A DNA stretch of 48,404 bases. Source: a virus. Under the pieces are notes generated by a model. It saw only the letters and a program-made list of their open reading frames with translations. It made no database searches and was not told where the DNA came from. This document shows positions 1 through 48,404 of this stretch, piece by piece; within the stretch, counting starts at the first letter, position 1; the number at the start of each line of letters is the position of its first letter. The position numbers and the translations under genes are program-made. The DNA lies in IMG/VR virus record IMGVR_UViG_3300045996_001029, positions 1 to 48,404 of that record; one strand, 5' to 3'.

Positions 1-127
1 TTGGTGGCTCGCACGTGGAGCGGGCCGACCACAATCTCGGCCTCGTTCTCGTTGCGCCCGGGCAAGCGCCGGGTCGAGGTGACCGGGGCGGTACCGGTGG
101 CCGGCTCCAACTCCTCGAGAGAATGGC
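1..127. repeat. Terminal overlap, left copy (contig circularisation)
   Basis: These 127 bases recur exactly as the last 127 bases of the window. 127 is a common maximum assembler word length, and the primase-helicase frame reads straight through the join. This is best read as assembly overlap of a circular or circularly permuted genome, not as a phage terminal repeat. Confidence 0.93.
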
Positions 128-833
128 CACGATCGAGGTGGTCGGAAACGTCTTTGCCCTCCTTGGCCTGGACGATCTTGTGGACGACTCCCGCGGCCCG
201 GAGGCTCTCGGCTACCCGCTCGGCATGGGCGTAGCCCTGCTCGTCCCGGTCAGCGATGATGATGACCCGCTTCCCGACCAGGCTCTGGGCGTACTCGTCT
301 CGCCACTTTCCGGCGCCCATCGGGGCGGTGGTGGCGACGACACCCTCGGAAGCGAGCCGGTCGGCATCCTTCTCCCCTTCGGTCAGGTAGACGATGTCGG
401 GTGCGGCGAGCACCTCGGGAAGCCGGTAGAGGATTGGCGTCACGCCGTGAAGGTTCCAGGCCCACTGGCCTCCCGGCATCGGCCTTCGCTGTCGAAAATC
501 CTTCGGGTAGAAGCGGACCACCTGGAGCCGGAGCTTGCCCTCGGCATCGAGGTAGTCGTAGTGGTCGGTCTCCTCTCGGGTCTTGCCCTTCTCGGCGAAC
601 AGGTCGTCGTCGTCGAGGCCAATCGCGTCGAGGATCGACTTGGTGGGACACCCGGCGTGGCAGTAGAGCAACACCTTGTCCCCACCATCGGTCACGTGTA
701 GAGAGGGGTTCCGGTCCTCGTGGGCCGGACACTGGACCATCGCCTCCCGGGGATTGAGGCGCTTGATCCGTTTCCCCTGCCCTTCCAGCGCTGTAATGAC
801 GCTCTCGAAGGGGTGGGGATCACTAGTATTCAC
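1..833 (-). CDS. Primase-helicase, N-terminal part (continues at 48277 going down to 47026)
   Basis: This is the first 277 codons of a fused replication protein of about 694 aa that crosses the circular junction. The chosen start is the GTG at 833, preceded by AAGGAG four bases upstream. Residues 35-62 form a CHC2-like zinc-binding primase module (C35, H38, C58, C62, with motif YCHAGC). A TOPRIM domain follows, with TEGEKDAD at about 151-158 and ADRDEQG at about 194-200, the acidic metal-binding motifs of DnaG-type primases. The RecA-like ATPase half lies in the right-hand part of the window. The protein probably makes primers and unwinds DNA at the phage fork. The gene heads nothing else nearby; a hairpin (855-889) separates it from the upstream gene. 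The frame is open across the join: the codon formed by bases 2, 1 and 48277 is Lys. Confidence 0.9.
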   Translation of the reverse strand, partial: MNTSDPHPFESVITALEGQGKRIKRLNPREAMVQCPAHEDRNPSLHVTDGGDKVLLYCHAGCPTKSILDAIGLDDDDLFAEKGKTREETDHYDYLDAEGKLRLQVVRFYPKDFRQRRPMPGGQWAWNLHGVTPILYRLPEVLAAPDIVYLTEGEKDADRLASEGVVATTAPMGAGKWRDEYAQSLVGKRVIIIADRDEQGYAHAERVAESLRAAGVVHKIVQAKEGKDVSDHLDRGHSLEELEPATGTAPVTSTRRLPGRNENEAEIVVGPLHVRAT

Positions 834-854
834 AGTTCTCCTTGGATTGATGAT

Positions 855-889
855 TGAACGCCCCCCGATCCCCGGTCGAGGGGCGTTCA
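855..889 (-). terminator. Stem-loop between the 900-1301 gene and the primase gene
   Basis: A perfect 10-bp stem (855-864 with 880-889) encloses a 15-base GC-rich loop. It lies just after the stop of the upstream minus-strand gene and about 20 bases before the primase start. It could be a terminator without a U tail, or a 5' leader structure. Confidence 0.5.
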
Positions 890-899
890 GCTAGTCGGA

Positions 900-1301
900 T
901 CAGCCCGCGATCAGGGCTGCTGCGTCGCGAAGGGCATCGGCGGCCTTGTACTCCAAGACCGCCTCCTTCGCCTTCCCCGCCGTCTCCAAACGACGGCCCT
1001 CGCGCTCGTGCTGGGAAGCCAGCTCGATCACTCGGGTGTGGGCCTGCTGCCTCTGCTGGAGACCTGCGATGAAGCCCTCCCAGGTCCGCTTCTTCACGAG
1101 CACGTGGAGATCACTCCCCGTCATGCGTCGATAGGGGATCGACTCACCGGAGTCGATCTTTCGCAGATACTGTCTGGCCCAGGTGATGTAGGGAGAGACT
1201 TGGCGATGGGGAGGCCACCCCATCGCCTTGCGAATCCCAGCGTCGTCCAGGCCCTTCGGGTTGGCCCGAAGCACAGCGATCAGCCTTTCAGCTGCCGTCA
1301 T
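900..1301 (-). CDS. Hypothetical protein, possible DNA-binding N-terminus
   Basis: 133 aa, family not recognised. The N-terminus (AERLIAVLRANPKGLDDAGI) reads like a short winged-helix or helix-turn-helix segment, as in proteins that begin with a 'next-step' DNA-binding helix pair. The C-terminal half is a charged, alanine-rich helix (about residues 75-133), probably a coiled coil. The start overlaps the stop of the upstream gene (ATGA at 1301-1298), with GGAGGTGAG as its ribosome binding site, so the two are translated together. It lies directly upstream of the primase-helicase, so a replication or regulatory accessory role is possible but unproven. Confidence 0.7.
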   Translation of the reverse strand: MTAAERLIAVLRANPKGLDDAGIRKAMGWPPHRQVSPYITWARQYLRKIDSGESIPYRRMTGSDLHVLVKKRTWEGFIAGLQQRQQAHTRVIELASQHEREGRRLETAGKAKEAVLEYKAADALRDAAALIAG

Positions 1302-2092
1302 CGCTCACCTCCCAAGAAGGCTTCTGCCTCCTCGATCCCTACCGCTGCGGCCTGGCTCACCTTCAGGCTGGAGACCAGGGCCTCCAGCACTTCGATGAAT
1401 CCCTGCGCGTCGGCGGGCATCTGTCGGGCATAGGCCCCAAAGCCCTCCTCGACCTCACGGAGAATCCCCATGAGTGAGGCGAGCGTCATCGGGAAGAACA
1501 TCAGGTCGATGTTCTCCTTGGTCTGCTCTAGCCGGGCGCGGCTCTGCGCGGGCAACTTCTCCGGGGTGGTGGCCTCGACCACCGCTCCCAGTGCCTCGTT
1601 GTCCTGCGCTGCCGCCTTCCCGACCGCCACCGGCTCAGCCTTGGTGAGGACCTCGGCCACCTTGTCGGCGCCGTGCTTCTCCACTGCCTTTCCGATGGTC
1701 TTGGTGAGCCCTGCCTCGGACTCGTAGCCATCGGTGCCGGTGCGGGTCGGTGGGAAGTCGTCCTCGGGGAGCGTCACCTTGTCGCCTGGACCGATATCGG
1801 GGTCGCCCCCGCCTTCGATCCAGTGCTTGCGATAGGTCATCACCGAGTCCGAGGTCGTGAGTCCCTTGATCCCACGAGCAGCGAATTCCCTGATCCCGAG
1901 CACCGTACGAGTTTTCGGACGGTGCTTTCGGCTCTCAGGACTGCCGCCGCCCTTATCCTCGGTGGTGGTGAAGGCGTAGACGATGGCAGCACGCTCCCAT
2001 CCCTTCGCCGTCAGCAACGACTCGATGCCCTCTAAGACACTCGTCGCCGCCTCGATGGTCTCCGGGATGGAGACCTTGACTGGCTTACTCAT
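1298..2092 (-). CDS. Hypothetical 264-aa protein of the replication side
   Basis: The start is the ATG at 2092 because AAGGAGGT sits just upstream (plus-strand accctcc region 2094-2102); an upstream in-frame start at 2149 lacks such a site. The protein begins MSKPVKVSIPETIEAATSV. It has a central segment that looks helical and DNA-binding-like (GIREFAARGIKGLTTSDSV), followed by a KAEPVAVGKAAAQ stretch and a long acidic-helical C-terminus. No catalytic motif is seen. It resembles in general character the ParB-like or helix-turn-helix proteins of actinophages, but I cannot assign a family. It is coupled to the next gene by an ATGA overlap. Confidence 0.7.
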   Translation of the reverse strand: MSKPVKVSIPETIEAATSVLEGIESLLTAKGWERAAIVYAFTTTEDKGGGSPESRKHRPKTRTVLGIREFAARGIKGLTTSDSVMTYRKHWIEGGGDPDIGPGDKVTLPEDDFPPTRTGTDGYESEAGLTKTIGKAVEKHGADKVAEVLTKAEPVAVGKAAAQDNEALGAVVEATTPEKLPAQSRARLEQTKENIDLMFFPMTLASLMGILREVEEGFGAYARQMPADAQGFIEVLEALVSSLKVSQAAAVGIEEAEAFLGGER

Positions 2093-2235
2093 CCAACCTC
2101 CTTGGTTTGATGATCGGCACGAGGATTTCTCGCACCGCCCAACCCTCACGTCCAGAGGGTTCGGCGCTACGGGAAACGATCCGGTATAGCTGCCTCCACG
2201 GTGCCACGCGGGTTTCTCGATCTAGAGTTTTCGCG

Positions 2236-2376
2236 ATGCCGTATGCCGCCCGGAAACGTGGCCGCAAATGGGGGATCGTCAACACCCGTACCGGCAAGGT
2301 GGCCGGGTACTCGGGGTCCAAGAAGAACGCCCAGGCGTCGGCCCGCATCCGAAACTCGAAGCACAAGAAGAAATAG
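2236..2376 (+). CDS. Small basic protein (46 aa), lone plus-strand gene
   Basis: The product begins MPYAARKRGRKWGIVNT, continues with TGKVAGYSGSKKNAQASARI, and ends in a Lys/Arg-rich tail. The pattern 'MPY..K....V.N..TGKV.G...K..A.AQ' recurs in small proteins of many phages, whose function is unknown. It is the only convincing plus-strand gene among the minus-strand genes of this arm. An in-frame ATG exists farther upstream (2107), but the family pattern begins at 2236. The high positive charge suggests nucleic-acid binding (inference). Confidence 0.6.
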   Translation: MPYAARKRGRKWGIVNTRTGKVAGYSGSKKNAQASARIRNSKHKKK

Positions 2377-2394
2377 CCGATCCCAGGCGAGAAG

Positions 2395-2447
2395 GGGCGA
2401 AAACACCGGCTCTAGGGCCGCTCACGGCCTCTCTAAGCGATGCTTTC
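2395..2447 (-). repeat. Dispersed intergenic element, copy A (minus orientation)
   Basis: Read on the minus strand this stretch carries CGCTTAGAGAGGCCGTGAG, then a GGCCG-TGAG-CGGCC hairpin and CTAGAG...GTGTTTTCG. It matches elements at about 17277, 35282 and 45849. It lies in the gap between the zinc-finger gene (stop 2537) and the small plus-strand gene. Confidence 0.6.
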
Positions 2448-2536
2448 CCCCCTCCCCGCACTAGGAGGCCCGAACTTTCCTCCCACCGATACGGGCGATC
2501 CTCGTCTGGCCACCCTTTTCGGCGCAGGCTGATTTT

Positions 2537-2731
2537 TCAGGGTGAGCGCTTTTTCCGGGACCTTTCCCGGTATTTCCGGGTGCGGATCGACTCGGGCTTG
2601 GCCTCTTTCCCTGGCTTGGCGACGTAGATGACCTCTCGGCCTAGCTCGGGACAGGGCCGCATCTCGTGGTCTCGGACTGGCTTCCCACAGACCTTGCACC
2701 GGATACGGCCCCGCCCCCGATCAACGCCCAC
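2537..2731 (-). CDS. Small zinc-finger, basic protein
   Basis: 64 aa with a GTG start at 2731 that overlaps the end of the upstream gene (stop at 2721). The N-terminal half has CKVCGKPVRDHEMRPC, a Cys-x2-Cys...His...Cys set that could bind one zinc. The C-terminal half is strongly basic (RTRKYRERSRKKRSP). This combination suggests a small nucleic-acid-binding protein. The ribosome binding site is weak, so the start is the least certain part, but the Cys pattern supports a real gene. Confidence 0.6.
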   Translation of the reverse strand: MGVDRGRGRIRCKVCGKPVRDHEMRPCPELGREVIYVAKPGKEAKPESIRTRKYRERSRKKRSP

Positions 2732-2996
2732 CGACCCGCTGGAGCTCGACCATTGCCGCATGACCGGCCTGGGCCTCCTCCAACGTGTCGTACTTGACCT
2801 GGGGGAGGTCACCGTTGATCTGGGTGGTGATCCAGAACACCATCGTCTCGAACATCGGGGTGTACCCGATCCAGACGGTGGAGACCAGCACCTCCCCAAC
2901 CTCGTCACGTCCGACGATGCAATAGCTCTCGTCCTCGTGGAGTGCGAGCCATTCCTCCAAGTCGATGGGCTGTCCGTACTTGTCGCGGTATCTCAT
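2721..2996 (-). CDS. Hypothetical protein (91 aa)
   Basis: The protein starts MRYRDKYGQPIDLEEWLAL and has a central beta-rich core (DEVGEVLVSTVWIGYTPM). It looks like a compact single-domain protein with no recognisable catalytic motif. The start at 2996 overlaps the stop of the upstream gene (2993), in the usual coupling of this phage. Function unknown. Confidence 0.7.
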   Translation of the reverse strand: MRYRDKYGQPIDLEEWLALHEDESYCIVGRDEVGEVLVSTVWIGYTPMFETMVFWITTQINGDLPQVKYDTLEEAQAGHAAMVELQRVGGR

Positions 2997-3535
2997 GATG
3001 CGTGCTCCTTGGCGAGTGCTCGTATCTCCTCATAGGGCCACCGGCGCTTCGCCCATCCGTCACGACGGGGGAACAGCCGGTAATAGGCCGAGCCGGGACC
3101 GAGCTTGGTGCGGAAGCCGATCTGTCCCGGCGTGAGCTTGGCGATCAAGATGTCGGGTAGGTGCTCGCGCAGGGTCTGGAAAGTCTGCGAGGGCAGCGAG
3201 AAGTCGGCTACCGCTTGGAAGGTGGGGATCCCGGTGACCAGGTGGCCGATGAAGTGTTCGCCGGGCCGGTTGGGGGAGTCCCACCCAGGTTGGTCCTCCT
3301 GGTCGACGATTTCGGCGTAGCGGTTGTTGACCGGGTCATCGAATCGCGCCATCGCCTCATAGGGGCGGGCGGCGATCCCCCGGGCTTCGAGAAACGCTGA
3401 GGTGTAGACGGCGGTGGGGATGCACCATCCCCTGTTGTCGTCGATCCCGCACGCCTCCTTCCAGTCGATCCCCAGGTTGTAGGTCTGGGCGGCGCGGACG
3501 GCCTCGTTGAGCCGAGGGTGCCTATCCAGCGTCAT
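2993..3535 (-). CDS. Transglutaminase/papain-like fold protein (putative)
   Basis: 180 aa. The core DDNRGWCIPTAVYTSAFLEA has a Cys at the start of a helix, followed by a beta segment (GIAARPYEAMARF) and a His in GEHFIGHLV. Cys-helix, strand, His is the layout of small transglutaminase-like or NlpC-like cysteine enzymes. A possible third residue is in the segment after the His. I infer the fold from spacing only; activity is untested. The gene overlaps both neighbours (ATGA at 3535-3532) inside a run of small genes. Confidence 0.6.
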   Translation of the reverse strand: MTLDRHPRLNEAVRAAQTYNLGIDWKEACGIDDNRGWCIPTAVYTSAFLEARGIAARPYEAMARFDDPVNNRYAEIVDQEDQPGWDSPNRPGEHFIGHLVTGIPTFQAVADFSLPSQTFQTLREHLPDILIAKLTPGQIGFRTKLGPGSAYYRLFPRRDGWAKRRWPYEEIRALAKEHAS

Positions 3536-3921
3536 CCCGGAGCCAGCCTCTCATGCTTGATCTGGAGCCGGGCCACCATCTCCTTGGCCTCCCGGGAAGG
3601 GTGGTCGATGTCCCGCTCGCCGTGGTCGGCCGCCTCGTTGCCCGAGGAGAACAAGGGGACGACCGGCTCGGGGATCGGGCCAGCAGGCCACAGCCGCAAC
3701 CCGATCAGTTCGTTGGCGGTGCCTCGAGAGTTGTGCACAATCGCCCACCCGTTACACACAGCCTGGGGAGAGGCGTGGCAGGCGAAGGTGTTGTAGGGCT
3801 GGAGCTGGGTGGGAGCGTCGTACTCCCGCAGCTTCTCGTACTCGTGGCGCGCCCATATCCCCGAAGGCACGTCACGTCGATACGGACACGCCTCACAGGG
3901 CAAAGGTCGAATCTTCTTCAC
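3532..3921 (-). CDS. DUF6283-like cysteine-rich protein
   Basis: 129 aa with a GTG start at 3921 and CAAGGAGGT five bases upstream. The N-terminus PCEACPYRRDVPSGIWARHE, followed by CHASPQAVCNGW, matches the actinobacterial and phage family with a C-x2-CPYR-x-DVPSG core and a later C-H...C pair, known as DUF6283. The four or five cysteines and histidine suggest a metal site. The biochemical role of the family is not known. It is the first gene of a small operon whose leader carries the phage's stereotyped ribosome binding site. Confidence 0.78.
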   Translation of the reverse strand: MKKIRPLPCEACPYRRDVPSGIWARHEYEKLREYDAPTQLQPYNTFACHASPQAVCNGWAIVHNSRGTANELIGLRLWPAGPIPEPVVPLFSSGNEAADHGERDIDHPSREAKEMVARLQIKHERLAPG

Positions 3922-3942
3922 GAAACCTCCTTGTGGAAAGGT

Positions 3943-4152
3943 CTAGAACAGCGAGTCCCGCTGCTTGCGTTTCCCCCGGCTGCGTCTGATGTCGACGCAG
4001 GTGTTGCATGCCCAATTGCCAGTGCGACGGGCCAAATGAAGGGAGTGGGTCCCGCCGACCTTGCCTCTCAGATCGACGAAACCTACTTCCTCGGGGTGAT
4101 TGGGCTTCTGTGGGGAGATTTCCTCCCCACAAAAGACACACTTCACCTTCAC
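3943..4152 (-). CDS. Zinc-ribbon hypothetical protein
   Basis: 69 aa. Two Cys pairs (KCVFCGEE near the N-terminus and ACNTCVDI near residue 50) are 45 residues apart, the layout of a small zinc ribbon. The tail is basic (RRSRGKRKQR). The GTG start at 4152 overlaps the preceding stop (GTGA). This fits a small nucleic-acid-binding accessory protein; function unknown. Confidence 0.65.
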   Translation of the reverse strand: MKVKCVFCGEEISPQKPNHPEEVGFVDLRGKVGGTHSLHLARRTGNWACNTCVDIRRSRGKRKQRDSLF

Positions 4153-4385
4153 CCGGTACCTGCCTTCTCGCCCTTCTTCTTCTTCGTCACCGGCTCGGTG
4201 AGGCGCTGGTGGACGTGGAAGCGACCGGCCTCGTCCATGCCCGCATAAGCATTGAGGTCGATCAACAGCCGCTGCATCATCGCCGTCAACGGCTCCGCAG
4301 CATTGCGGAAATTGTTGGCGTAGTCGATGAGCTCGACAATGTGGACGGTGAGCCGGCCCTTGGCGTACTTCGGGTCGACAGGCAT
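4149..4385 (-). CDS. Hypothetical protein (78 aa)
   Basis: It begins MPVDPKYAKGRLTVHIVELI, with a helical middle and a lysine-rich end (TKKKKGEKAGTG). No motif is recognised. The start at 4385 lies 11 bases below the stop of the DUF932 gene and has AGGGGGGT upstream. It is coupled to the zinc-ribbon gene by a GTGA overlap. Confidence 0.65.
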   Translation of the reverse strand: MPVDPKYAKGRLTVHIVELIDYANNFRNAAEPLTAMMQRLLIDLNAYAGMDEAGRFHVHQRLTEPVTKKKKGEKAGTG

Positions 4386-4396
4386 CGACCCCCCTT

Positions 4397-5422
4397 TCAG
4401 TTGGAGAGAGCCGGGGCCAGCAGGCGATTGCGGAAACGCGTCGCCAGCCGGTCTGTCCCTGCCTTCTCGTTGGCGATGGCGCGCAGGTGGCGCTCAGGCC
4501 CGGAGAGCTTGGTCCCGGTTCGGTCCCATTGCTCCCACTCCGTCACGGCAGACATGAAGCCGAATCCGGTGTCCCGGAAAGCGTCGTCGATGTTTGCCCT
4601 GACCGCCATCACACCGTTGTGCGCCTGGACTCGGTTGGTCCGGGTCCGGGGCTGGATGTCGTCGTCTTCGGAAGTGGGCCACTCCGCCTCCAGCAGCTGG
4701 GCTGCGCGGAGGTAGGTGACCTCTGTCTCGAGGAGCTGTTCCAACTCCCGGTCGAACCCCTCGGACCACGTGGTGGCGAGGTTGAGGGCGCGCTGGGCCT
4801 CGGACACCTGGATCTCCATGGATCGGGTGTGCCGAATCCGAATCGAGGCGGTGAGCTGGGGAAGGCTCCAATGGAGCGTGTTGGCGCACATCTTCTGGAA
4901 GGCCATGGTCGAGGCGAACAGCGAGGTACCGCCGTCATGCCCCGTCCCGACCGCCATCACCGGCGTCACGTCCTGGCCCACGGAGTAGGCGACCTGGGAG
5001 GCGGTGAGCTTTATCAGCACCATCACCTTCTGGCCCCCGTTGACCGTCACCGCAGCCACGTGATTGGTGCTGGCTAGGTCAACGAGCAGGTCGGCCCACT
5101 CGCCCATCGCTCGATTCTGGAAGGGCTGGTAGGCGCCGGAAACCGTCGAGCCGGTGACCGGCTGATCGGTGTCGGTGCGAGTGACCCAAAAGGCGTTGGG
5201 CTGGGCGGCGTATGCCTTGCCCCGAGGGTCAAGGTAAAACGCCTCTCGCAGCTCCACGTCCCAAAGGGCCCCGGCATCGTTCAGCGCGGCGACTGCCGAG
5301 CGTCCGGTGCCGATCTCTCTTCCAGCCATTTCCTCTGCTGCTTCCTTGGCGTACTTGTCGCCAAGCATCAGCCCTCTCATGAGGGTGCGGCTCTGGGGGA
5401 TTGCTGAGGAACTTGTCCTCAT
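4397..5422 (-). CDS. DUF932 / phage-plasmid-like protein
   Basis: 341 aa. Family features seen: GREIGTGRSAVAALNDAGAL, AYQPFQNRAMGEWADLLVD (the conserved '..Y.P..N.......' segment), a central GHDGGTSLFASTMAFQKMCA (the 'N.HDGS....F....R..C.NT' block), and IRHTRSMEIQVSEAQRAL ('.RHT......'). This is the DUF932/TIGR03299 family, common in phages and plasmids and of unknown biochemical role. The gene heads its unit, with CAAGGAGGTAGCAAGC before the ATG and two hairpins farther upstream. Confidence 0.85.
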   Translation of the reverse strand: MRTSSSAIPQSRTLMRGLMLGDKYAKEAAEEMAGREIGTGRSAVAALNDAGALWDVELREAFYLDPRGKAYAAQPNAFWVTRTDTDQPVTGSTVSGAYQPFQNRAMGEWADLLVDLASTNHVAAVTVNGGQKVMVLIKLTASQVAYSVGQDVTPVMAVGTGHDGGTSLFASTMAFQKMCANTLHWSLPQLTASIRIRHTRSMEIQVSEAQRALNLATTWSEGFDRELEQLLETEVTYLRAAQLLEAEWPTSEDDDIQPRTRTNRVQAHNGVMAVRANIDDAFRDTGFGFMSAVTEWEQWDRTGTKLSGPERHLRAIANEKAGTDRLATRFRNRLLAPALSN

Positions 5423-5447
5423 GCTTGCTACCTCCTTGTGGTAGGTC

Positions 5448-5551
5448 GGTGGGGATTTCCCACCATTCGGCGCACACTCATGCGCCCAATGCTAGGAACT
5501 TTCCCGGGAGCGGGACCAATGGCGGGGACCTGGACCTCAACTCCCGGGAAA
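5448..5551 (-). promoter_or_regulatory. Leader of the DUF932 gene with several inverted repeats
   Basis: This 134-base gap holds GGTGGG/CCCACC (about 5448-5464), GGCGCA/TGCGCC (5469-5486) and a perfect 11-bp inverted repeat TTTCCCGGGAG...CTCCCGGGAAA (5500-5510 and 5541-5551, 30 bases apart). The last could be an operator or the terminator of the preceding SSB-like gene. No clear sigma70 promoter is visible. Confidence 0.5.
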
Positions 5552-5556
5552 CTCGT

Positions 5557-5931
5557 TCAACCTTCCTCGTCACCTCCGTTGGCGATCCGCTCGCTGACGT
5601 CGACGAGTAGGGCAGGGGCACGCTCGGGATCGACAGGGGAAACTTCCTCTGCGATGACCTCGATGCGGCCCTTGCGCTCGCCGCCCTCGTCCCAGAATCG
5701 GCGCTGGACGGCGCCGATAGCCAGGATCGGCTCTCCCTTCTCGGGAAGCCAGGGTTCCTCGTCACCGTCCATCACCCACAGATAGACCGGGATCACATCG
5801 ACCCGGCGACGCGGCTCCTCAACTCTCGAGGTGATCGTGTATTCGACCACCGCCGAGCCAGAAGGAAACTGACGCACTTGCGGATCGGCGGCGACCCGCC
5901 CGACCAGAACCACCAGGTTCATGTCGTGCAT
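5557..5931 (-). CDS. Single-stranded DNA-binding protein-like, OB fold (second SSB)
   Basis: 124 aa. MNLVVLVGRVAADPQVRQFP, then GSAVVEYTITS and a later PILAIGAVQRRF strand, reproduce the opening strands of bacterial SSB ('N...L.G.L..DP..R....G..V..F.....'). The acidic tail (DEEG) is compatible with partner binding but is not a canonical DDIPF-type tip. The genome has a second, more typical SSB at 46288-46749. Here the start ATG (5931) shares one base with the previous stop; an internal ATG three codons in is an alternative start. Confidence 0.72.
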   Translation of the reverse strand: MHDMNLVVLVGRVAADPQVRQFPSGSAVVEYTITSRVEEPRRRVDVIPVYLWVMDGDEEPWLPEKGEPILAIGAVQRRFWDEGGERKGRIEVIAEEVSPVDPERAPALLVDVSERIANGGDEEG

Positions 5932-6488
5932 CAGGAAACCACAGCACCGTCGTGGCCTGCGATGTGACCGAGGAAGTCGACCCAGGACCGCCAGTAGGCG
6001 GTGTTCTCGGGTTCTCTCATGACCCGGGGGACCCGTCCCTCACACACCGCGAAGCTGGCGGCTGCCTGCTCGGCGGTGATGATCCAGTGATCGTTGGAGG
6101 TGAGCTTGTCCTTGGGGATCAGCGGGGTCACACCCCGATACGCCCTCACCGCAGTCACGTCGTCGTGCTCGAAGAACTCGGCAGGCCATGGTGGGTGGGG
6201 GGTTTGGTCGAGAGCGTCGATCGAGACCATTGCGTGGATCAGCTCGGGCATGTGGAAATACCCGACCCGGAAATACGCATTGGAGGCTCGCTGAAGCTCG
6301 CTCAACCGATCGAACTCGGCGGTGTGATCCTCGCCATCGAGGGGCTCAGCAACGTCGATGCGGGTGATAGTGATGCCGTCGGTTTCCGTAGGCATCTCCA
6401 CTAGCTGCACCGGGTACAGCTCACGGAGCCGGGCATCCAGCTCCTCGACCTCGGGGTGTGGACCCCGGCAACTGATGTCGTAACCCAT
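5931..6488 (-). CDS. Hypothetical protein (185 aa), actinophage type
   Basis: It begins MGYDISCRGPHPEVEELDAR and looks like a soluble alpha/beta protein. The central DHTAEFDRLSELQRASNAYF and the C-terminal block around WIITAEQAAASFAVCEG recall small actinophage proteins that start MGYD; function unknown. CAAGGAGGTAAAGGA precedes the ATG and a 9-bp hairpin (6526-6554) precedes that, so this gene opens a transcription or translation unit. Confidence 0.7.
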   Translation of the reverse strand: MGYDISCRGPHPEVEELDARLRELYPVQLVEMPTETDGITITRIDVAEPLDGEDHTAEFDRLSELQRASNAYFRVGYFHMPELIHAMVSIDALDQTPHPPWPAEFFEHDDVTAVRAYRGVTPLIPKDKLTSNDHWIITAEQAAASFAVCEGRVPRVMREPENTAYWRSWVDFLGHIAGHDGAVVS

Positions 6489-6525
6489 TCCTTTACCTCC
6501 TTGTGTGGTGGTACTTCCACCCAGA

Positions 6526-6554
6526 CGTCCTCAGTTGCTGCCGTTCTGAGGACG
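6526..6554 (-). terminator. Stem-loop between units
   Basis: A perfect 9-bp stem CGTCCTCAG/CTGAGGACG (6526-6534 with 6546-6554) has an 11-base loop. It sits between the stop of the 6584-6805 gene and the next ribosome binding site on the minus strand. It could be a terminator or a leader hairpin. Confidence 0.5.
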
Positions 6555-6583
6555 ACTGGCTGGCGGCACACCTGCTCTCTACT

Positions 6584-6805
6584 TCAGGCGTCCAGCAAGG
6601 CGTCGGCCTCCTGTTCCAGGAAAACCTGGTGGAGGGTCCATGCTTCCTCGTCCCACTGACGAATCTCCCTTGCCGCATCACACTCCCAGCAATTCTCGGC
6701 CACATCATCGGGTCGCCCCGAGGTGTGGCCGAGGAAATGCTCGATGATCCACTCAGTCTGATCCTCGATGGTTGGCTCGATGTCGTAGGGACTCATCCCC
6801 TCCAT
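6584..6805 (-). CDS. Hypothetical acidic protein (73 aa)
   Basis: It starts MEGMSPYDIEPTIEDQTEWI and is Glu/Asp/Trp-rich with two cysteines (NCWECDAA). No family is recognised. The ATG at 6805 overlaps the previous stop (TGATG), so translation is coupled; a second ATG four codons in is possible. Confidence 0.6.
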   Translation of the reverse strand: MEGMSPYDIEPTIEDQTEWIIEHFLGHTSGRPDDVAENCWECDAAREIRQWDEEAWTLHQVFLEQEADALLDA

Positions 6806-7107
6806 CAGACGAAGGGAAGTGCGATATCCGAGGATTCGATCACGTCACGCAGACGCATGGCGAGCTTCACCGAACCCTCGTTGCGAAGGTCCCACCGGCC
6901 CTCGTCGCCCTGGATGGCGAGGAAGTCGATGAACGGGAGCACAAGGTCCCGCATCGCTCCTTGCACCAGGGTGCGGTGATCGGTGGCGAGCTTCTCGGCC
7001 AGGACGTGGAGCGTGTGTGGGGTGAAGGAGCGGTTGATCAGATCGTGGATCTGCTTCGCCAACGCCTCCACCTCGGCACGCTCCGAGTCGTGGAGATGGA
7101 TTCCCAT
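6805..7107 (-). CDS. Hypothetical helical protein (100 aa)
   Basis: The start is the ATG at 7107 because CAAGGAGGTCAAGTT precedes it; a longer frame to 7155 has no site. The protein (MGIHLHDSERAEVEALAKQI...) appears all-helical with no cysteines or catalytic motif. The leader upstream contains a GGTGC/GCACC stem and a GCGCA/TGCGC stem. Confidence 0.68.
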   Translation of the reverse strand: MGIHLHDSERAEVEALAKQIHDLINRSFTPHTLHVLAEKLATDHRTLVQGAMRDLVLPFIDFLAIQGDEGRWDLRNEGSVKLAMRLRDVIESSDIALPFV

Positions 7108-7179
7108 AACTTGACCTCCTTGTGGTCTGGTGCTGATTGCACCGGGGAAGCGCACCCGAAGATGCGCAACCCGCTGCCG

Positions 7180-7983
7180 TCAGCTGTCGTCGTCCGGCGT
7201 CCAGGGACCGCCGACCGAGGCCAGCAGGTCCCGGATCGACCCGATCACGTCGCTCGGATCAGCGTCGCTCCGAATCCAGCGGTCGATCTGCTCGCCGCCG
7301 CCTTCCAGTTGAAAGACGCGGCGTCGCAGGGTGTCTCGCTCGTCGTTGATCTCGCCCAGGTCTGCGATCTGGTTCCGCAGCTCCGTGATCTCGGCCGCAG
7401 CCCGGTTGATCGACTCACCGGCCTCGGTGATGACCCGCTCCTTCTCTGTCGCCTCGTTGCGAAGCAGCTCGTTCTCGTCACGGAGAAGCTGGAGCGCATT
7501 GTTGGCGACTTCGAGGAAGCCCTGGGATTGGGTGAGGTCACTGTCCCGCTGCTCGAGCTCGGTGCGCAGGAAGTTCTGCATCCCGACGAACTCCAGGGTG
7601 GCGTTGGACGAGACATAGGCGAAGCGATACATCGCCTGATAGCCGTCGTCCTTCACGTGCTCCCGGTACTTCTGCATGTCGCAGAGCATGGGAACGGTGA
7701 CTTCGCCCGACTCCAGGGAAGCCAGGTAGCTCCGATATGCCCGCTCAACGTCCTCGATGTCCAGGTCGATGCCTGAACGAACGTCGAAGTTGGCCTTGAA
7801 GCCGCCCTTCTCATCGAAGCTGTAGGCGAAGCTGTCCTCGACAACGGTGTCGGTGACGTCGCCTAGCTCGCTGAGATCAGCCTCGTCGTACTCACCCTGG
7901 GGCAAGCCGCCCGTGGCCCGGAACGCCTCGACAAGCTCCGACTCGGAGATGGTTATCTCCAAAGCGGAAACACGTCCGTACAT
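7180..7983 (-). CDS. Coiled-coil hypothetical protein (267 aa)
   Basis: The N-terminal 130 residues look globular (ALEITISESELVEAFRATGG and later SYLASLESGEVTVPMLCDMQ). Residues about 140-235 form a long heptad-type coiled coil (for example NALQLLRDENELLRNEATEK, then INDERDTLRRRVFQLEG). The C-terminus is acidic. Such proteins often assemble into oligomers; the specific role is unknown. The start at 7983 has CACAAGGAGGTAGAAC upstream. Confidence 0.7.
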   Translation of the reverse strand: MYGRVSALEITISESELVEAFRATGGLPQGEYDEADLSELGDVTDTVVEDSFAYSFDEKGGFKANFDVRSGIDLDIEDVERAYRSYLASLESGEVTVPMLCDMQKYREHVKDDGYQAMYRFAYVSSNATLEFVGMQNFLRTELEQRDSDLTQSQGFLEVANNALQLLRDENELLRNEATEKERVITEAGESINRAAAEITELRNQIADLGEINDERDTLRRRVFQLEGGGEQIDRWIRSDADPSDVIGSIRDLLASVGGPWTPDDDS

Positions 7984-8269
7984 GTTCTACCTCCTTGTGT
8001 AGAAGCGGTGGCGCAGGAAATCCGCGCTCACCGCGCTCGACCCAAAGCCAGGAAATGGGCGGGATGGGGTAATCACACAAGGAGATTTCCCATTCGATGT
8101 TCCTGACCGGGCCGAGCGCGCTGAACACAGGCCATGCGCACGATGTGGCACCAGGTGGGTAAATGAAACCCGGGGTTGGCCGGCCAAGCTCTCTATCCCC
8201 TAACCGACCAACCCTCTCCTCTCCAAGCGGCTTGACTCATTCAGGGCGCCGGGAGCCACCCGGTCACCG
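7984..8269. other. Gene-free leader region (286 bp)
   Basis: Next to the 7983 start lies the CACAAGGAGGTAG ribosome binding site, then a GCGGTG/CACCGC stem with an inner GCGC/GCGC (about 8007-8033). Farther out I see no gene with coding character. A 21-codon plus-strand frame from 8097 with a loosely placed ACAAGGAGA is probably chance. The stretch most likely holds the promoter of the coiled-coil gene, but no consensus hexamers stand out. Confidence 0.4.
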
Positions 8270-8287
8270 ACACCCCCGAAGGGGTGT
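8270..8287 (-). terminator. C(UUCG)G tetraloop hairpin
   Basis: On the minus strand this reads ACACCCC-TTCG-GGGGTGT, a 7-bp stem with the exceptionally stable UUCG loop closed by C-G. It directly follows the stop of the small membrane gene (8292). There is no U run, as is common for terminator-like hairpins in GC-rich actinobacteria. Confidence 0.65.
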
Positions 8288-8291
8288 TTCG

Positions 8292-8438
8292 TCAGACTCC
8301 GCCGGTCAGCACCAGGTTCATCACGAACCAGAAGGCGAGCACGGGATACGGAATCCCATGCTCGCGATCTCGGTCGTTGATCGACCCGAGGAAAATGACC
8401 AGCCATACCGTCCAACTGAGGACGATCAGCGGCCACAT
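8292..8438 (-). CDS. Small two-helix membrane protein (48 aa)
   Basis: The product starts MWPLIVLSWTVWLVIFLGSI, has a short charged loop (NDRDREHGIP), then a second hydrophobic stretch (YPVLAFWFVMNLVLTGGV). It therefore has two membrane helices with both ends probably on the same side. The ATG at 8438 overlaps the upstream stop (TGATG). A UUCG hairpin follows the stop. Size and topology would fit an antiholin, a superinfection-exclusion protein or another membrane effector; none can be chosen from sequence alone. Confidence 0.72.
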   Translation of the reverse strand: MWPLIVLSWTVWLVIFLGSINDRDREHGIPYPVLAFWFVMNLVLTGGV

Positions 8439-8707
8439 CAGCTGTGCTCCGAGATGGCGACCTCGAAGAAACGCGGTGGCCCAAACAGGTACTCACGCAC
8501 CATGAATTGGATCCACAGGTTCTCGAAGCCGATCACCTCGACCTGAACGCCGTTGTCGGCAGCCCACTTGCGTGCAGCTGCGTCGGCGCCATCCTTGATC
8601 GCCTGGGCGAAGCTGGCCTTTTGAGCCGACCTCGCCTGGCGAATCTCCTTGTCCGTCATCTGGGCCGCAGCCTTGACCGCATCAGCGAAGGGCTTGGCCT
8701 CGCTCAT
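8438..8707 (-). CDS. Hypothetical protein (89 aa)
   Basis: The N-terminal half is Ala/Lys-rich and helical (EAKPFADAVKAAAQ...RQARSAQKASFAQAIKDG). The C-terminal half is beta-like (GVQVEVIGFENLWIQFMV). No family is recognised. The start at 8707 overlaps the previous stop (ATGA) and the stop overlaps the next start, so it belongs to the 8961-8292 unit. Confidence 0.66.
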   Translation of the reverse strand: MSEAKPFADAVKAAAQMTDKEIRQARSAQKASFAQAIKDGADAAARKWAADNGVQVEVIGFENLWIQFMVREYLFGPPRFFEVAISEHS

Positions 8708-8961
8708 GACTTCACCGAGAGCAGAATCTTCCGGCGAAGTGTGTCTTGCTGGATTTCCAGACGCCCGATGGCGATCCAGGTCTTGTGACCGAGAGCCTCA
8801 CGAGGAAACTCACGAGCAGCGTTCTCAGCCTGGACGTCACGGAGCCGGGTCAGGCTCACCTCGTTGAGCAGCATCTGATCGAGCATCTGCCCGACCTGCA
8901 TCTGCGTCTCCGAGGGCTTGGTGGCCAAAGATGGCCTAGCCATACCCACGAACGGTTCCAT
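8704..8961 (-). CDS. Hypothetical helical protein (85 aa)
   Basis: MEPFVGMARPSLATKPSETQ is followed by a long amphipathic helix (VGQMLDQMLLNEVSLTRLRD) and a basic end. No motif is recognised. It is the first gene of its unit: ACAAGGAGGTATCGCA precedes the ATG, with two strong stems upstream (8997-9043). Confidence 0.66.
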   Translation of the reverse strand: MEPFVGMARPSLATKPSETQMQVGQMLDQMLLNEVSLTRLRDVQAENAAREFPREALGHKTWIAIGRLEIQQDTLRRKILLSVKS

Positions 8962-8996
8962 TGCGATACCTCCTTGTAGAGAGCCAGTGGGAGAAA

Positions 8997-9043
8997 CCCA
9001 CCAGGGAGCGAGTGCTCCGTGGGCCTCTCACGAATGAGAGGCC
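8997..9043 (-). promoter_or_regulatory. Double hairpin leader of the 8961 unit
   Basis: The inner member is CCCAC/GTGGG around GGAGC-GAGT-GCTCC. The outer is a perfect 9-bp stem GGCCTCTCA/TGAGAGGCC (9022-9030 with 9035-9043) whose minus-strand loop is UUCG. The pair separates the preceding stop (9054) from the next ribosome binding site. Confidence 0.55.
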
Positions 9044-9053
9044 GTCGCAGCGC

Positions 9054-9281
9054 TCAACCATTGGGGTCAGGCGGCGCTCCCATCGAGGAAGCGATCTGAC
9101 CTGTGGAGAGGCGGGTGCCGTCCATGTAGGAAAGGCGCCCATCGTCGAGGCGAATGTCGAACCAGCCACCGGAATCGGGGCCGGACTCGACAACGCCCCA
9201 CTTCCAGTCGTAGTCGATGACCCGGAGGCCAATCGTGACTGGAGTGCCCTCTTGGGTCCGGGAGGGATCGGTGACGTTCAT
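9054..9281 (-). CDS. Hypothetical protein (75 aa), beta-rich
   Basis: The start is the ATG at 9281 that overlaps the upstream stop (ATGA); longer frames are unsupported. The sequence has paired hydrophobic strands (GTPVTIGLRVIDYDWKWGVV, then GGWFDIRLDDGRLSYMDGTR), which suggests a small SH3- or KOW-like barrel. Function unknown. Confidence 0.66.
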   Translation of the reverse strand: MNVTDPSRTQEGTPVTIGLRVIDYDWKWGVVESGPDSGGWFDIRLDDGRLSYMDGTRLSTGQIASSMGAPPDPNG

Positions 9282-9496
9282 GACGTCTTGTTCCGATCCC
9301 GCACGTACCCAGAGCCGAATGGGGGAGCGTCGTCGCACCCCATCGGGGAGCAGTTGGTGTGATCGCCACTGTCGTGGCCGGCCAGAGCCAGGAATCCCGC
9401 AAGGTCCCCAATCTCGCCGTGCCCTCGGCAGTAGTCGATCGGATCGCCACATGCTGGGCATCTGGCGTCGTACTCAAGATCGCCACGAATACGCAT
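9278..9496 (-). CDS. Small Cys/His-rich protein
   Basis: 72 aa. RCPACGDPIDYCRGHGEIGD carries C-x2-C...C-x2-H, a likely zinc site close to the N-terminus. The C-terminal half has a second C-P-M-G-C group. Such actinophage proteins commonly combine a CPxCGxPIDYCxGHG block with no known activity. The start at 9496 shares a base with the previous stop. Confidence 0.68.
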   Translation of the reverse strand: MRIRGDLEYDARCPACGDPIDYCRGHGEIGDLAGFLALAGHDSGDHTNCSPMGCDDAPPFGSGYVRDRNKTS

Positions 9497-9687
9497 CAGA
9501 ATGCGAAGTCGTAGAAACCGGCACGCTCCAACGTCTCCCGAGCGGCAGCACCGGCGGTCAAGCCGTCAGAGTGCAACTCGGAGTAGTTGAGCTCCTGGGG
9601 GAGGTCGCTGAGCGACAGCCCCTGGGAAAGTGCCTCGACCTTCTGCTCGACCCGGAGCATCCAGGTCGAAAAGTCCATGCTGGGCAT
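9496..9687 (-). CDS. Small DUF5419-like protein
   Basis: 63 aa. MPSMDFSTWMLRVEQKVEAL, then LSLSDLPQELNYSELHSDGL and AAARETLERAGF, follow the pattern of small phage and plasmid proteins 'F..WM..V...V....G.S..DLPD..Y...Y..G..P...A..AL..AGF'. Function unknown. The start at 9687 is set by CAAGGAGGTATCC. Two stems (9708-9728 and 9747-9768) lie upstream. Confidence 0.68.
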   Translation of the reverse strand: MPSMDFSTWMLRVEQKVEALSQGLSLSDLPQELNYSELHSDGLTAGAAARETLERAGFYDFAF

Positions 9688-9707
9688 GGATACCTCCTTG
9701 TAGAGAG

Positions 9708-9768
9708 CACCCAGGGAGTGCCTGGGTGGGAGCCGATGACTCCAAACTCCCCTCACGAATGAGGGGAG
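9708..9768 (-). promoter_or_regulatory. Double hairpin leader of the 9687 unit
   Basis: The first stem is CACCCAGG/CCTGGGTG (9708-9715 with 9721-9728, loop GAGTG). The second is CTCCCCTCA/TGAGGGGAG (9747-9755 with 9760-9768), with UUCG as its minus-strand loop. The arrangement is the same as at 8997-9043 and 10282-10355. Confidence 0.55.
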
Positions 9769-9786
9769 ATGCGCAGTCATCCAGCG

Positions 9787-10239
9787 CTAGGCAGCCTTCT
9801 CCTTCTTGGGAGCGGCGGCCTTGGTCTCGGCCTTGGCCTTGGGGGCCTTGGCGACGACCGGACGAGCGGCCTCGATGGCGGCCAGACGAGCAGCCTTGCT
9901 CGACTTCACGCCGGTGAGGTCCACCTTGAGGACGCCAGCCAGCTCGAGGAGCTGAGCAGCCGTCGACTTGGCGACGTCCTCGACCGAAGGCCACGTGACC
10001 GTGGTGCTCTTCTTGGTCGCGGCCGCGGCTTTCGCCTCGTCCATCACCCGCTGAATCTGGGTCGCGACCTCACCCTCCAGCCAGGAGACGGTGGTCTCCA
10101 GCTGGTTGATGATCGCGGTCCCCAGACCGTCCGCACCGGTGGCCAGCAGGATCATCCTGATCTCTGCGGCCGCGTTGATGGCGCGGTTGGGGGTGAGGCG
10201 GAACTTGGAGTTCTTCGCCATGTAGTGGATCGCACTCAT
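9787..10239 (-). CDS. Early-side paralog of the 11441 gene, with a Lys/Ala-rich tail
   Basis: 150 aa. The N-terminal 65 residues (MSAIHYMA..., AINAAAEIRMILLATGADGL, VSWLEGEV) match the whole of the plus-strand protein at 11441 (MSASHYVA..., AANAAAEIRLITDGVNADRL, VEFLEGQL). The rest adds a linker and a histone-like Ala/Lys tail (KAPKAKAETKAAAPKKEKAA). That tail suggests binding to DNA or RNA. The gene is the first minus-strand gene next to the 1.2-kb hub and has the stereotyped CAAGGAGGTATT site. The domain itself is not recognised. Confidence 0.72.
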   Translation of the reverse strand: MSAIHYMAKNSKFRLTPNRAINAAAEIRMILLATGADGLGTAIINQLETTVSWLEGEVATQIQRVMDEAKAAAATKKSTTVTWPSVEDVAKSTAAQLLELAGVLKVDLTGVKSSKAARLAAIEAARPVVAKAPKAKAETKAAAPKKEKAA

Positions 10240-10281
10240 AGTGCAATACCTCCTTGTGTTTCGCTTCCCCGGTGGGAAACG

Positions 10282-10298
10282 GCAGCGAGTGTCGCTGC
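10282..10298 (-). promoter_or_regulatory. Leader hairpin before the 10239 gene
   Basis: A perfect 7-bp stem GCAGCGA/TCGCTGC with a 3-base loop lies about 30 bases upstream of the ribosome binding site. It pairs with the UUCG hairpin at 10331-10348 to form the double-hairpin leader seen in other units. Confidence 0.5.
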
Positions 10299-10323
10299 GT
10301 ACAAGGCACCGATCCGATGCCCT

Positions 10324-10930
10324 GTACGCAGCGCCCCCGAAGGGGCGCCGCTACAAGGAGGAGGTAGTTGTTGGTAGGACCTGTCTCTCACCTGCCCGGA
10401 CCCCTCTCGCTTCCTGTCCTACATCGGGGGGTTCCGGCGCTCCACTTCATTCGGCGTTCACTTAATCCCATACGGGAATCTGATTCACCACCCGCCGCAT
10501 GTCGTTAACCAGGGTCTGGGAACCCTCTAGATGGTGGCTTGCCTCTCGGCGGAATCTCGGTTGCTCTCGCAGAGCCGAAACGAGTTACTTGCTTACACGC
10601 CCCGGAGGGGCCGTTGCGAAGTTTCGCTGCTACGCACCGAGTCCTCTTACCTGGACCATCTCACGACCTCTCGCTCTGAGATGCTCCCGATCGGGCCGGT
10701 TCGGGGTGCTCGGACGGAGGGGTGGGGGCCTCGCAGGTTCCCCGCCTCTGATTCCGTCGGCTGTCCCTCGCCTCCGCTGGCTCCAGCTTTCCTGCCCCCT
10801 CTGGGGGCGATATCTGGGCGGTGACGCCGGTACTCCGCTTGCCTACCGGGAAGATGTTCGCAGTGGGCTCGGATCGTCCCCTTCTTGAGGGCCTGCCTTG
10901 ATCTGAACTGAGGCGGGTCGGGACGACCCC
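10324..10930 (-). ncRNA. Putative large structured RNA (about 600 nt)
   Basis: No reading frame here has protein character, but the DNA is packed with perfect stems: 10331-10348 (C-UUCG-G tetraloop on the minus strand, extendable to 10324-10355), 10374-10380 with 10416-10422, 10511-10526, 10563-10575, 10599-10611, 10657-10683 (7 bp, 13-base loop), 10686-10695, 10794-10808, 10827-10849 and 10915-10929. Further pairing is possible between GTCGTCCC and GGGACGAT segments near the 5' side. The minus strand is favoured because of the UUCG loop and because the next gene is on that strand. Size and setting recall the giant phage RNAs (GOLLD, ROOL), but I cannot match any consensus. It could instead be a long regulatory leader or an origin. 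Confidence 0.5.
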
Positions 10931-11063
10931 CTAAGTCTAGCCGGTGCCAGGTAAGTTAGGGTAAGTTTCCGGTGGTATCTTTACGGGGTTTTTCGCGGTG
11001 TTCTCTGCGCAGGGACAGCCAGAGAGGAAACTCTCGATCGGCCATGCGGGGAAACCGTCACGG

Positions 11064-11277
11064 TGCCATGCGGGAGAGGAAGCCCGAGCGCTGGCACACC
11101 AGGAAGCCCTAGCGCTGGCAGGTGGGCGCTGACACCCAGCTGAGGTGGCAGTGGCACCACTGGAGAGGGGTGACACTTGGCATGGCAGGTGACACCAGGA
11201 GGAAACCCTAGCAGTGGCACGAGGAAACCTGCTCGGTGGCACAGGGGTGCGCTGGCAGACGGGCGGTGGCAGTGGCA
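11064..11277 (+). repeat. TG(G/A)CA direct-repeat array (iteron-like)
   Basis: TGGCA occurs at 11092, 11116, 11146, 11152, 11178, 11183, 11215, 11237, 11253, 11267 and 11273, and TGACA at 11130, 11171 and 11190, all on the same strand. One inverted TGCCA is at 11064. Larger imperfect units of about 25-30 bases repeat as well: GAGGAA(A/G)CCC-TAGC-N2-TGGCA types at 11092-11120, 11190-11219 and 11215-11241. The array ends about 75 bases before the promoter at 11351. It may be a binding array for an initiator, a regulator or one of the two flanking paralogs. Confidence 0.7.
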
Positions 11278-11350
11278 TTGGGCCCGATGACAGCGCCAGC
11301 GGCGGCGGACTAGTCCGTTGGGGCGCTGCGAGAATAGTTCCGAAAATAGG

Positions 11351-11379
11351 TTGACATTACCGAAAGTTTCCCCTATGAT
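11351..11379 (+). promoter_or_regulatory. Consensus sigma70-type promoter
   Basis: TTGACA (11351-11356), a 17-base spacer and TATGAT (11374-11379) make a near-perfect vegetative promoter. It reads toward the 11441 gene. The expected start of transcription is near 11386. Confidence 0.85.
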
Positions 11380-11388
11380 GTACCTATC

Positions 11389-11426
11389 GGTCCCCAAACG
11401 GGGGACCCGGCGGGGCTAAGCCCCAG
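11389..11426 (+). promoter_or_regulatory. 5' leader hairpins of the 11441 gene
   Basis: GGTCCCC/GGGGACC with a short A-rich loop is followed by GGGGC-TAA-GCCCC. Both lie in the transcribed leader between the promoter and the GGAGAGG ribosome binding site. They repeat the two-hairpin leader plan of the minus-strand units. Confidence 0.55.
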
Positions 11427-11440
11427 ATTGGAGAGGCGAC

Positions 11441-11677
11441 ATGAGCGCTTCGCACTACGTAGCCGGACTCGACCGCGACGCGGACGGACGGCTGAAGACC
11501 CAGCTAAGGGCCTCCAGGGCGGCTAACGCCGCCGCAGAGATCCGGCTCATCACGGACGGCGTCAACGCCGACCGGCTTTCCAAGGCCGTCCTGAAGCGGC
11601 TCGCGGGATACGTCGAATTCCTGGAGGGGCAGCTCCCGGGGATCATCGAGGAAGCGAATCGGAAAGCGGCCAGCTAG
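11441..11677 (+). CDS. Small protein paralogous to the 9787-10239 gene
   Basis: 78 aa, MSASHYVAGLDRDADGRL, then the shared core AANAAAEIRLITDGVNADRL and VEFLEGQLPGIIEEA. It corresponds to the N-terminal domain of the minus-strand protein at 9787, without the basic tail. It has its own promoter (11351) and its own strong terminator (11728-11755), so it forms a one-gene unit ahead of the structural genes. An independently expressed small protein beside a repeat array suggests a regulator of the hub, but that is inference. Confidence 0.78.
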   Translation: MSASHYVAGLDRDADGRLKTQLRASRAANAAAEIRLITDGVNADRLSKAVLKRLAGYVEFLEGQLPGIIEEANRKAAS

Positions 11678-11683
11678 GAACCG

Positions 11684-11755
11684 GGCATCGCACCCCTACC
11701 GGGTGCGATGCCGGGCCGGGTTGGACTCCCCACACACACTGTCTGGGGTTTTTTT
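11684..11755 (+). terminator. Tandem hairpins with U run (intrinsic terminator)
   Basis: The first stem pairs GGCATCGCACCC with GGGTGCGATGCC (about 11687-11713). The second is CCCCA/TGGGG (11728-11732 with 11744-11748), immediately followed by seven T (11749-11755). This is the clearest intrinsic terminator in the genome. Confidence 0.88.
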
Positions 11756-11804
11756 CGATTCTGAGAACCATTCTCATTGAGCTTTTGCCCTATGGTGGCT
11801 GACA

Positions 11805-12278
11805 ATGGGCACGCGAGGTCCCGCTCCTCTCCCCACCGAACGCCACCGGATGCTCGGCAACCCATCCCACAAGAATCTTCCTGATTCGGGGCTGGTGCTC
11901 TCTGCCGTGGCCCGAAACGCCGAGCCGCCCCGCCCCCTGGGGCGCCCGGGACAAGAGATGTGGAACCGGGCCATAGAGCACACCCCCTGGCTGTCCGAGT
12001 CGGACTTGGAGCTCTTGGCGATCATCTGCGAGGCCCTGGACGAGCGGACCCTGTTGCGGGCGGCGGTCCTGGCGACAAATGACACTGGCCGTGACCGGAG
12101 AGCACTGAGAGCGCTCGACGAGGAGATTTTGCGGGGGATGGCCCAGCTGGGGTGGTCGCCTGCGGCCCGGACCTCGCTGGCGCTGGGAGAGGTGGCGATC
12201 CGAAGGGGGCTGGACGACCTGACCGAGATTGGGGCCTCGGGGTCGGTCCAAAAAGAGGTGATATCCGTTGACGGTTGA
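11805..12278 (+). CDS. terS: Terminase small subunit, P27-like
   Basis: 157 aa. The opening MGTRGPAPLPTERHRMLGNP is the hallmark start of the P27 family of small terminases ('RGP.P.P...R.L.GNP'). It is followed by a four-helix core (EMWNRAIEHTPWLSESDLEL...) and a C-terminal helix. Small terminases recognise the packaging site on phage DNA and load the large subunit. The gene is the first of the packaging-structural run and overlaps the large subunit gene by 11 bases. A short inverted repeat (TGAGAA-CCA-TTCTCA) lies about 35 bases upstream and could be an operator. Confidence 0.88.
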   Translation: MGTRGPAPLPTERHRMLGNPSHKNLPDSGLVLSAVARNAEPPRPLGRPGQEMWNRAIEHTPWLSESDLELLAIICEALDERTLLRAAVLATNDTGRDRRALRALDEEILRGMAQLGWSPAARTSLALGEVAIRRGLDDLTEIGASGSVQKEVISVDG

Positions 12279-13767
12279 AGCCCCGTCGATGGTCCTCCCC
12301 CGGTATTACACCCCCTCCAAATACCAGTCCACCCGCGGCCCGCTAGTCACCCGTTTCGCGGAGTCACTCCTCACGGTCCCGAAAGGCCCCCGAGTCGGGG
12401 AGCCGCTCCGCTATCTCAACTGGCAACGGTGGCTGCTGAACGAGGCGCTGGAGGTGCGCGACGACGGGCTGTTGCGGTATCGGAGAGGACTTGTCGGGGT
12501 GGCCCGGCAGAATGGCAAGTCGATTATCGGCTCCGGCCTCGGCCTCGAGCACTTGTTCTCCCCCACTCCCGGGCTAGAGGTCTACTCGTGTGCCGGGGAT
12601 CGGATGCAGGCCCGGATCGTGTTCGGGGAGGCCCGGAGACAGGTGCTCGCCTCCGAAACCCTCTCCAAGCTCGCCAAGGTGTACCGGGACGCGATCGAGG
12701 TCTACGCCACCGGCAACGTGTACCGAATCCTCTCTGCCGACGCCAAGCTCGCCCAGGGCCTAAGCCCTTCGCTGGTGATCTTCGACGAGGTGCACGTCCA
12801 GCCCAACGCCGAGCTTTGGGATGCGATGACGATGGGGACCGGGGCGAGGGAGCAGCCGCTAGTCCTCGGGATCACGACCGCTGGCGATGACCCGGAGAGC
12901 CTATGCGGGCAGCTGTACGACTACGGCGTGAAGGTGGCGACAGGAGAGGCCGAGGACGACGAGTTCGGGATGTGGTGGTGGGAACCCAGCGGCGGCGAGA
13001 AGGCTGAGATCGACGACCGGGAGGCATGGCGGGAGGCTAACCCATCGCTGGTCGAGGGGGTGACCTTCGAGAGCGATATGGCGATGGCGGCTCGCCAATC
13101 CCAGCCGATCGCGTTCCGCCGTTACCGGCTCAACCAGTGGTTCCGACACGGTGGGGCGGGGTGGATGGATATGGCGGCGTGGGACGCGGCGACCGACCCG
13201 AACCGCAAGATCAAGGAGGGCGAGGAGGTCCTGCTCACCTTCGACGGCTCGGTGGACGAGGACGCCACCGCGCTGGGGATGGTGACGATGGGCGACGATC
13301 CCCACTTCGAGCTGTTGGCGGTGTGGGAGCCGGACGAGAGCGACGAGAACTGGCAGGTGCCGCGCGACGAGGTGGATGCGGTGATCGAGGACGCCTTCTC
13401 CAAGTTCAAGGTGTACCGGTTGATGGCGGACCCGGCGTATTGGCGAACCGAGCTCCAGTTCTGGTCCGAGAAGTACGGGGCGAGAAAGATTCTGGAGTGG
13501 CCGGTGACCAACTCCCGGATGGGTCCGGCTGTGGCCGAGGCGTACAAGCGCATCAAGGATCAGACGATCACGGTCGAGGAGAACCCGACCCTGCGCCGCC
13601 ACATCGCCAACGCCGTCGTCAAGGACCTGGCCGGGGGGCTTCAGACCATCAAGAAAGAAAAACGGGGGTCGGCCAAAAAGATCGACGCGGCGGTGACGTT
13701 CGTGATCGCGATCGACGGCTTGGAGCGGTACAACAAGCGCCCGAAACGTACCCTCCGCTCATATTGA
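12268..13767 (+). CDS. terL: Terminase large subunit
   Basis: 499 aa. The ATPase half has a Walker A-like VARQNGKS (about residues 78-85) and a Walker B LVIFDEVH (about 169-176) whose Asp-Glu pair fits packaging motors. The nuclease half has LLTFDGSVDED (about 322-332), a first acidic metal ligand in the RNase H-like fold, and a late acidic segment near AVTFVIAID. The product cuts concatemers and pumps DNA through the portal. The start used is the TTG at 12268, behind an AGAGGTGAT site; an ATG eight codons in (12289) is an alternative. Confidence 0.93.
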   Translation: MTVEAPSMVLPRYYTPSKYQSTRGPLVTRFAESLLTVPKGPRVGEPLRYLNWQRWLLNEALEVRDDGLLRYRRGLVGVARQNGKSIIGSGLGLEHLFSPTPGLEVYSCAGDRMQARIVFGEARRQVLASETLSKLAKVYRDAIEVYATGNVYRILSADAKLAQGLSPSLVIFDEVHVQPNAELWDAMTMGTGAREQPLVLGITTAGDDPESLCGQLYDYGVKVATGEAEDDEFGMWWWEPSGGEKAEIDDREAWREANPSLVEGVTFESDMAMAARQSQPIAFRRYRLNQWFRHGGAGWMDMAAWDAATDPNRKIKEGEEVLLTFDGSVDEDATALGMVTMGDDPHFELLAVWEPDESDENWQVPRDEVDAVIEDAFSKFKVYRLMADPAYWRTELQFWSEKYGARKILEWPVTNSRMGPAVAEAYKRIKDQTITVEENPTLRRHIANAVVKDLAGGLQTIKKEKRGSAKKIDAAVTFVIAIDGLERYNKRPKRTLRSY

Positions 13768-13867
13768 GACGTCATGAGCGCTACCGAGGAGGGTGGAGGG
13801 AGCCTCGACAACGGCTAGAGAGCCTGGAAGATCGTCGCTCATCGGTGGCAGGAGGTGTCGACTGTAG

Positions 13868-14197
13868 GTGGCGCTCGTGATGAAGCCTTGCGTGACGGCG
13901 GGATGCCCCGAGCTGGTGGAGCGGGGGGAGAGCTTCTGCCCTGAGCATCGGCCGGCTCCGTGGGAGGGGTCGAACTGGCGGGCCAACCTCGACGTTCCCC
14001 GCAAGGTGTGGGAGCGGCGGCGGAGACAGGTGATCCGAAGGGCGAAGGGCCGGTGCGAGCGGTGCGGCGCTCCCGGCTCCGAGGTCAACCACAAGGTCCC
14101 CCGGTCGGCGGGCGGTCCCACCGTCTTAGACAATCTCGAGTTCTTGTGCGCCGAGCATCACGCCGCCGAGACTGCCCGGATCGAGCGGAACCGATAA
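13868..14197 (+). CDS. HNH endonuclease (packaging-associated)
   Basis: 109 aa from GTG 13868, or 105 from ATG 13880. Two zinc-type pairs (CVTAGCPELV and FCPEH, then RCERCGAPG) and a classic HNH core (EVNHKVPRSAGGPTVLDNLE and LCAEHHAAE) are present. HNH proteins beside terminase genes act with the terminase in DNA cleavage in several phages. The 100 bases before it hold no gene except a 14-codon frame of no clear meaning. Confidence 0.88.
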   Translation: MALVMKPCVTAGCPELVERGESFCPEHRPAPWEGSNWRANLDVPRKVWERRRRQVIRRAKGRCERCGAPGSEVNHKVPRSAGGPTVLDNLEFLCAEHHAAETARIERNR

Positions 14198-14211
14198 GGT
14201 GAGAAACTTCT

Positions 14212-15660
14212 ATGGCGCTGTCTGATACCGAGTGGCTGTCCCGGCTGCTCCGCCAATGGCAATACGACATCTTGCTGCGGAGGACTTGGAACGCGCTCTA
14301 CGACTCGCTCCAGCCCCGTCGTGACCCGGTTCCCCAATACCGGGCGGCGTATGAGCGAATCCTGATGATGGCGAGGACGCCCTGGGCGCGGTTGGTCGTC
14401 GACCTCACCGAGGAGCGGCTCAAGGTCCAAGGCTTCCAGTTCGGGGAGGAGGAGGCCGAGAACGATCTGCTCTGGGAGCTGTTCCGGGCCAACTCGATGG
14501 AGGCGATGCAGTCGGTCGTCCACCGCGAGGCCGTCACCACCGGGACCTCGTATGTGTCGGTGTGGCCCTCGGAGGGCGATCCCGAGACCCCCAAGATCAG
14601 AGCCGAGTCCTCCCTCACCACCACTCACGAGAACCAAAGCGGGGATCCCCATGTGGTCGCCGCCGCCTTGAAGGTGTGGCTCGACACCGCCTCGGGCGAG
14701 GCCCGGGCCAACCTCTATTTCCCGGATCGAGTGGTCCGCTACGCCACCCAGGTCACCACCTCGGAGATAGCCACCGTCGACCTCTACTCGGAGGCATTCG
14801 CTATGAGGGGAGGGTGGGAGCCGCTCTCGGAGGTGGCCCACGACTACGAAGTGGTGCCGATGGTCCCGTTCACCACCCGGCCCGACTACCGGGGGTATGG
14901 GCGTTCCGACCTCCGGGACATTGCCGAGATAATCGCCCGGATCGAGTACCTCACCTCCAACACGATGCTGGCGGTTGAACTCGGGGCCCTTCGCCAAAAG
15001 TGGGCGACGGGGCTGGAGATACCGACCGACCCGGACGGCAACGAGGTCGAGCCGTTCAAGGTGGCCCTCGACCGGCTGTGGATTTCGGAGGACCCCGACT
15101 CCAAGTTCGGCGCTTTCCCCGCCACCGACATCACCCCCTACCTCAAGGCCATCTCCGATGCCATCGGCCAGCTATCGGCGGTGTCGAGAATCCCGCCCAC
15201 CTACTTCGTCCAGACCGACCTCGCCAACCCGCCCTCGGCGGCGAGCCTGGAAGCCTCCGAGACCGGGCTGATCAACAAGATCAACGAGCGCCAGGTCGGG
15301 TACGGGGAGAGTTGGGAGACGGTGGCCCGGCTGGTGATGAAGGTGGCGAAGGTCGAGGCCCCGACCGATGCCCTGGCGACGCTGAACGTTTTGTGGAAGG
15401 ACGCCCGGACCCGCTCCGACTCCCAGATCATGGACGCGGCGGCGAAGATGCAAGCGGTCGGGGTGCCTTGGGAGACGATCATGGAGTTCATCGGCTTCAC
15501 GCCCGAGGAGATTTCCCGGATGGAGTCGCAGCGAGCCGCCGACGTGTTCCAAAAGCTGATGCAAGGTGCGATAGTGGGAGCGGCGCCCCCCGGCCTGAGT
15601 TCCCCTGTAACCCCCCCTTCACAGACCGGCGGGGCGCCCCCTGGCGTGAACGGTGGCTGA
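14212..15660 (+). CDS. Portal protein, SPP1 gp6-like
   Basis: 482 aa, a normal size for the family. Features seen: an N-terminal helical clip-wing region (WARLVVDLTEERLKVQGFQF), a central VPMVPFTTRPDYRGYGRSDL segment with the P-x-V-x-F and G-x-S pattern of portals, and a long helix near SAVSRIPPTYFVQTDLANPP. The C-terminus is Pro/Gly-rich. The ring of this protein is the DNA channel at one capsid vertex. It overlaps the following MuF-like gene by eight bases. Confidence 0.92.
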   Translation: MALSDTEWLSRLLRQWQYDILLRRTWNALYDSLQPRRDPVPQYRAAYERILMMARTPWARLVVDLTEERLKVQGFQFGEEEAENDLLWELFRANSMEAMQSVVHREAVTTGTSYVSVWPSEGDPETPKIRAESSLTTTHENQSGDPHVVAAALKVWLDTASGEARANLYFPDRVVRYATQVTTSEIATVDLYSEAFAMRGGWEPLSEVAHDYEVVPMVPFTTRPDYRGYGRSDLRDIAEIIARIEYLTSNTMLAVELGALRQKWATGLEIPTDPDGNEVEPFKVALDRLWISEDPDSKFGAFPATDITPYLKAISDAIGQLSAVSRIPPTYFVQTDLANPPSAASLEASETGLINKINERQVGYGESWETVARLVMKVAKVEAPTDALATLNVLWKDARTRSDSQIMDAAAKMQAVGVPWETIMEFIGFTPEEISRMESQRAADVFQKLMQGAIVGAAPPGLSSPVTPPSQTGGAPPGVNGG

Positions 15661-16465
15661 GGTATCCCCGCTGGTCCTCGACCGGCTCGCCCAAGCCCAC
15701 CACTACGCCTTTACCCGAATCCAAGAGGCTGCCCTCGCTGCGGTCACGGCACTGTGGCTCGAGCTCACCACCAACTCGCTCACCGACGAGGAGCGGTGGC
15801 TGGCGGGGCTGTGGGCGGTCATCGAGGGATCGGCCCGGGTGTCCTCGTATGAGGCAGCGGCCTATCTCCAAGCCCAGCTCGACTACACCGGGATCGCTCC
15901 CCGGCTCCCCGCCCCGGACTTGTCGTGGCTCCGGGAGGACTTCGACGCTTGGGCGGTGACCCCGATCCGGGAGGCGACGGCGCGGCTCGCTGCGGAGCCG
16001 GACGTGGCTTACGAGGTGATTGTCCGGGAGACGGTGCCGGTGGTCCGAAAGCTGACCGACACCGTGTTGCGAACCGTCGAGGTCCGGTCCATAGACGCCC
16101 TGGTGTCGAGTGAGGCGTTCGCCGCCTCGACCACCTTCGTCGGCACCCGCCCGGAGGAGCAGTTCCGCCCCCTCACGACGGGGGAGGCCAGGGCCTTGGC
16201 GGATCGGCTCAACGGGAAAAAGCTCACCAAGCAGTACATGCGCGTCACCCAGGCCGGGGCGTGCGGGTGGTGCCAGGTCGTAGCCTCACGCCTCTACTCC
16301 CACGGAGCCACCCTCCGCGGGGAGGGCTGGCACGACCGATGCCGGTGCACGTGGCGGGAGGTCACCCCCGACGAGGCGGCGACTTGGAGTAACCCGCTGG
16401 CCGGGGACTGGCAGGACGTGATCAAGGAGCGGGCCGAGGTGCCCGAGACAGGAGATGAGCAATGA
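15653..16465 (+). CDS. MuF-like minor head protein
   Basis: 270 aa. Helical N-terminus, then a C-terminal MuF-type motif: ACGWCQVVASR (C204, C207), H227 and CRC (C230, C232), the usual C-x2-C...H-x2-C-x-C zinc set of capsid morphogenesis proteins. It follows the portal gene, the standard place. In related phages a few copies enter the head and may travel with the DNA. No toxin domain is fused to it. Confidence 0.86.
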   Translation: MAEVSPLVLDRLAQAHHYAFTRIQEAALAAVTALWLELTTNSLTDEERWLAGLWAVIEGSARVSSYEAAAYLQAQLDYTGIAPRLPAPDLSWLREDFDAWAVTPIREATARLAAEPDVAYEVIVRETVPVVRKLTDTVLRTVEVRSIDALVSSEAFAASTTFVGTRPEEQFRPLTTGEARALADRLNGKKLTKQYMRVTQAGACGWCQVVASRLYSHGATLRGEGWHDRCRCTWREVTPDEAATWSNPLAGDWQDVIKERAEVPETGDEQ

Positions 16466-16992
16466 CGACGGAGGGAACCCCACCCCCCGAGGGCGATACC
16501 CCGCCCGAGGAGATAGATGACCCGGTCAAGCTAAAGAGCCTGTTCGACAAGAAAAAGGCCGAGAACGTGAGCTTGCGGACCCGGGCCACCACCGCCGAGC
16601 AGCGGGCCGAAACTGCCGAAAAAGCCCTGGAACAGCTGAAGGCGCAGTCGATGACCGACACCGAGAAGCTGATCGAGACGGCCAAGCGGGAGGCGACCGA
16701 GGAGGTCGATGCCCGGTATCAGGTGCTTCTAAAAACAGAGCGGCTTAGAGCTAGATCGGCGGGCAAGGTCAACGACCCCGACGACGCGATCCGGCTCTTG
16801 GACCTGGACGCGCTGTCCCTCGACGACGAGGAGGGGATGGACAAGGCCATCGAAGCCCTCATCAAGCAAAAGCCCTACCTCGCCGCCAAATACACCGTTC
16901 CCACCATCGACCAAGGACCCCAGGGCAAGGACGAGCCGCCGAAGGAGGACGCCAACTCATGGTTGCGGAGAGCGATCGGCGGAGAGCGGTGA
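16462..16992 (+). CDS. Capsid scaffolding protein
   Basis: 176 aa, acidic and almost wholly helical. The N-terminus is Pro/Glu-rich (TPPPEGDTPPEEIDDPVKL). A coiled coil runs over about residues 28-100 (AEQRAETAEKALEQLKAQS), and a short basic C-terminal helix (SWLRRAIGGER) is the likely capsid-binding hook. Position between the MuF-like and capsid genes supports the call. No protease gene is adjacent, so scaffold removal must use another route or simple exit. Confidence 0.85.
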   Translation: MTTEGTPPPEGDTPPEEIDDPVKLKSLFDKKKAENVSLRTRATTAEQRAETAEKALEQLKAQSMTDTEKLIETAKREATEEVDARYQVLLKTERLRARSAGKVNDPDDAIRLLDLDALSLDDEEGMDKAIEALIKQKPYLAAKYTVPTIDQGPQGKDEPPKEDANSWLRRAIGGER

Positions 16993-17195
16993 CCGCAGCG
17001 GAGGCGCTGCTACAGGCGATTGTCCTAGAGCCGGGGGATCGAGTCGCCTTCCATCTCGGGGAGGACCCGTCCAAGGAGTTCATCGAGGCGGCGAAGGCAG
17101 CTGTCTTGGAAGCGTGGGGCGACGAAGTTCCGGTACTTTTCGTGGCCGGTCCCACCGTCGTCACCGTCGTCAGGGGAGTCGAGAAGGAACTTTAG
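16989..17195 (+). CDS. Hypothetical protein between scaffold and capsid
   Basis: 68 aa. The start chosen is GTG 16989, which overlaps the scaffold stop (GTGA); an ATG ten codons earlier lies within the scaffold gene. The protein (TAAEALLQAIVLEPGDRVAF...) is a small alpha/beta domain ending in a hydrophobic strand (VLFVAGPTVVTVVRGVEKEL). No family is recognised. Its place suggests a head-assembly or decoration role. Confidence 0.62.
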   Translation: MTAAEALLQAIVLEPGDRVAFHLGEDPSKEFIEAAKAAVLEAWGDEVPVLFVAGPTVVTVVRGVEKEL

Positions 17196-17480
17196 GGCTA
17201 CATGCCCAGGCCCTGAGGCACGTAGGGCGATGTTTCCTCGGTCCCTTAACCTCGGGTGCGGAAGGTTCCGAATCTTCGTTAGAGAGGCCGTGAGGGGCCT
17301 TAGAACGTGTTTCGTCGCTACGGCGGGCGCGAAATAGGCTATCTTCGCGCCTCAGAAGCGATCCGGCCCTCGATCGGTGTCCTTGCGGCGGGTATCGGGC
17401 CTCAGATGCGATCACTTCACGACGCGAGCCCTTTGCGGCGGTCGGAGTAATTCTGTTCCCTATGTCGTAGGAGGCTCGCT
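17196..17480 (+). promoter_or_regulatory. Structured gap before the capsid gene, with dispersed element copy B
   Basis: CCAGGCCCTGAGGCA at 17206-17220 also occurs at 35215-35229. At about 17277-17320 lies CGTTAGAGAGGCCGTGAG with GGGGCCTTAGAACGTGTTT, matching copies at 2395, 35282 and 45849. A perfect 8-bp stem GGCGCGAA/TTCGCGCC (17326-17333 with 17344-17351) follows, then two copies of CCTCAGA(A/T)GCGATC (about 17350 and 17400). The region probably holds the capsid promoter or a processing site. No consensus promoter hexamers are evident. Confidence 0.55.
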
Positions 17481-18482
17481 GTGGCGAACCCTGTCATCAT
17501 CGACCGCCCAGACCTTTCGGTAACTGTTCCGCCAACCCCGGCAGGTACCTCGGGTCTGATCCCGGTCGGCTATTCGACCTCGATCATCCAGGAGGCCGTC
17601 GAGCAGTCGATGGCCCTGTCTACCTTTCGCCGGGTCAACATGCCGAACGGGGCGCAGGTGCTTCCCGTCCTCGACGTGCTGCCTGTGGCGAAGTGGGTTA
17701 CCGGCGAACCGTCCTCGGGAGGCTCCCAGGCGGGAAAGAAGCCAGTCACCCAGCAGCAGTGGAAGGGCGTCAACCTGATTGCCGAGGAGATCGCGGTCAT
17801 CGTGGTCATCCCCGAGGCAGTCATCGAGGACGCTGCCATCGACCTGTGGGCGGAGGTCACGCCCCGGCTCGGTGAGGCGATTGGGTATGCGATCGACTCG
17901 GCGGTGTTCGCCGGGACCAACAAGCCCGCATCCTGGCCCGCCGCCATCATCCCCGCCGCCACCGCAGCCGGTCACGTCGCCACCGGCACCGGGACCATCC
18001 CCGATCAGACCGACTTCAACGAGGCGATGGGCTTCGTGGAGATGGACGGGTACATGCCCTCTGACGTCTACTCGGCGGTCGCCATGCGTGCCGGTTTCCG
18101 AGGCTGGACGATCAACGGCATCCCCGTCTACCTGTCCGACTTCCGGGACGACGGGCGGGTGGACTCGGTGTACGGGCTGCGAATCCGGTACGACCGGACG
18201 GGCGCCCTCGGCACCGCCGCCAACAAGACCTATGCCGTGGTCGGGGATGCGTCCTACGCCATCTTGGGCGTGCGCACCGACCTCCAGTACAAGGTCCTCA
18301 CCGAGGCCACGCTCGACGTGAGCGCAGCTGGTGACGGGTCCGAGCTGGTCTCTCTAGCCCAGCAGGACATGGTCGGCTTGCGGGTGCGGGGGCGTTTCGC
18401 CTTTGCCGTGGCCAATCCGGTCACGTACCTCCAGCCCGCATCCGCGAGCCGGTACCCGTTCGCTGCCGTCAAGGGCATCTGA
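17481..18482 (+). CDS. Major capsid protein, HK97-like fold
   Basis: 333 aa with a GTG start and TAGGAGG eight bases upstream. The N-arm (SVTVPPTPAGTSGLIPVGYS), spine-helix-like segment (ITEAVEQ-type IIQEAVEQSMALSTFRRVNM), P-loop-like central region and the late GDASYAILGVRTDLQYKVLT strand agree with the HK97-type capsid of actinophages. The length leaves no room for a large delta domain, consistent with the separate scaffold gene. A strong hairpin follows the stop, as expected for setting its high expression. Confidence 0.9.
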   Translation: MANPVIIDRPDLSVTVPPTPAGTSGLIPVGYSTSIIQEAVEQSMALSTFRRVNMPNGAQVLPVLDVLPVAKWVTGEPSSGGSQAGKKPVTQQQWKGVNLIAEEIAVIVVIPEAVIEDAAIDLWAEVTPRLGEAIGYAIDSAVFAGTNKPASWPAAIIPAATAAGHVATGTGTIPDQTDFNEAMGFVEMDGYMPSDVYSAVAMRAGFRGWTINGIPVYLSDFRDDGRVDSVYGLRIRYDRTGALGTAANKTYAVVGDASYAILGVRTDLQYKVLTEATLDVSAAGDGSELVSLAQQDMVGLRVRGRFAFAVANPVTYLQPASASRYPFAAVKGI

Positions 18483-18487
18483 TATCT

Positions 18488-18549
18488 CCGGTGAAAACAG
18501 GGGGCGCTTCCTCGTAGCGAGTACGGCGCCCCCCACCGGATAGGAGGCA
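18488..18549 (+). terminator. Large nested hairpin after the capsid gene
   Basis: Outer CCGGT/ACCGG (18488-18492 with 18545-18549) and inner GGGGGCGC/GCGCCCCC (18500-18507 with 18536-18543) enclose a small CTCG-TAG-CGAG stem. There is no U run. It is probably an attenuating terminator or an mRNA-stabilising end that favours capsid over downstream genes. Confidence 0.7.
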
Positions 18550-18552
18550 GTA

Positions 18553-18765
18553 ATGCATCTTTCGACGACCGGCCCCATCACCTCGAAGCGGTGGGTCTAT
18601 GCCACCGGGGAGACCGATCCCGTAGTGCCGGAAGGTCTGGCCGCAGGCTCGCCCACGTCCAGTTGGCTCAAGGCCGACATTCAGAACTGGCTCACCGAGA
18701 ACGACATCGAGTGGGACTCGGGGATGACCAAGGACGAGCTGTTGGACTTGGTCCCTGAGGAATGA
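18553..18765 (+). CDS. Small head protein with HeH/LEM-like domain
   Basis: 70 aa. The C-terminal half (SWLKADIQNWLTENDIEWDS, then MTKDELLDLV) is a helix-extension-helix motif like the HeH/SAP-type ends found in phage head proteins beside the capsid gene. The N-terminal half is short and unstructured. AGGAGGCAGTA precedes the start. It overlaps the next gene (ATGA). Confidence 0.7.
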   Translation: MHLSTTGPITSKRWVYATGETDPVVPEGLAAGSPTSSWLKADIQNWLTENDIEWDSGMTKDELLDLVPEE

Positions 18766-19541
18766 CGCTCGCAGGGTACGAACTCCCGTTCGACTCCATA
18801 ACCTCCGACTCGCCGGTGGCGGTGCGGCTCGGGGACACGCTGCCGGTGGTGACGGCGCAGCTGGTGAAGGACGGGGGGCCTCCGATAGACGCCGACGATT
18901 GGACTAGTCACCTCGAGCTCGTCAACTCGGCGGGTGTGATCGTGGAGACGATCGACACCTCCTATGACGCTGCGACCAAGACCTTCTACTACCCCTGGCC
19001 CCAGCCATTCGACACTCACGCCGAGTACCGATCGGAGTTCTTGGTCTCCTCGACCGACGCCACCCAGGTGATGCACTTCGCAGGGCCGGCCATCTATGCC
19101 TATGACCCGGCGTTGCTCTGGGCCGACCCCCAGACCGTGATCGCTTTGGCGGGTGGCGGGTACTCGACTTCGGAGGCGGTCCAGGCGATCTACATAGCCA
19201 CCAATGCCGTGAGGGCGTGGGCGACGGTCCCGGTCCCATCTCCTGTACCGGATGCCGTGCGGGGGGCGGTGGCGATCCTCGCGGCCCGCGTCCTCACCGC
19301 CCCATCTCCCGGCACCCCCGAGTCGGTCGGCATCTTGTCGGAGCGGATCGGGGACTACTCGGTGCGCTATGCCGATCAGGGCCGACTCAGCATCGAAGGC
19401 ACCGAGGTCGAGGGGCTTTTGGCCTGGCTGCGCCCGGGGGTCTACGCCGCTGATATCGGACCCAAGTACGACGGGTTCCACTCTGTATCGTCGGGCTATC
19501 CGCCAGTCACCATCATCGAGGAGGAGGAGGTCGTCCCATGA
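18762..19541 (+). CDS. Head-tail adaptor with an N-terminal Ig/BppU-like domain
   Basis: 259 aa, apparently two parts. Residues about 20-105 (RLGDTLPVVTAQLVKDGGPP..., DTHAEYRSEFLVSSTDATQV) form a beta domain like the N-terminal domain of baseplate upper proteins. Residues about 115-235 are helical (EAVQAIYIATNAVRAWATV, VRGAVAILAARVLTA, ERIGDYSVRYAD) and fit a head-tail connector of the gp6/gp15 type that docks under the portal. The beta domain might support an appendage; the next gene is a fiber. Confidence 0.68.
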   Translation: MTLAGYELPFDSITSDSPVAVRLGDTLPVVTAQLVKDGGPPIDADDWTSHLELVNSAGVIVETIDTSYDAATKTFYYPWPQPFDTHAEYRSEFLVSSTDATQVMHFAGPAIYAYDPALLWADPQTVIALAGGGYSTSEAVQAIYIATNAVRAWATVPVPSPVPDAVRGAVAILAARVLTAPSPGTPESVGILSERIGDYSVRYADQGRLSIEGTEVEGLLAWLRPGVYAADIGPKYDGFHSVSSGYPPVTIIEEEEVVP

Positions 19542-20557
19542 GTTCGCTGTATAAGGGCCTGGCCGTACCGGACTACACCGACTCGGCCGACGCGCCGCTC
19601 GCCTTCCAGCAGCTGATCGACTCAGGGCCCGTTCCCCGCTTCGCCAACGCCACGGCCCGGAACGCGGCGATCCCGGCTCCGGTGCTGGGCCAGGTCGCCT
19701 ATCGGCTCGACACGAAGGTGATCGAGGTCTACGGGCCAGGTCCAGGGACCTCGGCCAATGCGTGGCGGTCGGTCAACCCCCTCGTCCCCCCGGCCCACAC
19801 CCACCAAAGCGCCGACATCGTCTCGCTGAACGGGGCCAAGCTCACGGACAACTCGGTGGCGGTGTCGGGGTCGTCCGACAAGCTCTCCGGGGTCATCGCC
19901 AACGTCCACCTTCCCAACGCCACGGCCTCGGTCGAGGGGGTCTTGAAGGTGACGCCGGAACTCGATGATGCCTCCAACCTCAAGGCGCTCGCATCCTCGG
20001 CCGCGGGCAAGCTGGTCGCCAAGACCCTGACCGGCCTCCAGACCATGGCCGGCCCGCTCAAGCTCCCCAACGGCTCCGCTTCGGCCCCGGCGCTGCGGGT
20101 GGGAGCTTGGGGCGGAGGGATCTACGCCGACACCACCAACGCCATGGAAATGACGACCGGGCCAGGCGGGGTCAACTTCCGGCTCTCCGGGGAGGCTCCC
20201 GGCTTTCTCCCCGGTGTCGACAACCAGCTCCACCTGGGCGGGGCGGCCTATCGGTTCCGGGACGTGTATGCGGTGGACGGGTCGATCAACACCTCGGACC
20301 CGGCGAAGAAGGTGATCGAGGGGCGCATCGGCGGCGGGGTGTTGGAGATGATCCGGGATGTGATGCCGATCCGGTTCCGGTGGATCGACCACGACGACGG
20401 GGTGCACTATGGCTTCGACGCCTCCGAGGTCGAGGTGGTGATCCCCACCGTCGTCAAGGGCGAGCCGGGCAACCGGGGGATACGGGAGCGCGACCTGATC
20501 GCGCTGTTGTGGGCGGCGGTGCGGGAGCTAGACAGGAGGACCGCAGTTGGAACCTGA
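19538..20557 (+). CDS. Fiber with C-terminal S74 intramolecular chaperone domain, in the neck region
   Basis: 339 aa. A trimeric-fiber-like middle (Ala/Gly/Ser-rich repeats) leads to a C-terminal domain from about residue 249: SINTSDPAKK, LEMIRDVMPIRFRWI, VHYGFDASEV and DLIALLWAAVRELD. This is the S74 peptidase/endosialidase chaperone pattern with the Ser-Asp (253-254) and Lys (257/258) pair used for self-cleavage. Such domains trimerise tail spikes and then detach. Its location between the adaptor and stopper genes, not with the tail genes, suggests a head fiber or neck whisker. It overlaps its neighbours by 4 and 11 bases. Confidence 0.78.
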   Translation: MSSLYKGLAVPDYTDSADAPLAFQQLIDSGPVPRFANATARNAAIPAPVLGQVAYRLDTKVIEVYGPGPGTSANAWRSVNPLVPPAHTHQSADIVSLNGAKLTDNSVAVSGSSDKLSGVIANVHLPNATASVEGVLKVTPELDDASNLKALASSAAGKLVAKTLTGLQTMAGPLKLPNGSASAPALRVGAWGGGIYADTTNAMEMTTGPGGVNFRLSGEAPGFLPGVDNQLHLGGAAYRFRDVYAVDGSINTSDPAKKVIEGRIGGGVLEMIRDVMPIRFRWIDHDDGVHYGFDASEVEVVIPTVVKGEPGNRGIRERDLIALLWAAVRELDRRTAVGT

Positions 20558-20732
20558 CGAGAGTGTGACCAAGGACCCGGGCGAGGCCCGGGAGATGACC
20601 GAGCAGGAGTTCGCAACCCTCCAGCTCAATCAGATGATCGCGGCGCAGGCCCGGACGATTTCGGCCTTCCAGCACCGGGTTCACGAGTTGGAGATGACGA
20701 TCATCGAGTTGATGGCGGAGCGTGATGTCTAG
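20547..20732 (+). CDS. Small coiled-coil protein
   Basis: 61 aa from a TTG with GGAGGACCGCAG before it. It is acidic at the start (MEPDESVTKDPGEAREMTEQ), then one long amphipathic helix (LQLNQMIAAQARTISAFQHR). It sits between the fiber and the stopper gene and overlaps both. It could be a small neck or fiber-assembly factor; no family is recognised. Confidence 0.6.
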   Translation: MEPDESVTKDPGEAREMTEQEFATLQLNQMIAAQARTISAFQHRVHELEMTIIELMAERDV

Positions 20733-21069
20733 CCCCATCGAGCGCCTCCTCACCAAGCCCATTGCCCTGATTCGGCGGGAGGAGTCGGGGACCGAGGACG
20801 AGTGGGGATCCCCGGTGCTCACCGAAGTCATCACCGAGACCAAGTGCTATGTCCGACAGCGCCGCACCACCGACGCCTCCGAGGAGGGGACGGTCCTCTC
20901 CGAGCATTGGGAGGTCTTTCTCTCCCCCGAGACCACGATCCACGCCTGGGACGCGGTGGAGATGGACGGGGAGCGCTACGAGGTGATCGGCGCCCCCGAC
21001 CAAGAGTGGAACGCCCGATTGGGCCGGGTCAACCACATCACGCTCGCCATAGCCAGGGCCCGGCCTTGA
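20722..21069 (+). CDS. Head-closure (stopper) protein
   Basis: 115 aa from GTG 20722. The small beta-barrel pattern RREESGTEDEWGSPVLTEVI...CYVRQRR...FLSPETTIHAWDAVEMDGER and YEVIGAP matches head-tail joining proteins of the SPP1 gp16/HK97 type ('...G..Y.V.G.P'). It would close the channel after packaging. Its order after the adaptor supports the call. Confidence 0.78.
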   Translation: MMSSPIERLLTKPIALIRREESGTEDEWGSPVLTEVITETKCYVRQRRTTDASEEGTVLSEHWEVFLSPETTIHAWDAVEMDGERYEVIGAPDQEWNARLGRVNHITLAIARARP

Positions 21070-21524
21070 ATATCCGAGCCACCGTCGCCTGGCGGACCAA
21101 GATTTCACCCATGGAGCTGGGGGAGTTCTTCGCCGGTCCCGCCACCTATGAGCACATCGAGGGCCTGGCCTTCGCGGTGGTCGATGCGGCCGAGTCGATC
21201 CTGGCGGGGGTGAGCCAGCCCAAAGGCGACGAGGTGCACACCGCCGTCACCGAGTCGGCCTCGGGCAAGCGCATCTTCTGGTCGACGGACCCCGATGCGG
21301 TGGCGAAGCGGATGTTGGTGAAGGAGCCACAGGCTTGGCCGCTCTCCGCTCGGGAGGGCCAGCCCGCCTCCGTCCAGCTGATCGGGTTGGTGATCGCAGA
21401 CCACCCCAACTCGGAAAACTTCCAATACGGCCTCGACGGGTTCCCGGTGACCCGGTTCTTTACCGGGGCATTCGAGACGGTGGCGGCGTCGAGCGATGCC
21501 CGGTGGGAGGTGGCCGACGCATGA
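21066..21524 (+). CDS. Neck/tail-completion protein, HK97 gp10-like position
   Basis: 152 aa from a TTG that overlaps the previous stop (TTGA); an ATG at 21111 is an alternative. It starts NIRATVAWRTKISPMELGEF and has a C-terminal segment DGFPVTRFFTGAFETV. Homology is not obvious, but the order adaptor, stopper, this gene, terminator is where HK97 gp10-like proteins occur. Confidence 0.6.
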   Translation: MNIRATVAWRTKISPMELGEFFAGPATYEHIEGLAFAVVDAAESILAGVSQPKGDEVHTAVTESASGKRIFWSTDPDAVAKRMLVKEPQAWPLSAREGQPASVQLIGLVIADHPNSENFQYGLDGFPVTRFFTGAFETVAASSDARWEVADA

Positions 21525-21943
21525 TGGTGGACCCCGGCCCCGGGATCATCGACGTTCACGGCCTCTTGGTGCGCGAGCTCCGGGCCAATCAAGACCTGGC
21601 CGACAAGGTTGGGGCGCGCATTTACGCGCGCAAATACCCAGAACGAGTCACCCTCCCGGCGTGCCGGATCAACTACCCGAACGCCGACGCCATGGCGCAG
21701 CCCACCCTGAAGTGGTTTACGTATGATGGCCAGGTAGACGTTCACGCCGACACTCACATCGAAGGGTCGGCAATCGCGGCAGTGCTACAGACGGCGCTGA
21801 TCGCTTTGGAGAAGGCGACCTACCCCGAAGGGGTGGTGTCGACGGTGGAACCCTTCGGGGTTAGGAGTGGCTTCGATGCGGAGTGGACACCGCCGAAGCC
21901 ACATTGGATCGTCTCGGCGCGCATAAGGGCTTCGGGACCCTAG
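21521..21943 (+). CDS. Tail terminator protein
   Basis: 140 aa from ATG 21521 (the second codon is also ATG). PGIIDVHGLLVRELRANQDL, ARIYARKYPERVTLPACRIN and QVDVHADTHIEGSAIAAVLQ follow the alpha/beta layout of tail terminators (gpU/gp17-like), which cap the tube and join it to the head. It directly precedes the tail tube gene. Confidence 0.75.
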   Translation: MMVDPGPGIIDVHGLLVRELRANQDLADKVGARIYARKYPERVTLPACRINYPNADAMAQPTLKWFTYDGQVDVHADTHIEGSAIAAVLQTALIALEKATYPEGVVSTVEPFGVRSGFDAEWTPPKPHWIVSARIRASGP

Positions 21944-21961
21944 AGAAAGGCGGCACATCGG

Positions 21962-22870
21962 ATGCCGAATGCATTGCTGGGCAGCGAGGTTCGCGTTGCC
22001 GGTGCGGGTCACGTGTGGGCCGCGCCAGAAGGGGCCGCAGTCCCGTCGGACCTGACCGCTCCTCCACCCGGGTTCGTCGACATGGGCTATGTGACGACCG
22101 ATGGTGTGGGATTCACCTTCTCCCGAGAGTCCGAGGACCTCGACGCCTGGCAGGGCGACAAGGTCCGGGTCCTCTCCTCACGGGAGCCAATGACCCTGAC
22201 CTTCGCCTTGATGCAGACGAACGCCGATTCGCTGCTCTTGGCCCTGGGTGGCGGGGCCATCTCGGAGCTGTCTCCGGGAGTGTTCGAGTACCTGCCGGTA
22301 GCGGGCGAGAACCTGGTCCGGACACTGATCGTCGATTTCTCCGATGGTGAGATCGACTACCGCTACGTGATCCCTCGCGCTCAGGTCGAGGGTGACGTCA
22401 CGTGGACGCTGGTGAGGACGGACGCCCTCACCTACCCGATTACCTTCGGTGTCTTGGCCAATGAGCCGAAGTACCGCATCCTCTCCGACGACCCGGCGAT
22501 GGGCGAAGGCTCACTTCCCGGCGCCATCGGTGGGGGCGGTGGCGGCGGGCAGGCCACCGCATCGGTCGAAGCGGCTCCAGCCGCAGGGCCAACCGGAGAG
22601 GCGGAAGGCTCGCTCATCGTCGACTCATCCACAGGAGATGTGTGGGTGGTCAACACCTCGGGCGAGTGGGAGGACTCGACGGTTGTCGTCGCTCCCATCC
22701 CGGCCTCGGTCGGCCTCACCACCGTCGATCCCACCGTCACGCCCCCGGCAGGGACGTGGGTCGCGGACGACGTGGTGTGGCACGACGACGGGACGAACAC
22801 CTACAAGGCGTTCGTCTACAACGGAACCACTTGGGCGGCTGAGACCGGCTCCAACGTCGATATCACCTGA
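21962..22870 (+). CDS. Major tail (tube) protein with an appended C-terminal domain
   Basis: 302 aa. The first 185 residues (VWAAPEGAAVPSDLTAPPPG, GFVDMGYVTTDGVGFTFSRE, SREPMTLTFALMQTNADSLL) are a typical actinophage tube protein. A run of seven glycines (about 189-196) then leads to a second beta-rich domain of about 100 residues with repeated GDVWVVNTSGEWEDS and WVADDVVWHDDGTNTYKAFV segments. The extra domain would project from the tail surface and may bind sugars. A strong hairpin follows the stop. Confidence 0.87.
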   Translation: MPNALLGSEVRVAGAGHVWAAPEGAAVPSDLTAPPPGFVDMGYVTTDGVGFTFSRESEDLDAWQGDKVRVLSSREPMTLTFALMQTNADSLLLALGGGAISELSPGVFEYLPVAGENLVRTLIVDFSDGEIDYRYVIPRAQVEGDVTWTLVRTDALTYPITFGVLANEPKYRILSDDPAMGEGSLPGAIGGGGGGGQATASVEAAPAAGPTGEAEGSLIVDSSTGDVWVVNTSGEWEDSTVVVAPIPASVGLTTVDPTVTPPAGTWVADDVVWHDDGTNTYKAFVYNGTTWAAETGSNVDIT

Positions 22871-22884
22871 TGTCCAAGGGGGTG

Positions 22885-22918
22885 AGGTTGGGACGTCTTT
22901 TCATTGGCGTCCCAACCT
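22885..22918 (+). terminator. Strong stem-loop after the tail tube gene
   Basis: A perfect 11-bp stem AGGTTGGGACG/CGTCCCAACCT has a 12-base T-rich loop. It ends about 35 bases before the start of the tail chaperone. It is likely to limit read-through from the abundant tube transcript. Confidence 0.75.
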
Positions 22919-22953
22919 TCCCCATCTGGTCGCCACTACCACAGGAGAGAGAC

Positions 22954-23223
22954 ATGCCCGCACCGACGTTCACCGTCGAGTTCCTCGACGGCAGGACTGA
23001 AAAAGTAAAGCTGACACCTCGCGCCCAGGTCGATTATGAAGCCGCAACCGGTAAGCCCCTGACGGGGATGGGAGGCGGGGATCGCCCTGTCTCGGAGATG
23101 TATGAGCTGGCGTGGTACGCCGCTGGAAAGCCGGATACGTTCGACGTTTGGTTGGACGGCCTCGAGGCCATCCTCAGCGAGGAGCAGCAGGAGGCCGAGG
23201 AGAGTGAAGCCCGCCCTACCTGA
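22954..23223 (+). CDS. Tail assembly chaperone, first frame (gpG-like)
   Basis: 89 aa from ATG 22954, behind ACAGGAGAGAGAC; an upstream in-frame ATG (22870) is inside the hairpin region and unlikely. APTFTVEFLDGRTEKVKLTP and MYELAWYAAGKP resemble tail chaperones of actinophages. The position between the tube and tape-measure genes is diagnostic. The next frame may be joined by ribosomal frameshifting. Confidence 0.78.
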   Translation: MPAPTFTVEFLDGRTEKVKLTPRAQVDYEAATGKPLTGMGGGDRPVSEMYELAWYAAGKPDTFDVWLDGLEAILSEEQQEAEESEARPT

Positions 23224-23531
23224 CCCGGAAGGTCATCCAAGTTGCGATGCTCACCGGGCTCTCAGTCGAGGACTTGTTGGCGTCCGATCTGGCCTTCGAG
23301 ATGGCCCTCGACGAGTTCAAGTACCAATGGACCCAGGAGCACGAGCTTCTGGCCACCATTGCCGACCAGCTCTCGGCGCTGACCCGCGTCATGTTGCAGG
23401 CGTATGGGGCGAAGAACGTCGCCCCCTTCACCCCATACCCGCGCCCGGAGCGCAAAAAGGCGGTAGCCGCCGTCCCCGCCACCAACGTCATCTCGTTCGG
23501 GGAGTTCAAGGACTGGATCGGGAGGGAGTGA
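23208..23531 (+). CDS. Tail assembly chaperone, second frame (gpT-like)
   Basis: This frame is open from 23208 (after a TGA at 23205) and contains an ATG at 23247 that would give 94 aa. It is in the -1 frame relative to the upstream chaperone, the arrangement used for gpG-T fusions. A fusion near 23212-23220 would read ...RP-YLTRKVIQVAMLTGLS. No ideal slippery heptamer is visible (only CGCCCT, where a single Pro tRNA might slip), so independent initiation at 23247 remains possible. Confidence 0.65.
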   Translation, partial: SPPYLTRKVIQVAMLTGLSVEDLLASDLAFEMALDEFKYQWTQEHELLATIADQLSALTRVMLQAYGAKNVAPFTPYPRPERKKAVAAVPATNVISFGEFKDWIGRE

Positions 23532-23535
23532 TCTA

Positions 23536-26500
23536 GTGGCGAGCCTGGGGAGTCTCGTCGCCACGATTCGGGTCGATGTCGGTTCGGCAATAGCCGACGT
23601 CAACGCAGTCGCCAACGCCATCCAACGCTCCCTCGCCGGGGCGCTATCGACTGTCTCCACCTCACTCGGCTCCGAGGCGTTCTCGGGGATGCGGGCGGCA
23701 GCGGAGGGCGCCGCAGCCGGGATGCAGCGGGTGGCCCAGGAGGCCGCCAAGGTCAACACCGAAGTCCGAGAGGGCACCGGGCTGATCCAATCTTGGGACG
23801 ACTACCTGAGAGCGGCGAGCGCCGAGTACCAGCGTCTGGCCGAGATAGCGGGCCAGACCGCCGACTTCACCACCCGCAGCCTTAAGGCCCAACAAGCCCT
23901 GACCCGGGCCACCGCCTTCCGGGGGCCACCGGGGATAGTCGCACCCCGCTCGGTGGACGTGGAGATGGGGCGGGTGCAGCGGGACCCGGCCACAGGCCGC
24001 TTCATGGCCTCGATCGAGAAGCAGCTGGCCGAGATTCGCGATCGAGCGCGAGAGACCGACCTGGCCATCTCCCAGATCGGGGATGGGTTCTCGGTGGCGA
24101 CACCGCTGGCCGACCAGCTCACCGCCCGGTTCAAGGCGATGGACGCGGCGCTCCTCAACGTCCGGGTTCACGCCCAGGGCTTCGCCGGGCATCTCCGGGT
24201 GTCGGTGGAGCCGTTGGAGCGGATTGCCCGGGCCGCACAAAGAGCCGGCCACAACCTGAATGCCTCCTCCATCTCGGCCCATCGGCTTCGCACCGGACTG
24301 GAACAGGCGTCGGCGGCGGCGGGACGGCTGAACGCCCAGGACATGAGGCGGATGCGGAACGAGTTGGCGAACCTGGCCGCGTTCGTCCTGCCGGGGCGGG
24401 CGGGGTCGATGGTGTTCGGGTTGCAGAGCCTGGGGCGGCTGATGGGGGTGGCGGGAGCAGCCGGGGCCGGGTTCGCGACGGGGCTGGGAGCGGTGGCGGT
24501 GGGGGCGTATGCGACCGTCCAGGCGATCCAGGCGGTGACCGGGGCGCTCACCAACCTCATCTCCACCGGGTTCCAGGCCGGGGCGGGGATCGAGAACTTG
24601 CTGATCTCGTTCGAGGCGTTGACCGGGAGCGCAGAGGAGGCGCACGCCGAGGTCCAAGCCCTCGTCGACCTCGCCACCAAGTCGCCGTTCAAGCTCGACA
24701 CCCTCTTGGCTTTGGACCGGATGCTGCTTTCCCAGGGCGTCAGGTCCGGGGAATTGCGCGAGTCCCTCGTCCAGTCGATCGACGCCATCGGTGCCGCCTT
24801 CGGGCGATCCGACGACGACATCTTGAATCTGGGGAAGGCCGTCGCCCAGGTGTTCGGGCGGGGCTACCTGTCCGGGGACGAGCTTCGACAGCTCTACAAC
24901 CAGATGGTCCCGATCTGGGACTTGTTGAGAACCCTTCCCGAGTTCACCGGCGAGTCTCAGGCGGCGATTCGGAAACTATCCGAACAACAGGAGATTTCCG
25001 CTATCGAGATGGGGCGGGCCTTCGGGCTGTTCGCTCAGGACCTGGCCGCCGCAGCCGAGATGCAGGCGAACTCCATCACCGGCCTCAAGTTGAGGATCCA
25101 AGAGTTGCGCGAGGCCCGGCTGGGATTGGCCTTCGTCCAGATCGAGGACACCCACCTCGGACCTTTGGAGGCGATCCAGTCGATCTTGATCCCCATCGTG
25201 GAGACCTTGGAGCGACTCGACTTCCGGCCTCTCGCCGCCTCCATCGGGGCGCTGTTCGGGGCGCTGCTGCGGCCCTTCAACGGGCTGGTGCAGAGCGGTA
25301 ACTTCCTCGTCAACCTGTTCCAGGTCTGGATACCGGGGGCGATCAACTTCCTGGCGCTCGTGATCGAGGAGTTCCGCCAGGGCATCGGGGGCATCGGCAA
25401 CACCTTCGCCGGGATATGGAACGTGGTGAAGCAGGTCGCCCCCTTCATCGGGATCGCCTTCGCCGTGGCCTTCGGCGCCATCATCAACGGGATCAACGTC
25501 GTCATCGCTGCCTTCGGCGCGCTCTACTCGGCAATCGGGGTCGTGATCGGGCTGATCCGGGTGTTCTTCGCCTTCTTCACCGGAGGGGCGAGAGGGGCAG
25601 TCTCGGACACCTTCGACTCGTTGCGATCCGGGGTGGGGTCCTTTGGTGACCTCGCCACCTCCGGGGCGCGGGCGCTCGACTCCACCCTGGACCTGATCGC
25701 CGGGGTCCGGGACCTCACGGTGGAGGTGGAGGACTTCGGAAAGGAGGCCGACCCCCAATTCGCCAACACCGGCGAGATGATGGAACACGTCGCGGAGGAG
25801 GCGGGCAAGGACGGGGCGGCCGGGGCGGTGTCCGAGCTCAACAAGGCGATGAACGAGCTGTATGAGCTGACCCGGCGCATCTTCGGGCGGCGCTCCGACC
25901 TGGAGGAGGGGCTGCTCGGCTCAGAGGGCTTCACCGCCACCATCGACTCCATCGTCAACATGGGCGCCAAGCTCATCGAGATAATGACGACCCTCGGCCA
26001 GCGGGGGATCGTCGACATGCTGGTGGACTCGACCGAGGCGCTGATCCGGCTGGCGGAGCGGCGGGAGCTGGTGGCGGAGAAGCTGGCGAACGCTGAGGAC
26101 GCCCTCCAAGACGCCATCGACGCCCGGGACAAGTTTGCCGAGGGCTTGCGCCAGACCGCACTCGACTTCGCCAACGCCCTCACCGTCGAGGAGCAGACCG
26201 AGCAGCGGTGGCGACACATCGCCGCCCAGGGCTTCTTCGTGGTCGAGGAGATTGAGACTCAGGAGAGCTTCACCGAGGCCCTGAAGCGTCGGCTCAAGGC
26301 GCTGCGGGAGTTTTTCGCCGGGATCAAGCAGCTGCGCGAGGGAGGGCTGGACCCCGACCTTCTCGCCCAACTATTCGCGGCAGGGCCGGAGCAAGCCGGG
26401 GGCATCGTCGAGGGTCTGTTGGAAGGTGGGGCGGCGGCGATTGCCGAGACCAACGTCCTCCAGAACCAGATCATGACCCTGGCCGGCCAAATGGCTGCTT

Positions 26501-27237
26501 ACGGGGCAGAGCAGTGGCATGCGGTGGGAGTGGCCGAGGCCCGGGCGCTGGTCGAGGGGCTGGAAGGCGAGATGGAGGCGATAGAGGCTTCCGCCATCGG
26601 AATCACCAACACGATCTACGAGGCGGTCTTGCCCTTCGCCAAGAAGATGGAAGAGCAGGGGGCGGCGATGGGTTCCGGGGTGGCCTCGGGGCTGAGTGCC
26701 TCGATCCCCGAAATCGGTGGGTCGATGTTCGAGATAGAAGGCACGATGGCGAGCCACCAGGATCGGTGGGACAAGATGATGGCCACCGAGTCGGTGGGGC
26801 TGACCGATCCCATCGAGGCCGAGTTCGACGGGATGCTGGGACATATCGAGGCGGTCAACGAGGCGATGATCGAGTCGATATCGGGTGAGGACGGGTTGGT
26901 GACCAGCATCCAAGACGCCCTCGACGACATCGAAATCGACGTGCTCGAATGGCTCCCGCCCGACGACGGGCCGTGGATGGATCAGCTGGCGGCCTGGCTC
27001 CGGGAGCGCATCGAGGACGCCCTGGGCGGGGAGATTCGCTCTGGGCCCTTGGTCCGGCCTCGACCGGGCGGCGTATTCAACGAGGAGGAGGAGTCCAGCA
27101 CCCAGCAGCAGAGCCTCATGGCCGCACCCCAGGTCAACGTGTTCATCGGGGACCAAGAGCTTCGGGGGATGATCTCGACCGAGATGGTGGTGGCGGAGAC
27201 GGACAACGCGATCCGAGTGGTGAGAGGGAGGCGCTAG
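23536..27237 (+). CDS. Tape measure protein
   Basis: 1233 aa from GTG. Residues about 350-500 carry the N-terminal tape-measure domain (GAGIENLLISFEALTGSAEE, LVDLATKSPFKLDTL, GRGYLSGDELRQLYNQMV). Hydrophobic stretches occur near residues 300-345 and 635-690, and coiled coils toward the end. By the usual rule of about 0.15 nm per residue the tail would be roughly 185 nm long. It scaffolds the tube and is ejected with the DNA. Confidence 0.94.
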   Translation: MASLGSLVATIRVDVGSAIADVNAVANAIQRSLAGALSTVSTSLGSEAFSGMRAAAEGAAAGMQRVAQEAAKVNTEVREGTGLIQSWDDYLRAASAEYQRLAEIAGQTADFTTRSLKAQQALTRATAFRGPPGIVAPRSVDVEMGRVQRDPATGRFMASIEKQLAEIRDRARETDLAISQIGDGFSVATPLADQLTARFKAMDAALLNVRVHAQGFAGHLRVSVEPLERIARAAQRAGHNLNASSISAHRLRTGLEQASAAAGRLNAQDMRRMRNELANLAAFVLPGRAGSMVFGLQSLGRLMGVAGAAGAGFATGLGAVAVGAYATVQAIQAVTGALTNLISTGFQAGAGIENLLISFEALTGSAEEAHAEVQALVDLATKSPFKLDTLLALDRMLLSQGVRSGELRESLVQSIDAIGAAFGRSDDDILNLGKAVAQVFGRGYLSGDELRQLYNQMVPIWDLLRTLPEFTGESQAAIRKLSEQQEISAIEMGRAFGLFAQDLAAAAEMQANSITGLKLRIQELREARLGLAFVQIEDTHLGPLEAIQSILIPIVETLERLDFRPLAASIGALFGALLRPFNGLVQSGNFLVNLFQVWIPGAINFLALVIEEFRQGIGGIGNTFAGIWNVVKQVAPFIGIAFAVAFGAIINGINVVIAAFGALYSAIGVVIGLIRVFFAFFTGGARGAVSDTFDSLRSGVGSFGDLATSGARALDSTLDLIAGVRDLTVEVEDFGKEADPQFANTGEMMEHVAEEAGKDGAAGAVSELNKAMNELYELTRRIFGRRSDLEEGLLGSEGFTATIDSIVNMGAKLIEIMTTLGQRGIVDMLVDSTEALIRLAERRELVAEKLANAEDALQDAIDARDKFAEGLRQTALDFANALTVEEQTEQRWRHIAAQGFFVVEEIETQESFTEALKRRLKALREFFAGIKQLREGGLDPDLLAQLFAAGPEQAGGIVEGLLEGGAAAIAETNVLQNQIMTLAGQMAAYGAEQWHAVGVAEARALVEGLEGEMEAIEASAIGITNTIYEAVLPFAKKMEEQGAAMGSGVASGLSASIPEIGGSMFEIEGTMASHQDRWDKMMATESVGLTDPIEAEFDGMLGHIEAVNEAMIESISGEDGLVTSIQDALDDIEIDVLEWLPPDDGPWMDQLAAWLRERIEDALGGEIRSGPLVRPRPGGVFNEEEESSTQQQSLMAAPQVNVFIGDQELRGMISTEMVVAETDNAIRVVRGRR

Positions 27238-28677
27238 ATGCCGTTACCGGTGACTTCGGGCCTGATGGCGCACTTCGACGCCAGCGAGCTATTGGGCTTC
27301 GCCAATGGGGCGTCGGTGACCTCGTGGTCGTCGCTGGTCGCTGACCCGGACCTTGTCCTCTCGCCCCAGGCCGGGACCGCTCCCACCTACCAGACCAACT
27401 CCATCCCCATCTCGGGAAAGCCGGGGGTGCTGTTCTCGGGTGTCTCCCGGCTGGGCGGGGTGCTCTCGGCGGGGACATTCCCTGCCACCGCCACCTTCAT
27501 CTTCGTGGTGAAGAACCCGGCCAACGACGGGAACATCAAGTGGATGGTGACCTCCAACGGGTACGAGGTTGCGTCCAAGTGGAACAACGCCGACCGATGG
27601 GTGTTCGGGCAAAACCAGTTCTCCTTCATCGAGTTCACCGAGGCGGGGCTTACCAGCCAGTTCTGCACCTGGGTCCACGGCTACCAGGCGATCGGCGCTT
27701 TCGTCCGGGCCAACGGCATCCAAAAGGTGACCGGGAACCACGGCACCGCCGCCCACAACCAGCTCTACATGGGGGCCTTCGACGGGGGCAACTCGGGCTT
27801 CACGATGTACGAGCTGGCGGTCTACGACCGGGTCCTCACCACCACTGAGATCGAGGAGGTCGAGGCATACCTGGATGCGAAGTGGTTGCAGGAGGCCGTG
27901 GCCGAGCCGACCTTTGTCGCCCAGGCCCAAGGCCAGTTCGTCTTTCTGTCGATCGACGCTCCCGGAGCAGAGAGCGTCACCATCACCCGCCGCACCTTCG
28001 ACAACGCCGAGATTCGGGTCCGGGGCATCGTCAACGCCCCCATCGTCTCTGACGGGTTCGTGGGCTATGACTACGAGGCTCCCCAGGGCCGCGACCTGAC
28101 CTACACCGCCTACGTCACCTATCCCGACGACGAAGTGATCACGCTCTTCGACGATGCCGGGATCGTGGACTACGGCGGCGATTACATCATGCCGGTGGGC
28201 CGGTGGGAGTTCGGGATGACGCTGTTCGTGGAGTGGGACGGCATCTCGGGCAAGGAGCACTCGATGATCCAGGACACGGTCCCGGTCCTGGGTCGGAAGG
28301 GTCCGGTGTCGGTGTCTTGGGGGAGGCTGATGCCCCGGGGGTCGATTTCCTTCCTGACGATGGAGGATTTCGACCGGCGCAACTTCCTCCGGGTCATCGA
28401 GTACCCGGTAATCATGTTCGTGGCCCGATCCGGGTTCGGCTACGACGACCCGGTGTTCCTGTCGCTCGAGGTGGTCACCGAGGAGCGCACCATCGGCTAC
28501 GGCGGGGAGTCGTCGAGGCGGTGGATATGCGATGTGCAAGAGGTGGACCGGCCCCCGGCGACCTATGTGCTCCCGGTCCTCGCCAACTCATGGCAGTCGG
28601 TGTTCGACGCCTACGCCGACTGGCAGGCGGTGAAAGACACTCAGAGCAGCTGGTACCAGATCGCGGGGTATCCGTGA
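27238..28677 (+). CDS. Distal tail protein with N-terminal LamG/concanavalin-like domain
   Basis: 479 aa. Residues about 8-215 form a LamG-like jelly roll (MAHFDASELLGFANGASVTS, ATFIFVVKNPANDGN, NQLYMGAFDGGNSGFTMYEL, LTTTEIEEVEAYLDAKW), a fold that commonly binds carbohydrate. The rest has the beta-rich look of actinophage minor tail proteins that act as the Dit hub. It follows the tape measure directly, as Dit does. A glycan-binding function is inferred. Confidence 0.78.
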   Translation: MPLPVTSGLMAHFDASELLGFANGASVTSWSSLVADPDLVLSPQAGTAPTYQTNSIPISGKPGVLFSGVSRLGGVLSAGTFPATATFIFVVKNPANDGNIKWMVTSNGYEVASKWNNADRWVFGQNQFSFIEFTEAGLTSQFCTWVHGYQAIGAFVRANGIQKVTGNHGTAAHNQLYMGAFDGGNSGFTMYELAVYDRVLTTTEIEEVEAYLDAKWLQEAVAEPTFVAQAQGQFVFLSIDAPGAESVTITRRTFDNAEIRVRGIVNAPIVSDGFVGYDYEAPQGRDLTYTAYVTYPDDEVITLFDDAGIVDYGGDYIMPVGRWEFGMTLFVEWDGISGKEHSMIQDTVPVLGRKGPVSVSWGRLMPRGSISFLTMEDFDRRNFLRVIEYPVIMFVARSGFGYDDPVFLSLEVVTEERTIGYGGESSRRWICDVQEVDRPPATYVLPVLANSWQSVFDAYADWQAVKDTQSSWYQIAGYP

Positions 28678-29843
28678 TAGCGCCGCCGCACTCCCGCTAT
28701 CTGGAGCAGCTGCGGTACACCCACAAGGCCCACCTCCGCGTCACGGTGATGAACCCGGCAGGGGACAACCTGGGGACGCTGCCGGTGAACTCGGTGACCT
28801 TCGAGTTGGACGGGCTGGCTCAAATCCGCCGCTCCGCCACCATCATCGTCGGGGAGGACTTTGCCGAGACACGAGGGCGTGATGCGCTGGAGGCGATCAC
28901 GACCCGGGACGGGGTGGTGCGGCTGGAGCACGCGGTCAACCCGCTCGGGGCCGAGCAGTCCTCGGCACTGGTATGGGTGGTGCTGGCGACACTTCGGGTC
29001 CAAGACCTCAACCGCTCCGCGACGACGGCCTCGACCGAGATCATTGCCTTCGACCGGACGATGCTCCTCGACGAGTTCCAGCTACCCACTCCTCAACCGC
29101 TCAACGACACCTACCTCAACCTCATCGAGCGGATGATTGCCGAGCTCAAGGCCCCGGCTGCGGCCCCTCCGCCCCCGGTGCTGACCGAGCCCTTCATCGT
29201 CCACCCCTCGATCGACACTGTCTTGCGGCCGGCCCCGGGCAAATCCCTGGCCCAGGGAGCGAACCGGCTGGAGGAGATGCAGCGGCTGGCCGAGGCGATA
29301 GGTGGGGTGATTTCGTGCGACCAGCTGGGCCGCTTCACCCTCGCCCCCTACACCCTTCCCGGCCCTCGGGTCCTCGCCTTGACCTTGGGGGAGGGCGGGA
29401 CCATCGAGAACGTCGGGGAGGAGTTCAGCCGCACCAACCAGTACAACGCGGTCGGGATCGAGTTCACCCCCACCGACCCCGACACCGGGCAGATTCAGTC
29501 CAAGCAGTTCTACAAGTACGACAACGTCCCCTCCTCGCCCACCTACTACGACGGCCCGTTTGGGCGCCGCAACATCTTCTTCCAAGAGGAGTACGCCCAC
29601 GTCCCCAACGACGCCACCGCCAACAAGATCGCCACCGAGCGCCTCAAGCAATACACCGGCTCGATCCGGGGCCTCAACCTCTCGGTGGTCTACAACCCAC
29701 TCTTGGAGCCGGGGGACCGCATCTCGGTCGAGTTCCCCGATGGGGTGGTCGAGGATCACATCATCGACCAAATCTCGATGCAGCTGGGAACGTCGGCACG
29801 AATGAGCGTGGTGACCCGATTCGAGAGCGTCCCGGGTCCCTAG
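28674..29843 (+). CDS. Minor tail protein, Tal/DUF5047-like
   Basis: 389 aa from a GTG overlapping the previous stop (GTGA); the much longer open frame is shadow. The start IAPPHSRYLEQLRYTHKAHL and the early GTLPVNSVTFELDGLAQIRR block fit actinobacterial minor tail proteins of the DUF5047 kind. A central NLIERMIAELKAPAAAPP and the late LEPGDRISVEFPDGVVEDHI fit the gp27/Tal-like tail hub. It probably forms the tail-tip hub. Confidence 0.78.
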   Translation: MIAPPHSRYLEQLRYTHKAHLRVTVMNPAGDNLGTLPVNSVTFELDGLAQIRRSATIIVGEDFAETRGRDALEAITTRDGVVRLEHAVNPLGAEQSSALVWVVLATLRVQDLNRSATTASTEIIAFDRTMLLDEFQLPTPQPLNDTYLNLIERMIAELKAPAAAPPPPVLTEPFIVHPSIDTVLRPAPGKSLAQGANRLEEMQRLAEAIGGVISCDQLGRFTLAPYTLPGPRVLALTLGEGGTIENVGEEFSRTNQYNAVGIEFTPTDPDTGQIQSKQFYKYDNVPSSPTYYDGPFGRRNIFFQEEYAHVPNDATANKIATERLKQYTGSIRGLNLSVVYNPLLEPGDRISVEFPDGVVEDHIIDQISMQLGTSARMSVVTRFESVPGP

Positions 29844-31115
29844 ATGCCCGTCCAAAACCCCTTCACGATGCTGGCCGACCAGCGAATCGACCGCCCGGTC
29901 CAGATGTACCGGGGAGAGGTCACCGCGGTCAACACCACCGACAAGTTGGTGAACGTCGACGTCACCGGCACCATCCTCGACGAGATTCCCTACACCGGGG
30001 CGACCGCTCCGGTGGTCGGGGGGCTGGTGTGGCTGCTCCGGTACGGGGCGACGATGCTCGCCTTCTCCGAGACTCCTGGGGGTGGAGGTGGGGAGCCGGG
30101 TCCGATGGGTCCCGAGGGTCCCGAGGGTCCTCCTGGCCCTGAAGGGCCGCAGGGTGATCCCGGGCCACAGGGTCCGACCGGAGCGACCGGCGCCCAGGGT
30201 CCGATCGGCCTCACGGGGCCACCGGGAGCGGACGGGGCCGAAGGCCCTCCTGGCCCGGAAGGGCAGGTAGGCCCGGAGGGTCCGGCTGGTCCTGAAGGCC
30301 CACCGGGGCCGATGGGCGAAGTGCCACCCGACACCTTCCTTGAGTTGGCGGGCGGGACGATGCTCGGCGACATCATCCTGGCCGGTGATCCGGACCAGGA
30401 CCTCGAGCCGGCCACCAAGCAGTACGTGGACGGGCTGATAACGATGGCCGGGGTCCCCCACGTCATCGACGAGACAGAGCCGCCCGCCCCGGTCGATGGG
30501 TTGTTGTGGACTCATCCGACTGAGGCGGCGACGGTCCCGGTGATGGTCCCTATCGGGTCGATGATGATGTGGCCGACCGCTACGGCCCCCTCTAGCTGGC
30601 TGATCTGTGATGGGAGTTCCTTCGACGGCTTGACCTATCCCGATCTGGCGACCCTTCTCGGCGGGACCACACTCCCTGATATGCGGGGGCGCTTCCCGAT
30701 TGGGGTCGGCACCCTCGGATCGGATACCTACGCCCTGGGCGACACCGGGGGATCGGCGCGGGTCGCCCTAGCCATCACGAACATGCCGACCCACTCCCAT
30801 ACGGTCAACCCGCCTGTGACGTCCACAGGCAACCAGGACGCTTCCCACACCCACAACATCGCTCACACCCACAACCTGAGCGGTTCCTTCGTCAACGACC
30901 TAACCAGCTCGGCTGGCTCCAACTCTCGGTTCAGAGAGGTCAGCGCCACTACTACGAGCGCTGCCTCCAACGCTGCGTCGGGCAACCAGCTTGCCAACCA
31001 TCAGCACAACGTGGACATACCGGCCTTCGATTCGGGGGATGCGGGTTCAGGGACCGCTCATGAGAATCGGCCTCCGTTCCTGGCGATCAACTTCATCATC
31101 AAGGCAGGCCCGTAA
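29844..31115 (+). CDS. Tail fiber: collagen-like stalk and tail-collar domain
   Basis: 423 aa. Residues 1-75 are an attachment domain ([20 protein letters not shown]). About residues 80-160 are Gly-X-Y repeats rich in Pro and Glu ([20 protein letters not shown]). Then [18 protein letters not shown] (a common fiber motif) and a tail-collar domain ([43 protein letters not shown]). The end has several HxH motifs ([12 protein letters not shown]). It is probably an adsorption fiber. Confidence 0.87.
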
Positions 31116-32128
31116 TGGCGGTGACTCGTATCTGGGACGCCGACAACGGCACATGGCAATTGGTCGGTGGGACGGTCGGGGCGGAAGCGTCCGGGGCGGG
31201 CCTCTACGTCCCCATCTCCGGGGAGACAATGACCGGACCCTTGCTCTTGGCGACCAACCCCACCGTCCCCGAGCAGGCAGCGACCAAGGCGTATGTGGAC
31301 TCGGTGGCGGGCGGGGGTGGGGGGACCATCCCCACCGGAGTGATTGAGATGTTCGCCGGGACCACGCCTCCGACCGGGTTCCTTATGTGCGACGGGTCGG
31401 TGATCTCTCGCACCACCTACGCCACCCTGTTTGCCGTGATCGGAGAGGCGTATGGGGCGGGTGACGGCTCGACCACCTTCAAGCTCCCCGACCTGATCCG
31501 CCGCTTCCCCCTGGGCGCAGGCACGACCACGGACACCAACCGGGCAGGCACTACCAACGTCGGGGCTTCTGGCGGAATCTTCTCCCACACTCACACTGGC
31601 GGAGTCCACGCCCATTCGATCGCGGCTCACACCCACGCTCAAGTGGCGCACGTCCACGACCTGGGATCGTCGGCCAACTCGGGTGGGGCCAACACGTCGG
31701 CTAGCGGTGCCCACGATCACAGCGTCGGAGCCAAAACCACGTCGTCTGACGCCCACTCCCACACTTTCTCCGATACCGGCACCGACTCGTTCACGACGGG
31801 CGGGCCGTCCACCGCCGTCAATATGCAATCGGGGTCGGCCACCGTCGCCGGGGGATCACACTCCCACTCGGGATCGGTGTCGATCAGCATCTCCGGCACC
31901 ACATCATCGGATAGCCACTCCCACTCGCTGGCCGCCTTCGATACCTCGGCGGTCGGGAACCACAGCCACGCTGCGCCGGTCCACGCCCACGATCTGGGCA
32001 ACTCTCCGGCTGGTGGCGCCACCACCACAGGCGGTTCTGGAACACTGACCTCGAACAACGGCGGCGCCGTAGAAACGGATGCGGCGAACCCGCCCTACCA
32101 AGGCGTCAACTACATCATCAAGACATGA
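31115..32128 (+). CDS. Second collar-type tail fiber with a His-rich tip
   Basis: 337 aa. ISGETMTGPLLLATNPTVPE, ATKAYVDSVAGGGGG and a collar domain (GVIEMFAGTTPPTGFLMCDG, FKLPDLIRRFPLGAG) mirror the previous gene without the collagen stalk. From about residue 155 to the end there are at least ten His-x-His motifs (HTHTGGVHAHS, HTHAQVAHVHD, HDH, HSHT, HSHS, HAHD). In T4 fibers such motifs coordinate iron along a needle. It is likely to form the receptor-binding tip. Confidence 0.86.
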   Translation: MAVTRIWDADNGTWQLVGGTVGAEASGAGLYVPISGETMTGPLLLATNPTVPEQAATKAYVDSVAGGGGGTIPTGVIEMFAGTTPPTGFLMCDGSVISRTTYATLFAVIGEAYGAGDGSTTFKLPDLIRRFPLGAGTTTDTNRAGTTNVGASGGIFSHTHTGGVHAHSIAAHTHAQVAHVHDLGSSANSGGANTSASGAHDHSVGAKTTSSDAHSHTFSDTGTDSFTTGGPSTAVNMQSGSATVAGGSHSHSGSVSISISGTTSSDSHSHSLAAFDTSAVGNHSHAAPVHAHDLGNSPAGGATTTGGSGTLTSNNGGAVETDAANPPYQGVNYIIKT

Positions 32129-32283
32129 GCGAGCAAACCCCCACCATCGAGGACGAGCTGAAGGTGCTGCGAAATTGGGTGATCGGGCTGGTGACCGGAT
32201 GCGAGGGGTGCACCGCCGAGGCGACCGCCTGGGTCGAGGCCCAGGGCGAGATAACGACCGAGTACGAGGCAGAGCAAGGGTGA
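32125..32283 (+). CDS. Small acidic protein (52 aa)
   Basis: The ATG at 32125 overlaps the fiber stop (ATGA). The product begins MSEQTPTIEDELKVLRNWVI and continues through GLVTGCEGCTAEATAWVEAQ, with one C-x2-C pair. It lies between the fiber and the holin-like gene. It may be a small chaperone or lysis accessory protein; no family is recognised. Confidence 0.65.
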   Translation: MSEQTPTIEDELKVLRNWVIGLVTGCEGCTAEATAWVEAQGEITTEYEAEQG

Positions 32284-32287
32284 ACCA

Positions 32288-32515
32288 ATGAGTGAGACAC
32301 TCAAAGAGGCGTTGTGGTGGACCTTGGTGTTCGTGGTAATAGCTGTCGTGATCGCCGCAGGCGTTCGGATCGTCAACTGGATCACCGATGGGACCGGGAG
32401 CAACTCTCAGATTTGGAAAGCCGCCCTGGTCTTGATCGGGGCCTCGGCGGGAGGCGGCAAGGCGGTGACGGCGATCAGACATAGACAAACCAACACTAAG
32501 GGAGATGAGGAATGA
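32288..32515 (+). CDS. Holin-like membrane protein
   Basis: 75 aa. The first membrane helix is about residues 9-29 (LWWTLVFVVIAVVIAAGVRI). A weaker second one is at about 42-57 (IWKAALVLIGASAGGG), followed by a polar tail (RHRQTNTKGDEE). Size, two helices and charged end fit a small holin, which would open the membrane for the endolysin. A ribosome binding site (AAGGGTGAACC) precedes the ATG. Confidence 0.68.
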   Translation: MSETLKEALWWTLVFVVIAVVIAAGVRIVNWITDGTGSNSQIWKAALVLIGASAGGGKAVTAIRHRQTNTKGDEE

Positions 32516-32547
32516 CGACCCGTTCTAGGCTGACGGCCAAGCCATGA
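32512..32547 (+). CDS. Eleven-codon minigene upstream of the surface protein
   Basis: The ATG at 32512 overlaps the holin stop (ATGA) and has GGGAGATGAGGA just before it. The frame reads MTTRSRLTAKP and its stop overlaps the start of the next gene (ATGA at 32544). It forms a perfect coupling relay between the two genes. It might be a leader peptide or simply a translational bridge. Confidence 0.4.
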   Translation: MTTRSRLTAKP

Positions 32548-33785
32548 GGAAGATCATCGGAGTAGTCGCCCTCGTCGTGGCGATATTTGCCCTGGCCGTC
32601 CCGCTCGGGGCGCAGGTGAGCACCACACTCCCCCCGGTCGACTCGACCAGCCGACCACCGGAGAACTTCACGATCTGCCACTTCACCGGCCTGGCCGGGA
32701 CCGAGCGCTTTGTCGAGCTCAACTTGCCGTTCCTGGCGATCTTCGGGGTGGCCGGCCACTTCTTCGAGAACGGGACGCCGCAGGCAGGCCACGAGGAGGA
32801 CATCTTTGGACCGTGTCCCACTACCACGACAACCACCACCACCTCTACCACGACAACCACCACCCTGGCGACCACCACCACCGAAGGGCCCACCACGACG
32901 GGGCCGACATCGACGAGCACCCCTCCAGTGGTCACTCCGTTTTGCGTGGACGTCAACACCGCGGCCCAAGCCGAGCTGGAACAGCTGGGCGGCATCAATC
33001 CTGTCCTGGCACTTCTGATCCTCGCCAACCGGCCCTATGAGTCGGTCGAGGACCTGGCCGACGTGCTCCCGCCCGGGGTGCTGGCGCTGATCCTCGAGAC
33101 CAACGCCCAGACCGGGGCCTTCGTCGCCAACTCGTGTCTGACCCCGTTCGGGGTGACGACGACGACCCTGCCCGCGACGACGACCCTGCCGACGACGACG
33201 ACCACACCGGGCACGCTCACCGTCCCGCCCGAGCCACCGTCCACCCTCACCACCGGGGAGGTCACGGCGGTGTGTGTCTCGGATATCCCCTTCCTGTCCT
33301 ATCAGGTCGACGACTTCCCGGGAGCGACTGTCATCAACGAAATCCGATTCCACAATCCGACCGGCGGGCCGGATGTCGTTTACGTTGACCAGCCGCTCTC
33401 GGGACAGGTCCTATGGCCGGGAGCTTCGGACATTCCGCCCTTCGACTGGCCGGGGTGGGAGCTGGTGAATGGGGTGTGGGTCGAGGCCGACGACGGGTTC
33501 TTGTGGGCGCGGGAGACGATCGAGGTCACCTTCACCATCAACCCCTCCGCCACCATCACGGTCAGCTATCCCCCGGCAAGCGCGATCTGCGCCAACCCGG
33601 AGAACCTGAACCCGAACCTTCCCCCTGCGCCACGCACCCCCAGCCCCGAGGACTCGCTGCCCTTCACCGGCTTCGATCCCGACTTGTGGTGGATCGGCTT
33701 GATCTTGGCCGCTCTTGGCGGCCTATTCCTATTGAGCGCGAGAGGAGGTGACGAAGATGACGCAAGAGCAGCCAGCTCCCCCTGA
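32544..33785 (+). CDS. Secreted, sortase-anchored surface protein (LPFTG) with HhH domain
   Basis: 413 aa. A signal peptide spans about residues 1-23 (MRKIIGVVALVVAIFALAVP, then LGAQ). Residues about 41-91 form a CHxTG-type secreted domain (FTICHFTGLAGTERFVELNL, GHFFENGTPQAGHEEDI). A Thr-rich linker follows (92-115). Residues about 135-187 form a ComEA-like helix-hairpin-helix (DVNTAAQAELEQLGGINPVL, ANRPYESVEDLADVL). A second Thr linker (204-226), a beta domain (240-350) and a C-terminal sorting signal LPFTG (372-376) with a hydrophobic span and charged end complete it. The host sortase would link it to peptidoglycan. Carriage by a phage in the lysis region is unusual. Confidence 0.85.
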   Translation: MRKIIGVVALVVAIFALAVPLGAQVSTTLPPVDSTSRPPENFTICHFTGLAGTERFVELNLPFLAIFGVAGHFFENGTPQAGHEEDIFGPCPTTTTTTTTSTTTTTTLATTTTEGPTTTGPTSTSTPPVVTPFCVDVNTAAQAELEQLGGINPVLALLILANRPYESVEDLADVLPPGVLALILETNAQTGAFVANSCLTPFGVTTTTLPATTTLPTTTTTPGTLTVPPEPPSTLTTGEVTAVCVSDIPFLSYQVDDFPGATVINEIRFHNPTGGPDVVYVDQPLSGQVLWPGASDIPPFDWPGWELVNGVWVEADDGFLWARETIEVTFTINPSATITVSYPPASAICANPENLNPNLPPAPRTPSPEDSLPFTGFDPDLWWIGLILAALGGLFLLSARGGDEDDARAASSP

Positions 33786-33918
33786 GCCTCAGCCAGTACC
33801 GGAGCCGACCGAAGTACCGGAGCCGACCCCTGCTCCTGAAGAGGAGGAGGAGGTCACCGAGGAGGACGCCCCAGAGGGCGCCCAGATCATCGACCGGGAC
33901 GCAGTAGAGGGGCAGTGA
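33757..33918 (+). CDS. Small acidic proline-rich protein (53 aa)
   Basis: The ATG at 33757 lies inside the end of the surface-protein gene and has an excellent AGGAGGTGACGAAG site. The product has repeats of VPEPTEVPEPTPAPEEEEE and an acidic C-terminus (IIDRDAVEGQ). It is probably disordered. Its function is unknown; the strong start signal makes it a credible gene. Confidence 0.65.
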   Translation: MTQEQPAPPEPQPVPEPTEVPEPTPAPEEEEEVTEEDAPEGAQIIDRDAVEGQ

Positions 33919-34090
33919 GCACCCGGTAGGGTGTCGAATCCTTCGGGGACGGTTGGTCCGATTCCACAGGTTGTCGTCCCCGGAGTCGGTGGGCGCTCGC
34001 TCCCGTCCAGGGATACGGCGAGGGCGAGCGCCACCGCAATCGCAATCAGCAAACCCGCCCACCTCCTCACGCCCGCTAGGTTGGTCGGTC

Positions 34091-34180
34091 ATGGATCCAA
34101 TTCTTCGCCTTGTCTTGCTGATAGCGCTGATCGTCTGGACCGTCCTCAACATCATCTTGATCGTCCAGATCGACTTCTGA
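34091..34180 (+). CDS. Tiny single-helix membrane protein 1 (29 aa)
   Basis: MDPILRLVLLIALIVWTVLN, then IILIVQIDF: almost the entire product is one membrane helix. Its stop overlaps the start of the next tiny gene (TGATG). Such miniproteins occur near holin and endolysin genes and could modulate lysis timing. The ribosome binding site is weak. Confidence 0.55.
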   Translation: MDPILRLVLLIALIVWTVLNIILIVQIDF

Positions 34181-34278
34181 TGTGGTGGTTCCTGCTCGGG
34201 CTGGTCCTCGGGGTGGGGATCGGGTACGTGGCCCGGGTCCTCCTGGTCGAGGCCCAGAAGGGCACGAGGAGGGTCTGA
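34180..34278 (+). CDS. Tiny single-helix membrane protein 2 (32 aa)
   Basis: MWWFLLGLVLGVGIGYVARV, then LLVEAQKGTRRV: a membrane helix with a basic cytoplasmic tail. The start shares a base with the previous stop and the stop abuts the endolysin start (TGAGTG), so the two tiny genes and the endolysin are translationally linked. Confidence 0.58.
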   Translation: MWWFLLGLVLGVGIGYVARVLLVEAQKGTRRV

Positions 34279-34989
34279 GTGGCCTCTACCCAGCAACGAC
34301 GTGACTGGTGGAAGGGGTATCGGTGCGACCCGGGCGATATGACGAGGGTGGCGCTCCCTTGCCCGAACAACCAGATCGTCAAGGTCTTGGTGGCCGACCC
34401 CGCCATCGGCATCTTCACCGCCATCTCTCAGATCATGGGCAGCGAGCCCTATCTGTTCCGGGAGAGCAGCGGCGGGACCTACAACTGCCGGAACATCGGT
34501 GACTCGGGCCTCCCCAGCCTTCACTCCTATGGGATCGCCCTCGACCTCAACCCGTCGAAGAACCCCCACCGCTACCCCCTCAAAACCGACATGCCCCCGA
34601 CGTTCATCAAGCGGATGGAGGGGATCAAGGCCAACGGCAAGAAGGCGTTGCAATGGGGTGGCCGGTGGTCGAAGCCCGACGCGATGCACTACGAGGTGGA
34701 CGTCGCCCCGGCAGACTGCAAGAACATCACCTGGGATCAAGGAGGCGGCTCAATGGCCACCTGGAAGAGCGAGGACGGATACACCTACACCGACGTGGAC
34801 AGCTGGGGCCAGTTCACAGATGCGATCAAGTGGAACATCAACAACCAGCTGCTGATGGGTCGGCGGGACAAGAACACGATGAAGGCGGTGTTCGATCCCA
34901 ACGTGGCGCTGCAACGGGACGAGGCGGCGTCGGTGTTCTTCCGGCTCGCCAAGGACTCCCCGACCTTCAAGCGAGAGATCGAGGACTGA
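34279..34989 (+). CDS. Endolysin, M15-type peptidase
   Basis: 236 aa from GTG, with AGGAGGGT upstream. SLHSYGIALDLN (H82, D89) and DAMHYEV (H137) are the zinc ligands of the M15/VanY-type L-Ala-D-Glu or D-Ala-D-Ala peptidases. The C-terminal 85 residues (YTYTDVDSWGQFTDAIKWNI, ALQRDEAASVFFRLAKDSP) look like a wall-binding or peptidoglycan-associated tail. It degrades the host wall at lysis. Its stop directly abuts the stop of the convergent minus-strand gene. Confidence 0.87.
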   Translation: MASTQQRRDWWKGYRCDPGDMTRVALPCPNNQIVKVLVADPAIGIFTAISQIMGSEPYLFRESSGGTYNCRNIGDSGLPSLHSYGIALDLNPSKNPHRYPLKTDMPPTFIKRMEGIKANGKKALQWGGRWSKPDAMHYEVDVAPADCKNITWDQGGGSMATWKSEDGYTYTDVDSWGQFTDAIKWNINNQLLMGRRDKNTMKAVFDPNVALQRDEAASVFFRLAKDSPTFKREIED

Positions 34990-35160
34990 TCAGCTAGCGG
35001 CCAACGCCCGCTCCCTCGACGTCACGCCGCAATCGCAAAGAGTGGTCTCGACCTCGACTGTCTCACCGAGGCCGGGGGCCAAGGGCTCCTCGATCCACGT
35101 GATGAGAGTGAGCCGGGACCCGCACCGCTCACAGATGATTACCGAAGTATCCGCTCTCAT
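34990..35160 (-). CDS. Small zinc-ribbon protein (56 aa)
   Basis: MRADTSVIICERCGSRLTLI has C-x2-C, and near the end LCDCGVTSRE has C-x-C, a compact zinc ribbon. The gene is the last of the minus-strand operon and ends exactly where the endolysin gene ends. The start is ATG 35160. No strong ribosome binding site is seen; GGAAATCTCCC lies upstream. Confidence 0.65.
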   Translation of the reverse strand: MRADTSVIICERCGSRLTLITWIEEPLAPGLGETVEVETTLCDCGVTSRERALAAS

Positions 35161-35214
35161 GGCCACAAAGATAAGGGAGATTTCCCTCTCAGTCGAGGTT
35201 TTACCCCGAAATGG

Positions 35215-35328
35215 CCAGGCCCTGAGGCAGTTTCCCGGGTGTTTTCGGCTCCCCCTACCCGAAGGTCGAGGGAACCGAAAACATCGCTTAGACGGCGTTT
35301 AAGCGGCCTCTCCGGGTGTTTCGTCGCT
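35215..35328 (+). repeat. Dispersed intergenic element, copy C
   Basis: CCAGGCCCTGAGGCA (35215-35229) is identical to 17206-17220. An 8-bp stem GTTTTCGG/CCGAAAAC (35241-35248 with 35275-35282) follows, then CGCTTAGACGG...GCGGCCTCTCCGGGTGTTTCGTCGCT (35286-35326), which matches copies A, B and D. The last part also encodes the C-terminus of the Rad52-like gene on the other strand. Confidence 0.6.
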
Positions 35329-35850
35329 CTCGCCCGCTCCCGCGACCGGCTCCGCATCGTCGGGGAACGGTTCGCGTGTTACCTCGGTTTCCCCGGTGTC
35401 CCGCTGGTTGAGCTGGACGGGAAGGTGATAGCCCTCCTTCGCCCACAGCTGGAGGCCGAGTCCGAGTCGCATCGCGCAACGCTTGAAGGCGTCGGAGGTG
35501 GCGGATTTGAGGTTCTCGGCGTCATGGCTCATGGCCGGGTTGTCCTCGGTCCCGACTTCGGTGATCGAGAACTCCCGGTTCCAGCGGTCCCGGATGGTGA
35601 GGGTGGCGGTCACCCCGAGGACCGCGTTCTCCCGGGCGGCGAAGGTGTTGTTCTCACTCTTTATCTCCGGGGCATACCCCCGGATCACGTCCCGCACCTC
35701 GAAGCTGTACGGCCCGACCACGGCCAAGAGGCGTTGGGTGATATCGGCGTGGTTGATGTAGGTGCCGTGCTTGCCTTTCGGCGCCCGCTGGACGTACCGA
35801 TCCGGGAATGGCTCGGCCAGGTCCTTCATCAGCACCATGTCGTAGTTCAT
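35299..35850 (-). CDS. Rad52/Sak-like single-strand annealing protein
   Basis: 183 aa from ATG 35850, overlapping the previous stop (ATGA); longer frames are unsupported. HGTYINHADITQRLLAVVGP, then AVLGVTATLTIRDRWNREFS and DAENLKSATSDAFKRCAMRL-GLGLQLW (about 110-136), reproduce the Rad52-type core, in which a conserved S-x3-DA-x-KR helix precedes G-x-GL-x-LW. It would anneal ssDNA during recombination-dependent replication, with SSB and RusA encoded nearby. The C-terminal 40 residues are acidic. Confidence 0.83.
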   Translation of the reverse strand: MNYDMVLMKDLAEPFPDRYVQRAPKGKHGTYINHADITQRLLAVVGPYSFEVRDVIRGYAPEIKSENNTFAARENAVLGVTATLTIRDRWNREFSITEVGTEDNPAMSHDAENLKSATSDAFKRCAMRLGLGLQLWAKEGYHLPVQLNQRDTGETEVTREPFPDDAEPVAGAGESDETPGEAA

Positions 35851-36335
35851 CTCTCCATCCCCTCGCCCTCGGGCAGACGCTGGAGGAATTGGGGAGCGCG
35901 GTCGATCGGGATCACCGCTACCTCGTGCTCGCCCTCGATGGTCTCGAAGTGATCCTCCACCATCGCCGCCCACCCTTGGCGAATCTCCCCGGTCGCCGCG
36001 TCCACCTTCCGGTAGTAGTTGCCCGCCGTCTCCTTGACCTGGCCGATGCGTAGGGCGTCGAAGCGGGCCAGCTGCACCAGGTCGCCGTGCTCTTGGAGAA
36101 AGCGCATCACCTGGGTGTTGGACTCGGGCTTGATCTTGACCCCGTAGGAGGGCTTGATGCGGACGATGGTGTCGCCGTATCGGAAGCTCAGGTAGTCGCC
36201 GTGGGCCTCGGACGAGAGCTTGATAAGCCGGTCGTCGAGGTTCTTCTTGACCGCCTGGAGAGCGGCGATCTGATCGGTGATCTCGTTCCGCTGCTTGAGC
36301 AGAGCGAGCACGTCTGGCTCGATGGGGATACCCAT
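35847..36335 (-). CDS. Hypothetical protein with N-terminal coiled coil (162 aa)
   Basis: The start is ATG 36335 behind CCACAAGGAGGCATCGC. A coiled coil (ALLKQRNEITDQIAALQAVK) leads to a domain with YLSFRYGDTIVRIKPSYGVK and QEHGDLVQLARFDALRIGQV. Being coupled to the Rad52-like gene, it may be a recombination partner, such as an exonuclease-inhibitor type protein. No family is recognised. Confidence 0.66.
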   Translation of the reverse strand: MGIPIEPDVLALLKQRNEITDQIAALQAVKKNLDDRLIKLSSEAHGDYLSFRYGDTIVRIKPSYGVKIKPESNTQVMRFLQEHGDLVQLARFDALRIGQVKETAGNYYRKVDAATGEIRQGWAAMVEDHFETIEGEHEVAVIPIDRAPQFLQRLPEGEGMER

Positions 36336-36544
36336 GCGATGCCTCCTTGTGGAAGGTTTCCGGTTCTCACGACCGGCTACCGCATAGGTTACCGGAGGGG
36401 TAGGACGGATTCGGGTTATCCACAAGCGAAGGCCCCATCGGAAACATGAGTTCCGACAGGGCCTTCACTCCACAAGGAAGTATCACCGAATCGCCCGTTG
36501 AGGATCGTCCCTGACCCGCAAAACGAATGGGTGCACCTCTTAGA
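36336..36544 (-). terminator. Inter-operon gap with a strong bidirectional hairpin
   Basis: Between the glycosyltransferase stop and the next leader lies an interrupted stem: GAAGGCCC/GGGCCTTC (about 36428-36435 with 36460-36467) around TCGGAA/TTCCGA, loop ACATGAG. This would end the modification operon. On the other side is the CCACAAGGAGG leader of the 36335 gene. The rest shows no gene and no clear promoter. Confidence 0.65.
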
Positions 36545-37276
36545 TCACAGATTAGCAGCGGACCGTCTCAGCAACACCTCATGCCCTCCCCGGCGGCGGT
36601 TGGGCTGGACTAGAGAGGGCCACCGCGTCATCAAGGATTGGACCTCGGCAATCGCCAAAGTTTCCCGGTCGATCAAGGTGTCCTGGAGGCCACCGGGAGT
36701 CCTCCCCACGTCGGAGGCGTGCATCGAGAAAAAGTCGAAGCGGAGCACCCCGCCATCTGACTCGTAGTGGAGCAGGGTCCGCTCGTAGTCCTCTTTGGCC
36801 TCGAGAGTGACCGGCAGGTCGGGCCGGTTCAGCACCCCGTAGTGGGCGCCGTAGGCGTAGTAGAGGCCGAGCTTGGTCCGGGGGGACATGTAGAAGGGAT
36901 TGGGCGTCGGGGCCACCGACCACAGCGACACCCGCTCTTTTTGGGCGACCTCGAAGAACGAAATCCAATAGGAGGTGACGTCACGGACTGGATGGGTCGT
37001 GCTCCCCGAAAGGGCCACCCAGCCCGTAACGTCGTCATCACACCACACAATCTCGGCTCGCTCGGGAGTCATCGAGGAAGCGAAATTGCGATTGGCGTGA
37101 AGTGTGGCCTCCCCCGGTTCCACCCTCATGCCCCGAGGGGCGGTGGCACGGTAATCGCTCTCTTGGCCTGGGGTGACCCAGATCGTGACTATTTCGGGGT
37201 CCACCCCGGCATCGACCAGCGCATCGGGGGTGGTCATGGTTCGGGCCCGGTTGTGCGAGGGGATGTAGACCCTCAA
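36545..37276 (-). CDS. TET-associated-type glycosyltransferase (GT-A fold)
   Basis: 243 aa from a TTG (37276) overlapping the dioxygenase stop (TTGA). RVYIPSHNRARTM is the opening strand and loop of GT-A enzymes, and IVWCDDDVTGW (D80-D82) is the metal-binding DxD-type motif. KEDYERTLLHYESDGGVLRF (about 161-180) looks like the acceptor/catalytic acid region. The sequence fits the TAGT family found beside phage TET enzymes, which glycosylate oxidised bases in DNA. The pairing with the next gene strongly supports that role. Confidence 0.78.
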   Translation of the reverse strand: MRVYIPSHNRARTMTTPDALVDAGVDPEIVTIWVTPGQESDYRATAPRGMRVEPGEATLHANRNFASSMTPERAEIVWCDDDVTGWVALSGSTTHPVRDVTSYWISFFEVAQKERVSLWSVAPTPNPFYMSPRTKLGLYYAYGAHYGVLNRPDLPVTLEAKEDYERTLLHYESDGGVLRFDFFSMHASDVGRTPGGLQDTLIDRETLAIAEVQSLMTRWPSLVQPNRRRGGHEVLLRRSAANL

Positions 37277-38115
37277 AACACCGGGTCCATCGGGGAGTCC
37301 CGCAGCATGTGATCCTCCCGCTCGGTGCGCTTCTCCGTCCCTCGCTTCTGTTCCACGGCCCAGGTGTGGCAGTCCTTCATCCCCTTCAGCGAGTAGTAGA
37401 CCACTGAGATGCGATAGCCGTCCTCGGTCACCTTCGTCATGGGCGTGACGCCGTGAACGATGCGCCACCCTGGGAAGTAGACCACCCACCCGTCCCGGCA
37501 GGTGAACGAGCAGTCGTACTCGGGGAGATGCAGCTCACCACCACGCACTCCCCGACGCACAACCGGCATAGCCGACCAAGAGTGAAAGTTGGCCCCGTCC
37601 CGGTGATAGGGCAGCTGAGAGGAGAGGTTGATGACGCCGCTGGTCCAGATCGTCTCCTCGCCCAAGCGCCACTCCGGTAGCACATCAGCCACCTCTTTCC
37701 GGTCGGCGGCCGCAATGTCGGGAAGGTGGGTTTGGACCCAGGCGGTGAGGTCGTTGGCGGTGTCCTCTAGGACAGCCTCGATGTCGGGGCGGGTGTAGTA
37801 GAGGGCGGAGGGGCGACAACTCTCCCGCTTCAGCACCGCCTTGCGGGGGGCCATCCCGAAGGTCGAGGACACGTTCCGCAGGCCCTGGCCGGAGCGGAGG
37901 GTGGAGGACCATGGCGTATCCATCACGGCCCGGCGGAAGGTGGCGACGTCACCGGGGAGTGGGGCATAGGCGAGCACCGGCTCCCCGGTATCAACGTCGC
38001 TCCAAATGCCCTCCTGCTGGATCGGTAGGGCATAGGGCTGGTCGGTCACCATCGACCCCACCTTCTCATTGGCCTGCTCGGGGCTGATGACCCGTTGGAT
38101 CCGAAAGTGGTTCAC
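37273..38115 (-). CDS. TET/JBP-like 2-oxoglutarate/Fe(II) DNA dioxygenase
   Basis: 280 aa from a GTG overlapping the ParB-like stop (GTGA). The double-stranded beta-helix core shows LPYHRDGANFHSW (H171, D173: the HxD iron motif), GGELHLPEYD, FPGWRIVHGVTP (H221, distal iron ligand) and YRISVVYYS (R235, binding 2-oxoglutarate). The wording of these motifs is that of phage TET/JBP enzymes rather than AlkB or prolyl hydroxylases. The reaction is hydroxylation of the 5-methyl group of 5-methylcytosine or thymine in DNA. No methyltransferase was recognised in this closed genome, so the substrate is uncertain. Confidence 0.8.
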   Translation of the reverse strand: MNHFRIQRVISPEQANEKVGSMVTDQPYALPIQQEGIWSDVDTGEPVLAYAPLPGDVATFRRAVMDTPWSSTLRSGQGLRNVSSTFGMAPRKAVLKRESCRPSALYYTRPDIEAVLEDTANDLTAWVQTHLPDIAAADRKEVADVLPEWRLGEETIWTSGVINLSSQLPYHRDGANFHSWSAMPVVRRGVRGGELHLPEYDCSFTCRDGWVVYFPGWRIVHGVTPMTKVTEDGYRISVVYYSLKGMKDCHTWAVEQKRGTEKRTEREDHMLRDSPMDPVF

Positions 38116-38756
38116 TCTTTGGGCTCGGGTGGGGGCTGGTTGGGGAACTTGTCGGCCACCAGCCGTAGGACGGCCTCGGCGTTGGTGTTGACCTGATAGC
38201 GGAATCGAAGCTCGTTGAGCCGGTCCACCATCCACAGGTAAGTCTCGCCCTCGTAGTCGAGGAGGATGGTGCGGATGGTCTTGGCGAGATACCCCGCCGC
38301 CCAGGAATCGAGGTTGTCCTCCTCGTTGTCGACCATGTTGCGGGTGATTTCCTCGGAGGTCTCCTGGGCCTCGGCCAACAGATCGTCGAGGTCGATCGAG
38401 TCATAACCGGTGCCGACCAGGTCGTTGAGACTCTCGAGCAGAGCAACCAGCTCGGCGTCCCGATAGCCGCCGGTGTCCGAGGAGCGGTTGTCGACGAGGA
38501 GAATCTTCAGCGCCTGCTCGTCGTCCACATCGAGACGGATCACGTCCGCCTCCTCCCAGCCCAGCTGTTCCATCCCCTCGTGGCGCCCGTTCCCGGCGAG
38601 TACGTGGGAGGTGGAGCGCTGGACGATCAGGGGGGAGAACTGGCCGTGGGTGCGGAGCGATTCCTTGATGATGTCGAGGTTGTGGGTCCGGGCGTTGCGG
38701 GGGTGGCGGGTGAGGGACGAGAGCGGGACACGCTCGACGGTGAGAACGTCGGTCAT
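38112..38756 (-). CDS. ParB/Srx-like domain protein of the modification cassette
   Basis: 214 aa from ATG 38756; a GTG at 38777 is possible. The N-terminal ParB/sulfiredoxin fold shows RVPLSSLTRHPRNARTHNLD, HGQFSPLIVQRSTSHVLAGN and GRHEGMEQLGW, that is, the 'GNGRHEA'-type phosphate or nucleotide loop. DNRSSDTGGYRD follows. Such proteins are recurrent partners of phage TET and glycosyltransferase genes and may nick, bind or mark DNA. It overlaps the dioxygenase gene, so all three genes form one operon. Confidence 0.8.
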   Translation of the reverse strand: MTDVLTVERVPLSSLTRHPRNARTHNLDIIKESLRTHGQFSPLIVQRSTSHVLAGNGRHEGMEQLGWEEADVIRLDVDDEQALKILLVDNRSSDTGGYRDAELVALLESLNDLVGTGYDSIDLDDLLAEAQETSEEITRNMVDNEEDNLDSWAAGYLAKTIRTILLDYEGETYLWMVDRLNELRFRYQVNTNAEAVLRLVADKFPNQPPPEPKE

Positions 38757-38766
38757 CGCCGCCAGC

Positions 38767-39147
38767 CTAAGCCTCACGAAGCTGGATCGTCACCCCCGCT
38801 CCCCCGTAGACCTTCCAGGCGTTGATCCGGGCCATCTGTGCGTCGTCCTCCCACACCCCGGCCATGGTGAGGGCGTCGCCCACAGCCCGCACCAGCTTGT
38901 CGAGGTCGGGAGGGGTGGTCTTGAACCTCGCGCGATCGCGCGAACGGGGAGGGCGGGGAAACTCGAACATGAGGATGGCCGCTACCGGGGTCCCTTTGGG
39001 AAAGGTTCCCCGATACCGGAGCATCTGATATGCAATCAGGTCCCGCCAGGCGTCCAACTTCTCCTGGTTCTCGTGGATCATCCGCTTCCCCACCGAGCGC
39101 ATCGAGCCTTGGCCGATGGGGATCCCCTCGATCCTCACCCGGATCAT
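38767..39147 (-). CDS. rusA: RusA-like Holliday junction resolvase
   Basis: 126 aa from ATG 39147, overlapping the previous stop. RVRIEGIPIGQGSMRSVG, the strand AAILMFEFPRP and PDLDKLVRAVGDALTMAGVW-EDDAQM contain the conserved acidic residues (D81, D83, D91, D101/D102) and the Lys84 of RusA. It resolves branched DNA before packaging, together with the annealing protein. Confidence 0.88.
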   Translation of the reverse strand: MIRVRIEGIPIGQGSMRSVGKRMIHENQEKLDAWRDLIAYQMLRYRGTFPKGTPVAAILMFEFPRPPRSRDRARFKTTPPDLDKLVRAVGDALTMAGVWEDDAQMARINAWKVYGGAGVTIQLREA

Positions 39148-39374
39148 GCCCGGCGACGCGCCCGACGCGCCCGCTCTTGGTCGGCGTGGCAGATTCGACA
39201 ACGCCGACCGCCCTTGGAGTCAACATGGGAGTAGGGGTGACCCCGGGGGCAGGCGGTTTTCACCGAGTGCTGGTTGACCCGCTTCTTGATCCCCCCGTTC
39301 TCACAGACGGGGCAGACCGCGCCCTCGCCCCGGTATTGGCGCTCGCACCGAGGACACGTTCTCACCCCAACCAC
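39144..39374 (-). CDS. Zinc-ribbon protein with CPRGHPY motif
   Basis: 76 aa from GTG 39374, immediately after the previous stop (TGAGTG) with GAGGAGGAA before it. Two finger-like units: TCPRCERQY...VCPVCENGG, and ACPRGHPYSHVDSKGGRRCR-ICHADQERARRARRR. The second is the common phage CPxGHxY...RxCRxC module. It is probably nucleic-acid binding; exact role unknown. Confidence 0.7.
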   Translation of the reverse strand: MVGVRTCPRCERQYRGEGAVCPVCENGGIKKRVNQHSVKTACPRGHPYSHVDSKGGRRCRICHADQERARRARRRA

Positions 39375-39632
39375 TCATTCCTCCTCGTCGTAGTCCCAGG
39401 TGATTGAACTAGCCCTGGCCCCGTCGATTTCGATCAGCTGGCCCTTGTAGGTGACCTCGCCGGGGATCGTGCTGGTATTGATCCGCCACCCGGACGCGTA
39501 TTTCACCGCGTCTTTGAGAATGTCGATCGGTTTGGAGTCCCATCGGTCGTCGGGTAGCTCCCCCTCGCCAGTCAACTCCCAGGCGTAGGCGGCGTCGTCG
39601 AGGTCGATCTGGATGATGATGCGGGCGCTCAC
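39375..39632 (-). CDS. Hypothetical acidic protein
   Basis: 85 aa from GTG 39632, which overlaps the stop of the small membrane gene (GTGA); a GTG three codons earlier (39641) is the alternative. SARIIIQIDLDDAAYAWELT and DAVKYASGWRINTSTIPGEV show a small alpha/beta domain. Function unknown. Confidence 0.62.
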   Translation of the reverse strand: MSARIIIQIDLDDAAYAWELTGEGELPDDRWDSKPIDILKDAVKYASGWRINTSTIPGEVTYKGQLIEIDGARASSITWDYDEEE

Positions 39633-39739
39633 TTCAGCCACCCCATCACGTAGGCGAACCCGATGACGGCGAATAGGACGAGCAGGCCCAGGGCCAGCGC
39701 CGCTTCCCCCGGGGAGTCGATGAATCCGAAGGCGCTCAT
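39629..39739 (-). CDS. Tiny membrane protein (36 aa)
   Basis: MSAFGFIDSPGEAALALGLL, then VLFAVIGFAYVMGWLK, has one long hydrophobic helix. The start overlaps the previous stop (ATGA) and the stop overlaps the next start (GTGA). The tight coupling and coherent membrane helix support a real gene. The role is unknown. Confidence 0.62.
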   Translation of the reverse strand: MSAFGFIDSPGEAALALGLLVLFAVIGFAYVMGWLK

Positions 39740-39948
39740 CGGTACTCCGCCAATCCCTCAGCCGCCTCGTCGGTGGATCGGTCCCTCACCAGCCCGAGGT
39801 CTATGACGAGGGACTGGATTTGAGCTACGGCTACCACGATGGGTGCGTCGGGATAGGTGCCGATGGTCCCGGTCAGTTCGTTCGCCAGGCCAACGGCGAG
39901 ACGCTCCACCGCCAGGGTCAGTCGCTCGATTGCTTCACGGTCAGTCAT
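39736..39948 (-). CDS. Hypothetical helical protein (70 aa)
   Basis: MTDREAIERLTLAVERLAVG begins an amphipathic helix, followed by a second (VVAVAQIQSLVIDLGLVRDR). No motif is recognised. It overlaps both neighbours by four bases. Confidence 0.6.
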   Translation of the reverse strand: MTDREAIERLTLAVERLAVGLANELTGTIGTYPDAPIVVAVAQIQSLVIDLGLVRDRSTDEAAEGLAEYR

Positions 39949-40586
39949 GCCGGGACCAGCGTTCTCTTGACCTCCTCGTAGCGACGGTCCACCTCAGCTT
40001 TCGCCCGGGGATCGTCACCGTCGAGTTCGAGCAGGGCGGGCAGCCCTGAGTCGATGGAGGCGAGCACCTCGGATCGGGTGGCTGTTCGTCCCTCGGAGAA
40101 CCACAGCACCGACGCGGGATCGGGCAAGGTGAAGAGCAATCCGCCCGGCGCCCGGAACGGCATCGGGTCGATCCGGGTCGTCCACAACAGGATCACCCCG
40201 GGGTTGCGCCTCAGCATGAACCCGGCTGGGTCCTTGGTCTCGGCGGGCATCCGCCCCTCACGTCGCTCCTTGTTCGGGTTGAGGATGAAGGGGCAGACCC
40301 GGGCGGCGTAGACGGCGCACTCGGTGTGGGATGGCGGCTCGGCCGAGATTCGGTTCACCGCACACATCGGACCCACCACATAGGTCTGCACCCGGCCCAT
40401 GTCGTTCCCGCATATCCAGCATCGGCGGTCGAGGAGGGCGAGGACGATTTTCTCCTCGTCCATGAGCCGGAAGTCGGGCTTGCCGTCCACCCACGCCACG
40501 AACCACGGCACCGGGTACCCGGCGTGGTTGGTGGGAAGAGCGGCAATCCGATCCGGCATCTCCACGGTCATCAGTGGCGAACTCAT
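39945..40586 (-). CDS. Hypothetical Cys-rich protein (213 aa)
   Basis: The start is ATG 40586, overlapping the previous stop (ATGA); the longer frame to 40817 is shadow. After GYPVPWFVAWVDGKPDFRLM come RRCWICGNDMGRVQTYVVGP, MCAVNR and CAVYAARVCPFI, which together offer five or more cysteines for a metal site. The C-terminal half is beta-rich (PGVILLWTTRIDPMPFRAPG). The pattern recurs in actinophages; function unknown. Confidence 0.68.
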   Translation of the reverse strand: MSSPLMTVEMPDRIAALPTNHAGYPVPWFVAWVDGKPDFRLMDEEKIVLALLDRRCWICGNDMGRVQTYVVGPMCAVNRISAEPPSHTECAVYAARVCPFILNPNKERREGRMPAETKDPAGFMLRRNPGVILLWTTRIDPMPFRAPGGLLFTLPDPASVLWFSEGRTATRSEVLASIDSGLPALLELDGDDPRAKAEVDRRYEEVKRTLVPA

Positions 40587-40831
40587 CTTGGATACTCCAT
40601 TTCTCCGTTGGGAAGCATGTGTCGGGTCCAGCCCTCGGGCATCTCCGGGTAGAGCTGGAAGGCGATCAGCGCCTCCACTACGTCCCGGTAGCACCAGTGC
40701 TCCCCCATCGAGGTCGGGGTCGCCACCGCCACCCGCAGGCTGAACACCTGAGGGGCGACGACGAGGAACTTGTCCTCCTCCTCGAGTTGTCTCACCGCCA
40801 GATAGGGCTCGGCCCATTCCATGTCGGTCAC
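40583..40831 (-). CDS. Hypothetical protein (82 aa)
   Basis: From GTG 40831, overlapping the previous stop (GTGA). TDMEWAEPYLAVRQLEEEDK and SMGEHWCYRDVVEALIAFQL suggest a small alpha/beta domain. No family is recognised. Confidence 0.62.
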   Translation of the reverse strand: MTDMEWAEPYLAVRQLEEEDKFLVVAPQVFSLRVAVATPTSMGEHWCYRDVVEALIAFQLYPEMPEGWTRHMLPNGEMEYPR

Positions 40832-41082
40832 GCTGTCCCTCCCATCGCAGTCGGGATTTTCTCCCGCACGTACTCGGGCCACAGCACCACCGGGCAACCG
40901 CATCTGGCGAGGCTGGTGGTGCATCGGTCCAGCTCGTCGAGTCCCTCGATGACCCGGCCTTCGTCCTTCATGTGATAGGCGTTCAGCAGGTGCTCCTCCG
41001 CTGCGCTCATGTAGCGCCGGTGCCGCTTCCGCTGGGAATGGAACCAGAGCCAGAACGTCATATCGACCTCGTTGATGCTCAC
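40828..41082 (-). CDS. Hypothetical protein (84 aa)
   Basis: MSINEVDMTFWLWFHSQRKR is followed by a helical middle and LDRCTTSLARCGCPVVLWPE with three cysteines. It overlaps both neighbours by four bases. Function unknown. Confidence 0.63.
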   Translation of the reverse strand: MSINEVDMTFWLWFHSQRKRHRRYMSAAEEHLLNAYHMKDEGRVIEGLDELDRCTTSLARCGCPVVLWPEYVREKIPTAMGGTA

Positions 41083-41564
41083 ATCGGCTCCTTCTCGAAG
41101 TCAGGCTGGACCCACCACCCGAAGTGATCGGCGGTGTTCACCAGGATCTGCACCAGCTGGGCGCTGATGTCGAAGCGGTCGGTGTTGACCAACATCGAGC
41201 GGGCCAGGTTCCCGTCGTCGTGACGTTCGGTTGCCGCCCTCCAGTCCGCCAGCATCTCGATCAGGTCCACCAACGTCATGCCGAGAATCCCATCGGTGAA
41301 GTGCTCGGGGTGGTGCCGGTTCACCGCATAGTGGTGAGCTAGCCCCTCGCCCATCCCCTCCAAGAACCCCTTGTACTCGTCGCTCCCATAGGTGGAGTGG
41401 CGCAGCTTGGGGGTGTACTCGTCGAAGATCGCCTTCTCGGGCGGCTGGGTCTTGGAGGCGTCGTGGATTCGGCTCCGGTCGTCCAGCTCGTCGATCACCG
41501 GCATCAACAGCTCCCGTACCCGGACGGCGTGCTCGATGGTGTCGTTTCGACTGTCGTAGGTCAT
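41079..41564 (-). CDS. DUF5662-like protein
   Basis: 161 aa. IHDASKTQPPEKAIFDEYTP, YGSDEYKGFLEGM, HHYAVNRHHPEHFTDGI and GMTLVDLIEMLADWRAA follow the family pattern 'HD.SK...E...Y...H...N.HHPEH......M...D..EM..DW'. The repeated His/Asp residues suggest an HD-like metal site, but the activity is not established. Known members are in phages and plasmids. Confidence 0.78.
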   Translation of the reverse strand: MTYDSRNDTIEHAVRVRELLMPVIDELDDRSRIHDASKTQPPEKAIFDEYTPKLRHSTYGSDEYKGFLEGMGEGLAHHYAVNRHHPEHFTDGILGMTLVDLIEMLADWRAATERHDDGNLARSMLVNTDRFDISAQLVQILVNTADHFGWWVQPDFEKEPM

Positions 41565-41758
41565 TCGTGCTCCTCGTGGTAGGACTGCAATTTCTCGTCG
41601 ACAAAGGCGCGGGCCGCGCCCTCGCCCTGGGTCCTCAAGATGTGTCCCGCTTCCAGCCGGACTATCTCGGTGAACGCCTCTTCGCAGACGTCACAATCAG
41701 TAGGACGGCGAGCCTTGTGGCCGAGGTACTCCCCGTCCCGGTAGTAGGCAGAGTCCAT
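41561..41758 (-). CDS. Hypothetical protein (65 aa)
   Basis: MDSAYYRDGEYLGHKARRPT and CDVCEEAFTEIVRLEAGHIL carry one C-x2-C pair and a His, a possible half zinc site. Start and stop overlap both neighbours. Function unknown. Confidence 0.62.
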   Translation of the reverse strand: MDSAYYRDGEYLGHKARRPTDCDVCEEAFTEIVRLEAGHILRTQGEGAARAFVDEKLQSYHEEHE

Positions 41759-41964
41759 CAGCCCTCCTCGGTGATGACGACGCCGCTGGTGTGGCGCCCC
41801 TTGAGGGAGCGGAGCATCTGGCCTAGCTGATCCATCGCCTCGTTGAAGTGCTCCTGGCAGAGCCAGGTGATGGCCCCGTTCCCGTCCCCGATCCCGACGA
41901 TGGCCACGATCAGGGTCTGGTCGGGTCCGTGGTCTTTGTGCTCGCAGAATCTTCCTTGAGCCAT
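41758..41964 (-). CDS. Hypothetical protein (68 aa)
   Basis: The start is ATG 41964, set by ACAGGAGGTATCGA. MAQGRFCEHKDHGPDQTLIV, then GDGNGAITWLCQEHFNEAMD, has two C-x-x-H or C-x2-H groups. It resembles small actinophage proteins with paired Cys/His. It heads a unit of its own. Confidence 0.65.
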   Translation of the reverse strand: MAQGRFCEHKDHGPDQTLIVAIVGIGDGNGAITWLCQEHFNEAMDQLGQMLRSLKGRHTSGVVITEEG

Positions 41965-41980
41965 TCGATACCTCCTGTGG

Positions 41981-42301
41981 TTATGCGTCGAGGAGGGGCG
42001 GGAGCCAGAATCCCGCCTCACTCCTCAGGTTGTGGACGTAGGCAGCGAGTCCCGCCCGGCCCCCGGCGACGTGATCCCACTCAGGGGAGGAGAGGTCGTC
42101 GGTGGACCGAGCGTGGAGAGCGCAAGCGCACATCACGTTGTTGATATGGTCCCGGTACCCGGTGTGACCCATTCCTCTTGGCCGGATATGGGCCAGTTCG
42201 GCTCCGGGTTCCCGGCATCGCTTCCCTAGCGCTGCCGGGTGCTCGCACCGCCCCCCACTCAGCTCCCACACTGCGGATCGCAGCGTGGACCGCTCACTCA
42301 A
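41981..42301 (-). CDS. HNH-like nuclease (second copy type)
   Basis: 106 aa from a TTG at 42301. TLRSAVWELSGGRCEHPAAL, then ELAHIRPRGMGHTGYRDHIN, NVMCACALHARSTDD: Cys pair, H-I-x-PRG core and C-x-C...H, the HNH layout common in actinophages. It is unlike the packaging HNH at 13868 in its details. It could be a homing-type or recombination nuclease. Confidence 0.72.
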   Translation of the reverse strand: MSERSTLRSAVWELSGGRCEHPAALGKRCREPGAELAHIRPRGMGHTGYRDHINNVMCACALHARSTDDLSSPEWDHVAGGRAGLAAYVHNLRSEAGFWLPPLLDA

Positions 42302-42308
42302 TGGGTAC

Positions 42309-42509
42309 TCACAGATTCTCCCGGTTCTGCGCTTCCCGCTCGAGCATTGCCCGCCGGACCCGCCACTCGTGCGGGTTCAGCTGGTATTGCTCATCGTTGA
42401 GCTCGTGGCCAAGGTGGTCGCGCCTTCTGGCGGCGCGATACAAGGACACCAGCTCGGTGATCCCATAGGTGATCGACCCGATGGCGATCAAGATCAGGGC
42501 CAGTCTCAC
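42309..42509 (-). CDS. Membrane-anchored helical protein (66 aa)
   Basis: From GTG 42509 (GTGA overlap with the previous stop). RLALILIAIGSITYGITELV is a membrane helix. The remainder is a charged cytoplasmic helix (RRAARRRDHLGHELNDEQYQ..., MLEREAQNRENL). One membrane span with a long soluble tail. The role is unknown. Confidence 0.62.
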   Translation of the reverse strand: MRLALILIAIGSITYGITELVSLYRAARRRDHLGHELNDEQYQLNPHEWRVRRAMLEREAQNRENL

Positions 42510-42685
42510 TCGGCGTTCCTCAATCGCTCTTGGATCGCCTCGATCCTCTCCATCTCGGAGAGGACGACTCGGTAGTTGTCCCCCGGCAGCAACCCCCGCT
42601 TCTCCTCGTCGAGCTTTTGCCATCGGGCGTCGAGCACCCGCATCACGTACTCAGGGTGGTGGTCCTCTAGCTGGACCGTTTTCAC
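42506..42685 (-). CDS. Hypothetical protein (59 aa)
   Basis: The GTG at 42685 has GAGGAGGTAACGA upstream and overlaps the previous stop (GTGA). MKTVQLEDHHPEYVMRVLDA, RWQKLDEEKRGLLPGDNYRV and VLSEMERIEAIQERLRNAE form an acidic helical protein. It is short but has excellent signals. Confidence 0.66.
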   Translation of the reverse strand: MKTVQLEDHHPEYVMRVLDARWQKLDEEKRGLLPGDNYRVVLSEMERIEAIQERLRNAE

Positions 42686-42921
42686 TCGTTACCTCCTCGT
42701 GGGTAGGGCCAGACCGCGACGTACATGCCGTCGCTTCGGCGTAGGCGGATTTCGAGGTGCACCGTGCTCACCTCGATCATGGCGTCCCCGGGCTTGGACA
42801 GCTCCTCAAAGAAGGTGTCCGGTCGGATCGGCATGACGAAGTGGAGGACCACGCTCCCGTCAGGGACCTCTTGGAGTTGGCCGTCCATCGGCCCGCCCAA
42901 GACCTCCACTATCACCGGCAC
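42682..42921 (-). CDS. Hypothetical 'GGPMDG' protein (79 aa)
   Basis: EVLGGPMDGQLQEVPDGSVV begins a motif seen in many actinophage small proteins (GGP.DG......P.G). Beta-rich, ending YVAVWPYPRGGNE. Function unknown. It overlaps its upstream neighbour by 10 bases. Confidence 0.68.
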   Translation of the reverse strand: MPVIVEVLGGPMDGQLQEVPDGSVVLHFVMPIRPDTFFEELSKPGDAMIEVSTVHLEIRLRRSDGMYVAVWPYPRGGNE

Positions 42922-43346
42922 TCTCCCCTCAGATAAGGGGACCAGTGGTTCCAGCCTCCGTCGTCGTACAGCTGCCGGGCGATGTAGGTGTTGACCTCCG
43001 GGACGAACAGGTCATCTGGGGTCACCCCGAAGTTGTCCGCCCACGAGGGGAGGACTTGGAACAGGCCGGATGCTCCCGACGACGGGTTCTGTGCGCCGGG
43101 ATCACCCCCCGACTCCAGCTGCATCAGACAGAGGGCGGTTTCGACGGCCTCGGGTGGGAAGTGGCCGGCCACCAACGGGCGCCATTCCTCTACCGATCCG
43201 CTCCAGTCCCCGCGTGGTGCCGAGAACTCCTCGGTAGTCACTTCTTCTTCGACGACAGCCGCCTCATTCTCCATGCGGATCGCCTCAGGGCTGATGTGCT
43301 CCGGGGTCCCGGCGACGAAGATCAGGACGATGGTTAACAGGGTCAT
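42912..43346 (-). CDS. Transglycosylase (SLT/lysozyme-like), secreted or membrane-bound
   Basis: 144 aa with CAAGGAGGTAACGA before the ATG. A hydrophobic N-terminus (MTLLTIVLIFVAG) serves as signal or anchor. The domain has ALCLMQLESGGDPGAQNPSS (catalytic Glu78), GASGLFQVLPSWADNFG and a W-x4 ending (LYDDGGWNHWSPY). It cleaves the glycan strand of peptidoglycan. Its place among minus-strand genes, away from the lysis genes, suggests a role at infection or in wall remodelling rather than at lysis. Confidence 0.82.
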   Translation of the reverse strand: MTLLTIVLIFVAGTPEHISPEAIRMENEAAVVEEEVTTEEFSAPRGDWSGSVEEWRPLVAGHFPPEAVETALCLMQLESGGDPGAQNPSSGASGLFQVLPSWADNFGVTPDDLFVPEVNTYIARQLYDDGGWNHWSPYLRGECR

Positions 43347-43500
43347 TCGTTACCTCCTTGCGTGACGGATAAGAACGTGACCTCCTTTCGTGTATCTCCC
43401 ACAGCGTGAGCCACCAGTGCTCGTCGCGCTGGTGAGACTCGGCTCGCAGGGTTGCCCGCAGGCCGATCTCAACTCTCAAGATTCGAGGTGATCCGACCAT
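43285..43500 (-). CDS. Possible overlapping small protein (71 aa)
   Basis: From ATG 43500 the frame reads VGSPRILRVEIGLRATLRAE, then HQRDEHWWLTLWEIHERR, which looks protein-like. It overlaps the end of the upstream gene and the first 60 bases of the transglycosylase gene, and its start signal is weak. It may be a genuine overlapping gene or leader sequence. Confidence 0.3.
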   Translation of the reverse strand: MVGSPRILRVEIGLRATLRAESHQRDEHWWLTLWEIHERRSRSYPSRKEVTNDPVNHRPDLRRRDPGAHQP

Positions 43501-43883
43501 AGATTTCCCAGCCAGTCGGTTGCCTTGTGAACACAGGGTGGGCAGGCGCAGACGTGGAGTGGCCAGGGCCCGAGGTGGGTCCCCGGTATCTCCTCGCCGG
43601 TGCGGTTGTCCTCCTCGGGCCAGTCCATCGCCTCGATCAGATGGTCGTGGCACAGGGCGTAGCCCCCGAACATCGGGACCGGCCACGGCTCCCCGCCGAA
43701 GCGGGTGAGGATCTCCTCGTTGCAGAGGTCGCACACCCACAGGTCCCCGGGGGGAAGCGGGGGCCGGATCACGACCGCCTCCCCGAATGGGGTGTCGATG
43801 GTGGACCCGTCCGGGGGGTTGTGCTGGCGCTCGTGGAGCCGGTGGCCCCGCGGGTCGGTGATCCAAAAGCGGGGGGCGGTCAC
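43476..43883 (-). CDS. Cys-rich hypothetical protein (135 aa)
   Basis: From GTG 43883 (GTGA overlap). APRFWITDPRGHRLHERQHN, LWVCDLCNEEILTRFG, CHDHLIEAMDWPEEDN and HVCACPPCVHKATDWL give several C-x2-C and C-x-H groups and suggest two zinc sites. Found in actinophages; function unknown. Confidence 0.68.
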   Translation of the reverse strand: MTAPRFWITDPRGHRLHERQHNPPDGSTIDTPFGEAVVIRPPLPPGDLWVCDLCNEEILTRFGGEPWPVPMFGGYALCHDHLIEAMDWPEEDNRTGEEIPGTHLGPWPLHVCACPPCVHKATDWLGNLWSDHLES

Positions 43884-44218
43884 CGTCGCTCCTGGATTGC
43901 CTTCGTCCACACCTGACGCAACGTCAGCCACCCGCCATATCGGTAAGCCGCCTCGTAGCCCTCATCGGTCGCGTCGAGGTCGAAGGCCACGAGCACCTCG
44001 GCGTCGTCGTCCACCTGCTCGGCCACCGCAGCGAACAAGTCCTCGTAGTAATACTCCTCACCCAAGGTGTTGGCTATCTGGCCGAGGATGCACTGGCTGG
44101 AGTCCTCCATGTAGAGGCGGTCGAGCTTGATCGCCTCGGTCCACCGGGGATACATCACGTCGAGAACGTCGGCCGCCAGCTTGACCGATTTCTCCATCTC
44201 GAACTCGTCGTAGATCAT
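43880..44218 (-). CDS. Hypothetical protein (112 aa)
   Basis: MIYDEFEMEKSVKLAADVLD, MEDSSQCILGQIANTLGE and YEAAYRYGGWLTLRQVWTKA. An acidic alpha/beta domain with no catalytic signature. It recurs in actinophages. The start at 44218 lies just below the previous stop. Confidence 0.66.
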   Translation of the reverse strand: MIYDEFEMEKSVKLAADVLDVMYPRWTEAIKLDRLYMEDSSQCILGQIANTLGEEYYYEDLFAAVAEQVDDDAEVLVAFDLDATDEGYEAAYRYGGWLTLRQVWTKAIQERR

Positions 44219-44221
44219 TCA

Positions 44222-44563
44222 TCACTCCTTGAATTGCTTGGCGAACTCTTGCAACTGTGTCTCCAGGTGCTCTCTCCCTTCCTCGGTGTCTAGATCGGCC
44301 TCGACAATCAGGTCGGCCACCATCGCCAGCTTCCTGGGGACGGAAGCGCCGGGGGCGACGATGGCGAGGATGGGCTTGTCGAGGAGAAAGCCCAACCCGA
44401 TTTCCACTGCGAACTTCACGTCCGGCTCGTGCTTGTCGGTGTAGAGCTGCATGACGAAGGCCGAGGCGTCCATCTGGATCAGCGTCTCCCGGCGAACGTG
44501 GCTCACCCACTCGTCCCACTGTGTTCGCTCGTCGGGGTTCAACTCGTCCAGCCAATCGCTCAT
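44222..44563 (-). CDS. Nucleoside 2-deoxyribosyltransferase-like protein (putative)
   Basis: 113 aa from ATG 44563, overlapping the previous stop (ATGA). MDASAFVMQLYTDKHEPDVK-FAVEIGLGFLLDKPILAIVA recalls the nucleoside 2-deoxyribosyltransferase-like Rossmann fold, in which a Glu in '..EIG.A...GKPI..V' is catalytic. It could alter nucleotide pools, or be an inactive relative. The family call is tentative. Confidence 0.5.
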   Translation of the reverse strand: MSDWLDELNPDERTQWDEWVSHVRRETLIQMDASAFVMQLYTDKHEPDVKFAVEIGLGFLLDKPILAIVAPGASVPRKLAMVADLIVEADLDTEEGREHLETQLQEFAKQFKE

Positions 44564-45030
44564 GTGTCCTCCTCTGTCTTCATCGGGAGCATCTGGGGCA
44601 TGGTCCCCAGCTGGTAGGCGGATTCGACCTGGGGCCGGACCCAATCGCCCACCGTCGAGCCATCGGGCAAGACGATGTGGGCCAAGAACTCTGCCTCGAA
44701 CTCGGTGATCCCGCTCTCGACCGCCTCCAGCTTGGCCTTGATGACGAGGGCGAGCGCCCGCCACCTCTGCCTCACGGCCTGGTCGTAGGCAGCCTCCGCC
44801 TGGGCCGGGCTCCTGCGCTGTTTTCTCGAGGGCGTCAACAAGAACTCGGATCGGTCGGGCAGCTCGACGATGAAGCGGATGAACCGCTCGTTGGCGCGGA
44901 ACTGGATCACGGCCCGGGTCTGCTCCCACCCGTACATGAACCCGTCCGCGCCGAACCGGGCCAGTGTCCGCTCAATCTCGGCCTTGGATCGGTCGGCGGG
45001 AACGTCGGTGTTTGCCGCATAGGTCGGCAT
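44560..45030 (-). CDS. Conserved phage protein (156 aa)
   Basis: From ATG 45030 (TGATG overlap). RFGADGFMYGWEQTRAVIQF, NERFIRFIVELPDRSEFLLT and RQRWRALALVIKAKLEAVES-GITEFEAEFLAHIVLPDGST match a widely distributed phage and plasmid protein of unknown function ('RQRWRAL.L.IKAKLEAVE.GI..FE.EFL.HI.LP.G'). The C-terminus ends in short prolines and acidic residues. Confidence 0.78.
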   Translation of the reverse strand: MPTYAANTDVPADRSKAEIERTLARFGADGFMYGWEQTRAVIQFRANERFIRFIVELPDRSEFLLTPSRKQRRSPAQAEAAYDQAVRQRWRALALVIKAKLEAVESGITEFEAEFLAHIVLPDGSTVGDWVRPQVESAYQLGTMPQMLPMKTEEDT

Positions 45031-45341
45031 CAGAACGGCACCCGATCCCCGAGCCGGGCGGCGGCGAAGTCCTGGTGGAGCTTGGCGAGCCGGGGCCGGA
45101 TCGTCTTGGCGTGACGGATCACCCCGTAGCTCTCGATGCTCCGGTCCAAGAGGCCGGTCCAATCCCCCGCTTCGATCAGGGTCGAGCATAGGTCGCAGGC
45201 CGCCCACGCCCCGATCGACCCCCATCCCGCCATTGGGAAGTCGAAGTCGGCGGCGGGATAGGACCAGGCGACCTCCCTGCTGGAGCAAAAGTCGCACTTC
45301 TCCTCCCCCGGGGCGGCGTGCATCTCGATGTCGATCGTCAT
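45030..45341 (-). CDS. Zinc-finger-like hypothetical protein (103 aa)
   Basis: From ATG 45341 (ATGA overlap). EEKCDFCSSREVAWSYPAAD and WAACDLCSTLIEAGDWTGLL hold two C-x2-C pairs 25-30 residues apart, a zinc-ribbon layout known in many actinophage small proteins. Function unknown. Confidence 0.68.
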   Translation of the reverse strand: MTIDIEMHAAPGEEKCDFCSSREVAWSYPAADFDFPMAGWGSIGAWAACDLCSTLIEAGDWTGLLDRSIESYGVIRHAKTIRPRLAKLHQDFAAARLGDRVPF

Positions 45342-45574
45342 GTCGCCACCCTGTTGGCGATGGTCCCCTTGTCGTAGGGAACCACGCCCATCTCGATCCA
45401 CCGGATCACCTGCATTCCGTGCTCCTCGGAGCACACCGGCTCGATCACGGCGTTGCCCCGGGCCGTGGTCACGATCAGCGCTGCCGCCCTCCCACACCAG
45501 CACCACCGATCCTGCGTGATCCGGTAGCGACGGCTGGGAACTTTCCGCTCGGTGTCCTCACCCGGCGTCGTCAT
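45338..45574 (-). CDS. Hypothetical protein (78 aa)
   Basis: DRWCWCGRAAALIVTTARGN and IEPVCSEEHGMQVIRWIEMG show a C-x-C pair and C-x3-H, so one metal site is likely. The start at 45574 overlaps the previous gene by 17 bases. No family is recognised. Confidence 0.62.
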   Translation of the reverse strand: MTTPGEDTERKVPSRRYRITQDRWCWCGRAAALIVTTARGNAVIEPVCSEEHGMQVIRWIEMGVVPYDKGTIANRVAT

Positions 45575-45755
45575 AGCCGGAACCTTTCCGAGCCATGATG
45601 GCCCGATCCTCGGCGGCGTCGGCTTGGGCCTGTCGCATGTCCTCCGCTGCCGCTAAATGTTCCGCAATCTTCTCCAGCGCCTTGGTCATCCGCTCCATCA
45701 CGCTCATGAAGTGGGCGCGGTCCTGGCGGAAGCCTTGGGACTCGAAGTAGTTCAT
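45558..45755 (-). CDS. Hypothetical coiled-coil protein (65 aa)
   Basis: MNYFESQGFRQDRAHFMSVM and a long helix (MTKALEKIAEHLAAAEDMRQ). AGGAAAACAGGAG precedes the ATG. It is probably a small oligomeric helix protein; function unknown. Confidence 0.6.
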   Translation of the reverse strand: MNYFESQGFRQDRAHFMSVMERMTKALEKIAEHLAAAEDMRQAQADAAEDRAIMARKGSGYDDAG

Positions 45756-45768
45756 CTCCTGTTTTCCT

Positions 45769-45899
45769 TCCTGATATGCATCGACGAGGATCGTCGAGAT
45801 TCCTGCGAACGTGCCGTCGGGCCTCGTACTCCCCGAACGGGGTGAGGAGGCCGTTAAAACGGCTGTGAGGGGCCTTAGAGGCCGTGTTTCTCCCGCTCG
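45769..45899 (+). repeat. Dispersed intergenic element, copy D
   Basis: GACGAGGATCG (about 45781, also near copy A) precedes CCCCG-AA-CGGGG and then GAGGCCGTTAAAACGGC, TGAGGGGCCTTAGAGGCC and GTGTTTCTCCCGC. It matches copies A, B and C. Its end also encodes the last codons of the 45875 gene on the other strand. No separate gene lies in this gap. Confidence 0.6.
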
Positions 45900-46288
45900 C
45901 CCTCCTCGACGGGGGCGAGAACCGCCCTCAGCCGGTAGATCACGGCCATGAGCCGCTCCCTGTCCTCAGGGGAGAGGACCTGGAGCGAGAAGAACACCGG
46001 GCACCCGTTCACGTACCTGGGACCGGCATTCGCCACCCACTCGTACATCATCCCGAAAGTTTCCATGTGCTCGGGGTCGGGTAGGAGAAAGTCGACCAAA
46101 GATTTCCGGTCGTCGTCCTCCATGAAGGCGAGGGGCATGAAGGTGAGCGCCAGGTCGCCGCCCGCCCGGAACACGTCGAAGTCGGTGTAGACCGCTCCGC
46201 CCATCAACCCCACCGCCAGCTCCCTGATCTCGTCCTCGGTTTTCGCCTCGTAGGTGTCGGTCCAGCGGGGAACTTTCTTGGCCCCCAT
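45875..46288 (-). CDS. Hypothetical protein (137 aa), coupled to ssb
   Basis: MGAKKVPRWTDTYEAKTEDE, GGAVYTDFDVFRAGGDLALT and LLPDPEHMETFGMMYEWVAN. An acidic alpha/beta protein with no known motif. The start overlaps the ssb stop (TGATG). A replication accessory role is possible because of this coupling. Confidence 0.66.
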   Translation of the reverse strand: MGAKKVPRWTDTYEAKTEDEIRELAVGLMGGAVYTDFDVFRAGGDLALTFMPLAFMEDDDRKSLVDFLLPDPEHMETFGMMYEWVANAGPRYVNGCPVFFSLQVLSPEDRERLMAVIYRLRAVLAPVEEGEREKHGL

Positions 46289-46749
46289 CAGAACGGAGCT
46301 TCATCCGGGCCGTAAGTTTCCTTGGCGGCAGCGGACGACCAGTCGTCGGCCATCTGATCTGCCTTGCGAGCGGTCGGCCCGGATCGAGCATCCTCTTTCG
46401 ACACCCGATGCACCGAGGCCGTCGCCCAGCGCAGGTCAGGGCCCACCGAGTCAGCGATGATCTTGACGGTGCGGCGGTTCTCCCCATCGTCTGTCTTCCA
46501 CTCGTTCGGCGTGACCCGTCCGGCGACGATGACTCGATCCCCCTTCTTGAGCGATTCCGCGACGTTCTCGGACAGCGAGCCGAACACCGTCACGTTCCAC
46601 CAAAAGGTGTCTCCGTCCACCCACTTGTCTCCTTCCTTTTGGCGGTCGGTGTGAGCCACCGAGAGCCTGGTGAAAGGGTTACCGGCTGGTGAGTAGCGCA
46701 GCTCGGGATCGTCCCCGAGGTTGCCCGTCACCACTATCTCTGGGTTCAT
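46288..46749 (-). CDS. ssb: Single-stranded DNA-binding protein
   Basis: 153 aa. The OB-fold opening (EIVVTGNLGDDPELRYSPAG, NPFTRLSVAHTDRQK), the WWNVTVFGSLSENVAESLKK-GDRVIVAGRV block and TVKIIADSVGPDLRWA are classical bacterial and phage SSB. The last residues (DEAPF) form the acidic tip that recruits partner proteins. CAAGGAGGTTCAG precedes the ATG. It protects ssDNA at phage forks and feeds the Rad52-like protein. Confidence 0.92.
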   Translation of the reverse strand: MNPEIVVTGNLGDDPELRYSPAGNPFTRLSVAHTDRQKEGDKWVDGDTFWWNVTVFGSLSENVAESLKKGDRVIVAGRVTPNEWKTDDGENRRTVKIIADSVGPDLRWATASVHRVSKEDARSGPTARKADQMADDWSSAAAKETYGPDEAPF

Positions 46750-47025
46750 CTGAACCTCCTTGTGTTGGTCCCGGGACCATCCCGGGAACTATCGGTAATT
46801 TTACTAGGTCGAGTCTCCCCCGTCCTGTCGAGGACGCCGACGCCAAGCGAGCCGTGAAGGGCGAGCGCATGGCGGCAAGGCCGGACCCCAGACCTTTAGG
46901 CGGTACCGCCCATGCCTCCGTGGCCCCCCGTAAGGGGGGGCACGGAACGCACGCGCGCGAGGAATCGCCTAAAGCCCGTTTCATAGGCTTTAGGCGCTGA
47001 TATCGGCGGTGCGCCGAAAGTCCGC
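46750..47025. other. Repeat-rich gap between ssb and primase-helicase (candidate origin or control region)
   Basis: The 276 bases hold CTTTAGGCG or its complement four times (46894, 46966, 46988, and 47022-47030 at the gene end). A perfect 11-bp stem, CGCCTAAAGCC/GGCTTTAGGCG, with a 9-base loop lies at 46966-46996. A 12-bp palindrome GGCGGTACCGCC is at 46899-46910 and a C6/G6 hairpin at 46924-46939. The primase stop lies within the last repeat. No gene is visible. Confidence 0.6.
46966..46996 (-). terminator. Perfect 11-bp stem-loop below the primase-helicase gene
   Basis: CGCCTAAAGCC (46966-46976) pairs with GGCTTTAGGCG (46986-46996) across CGTTTCATA. It is about 30 bases downstream of the primase stop on the minus strand. 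It could be a terminator, or part of a repeat array. Confidence 0.6.
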
Positions 47026-48404
47026 CTAAAGGGTCGCGGTCCACCGATATTCCAGGGTCGGACGACCCCCGGCGCTCGGCATCTCCCGGGCCTCAATCTC
47101 GGAGTAGTCGGCCGCCAGGTGAGCAAGGTCGTCACGCACCCGCCGCACGTCGACTTCGATCCCTGCCTCGGCCAGGAGTTCTTGCGCCCGGGTCGGGGAG
47201 AGAGAGGCTCCGTCCATGAGGGTGTCCCGGAGGAGCACCCGTCGCACCTGGGCCTCGGTCAGCTGGGGCTGGCCGCGGCGTTGAGGCTGCTCCTCGTCGT
47301 CCTCAAAGACCACCGAGTTGGCGGGGATGGGGTTGAAGCGGACCCGGTGAGCCGGTTGGAACTCACCGGGCGTCTCAAACTCCACGTCCCAGGCGGTTTT
47401 GATTCCCCGGAGGCCGTAGTCGGAATCTTTGAAACAGTCGACGACGATGTAGCTGGCCTGGGTCTCGACGTTGTGGATCAGCCGGGGCCGAGCCTCGTGC
47501 ATGATCGAGCCGAATAGCCGAGCACGTCGATTCCGTATCGAATCGGCGCTCTTGTGGGCGACCACCAGGGCTGGGACCCCGAGGGCCGACACCGCATCCC
47601 AATATCGGTTGGCGATCTCCTCGTCGATCAGCGAGCCACCGATGGATGCCGAGAGCGAGTCGATCACGACCGCCTCGTACCCGTTGTCCCGGACGTACTC
47701 GGTGAGCCAGGGCCCAGCCGAGGCGAGTGGCTGGTGCAGCTCCAGGTAGTGGAGGTCGGCCCCGGGCCGCAGTGCCTGGACCCGGGGGTAGACACGGTCG
47801 ATGGACGCCTCCCAATCGAGGACCAGGGTTCGGGCCTGGCGCTGGATGCGGGCCTGGATCGGGTCGGCTGCGTAGATCAAGAGCTCGCCGTGGTGAACGG
47901 ACAGGGCGAAGGCGAGGGCCAGGTAGGACTTGTAGGACCCTGGCGCCCCGGCGATCACCGTGGCTCCCGATGCCGCCCACCAGGGGGAGAGGAGAAGCGC
48001 AGGGGAATCCGAGGGCGGGGGCTGGTACTCGGAAGTGCGGATCACCTCCGGCCTGACCTCGGACCAGGCGATCAGCTCGATGAAAAGCGTCTCCACCCAG
48101 GTGGCGACCTCGGCCTTGTCGATCCCGTCGATGCGGTTGAGTGCGGTTATCAGCCCGCCTCTCCCTGATGCGGAGACCAGGGCGACCTCGACTCCCCAAT
48201 GGACCCGGTGCGCCTTCCCCATCACCGTCACGGTCGGGAACACCTGGGAGGCGTAGCCGCGCCCGGTTCGGTAGGGCTTGGTGGCTCGCACGTGGAGCGG
48301 GCCGACCACAATCTCGGCCTCGTTCTCGTTGCGCCCGGGCAAGCGCCGGGTCGAGGTGACCGGGGCGGTACCGGTGGCCGGCTCCAACTCCTCGAGAGAA
48401 TGGC
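47026..48404 (-). CDS. Primase-helicase, C-terminal part (joins 833-1 across the circle)
   Basis: The ATPase and C-terminal part of the 694-aa protein; the true junction is base 48277 to base 1, and bases 48278-48404 duplicate 1-127. A RecA-like helicase core has Walker A GAPGSYKS (about residue 388-395 of the whole protein). The segments IDSLSASIGGSLIDEEIANR and PALVVAHKSADSIRNRRARL supply Walker B and sensor features. The C-terminal 60 residues look like a winged helix (TEAQVRRVLLRDTLMDGASL). The layout, CHC2 zinc finger, TOPRIM and RepA-like ATPase, is a combined primase and helicase. Confidence 0.9.
   Translation of the reverse strand, partial: HSLEELEPATGTAPVTSTRRLPGRNENEAEIVVGPLHVRATKPYRTGRGYASQVFPTVTVMGKAHRVHWGVEVALVSASGRGGLITALNRIDGIDKAEVATWVETLFIELIAWSEVRPEVIRTSEYQPPPSDSPALLLSPWWAASGATVIAGAPGSYKSYLALAFALSVHHGELLIYAADPIQARIQRQARTLVLDWEASIDRVYPRVQALRPGADLHYLELHQPLASAGPWLTEYVRDNGYEAVVIDSLSASIGGSLIDEEIANRYWDAVSALGVPALVVAHKSADSIRNRRARLFGSIMHEARPRLIHNVETQASYIVVDCFKDSDYGLRGIKTAWDVEFETPGEFQPAHRVRFNPIPANSVVFEDDEEQPQRRGQPQLTEAQVRRVLLRDTLMDGASLSPTRAQELLAEAGIEVDVRRVRDDLAHLAADYSEIEAREMPSAGGRPTLEYRWTATL
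48278..48404. repeat. Terminal overlap, right copy
   Basis: Identical to bases 1-127 (see left copy). Removing one copy leaves a circular unit of 48,277 bp. Confidence 0.93.

Follow-up and report, generated by a model that had tools for sequence, protein, structure and literature searches.

The window analysed here is an uncultivated virus record of 48,404 bases (IMGVR_UViG_3300045996_001029) with a G+C content of 64.7%, in which a codon-trained gene call places 79 genes. It represents an uncultivated tailed phage, and sequence comparison places its nearest relatives among phages that infect Actinomycetota. Between 12.3 and 32.1 kb, the plus strand encodes the terminase, portal, head protease, major head protein, major tail protein, and tape measure. 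After the tape measure, this run closes with tail proteins and two tail-collar proteins. A tail-collar protein encoded at 29844-31115 (+) carries a collagen-like Gly-x-y repeat (Pfam Collagen, 45.6 bits).

The gene described here follows the tail genes and has a 413-amino-acid translation, as read in the initial annotation. It scores as coding, and its codon use matches that of the phage in the phage-trained codon model. The same gene occurs on a second contig, which has 1 mismatch in 5,923 bases and encodes an identical protein, so an assembly artefact is an unlikely source. The features of the locus are listed in Table 1.

Table 1. Features of the candidate surface-protein gene and its neighbours (positions in the window; residues of the 413-amino-acid protein).
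Feature	Position	Strand	Basis
Membrane protein, 75 aa, holin-like by position	32288..32515	+	hydrophobic span 8-26
Candidate surface-protein gene, 413 aa	32544..33785	+	open frame and coding score in phage-trained codon model
Predicted signal peptide, residues 1-24, MRKIIGVVALVVAIFALAVPLGAQ	32544..32615	+	hydropathy; cleavage site approximate
Module 1, residues 36-92, TICHFTG...AGHEEDIFGPC, C45/C91	32649..32819	+	sequence, Cys positions
Thr-rich stalk 1, residues 93-131	32820..32936	+	25/39 Thr
Module 2, residues 134-198, ComEA/PsbU-type HhH, C134/C198	32943..33137	+	HHH_3, PsbU, and PDB matches
Thr-rich stalk 2, residues 206-238	33159..33257	+	16/33 Thr
Module 3, residues 239-352, C244/C349, net charge -13	33258..33599	+	sequence
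LPFTG sorting-type motif, residues 372-376	33657..33671	+	sequence; homologous segment in L061
C-terminal hydrophobic span, residues 381-399	33684..33740	+	KD 2.11
Tail RGGDEDDARAASSP, net acidic	33741..33782	+	codons overlap ribosome-binding site and start of next gene
Shine-Dalgarno AGGAGGTGA of next gene, inside tail codons	33743..33751	+	sequence
Pro/Glu-rich acidic gene, 53 aa	33757..33918	+	gene call; overlaps 3' end of candidate surface-protein gene
Possible small membrane protein MDPILRLVLL..., 29 aa	34091..34180	+	inferred from C-terminal part of ORF 33953-34180
Possible small membrane protein, 32 aa	34180..34278	+	gene call, hydrophobic span
Endolysin, M15 peptidase	34279..34989	+	Peptidase_M15_4 44.6 bits; PHROG endolysins

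The initial annotation placed the gene between a holin-like gene and an endolysin gene. The setting is a lysis region, but the endolysin, which ends the late region, is not adjacent; it is separated from the candidate gene by the 53-amino-acid gene and by one or two tiny membrane ORFs. The hydrophobic span and position of the upstream product agree with a holin-like label, although this product has no family match above cut-off in the Pfam and PHROG profiles. The 53-amino-acid gene has a strong ribosome-binding site inside the C-terminal codons of the preceding gene, and its product, scanned from an earlier start, has no Pfam or PHROG family match. The candidate surface gene lies downstream of the tail genes and upstream of the endolysin, and it overlaps the next gene, which suggests late co-expression.

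The protein is composed of three modules, two stalks, and the sequences that would direct it to the envelope. The predicted signal peptide follows MRK and contains a hydrophobic span at residues 4-22 with a mean KD of 2.82; its designation as a Sec signal is by hydropathy. The CHxTG-type segment named in the initial annotation is located at residues 45-91 (CHFTG...GHEEDIFGPC), and the two Thr-rich linkers correspond to the stalks. Module 1 has no Pfam or NCBIfam match, and a pattern scan found no shorter form of the CHxTG...HxxDI module. Module 3 likewise belongs to no known family in Pfam or NCBIfam, and is separated from the LPFTG motif by a Pro-rich piece. The whole protein contains six cysteines, exactly one pair per module, located at the module edges. 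This pattern fits exported domains closed by disulfides, and the three modules are probably each closed by one such bond. The mature part has a net charge of -30 and a pI of about 4. Modelled with AlphaFold2, modules 1-2 and module 3 gave a mean pLDDT of 40, too poor to interpret.

The C-terminal end carries an LPxTG motif followed by a hydrophobic span, the arrangement of sortase-anchored LPXTG proteins. LPFTG is the sole LPxTG in about 14,000 amino acids of called phage proteins, and only 0.75% of shuffled versions of the protein have an LPxTG within their last 60 residues. A textbook sorting signal ends in a basic tail (PMC5817068). The motif, span, and charged tail reported in the initial annotation are all present, but the tail is net acidic (-2) rather than basic, with R400 alone directly after the span, and the end has no match at E 10 to Pfam Gram_pos_anchor (PF00746) or the NCBIfam LPXTG models. 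The codons from R400 onward, AGAGGAGGTGACGAAGATGACG, supply the next gene with its Shine-Dalgarno and its start; this packing may explain the atypical tail, and perhaps with it the lack of a profile match. Like PF00746 wall proteins, the phage protein has a signal-like start, a stalk, an LPxTG motif, a hydrophobic span, and an Arg after the span; it differs in its net acidic tail, in the missing profile match, and in being phage-encoded. The anchor is atypical but probably real, and a membrane-anchored product is the alternative to sortase linkage.

A set of 2.9 million viral contigs was scanned for LPFTG with a hydrophobic run after it. The scan returned 69 stretches, of which, after a check of the reading frames, only the known gene and one other were convincing. 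The second protein is encoded at the end of viral contig IMGVR_UViG_3300009157_000043 (L061) by a gene that is cut by the contig end. Its last 53 amino acids are 45% identical to those of the window protein, and the LPFTG anchors are homologous. Chance origin of the LPFTG motif is ruled out by the shuffling and by this homologue. The L061 protein resembles the window protein in its Thr stalks, a Cys-pair module, a Pro-rich piece, and the LPFTG anchor, and its tail also overlaps the start of the next gene. The codons of this end, AAGGTGGAGGCCGAAGATG, carry a ribosome-binding site. In both proteins, the tail opens with one Arg directly behind the hydrophobic span and is otherwise mixed or acidic. 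The L061 protein differs in having no HhH in its available part, a different module, and a different phage lineage and gene neighbourhood.

The L061 phage has an SU10-type capsid, and beyond the anchor protein none of its proteins convincingly matches the window. Relatives of this capsid occur mostly in phages of Mycobacterium, Propionibacterium, Bifidobacterium, and Eggerthella, and all those with a named bacterial host infect Actinomycetota. Judged from these capsid relatives and the shared segment, the anchor is common to two phage lineages that are unrelated to each other but both have actinobacterial kin, and the modules differ between them. For the window itself, actinobacterial phages and an Actinoalloteichus plasmid carry the closest relatives of the terminase and of a tail protein. 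The actinobacterial host proposed in the initial annotation agrees with these relatives and, at the level of phylum, with the anchor of L061.

Full-length homologues of the protein were absent from 50,697 phage records and 72,556 plasmids, where the matches were short, weak, and nearly all to the HhH. Among viral contigs, none were found beyond the same phage, and none occurred in 12 phage records of varying relatedness. A close relative (about 84% DNA identity) stops before the lysis region. The single genome scanned, Zeimonas arvi, which is not an actinobacterium, yielded one HhH-only match.

The closest terminase found is 50% identical and is encoded by the Actinoalloteichus plasmid pGBA129-24a (NZ_CP016078.1, 59 kb). 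This plasmid is a phage-like element, carrying genes for terminase, portal, capsid, tail, endolysin, and holin. Its genes for packaging, portal, tail, RusA, and SSB are related to those of the window, yet no gene between those for tail and endolysin corresponds to the candidate surface gene. For this reason, the gene looks like an accessory addition.

Module 2 was described in the initial annotation as a ComEA-like helix-hairpin-helix. Residues 135-174 match Pfam HHH_3 at 28.5 bits against a cut-off of 27 (E 1.6e-6), and the isolated domain scores 32.9 bits. The match spans profile positions 6-49 of 65, so that only the first hairpin is recognisable; the second lacks GxG. The HhH is therefore present at the level of sequence, from which its fold is read, but as one hairpin. 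The first hairpin reads LGGINP, with GGINP in place of GIGP, the hairpin sequence of ComEA-type domains. The profile of PsbU, a photosystem subunit, follows closely at 23.8 bits, and the PDB sequence matches are 2duy (ComEA-related and the closest) and PsbU chains. The score against TIGR01259 comE is 15 to 19 bits, far from its cut-off of 152. Module 2 contains one Arg and no Lys, with a net charge of -7 and a pI of about 4, whereas a ComEA-like domain from Zeimonas has a charge of +4 when computed alike. The phage module thus shares with ComEA/ComE1 and PsbU the VxxNTA lead-in, the first hairpin, and (here by prediction) export, and differs in the loss of the second hairpin, in the change of the second Gly of GxG to Asn, in its acidic character, and in its framing by a Cys pair; the two GxG hairpins and basic surface of ComEA are not found in it.

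These properties bear on whether the protein would capture incoming or extracellular DNA at the wall. The HHH_3 score above cut-off, the ComEA-related 2duy as closest solved sequence, and the likeness of VDVNTA to the VNINTA segment of Pasteurella ComE1 (PMC2601033) would favour it. In ComE1, however, VNINTA and both hairpins are needed for binding of DNA and fibronectin, and single-hairpin fragments with VNINTA and the first hairpin do not bind DNA (PMC2601033). Lysines in the motifs were the residues mutated to probe ComEA-DNA binding (PMC9747964), and module 2 has none. With one degenerate and acidic hairpin and a near-equal score for PsbU, DNA capture by module 2 is unlikely, and the binding of incoming DNA suggested in the initial annotation is not borne out. 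As an account of the whole protein, DNA capture has a very low probability. Contact with proteins is possible for the module, since such HhH domains are able to bind proteins according to the ComE1 work (PMC2601033). A HhH match in an exported protein need not imply DNA binding.

Three further explanations concern the gene as a whole. It could belong to the lysis cassette as an envelope-tethered regulator or helper of holin and endolysin, for example by delaying or focusing lysis. Its neighbours point this way, with a small membrane protein before it, a small gene that it overlaps, and tiny membrane ORFs and the endolysin after it. Against this, the L061 protein sits among genes that do not resemble lysis genes, pGBA129-24a has an endolysin and a holin without such a gene, and a PHROG search gave no similarity to known lysis families, which leaves a lysis role quite unlikely. 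Cargo drawn from the surface-protein repertoire of the host, serving general ends such as adhesion or aggregation and not the exclusion of phages, is unlikely too. The modular make-up resembles host surface proteins, the gene is absent from the related plasmid-phage, and an adhesin-like LPXTG gene occurs in streptococcal prophages (PMC6546898); but the codon use fits the phage, and long-term benefit to a lysogen is doubtful because no integrase or repressor was found among the genes scanned, a set that excluded some small genes. Packing on the virion, also raised in the initial annotation, is the most improbable account. The gene follows the tail-collar genes, but the signal sequence and C-terminal hydrophobic anchor would direct the product to the envelope, and no virion family was matched in the PHROG search.

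The phage-carried LPXTG protein of phiD12-like Streptococcus agalactiae prophages is adhesin-like, with a proposed function (PMC6546898). Those prophages are temperate and belong to Bacillota, and the available part of that account makes no mention of HhH or Cys-pair modules. Phage-borne LPXTG proteins are already known and the architecture described here is new. Searches of the open-licence literature gave nothing relevant on LPXTG with actinobacteriophages, or on HhH with LPXTG and phage.

The reading preferred here is late display on the envelope. The late-expressed protein would pass out through the host's Sec pathway and be retained at the envelope by its LPFTG signal, where a host sortase would cleave it and link it to the wall, or it would stay membrane-anchored. 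The three acidic modules would be raised on possibly glycosylated stalks rich in Thr and Pro. All three, the HhH included, would most likely be protein-contact or masking surfaces, not DNA grips. On the altered cell surface, further phages would no longer adsorb, nor would the phage's own progeny on meeting cell fragments. Display of the protein on the envelope is likely. Receptor masking or superinfection exclusion is its likeliest purpose, though on its own a doubtful proposal, made because of the precedent of T5 Llp and the lack of a better-supported purpose. Taken as a whole, late display for this purpose has an even chance of being correct.

Phage T5 makes Llp, an envelope protein by which the receptor is blocked and adsorption to fragments of lysed cells is avoided (PMC9586334). 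The likeness lies in the proposed purpose, a phage-made envelope protein that masks a receptor (PMC9586334). T5 Llp is a small lipoprotein of a Gram-negative envelope, and no sequence relation is claimed. Points against the display reading are the sorting-signal profiles without a match, the net acidic tail, and the early production of T5 Llp, as opposed to the placement of the candidate surface gene with late genes.

A broader reading, offered tentatively, is that the two LPFTG proteins represent a hitherto unnoticed class of modular display proteins in actinobacterial phages that would repaint the wall of the infected cell late in infection. Members would share the anchor and Thr stalks and carry exchangeable modules stapled by Cys pairs, here including a HhH that does not bind DNA. 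If true, the class would be a Gram-positive equivalent of lipoproteins that, like T5 Llp, mask receptors, and LPFTG with a Thr stalk would be a readable marker for finding more such proteins.

Several other genes were observed in the window. A three-gene row at 36545-38756 (-) is a likely DNA-hypermodification cassette. It contains a TAGT / HMC-glucosyltransferase-like gene (36545-37276, -), a Tet_JBP-like oxygenase gene (37273-38115, -; Pfam 25 bits, below cut-off), and a ParB_N gene (38112-38756, -). The middle gene also matches PHROG 6059 (queuine tRNA-ribosyltransferase) at E 9.5e-83, which conflicts with the Tet_JBP label. The genome carries two SSB-like genes, at 5557-5931 and 46288-46749 (-). 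Genes at 41079-41564 (-) and 4397-5368 (-) match DUF5662 (122.8 bits) and DUF932 (86.3 bits), respectively.

Follow-up and report, generated by a model that had tools for sequence, protein, structure and literature searches.

The window analyzed here, a viral DNA stretch of 48,404 nucleotides, is a closed record of 48,277 bp with a 127-nt terminal repeat, as expected from the circular genome claimed in a first-pass annotation. Its minus strand encodes a cassette of three overlapping genes, for which the coordinates, strand, and overlaps given earlier are all exact. The cassette starts with a ParB-like protein (214 amino acids, 38756–38112), followed by a TET/JBP-type 2-oxoglutarate/Fe(II) dioxygenase (TET; 280 amino acids, 38115–37273) and a TAGT-like GT-A glycosyltransferase (GT; 243 amino acids, 37276–36545). 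The ParB-like and TET genes overlap by GTGA, which contains the GTG start of TET, and the TET and GT genes overlap by TTGA, which contains the TTG start of GT. By a simple codon model, the composition of all three genes is coding-like. Between GT and the gene that follows the cassette, the minus strand is predicted to form a strong hairpin (36426–36468; −38.6 kcal/mol, z −6.2, equaled by 0 of 200 shuffles in a fold of positions 36405–36480). This hairpin contains no U tract and is a possible terminator or processing element.

Upstream of the cassette, a gene for a RusA-like Holliday junction resolvase (38767–39168, minus strand) ends ∼10 nt before the ParB-like gene and probably shares a transcript with it. 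A Rad52-type annealing protein is encoded downstream (35299–35850), and a reading frame for a primase (Toprim) with an AAA domain spans the circular junction (3–740 and 47026–48277, minus strand; ∼660 amino acids when joined). The gene at 44222–44563 (minus strand) matches the nucleoside 2-deoxyribosyltransferase family weakly (PF05014, E 2e-4, below the cut-off) and, judged by this similarity, could bear on nucleotide supply. The window phage is remote from cultured phages, with best matches of ∼35% for TerL and ∼38% for the capsid protein.

The dioxygenase matches Tet_JBP (PF12851) with 25.0 bits (E 1.3e-5), which is below the Pfam gathering score of 34.9 bits, a curation threshold rather than a biological feature; its close relatives fall on either side of this score (18–38 bits). 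The match to phrog_6059 is strong (1.3e-82), and beside the weak Tet_JBP hit the protein shows no Pfam domain other than one sub-threshold chance match. An AlphaFold2 model based on 35 aligned sequences from the window and IMG/VR reached a mean pLDDT of 87.7. When this model was searched against the PDB with Foldseek, ranks 1–26 were all NgTet1, CcTet, TET2, or CMD1, followed by AlkB-type enzymes. The iron ligands His-171, Asp-173 (HxD), and His-221 and the 2-oxoglutarate-binding Arg-235 are present as described and are invariant in 112 sequences, so that both the TET/JBP assignment and the catalytic residues of the first-pass annotation hold. Mycobacteriophage proteins of the gp2 type have long been recognized as belonging to this TET/JBP family.

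Both phrog_6059 and RefSeq records name this protein “queuine tRNA-ribosyltransferase,” and according to this name the dioxygenase might act on a nucleotide or on RNA instead of DNA. We consider this highly improbable, as the protein contains no tRNA-ribosyltransferase family and the top PDB matches of the model are the DNA-acting TET enzymes and CMD1. The name looks like a transferred misannotation. In RefSeq it is also carried by the TET that neighbors a PF18751 kinase in the phages Reprobate, Acadian, and Nigel.

The glycosyltransferase matches TAGT (PF20691) with 21.0 bits (E 3.5e-4), again short of the gathering score that curators set for this family (27.5 bits), and its homologues from Acadian and from locus L045 match the same family with 131 and 30 bits, respectively. 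By tblastn, GT matches the glycosyltransferases of Arthrobacter phages and of Acadian-type Mycobacterium phages, with about 29–34% identity to the cultured relatives. The GT model (pLDDT 85.6) matches GT-A sugar transferases, and the protein thus combines a predicted GT-A fold with an acidic metal motif. This motif is the DDD proposed earlier (Asp-80 to Asp-82), in which Asp-81 and Asp-82 are invariant in 18 aligned sequences; the TAGT type is likewise borne out by the sub-gathering PF20691 match and the GT-A-like model. A related glycosyltransferase (32% identity to GT) is encoded at 12947–13729 of NZ_CP027794.1, a non-mobilizable 92-kb plasmid of Prescottella equi that may be a phage-plasmid.

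GT-A folds are promiscuous, and the solved structures closest to the GT model are protein and glycan transferases. GT could therefore act elsewhere, for example on a virion protein or a cell-wall glycan, while TET makes 5-hydroxymethyluracil (5hmU) or 5hmC and leaves only hydroxymethyl groups in DNA; TET does occur at some loci with neither GT nor ADDT. However, the GT gene adjoins the TET gene and is translationally coupled to it through TTGA, Tet_JBP is also encoded on 45 of the 50 contigs that hold relatives of GT, and the TAGT of phage T6 has been assigned to the glycosylation of modified cytosine (PMC13390438). A target outside DNA is therefore quite unlikely.

The ParB-like protein matches ParB_N (PF02195) above the gathering score (3.5e-6) and phrog_723 with 7.6e-40. 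In 99 of the 100 loci with sufficient upstream sequence, its gene immediately precedes TET. By this conservation, ParB is perhaps part of the oxidation step and targets it. The GNGRHE loop highlighted in the first-pass annotation is present, but it is the window phage's own variant: only GN is conserved, and most relatives read GNHTxxA. In the cyanophage MED4-117 (L012), a “DNA methylase” annotated upstream of a distant TET (3641–4282) turned out to be a ParB_N protein just under the Pfam cut-off, and the C5-methyltransferase profile PF00145 was not found in that genome.

The singularity implied in the first-pass annotation is not supported, because tblastn recovered TET from 90 phage records, with at most about 51% identity to the window TET; most of these phages belong to the hosts Mycobacterium, Microbacterium, Arthrobacter, and Gordonia. 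Single-sequence scans of viral contigs with the window TET or GT gave no matches; alignment queries did match, and an alignment-based scan found TET relatives on 264 IMG/VR stretches, 80 of which were kept. One relative resides on an Actinomycetota MAG contig. The same order of a ParB-like gene and a TET of the same clade is found in the gp2-type cassettes of actinobacteriophages (Mycobacterium phages Cooper, Nigel, Acadian, and Reprobate; Arthrobacter phages Prairie and Altadena; and Rhodococcus phage Tonitrus), whose TETs are 42–50% identical to that of the window by alignment. A TAGT-like GT also follows next to TET in the Arthrobacter and Acadian-type phages. In contrast to these gp2-type cassettes, which adjoin the terminase, the window cassette adjoins the RusA gene and carries GT alone, since PIG-L deacetylase, ADDT, and kinase are all absent from the window. 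Phage TET and TAGT gene pairs were reportedly predicted by Iyer et al. in 2013, with thymine as a possible substrate. Cooper gp2 has served as a TET/JBP reference sequence (PMC12730594), and a published study (PMC11955845) considers the Tonitrus gene set a putative system for the hypermodification of thymine. The cassette type is thus not new, as such pairs have been predicted before and many cultured actinobacterial phages share its core; the window represents a divergent, minimal member of this already predicted class.

Which base does TET oxidize? The first-pass annotation had recognized no C5-methyltransferase in the circular genome, and this was confirmed by a profile search, in which PF00145 was not found in any of the six frames of the window and control genomes gave matches; no methyltransferase family occurs among the early genes of the window either. 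PF00145 also had no match in the genomes of 14 cultured phages that encode this TET, which amounts to 0 of 15 complete records. A profile check for thymidylate synthase/hydroxymethylase gave the same picture, with the TS-type hydroxymethylase PF00303 absent from the window and from the 14 cultured genomes (15 in all). With neither family found, TET is the sole recognized source of a C5-hydroxymethyl group and thymine is the sole C5-methyl base known to be present, which favors thymine as the simplest remaining substrate.

Alternatively, TET might oxidize 5-methylcytosine (5mC) made by the host, or by an unrecognized phage enzyme, to 5hmC, which GT would then glycosylate. Characterized phage TETs act on 5mC, as stated in a passage of PMC12730594 that cites Burke et al. 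2021. In addition, PF00145 is present on 9 of 100 related or GT-bearing IMG/VR contigs (7/50 and 2/50), including one (L138) that carries a gp2-type TET together with TAGT and PIG-L. On these contigs, however, PF00145 lies outside the cassette, and it occurs on 0 of the 13 TAGT-bearing contigs in the first set of 50. Host 5mC would also be sparse and host-dependent, whereas phages infecting several host genera have all kept the cassette. Many phages of the TET clade grow on M. smegmatis, which is reported to possess a unique DNA methyltransferase, MamA-like and of the predicted N6-adenine or N4-cytosine type (PMC7526240), so that TET is unlikely to act on host 5mC in this species. Considering also that near-identical TETs pair with ADDT and a kinase (see below), we regard the oxidation of 5mC as unlikely, although less so than the two alternatives discussed above.

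The active site may offer a further pointer to thymine. The residue eight positions after the 2-oxoglutarate arginine (R+8) is Leu, Lys, Met, or Ile in all 112 sequences and never the His found in TET2 and NgTet1, which contacts the cytosine base. This is suggestive only, because other phage TET clades possess an Arg at R+8 and the position alone therefore cannot separate thymine from 5mC enzymes.

Another indication comes from the genes that follow ParB and TET. Across 112 loci, TAGT is found downstream in 36 (a number inflated by one locus set that was fetched with the GT) and ADDT (PF18724) in 31, whereas no locus contains both; of the remaining loci, 14 encode a kinase only, as detected with our own profile, and 31 encode none of these. 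By Pfam, divergent ADDT is also present in some kinase-only loci (L018 and L057). ADDT is usually accompanied by a P-loop kinase (PF18751), and some loci contain additional genes for PIG-L, an FAD oxidoreductase, or a PLP-type enzyme. Kinase and GT do not strictly exclude each other, as Acadian carries both. When the TAGT and ADDT labels are placed on the TET tree, at least seven switches are required. The TETs of Reprobate (ADDT, FAD oxidoreductase, and kinase) and Acadian (TAGT, PIG-L, and kinase) are 92% identical, and those of L057 (ADDT and kinase) and L045 (TAGT) are 84% identical. TETs this conserved are unlikely to have switched their base, so that both modules are probably supplied with the same hydroxymethyl base. 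ADDT and the PF18751 kinase are assigned to 5hmU chemistry by their Pfam names and in a passage of PMC11955845 citing Lee et al., an assignment that is made by family for the phages considered here.

Several other genes at these loci deserve mention. The “terminase small subunit” of Reprobate (L002, NC_022064.1), Acadian (L009, NC_023701.1), and Nigel (L013, NC_011044.1) is in each case a PF18751 kinase (about 207–246 bits). At 13 loci that possess neither TAGT nor ADDT, TET is followed by a 308-amino acid protein (6846–7772 of L041) or one of its 12 relatives; this protein has no Pfam match and is a candidate for another second-step enzyme. Four loci (L058, L093, L154, and L174) contain about three TAGT-like glycosyltransferases in tandem after ParB and TET, suggesting an oligosaccharide decoration.

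Taken together, there is good support for the proposed operon for DNA hypermodification, which combines TET and TAGT without a phage C5-methyltransferase. The first-pass annotation left two substrates open, of which comparative evidence favors thymine and disfavors host 5mC, based on the pairing with ADDT and kinase and on the M. smegmatis hosts. We consider it likely that the cassette makes glycosylated 5hmU in phage DNA. In a first step, the TET/JBP dioxygenase would convert thymine in DNA into 5hmU by hydroxylating its methyl group; a methyltransferase would not be needed, because thymine already is a 5-methylpyrimidine. The TAGT-like GT-A enzyme would then use a nucleotide-sugar as the donor to glycosylate the hydroxyl group thus created. 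The resulting base-J-like residue would probably shield the DNA from host nucleases, and ParB, as the fixed partner, would perhaps place or license the oxidation on DNA. The analysis establishes the gene content, the predicted fold, the catalytic residues, the conserved linkage of the genes, and the exchange of the second-step module; from these we infer the thymine substrate, the order of the steps, the base-J-like product, and the protection of DNA. The complete scenario, in which two enzymes and no methyltransferase suffice for a glycosyl-5hmU route in a bacterial virus and ParB places or licenses the mark, is more tentative and has somewhat less than an even chance of being correct. For the window itself, the thymine pathway is an extrapolation from the clade. 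This clade-wide reasoning could fail here, because the window TET forms a long branch of uncertain placement on the TET tree, shares at most 52% identity with its relatives, and has neither a deacetylase nor ADDT or kinase beside it.

The proposed pathway follows the logic expected for kinetoplastid base J (JBP1/JBP2 and the J glucosyltransferase), in which a 2-oxoglutarate dioxygenase acts on thymine and a sugar is then transferred to 5hmU. It differs in being viral, in using a different glycosyltransferase, and in the absence of the J-binding domain of JBP1 and the SNF2 domain of JBP2, for which the single-domain TET of 280 amino acids has no room. In the phages M6, ViI, and W-14, studied by Lee et al. 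in 2018 and 2022, a TS-like hydroxymethylase reportedly produces 5hmU at the level of nucleotides. PF00303 is absent from the window, and TET would instead act on DNA. The 5hmU intermediate proposed here is nevertheless shared with the thymidine hypermodification of these phages (Lee et al. 2018, 2022), and the PF18724 and PF18751 families of that pathway occur beside TET in relatives of the window. The phage TET systems for cytosine hypermodification likewise combine a phage TET with glycosyltransferases that act on DNA bases, but, as reported by Burke et al. in 2021, they use a phage C5-methyltransferase and 5mC; no such enzyme was found in the window or in the 14 cultured genomes.

In the open literature, we found no report of the base acted on by a gp2-type TET/JBP enzyme. 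The exchange of downstream modules adds evidence that points to thymine and names cultured phages for testing. Acadian and Reprobate, both cultured on M. smegmatis, combine near-identical TETs with swapped modules and make the question of the substrate directly testable. If the proposed pathway is correct, both phages would contain thymine-derived hypermodifications, one bearing a sugar and the other an amino acid. The cassette would then parallel the base J route in a virus of bacteria and would provide enzymes that attach sugars to thymine in DNA.
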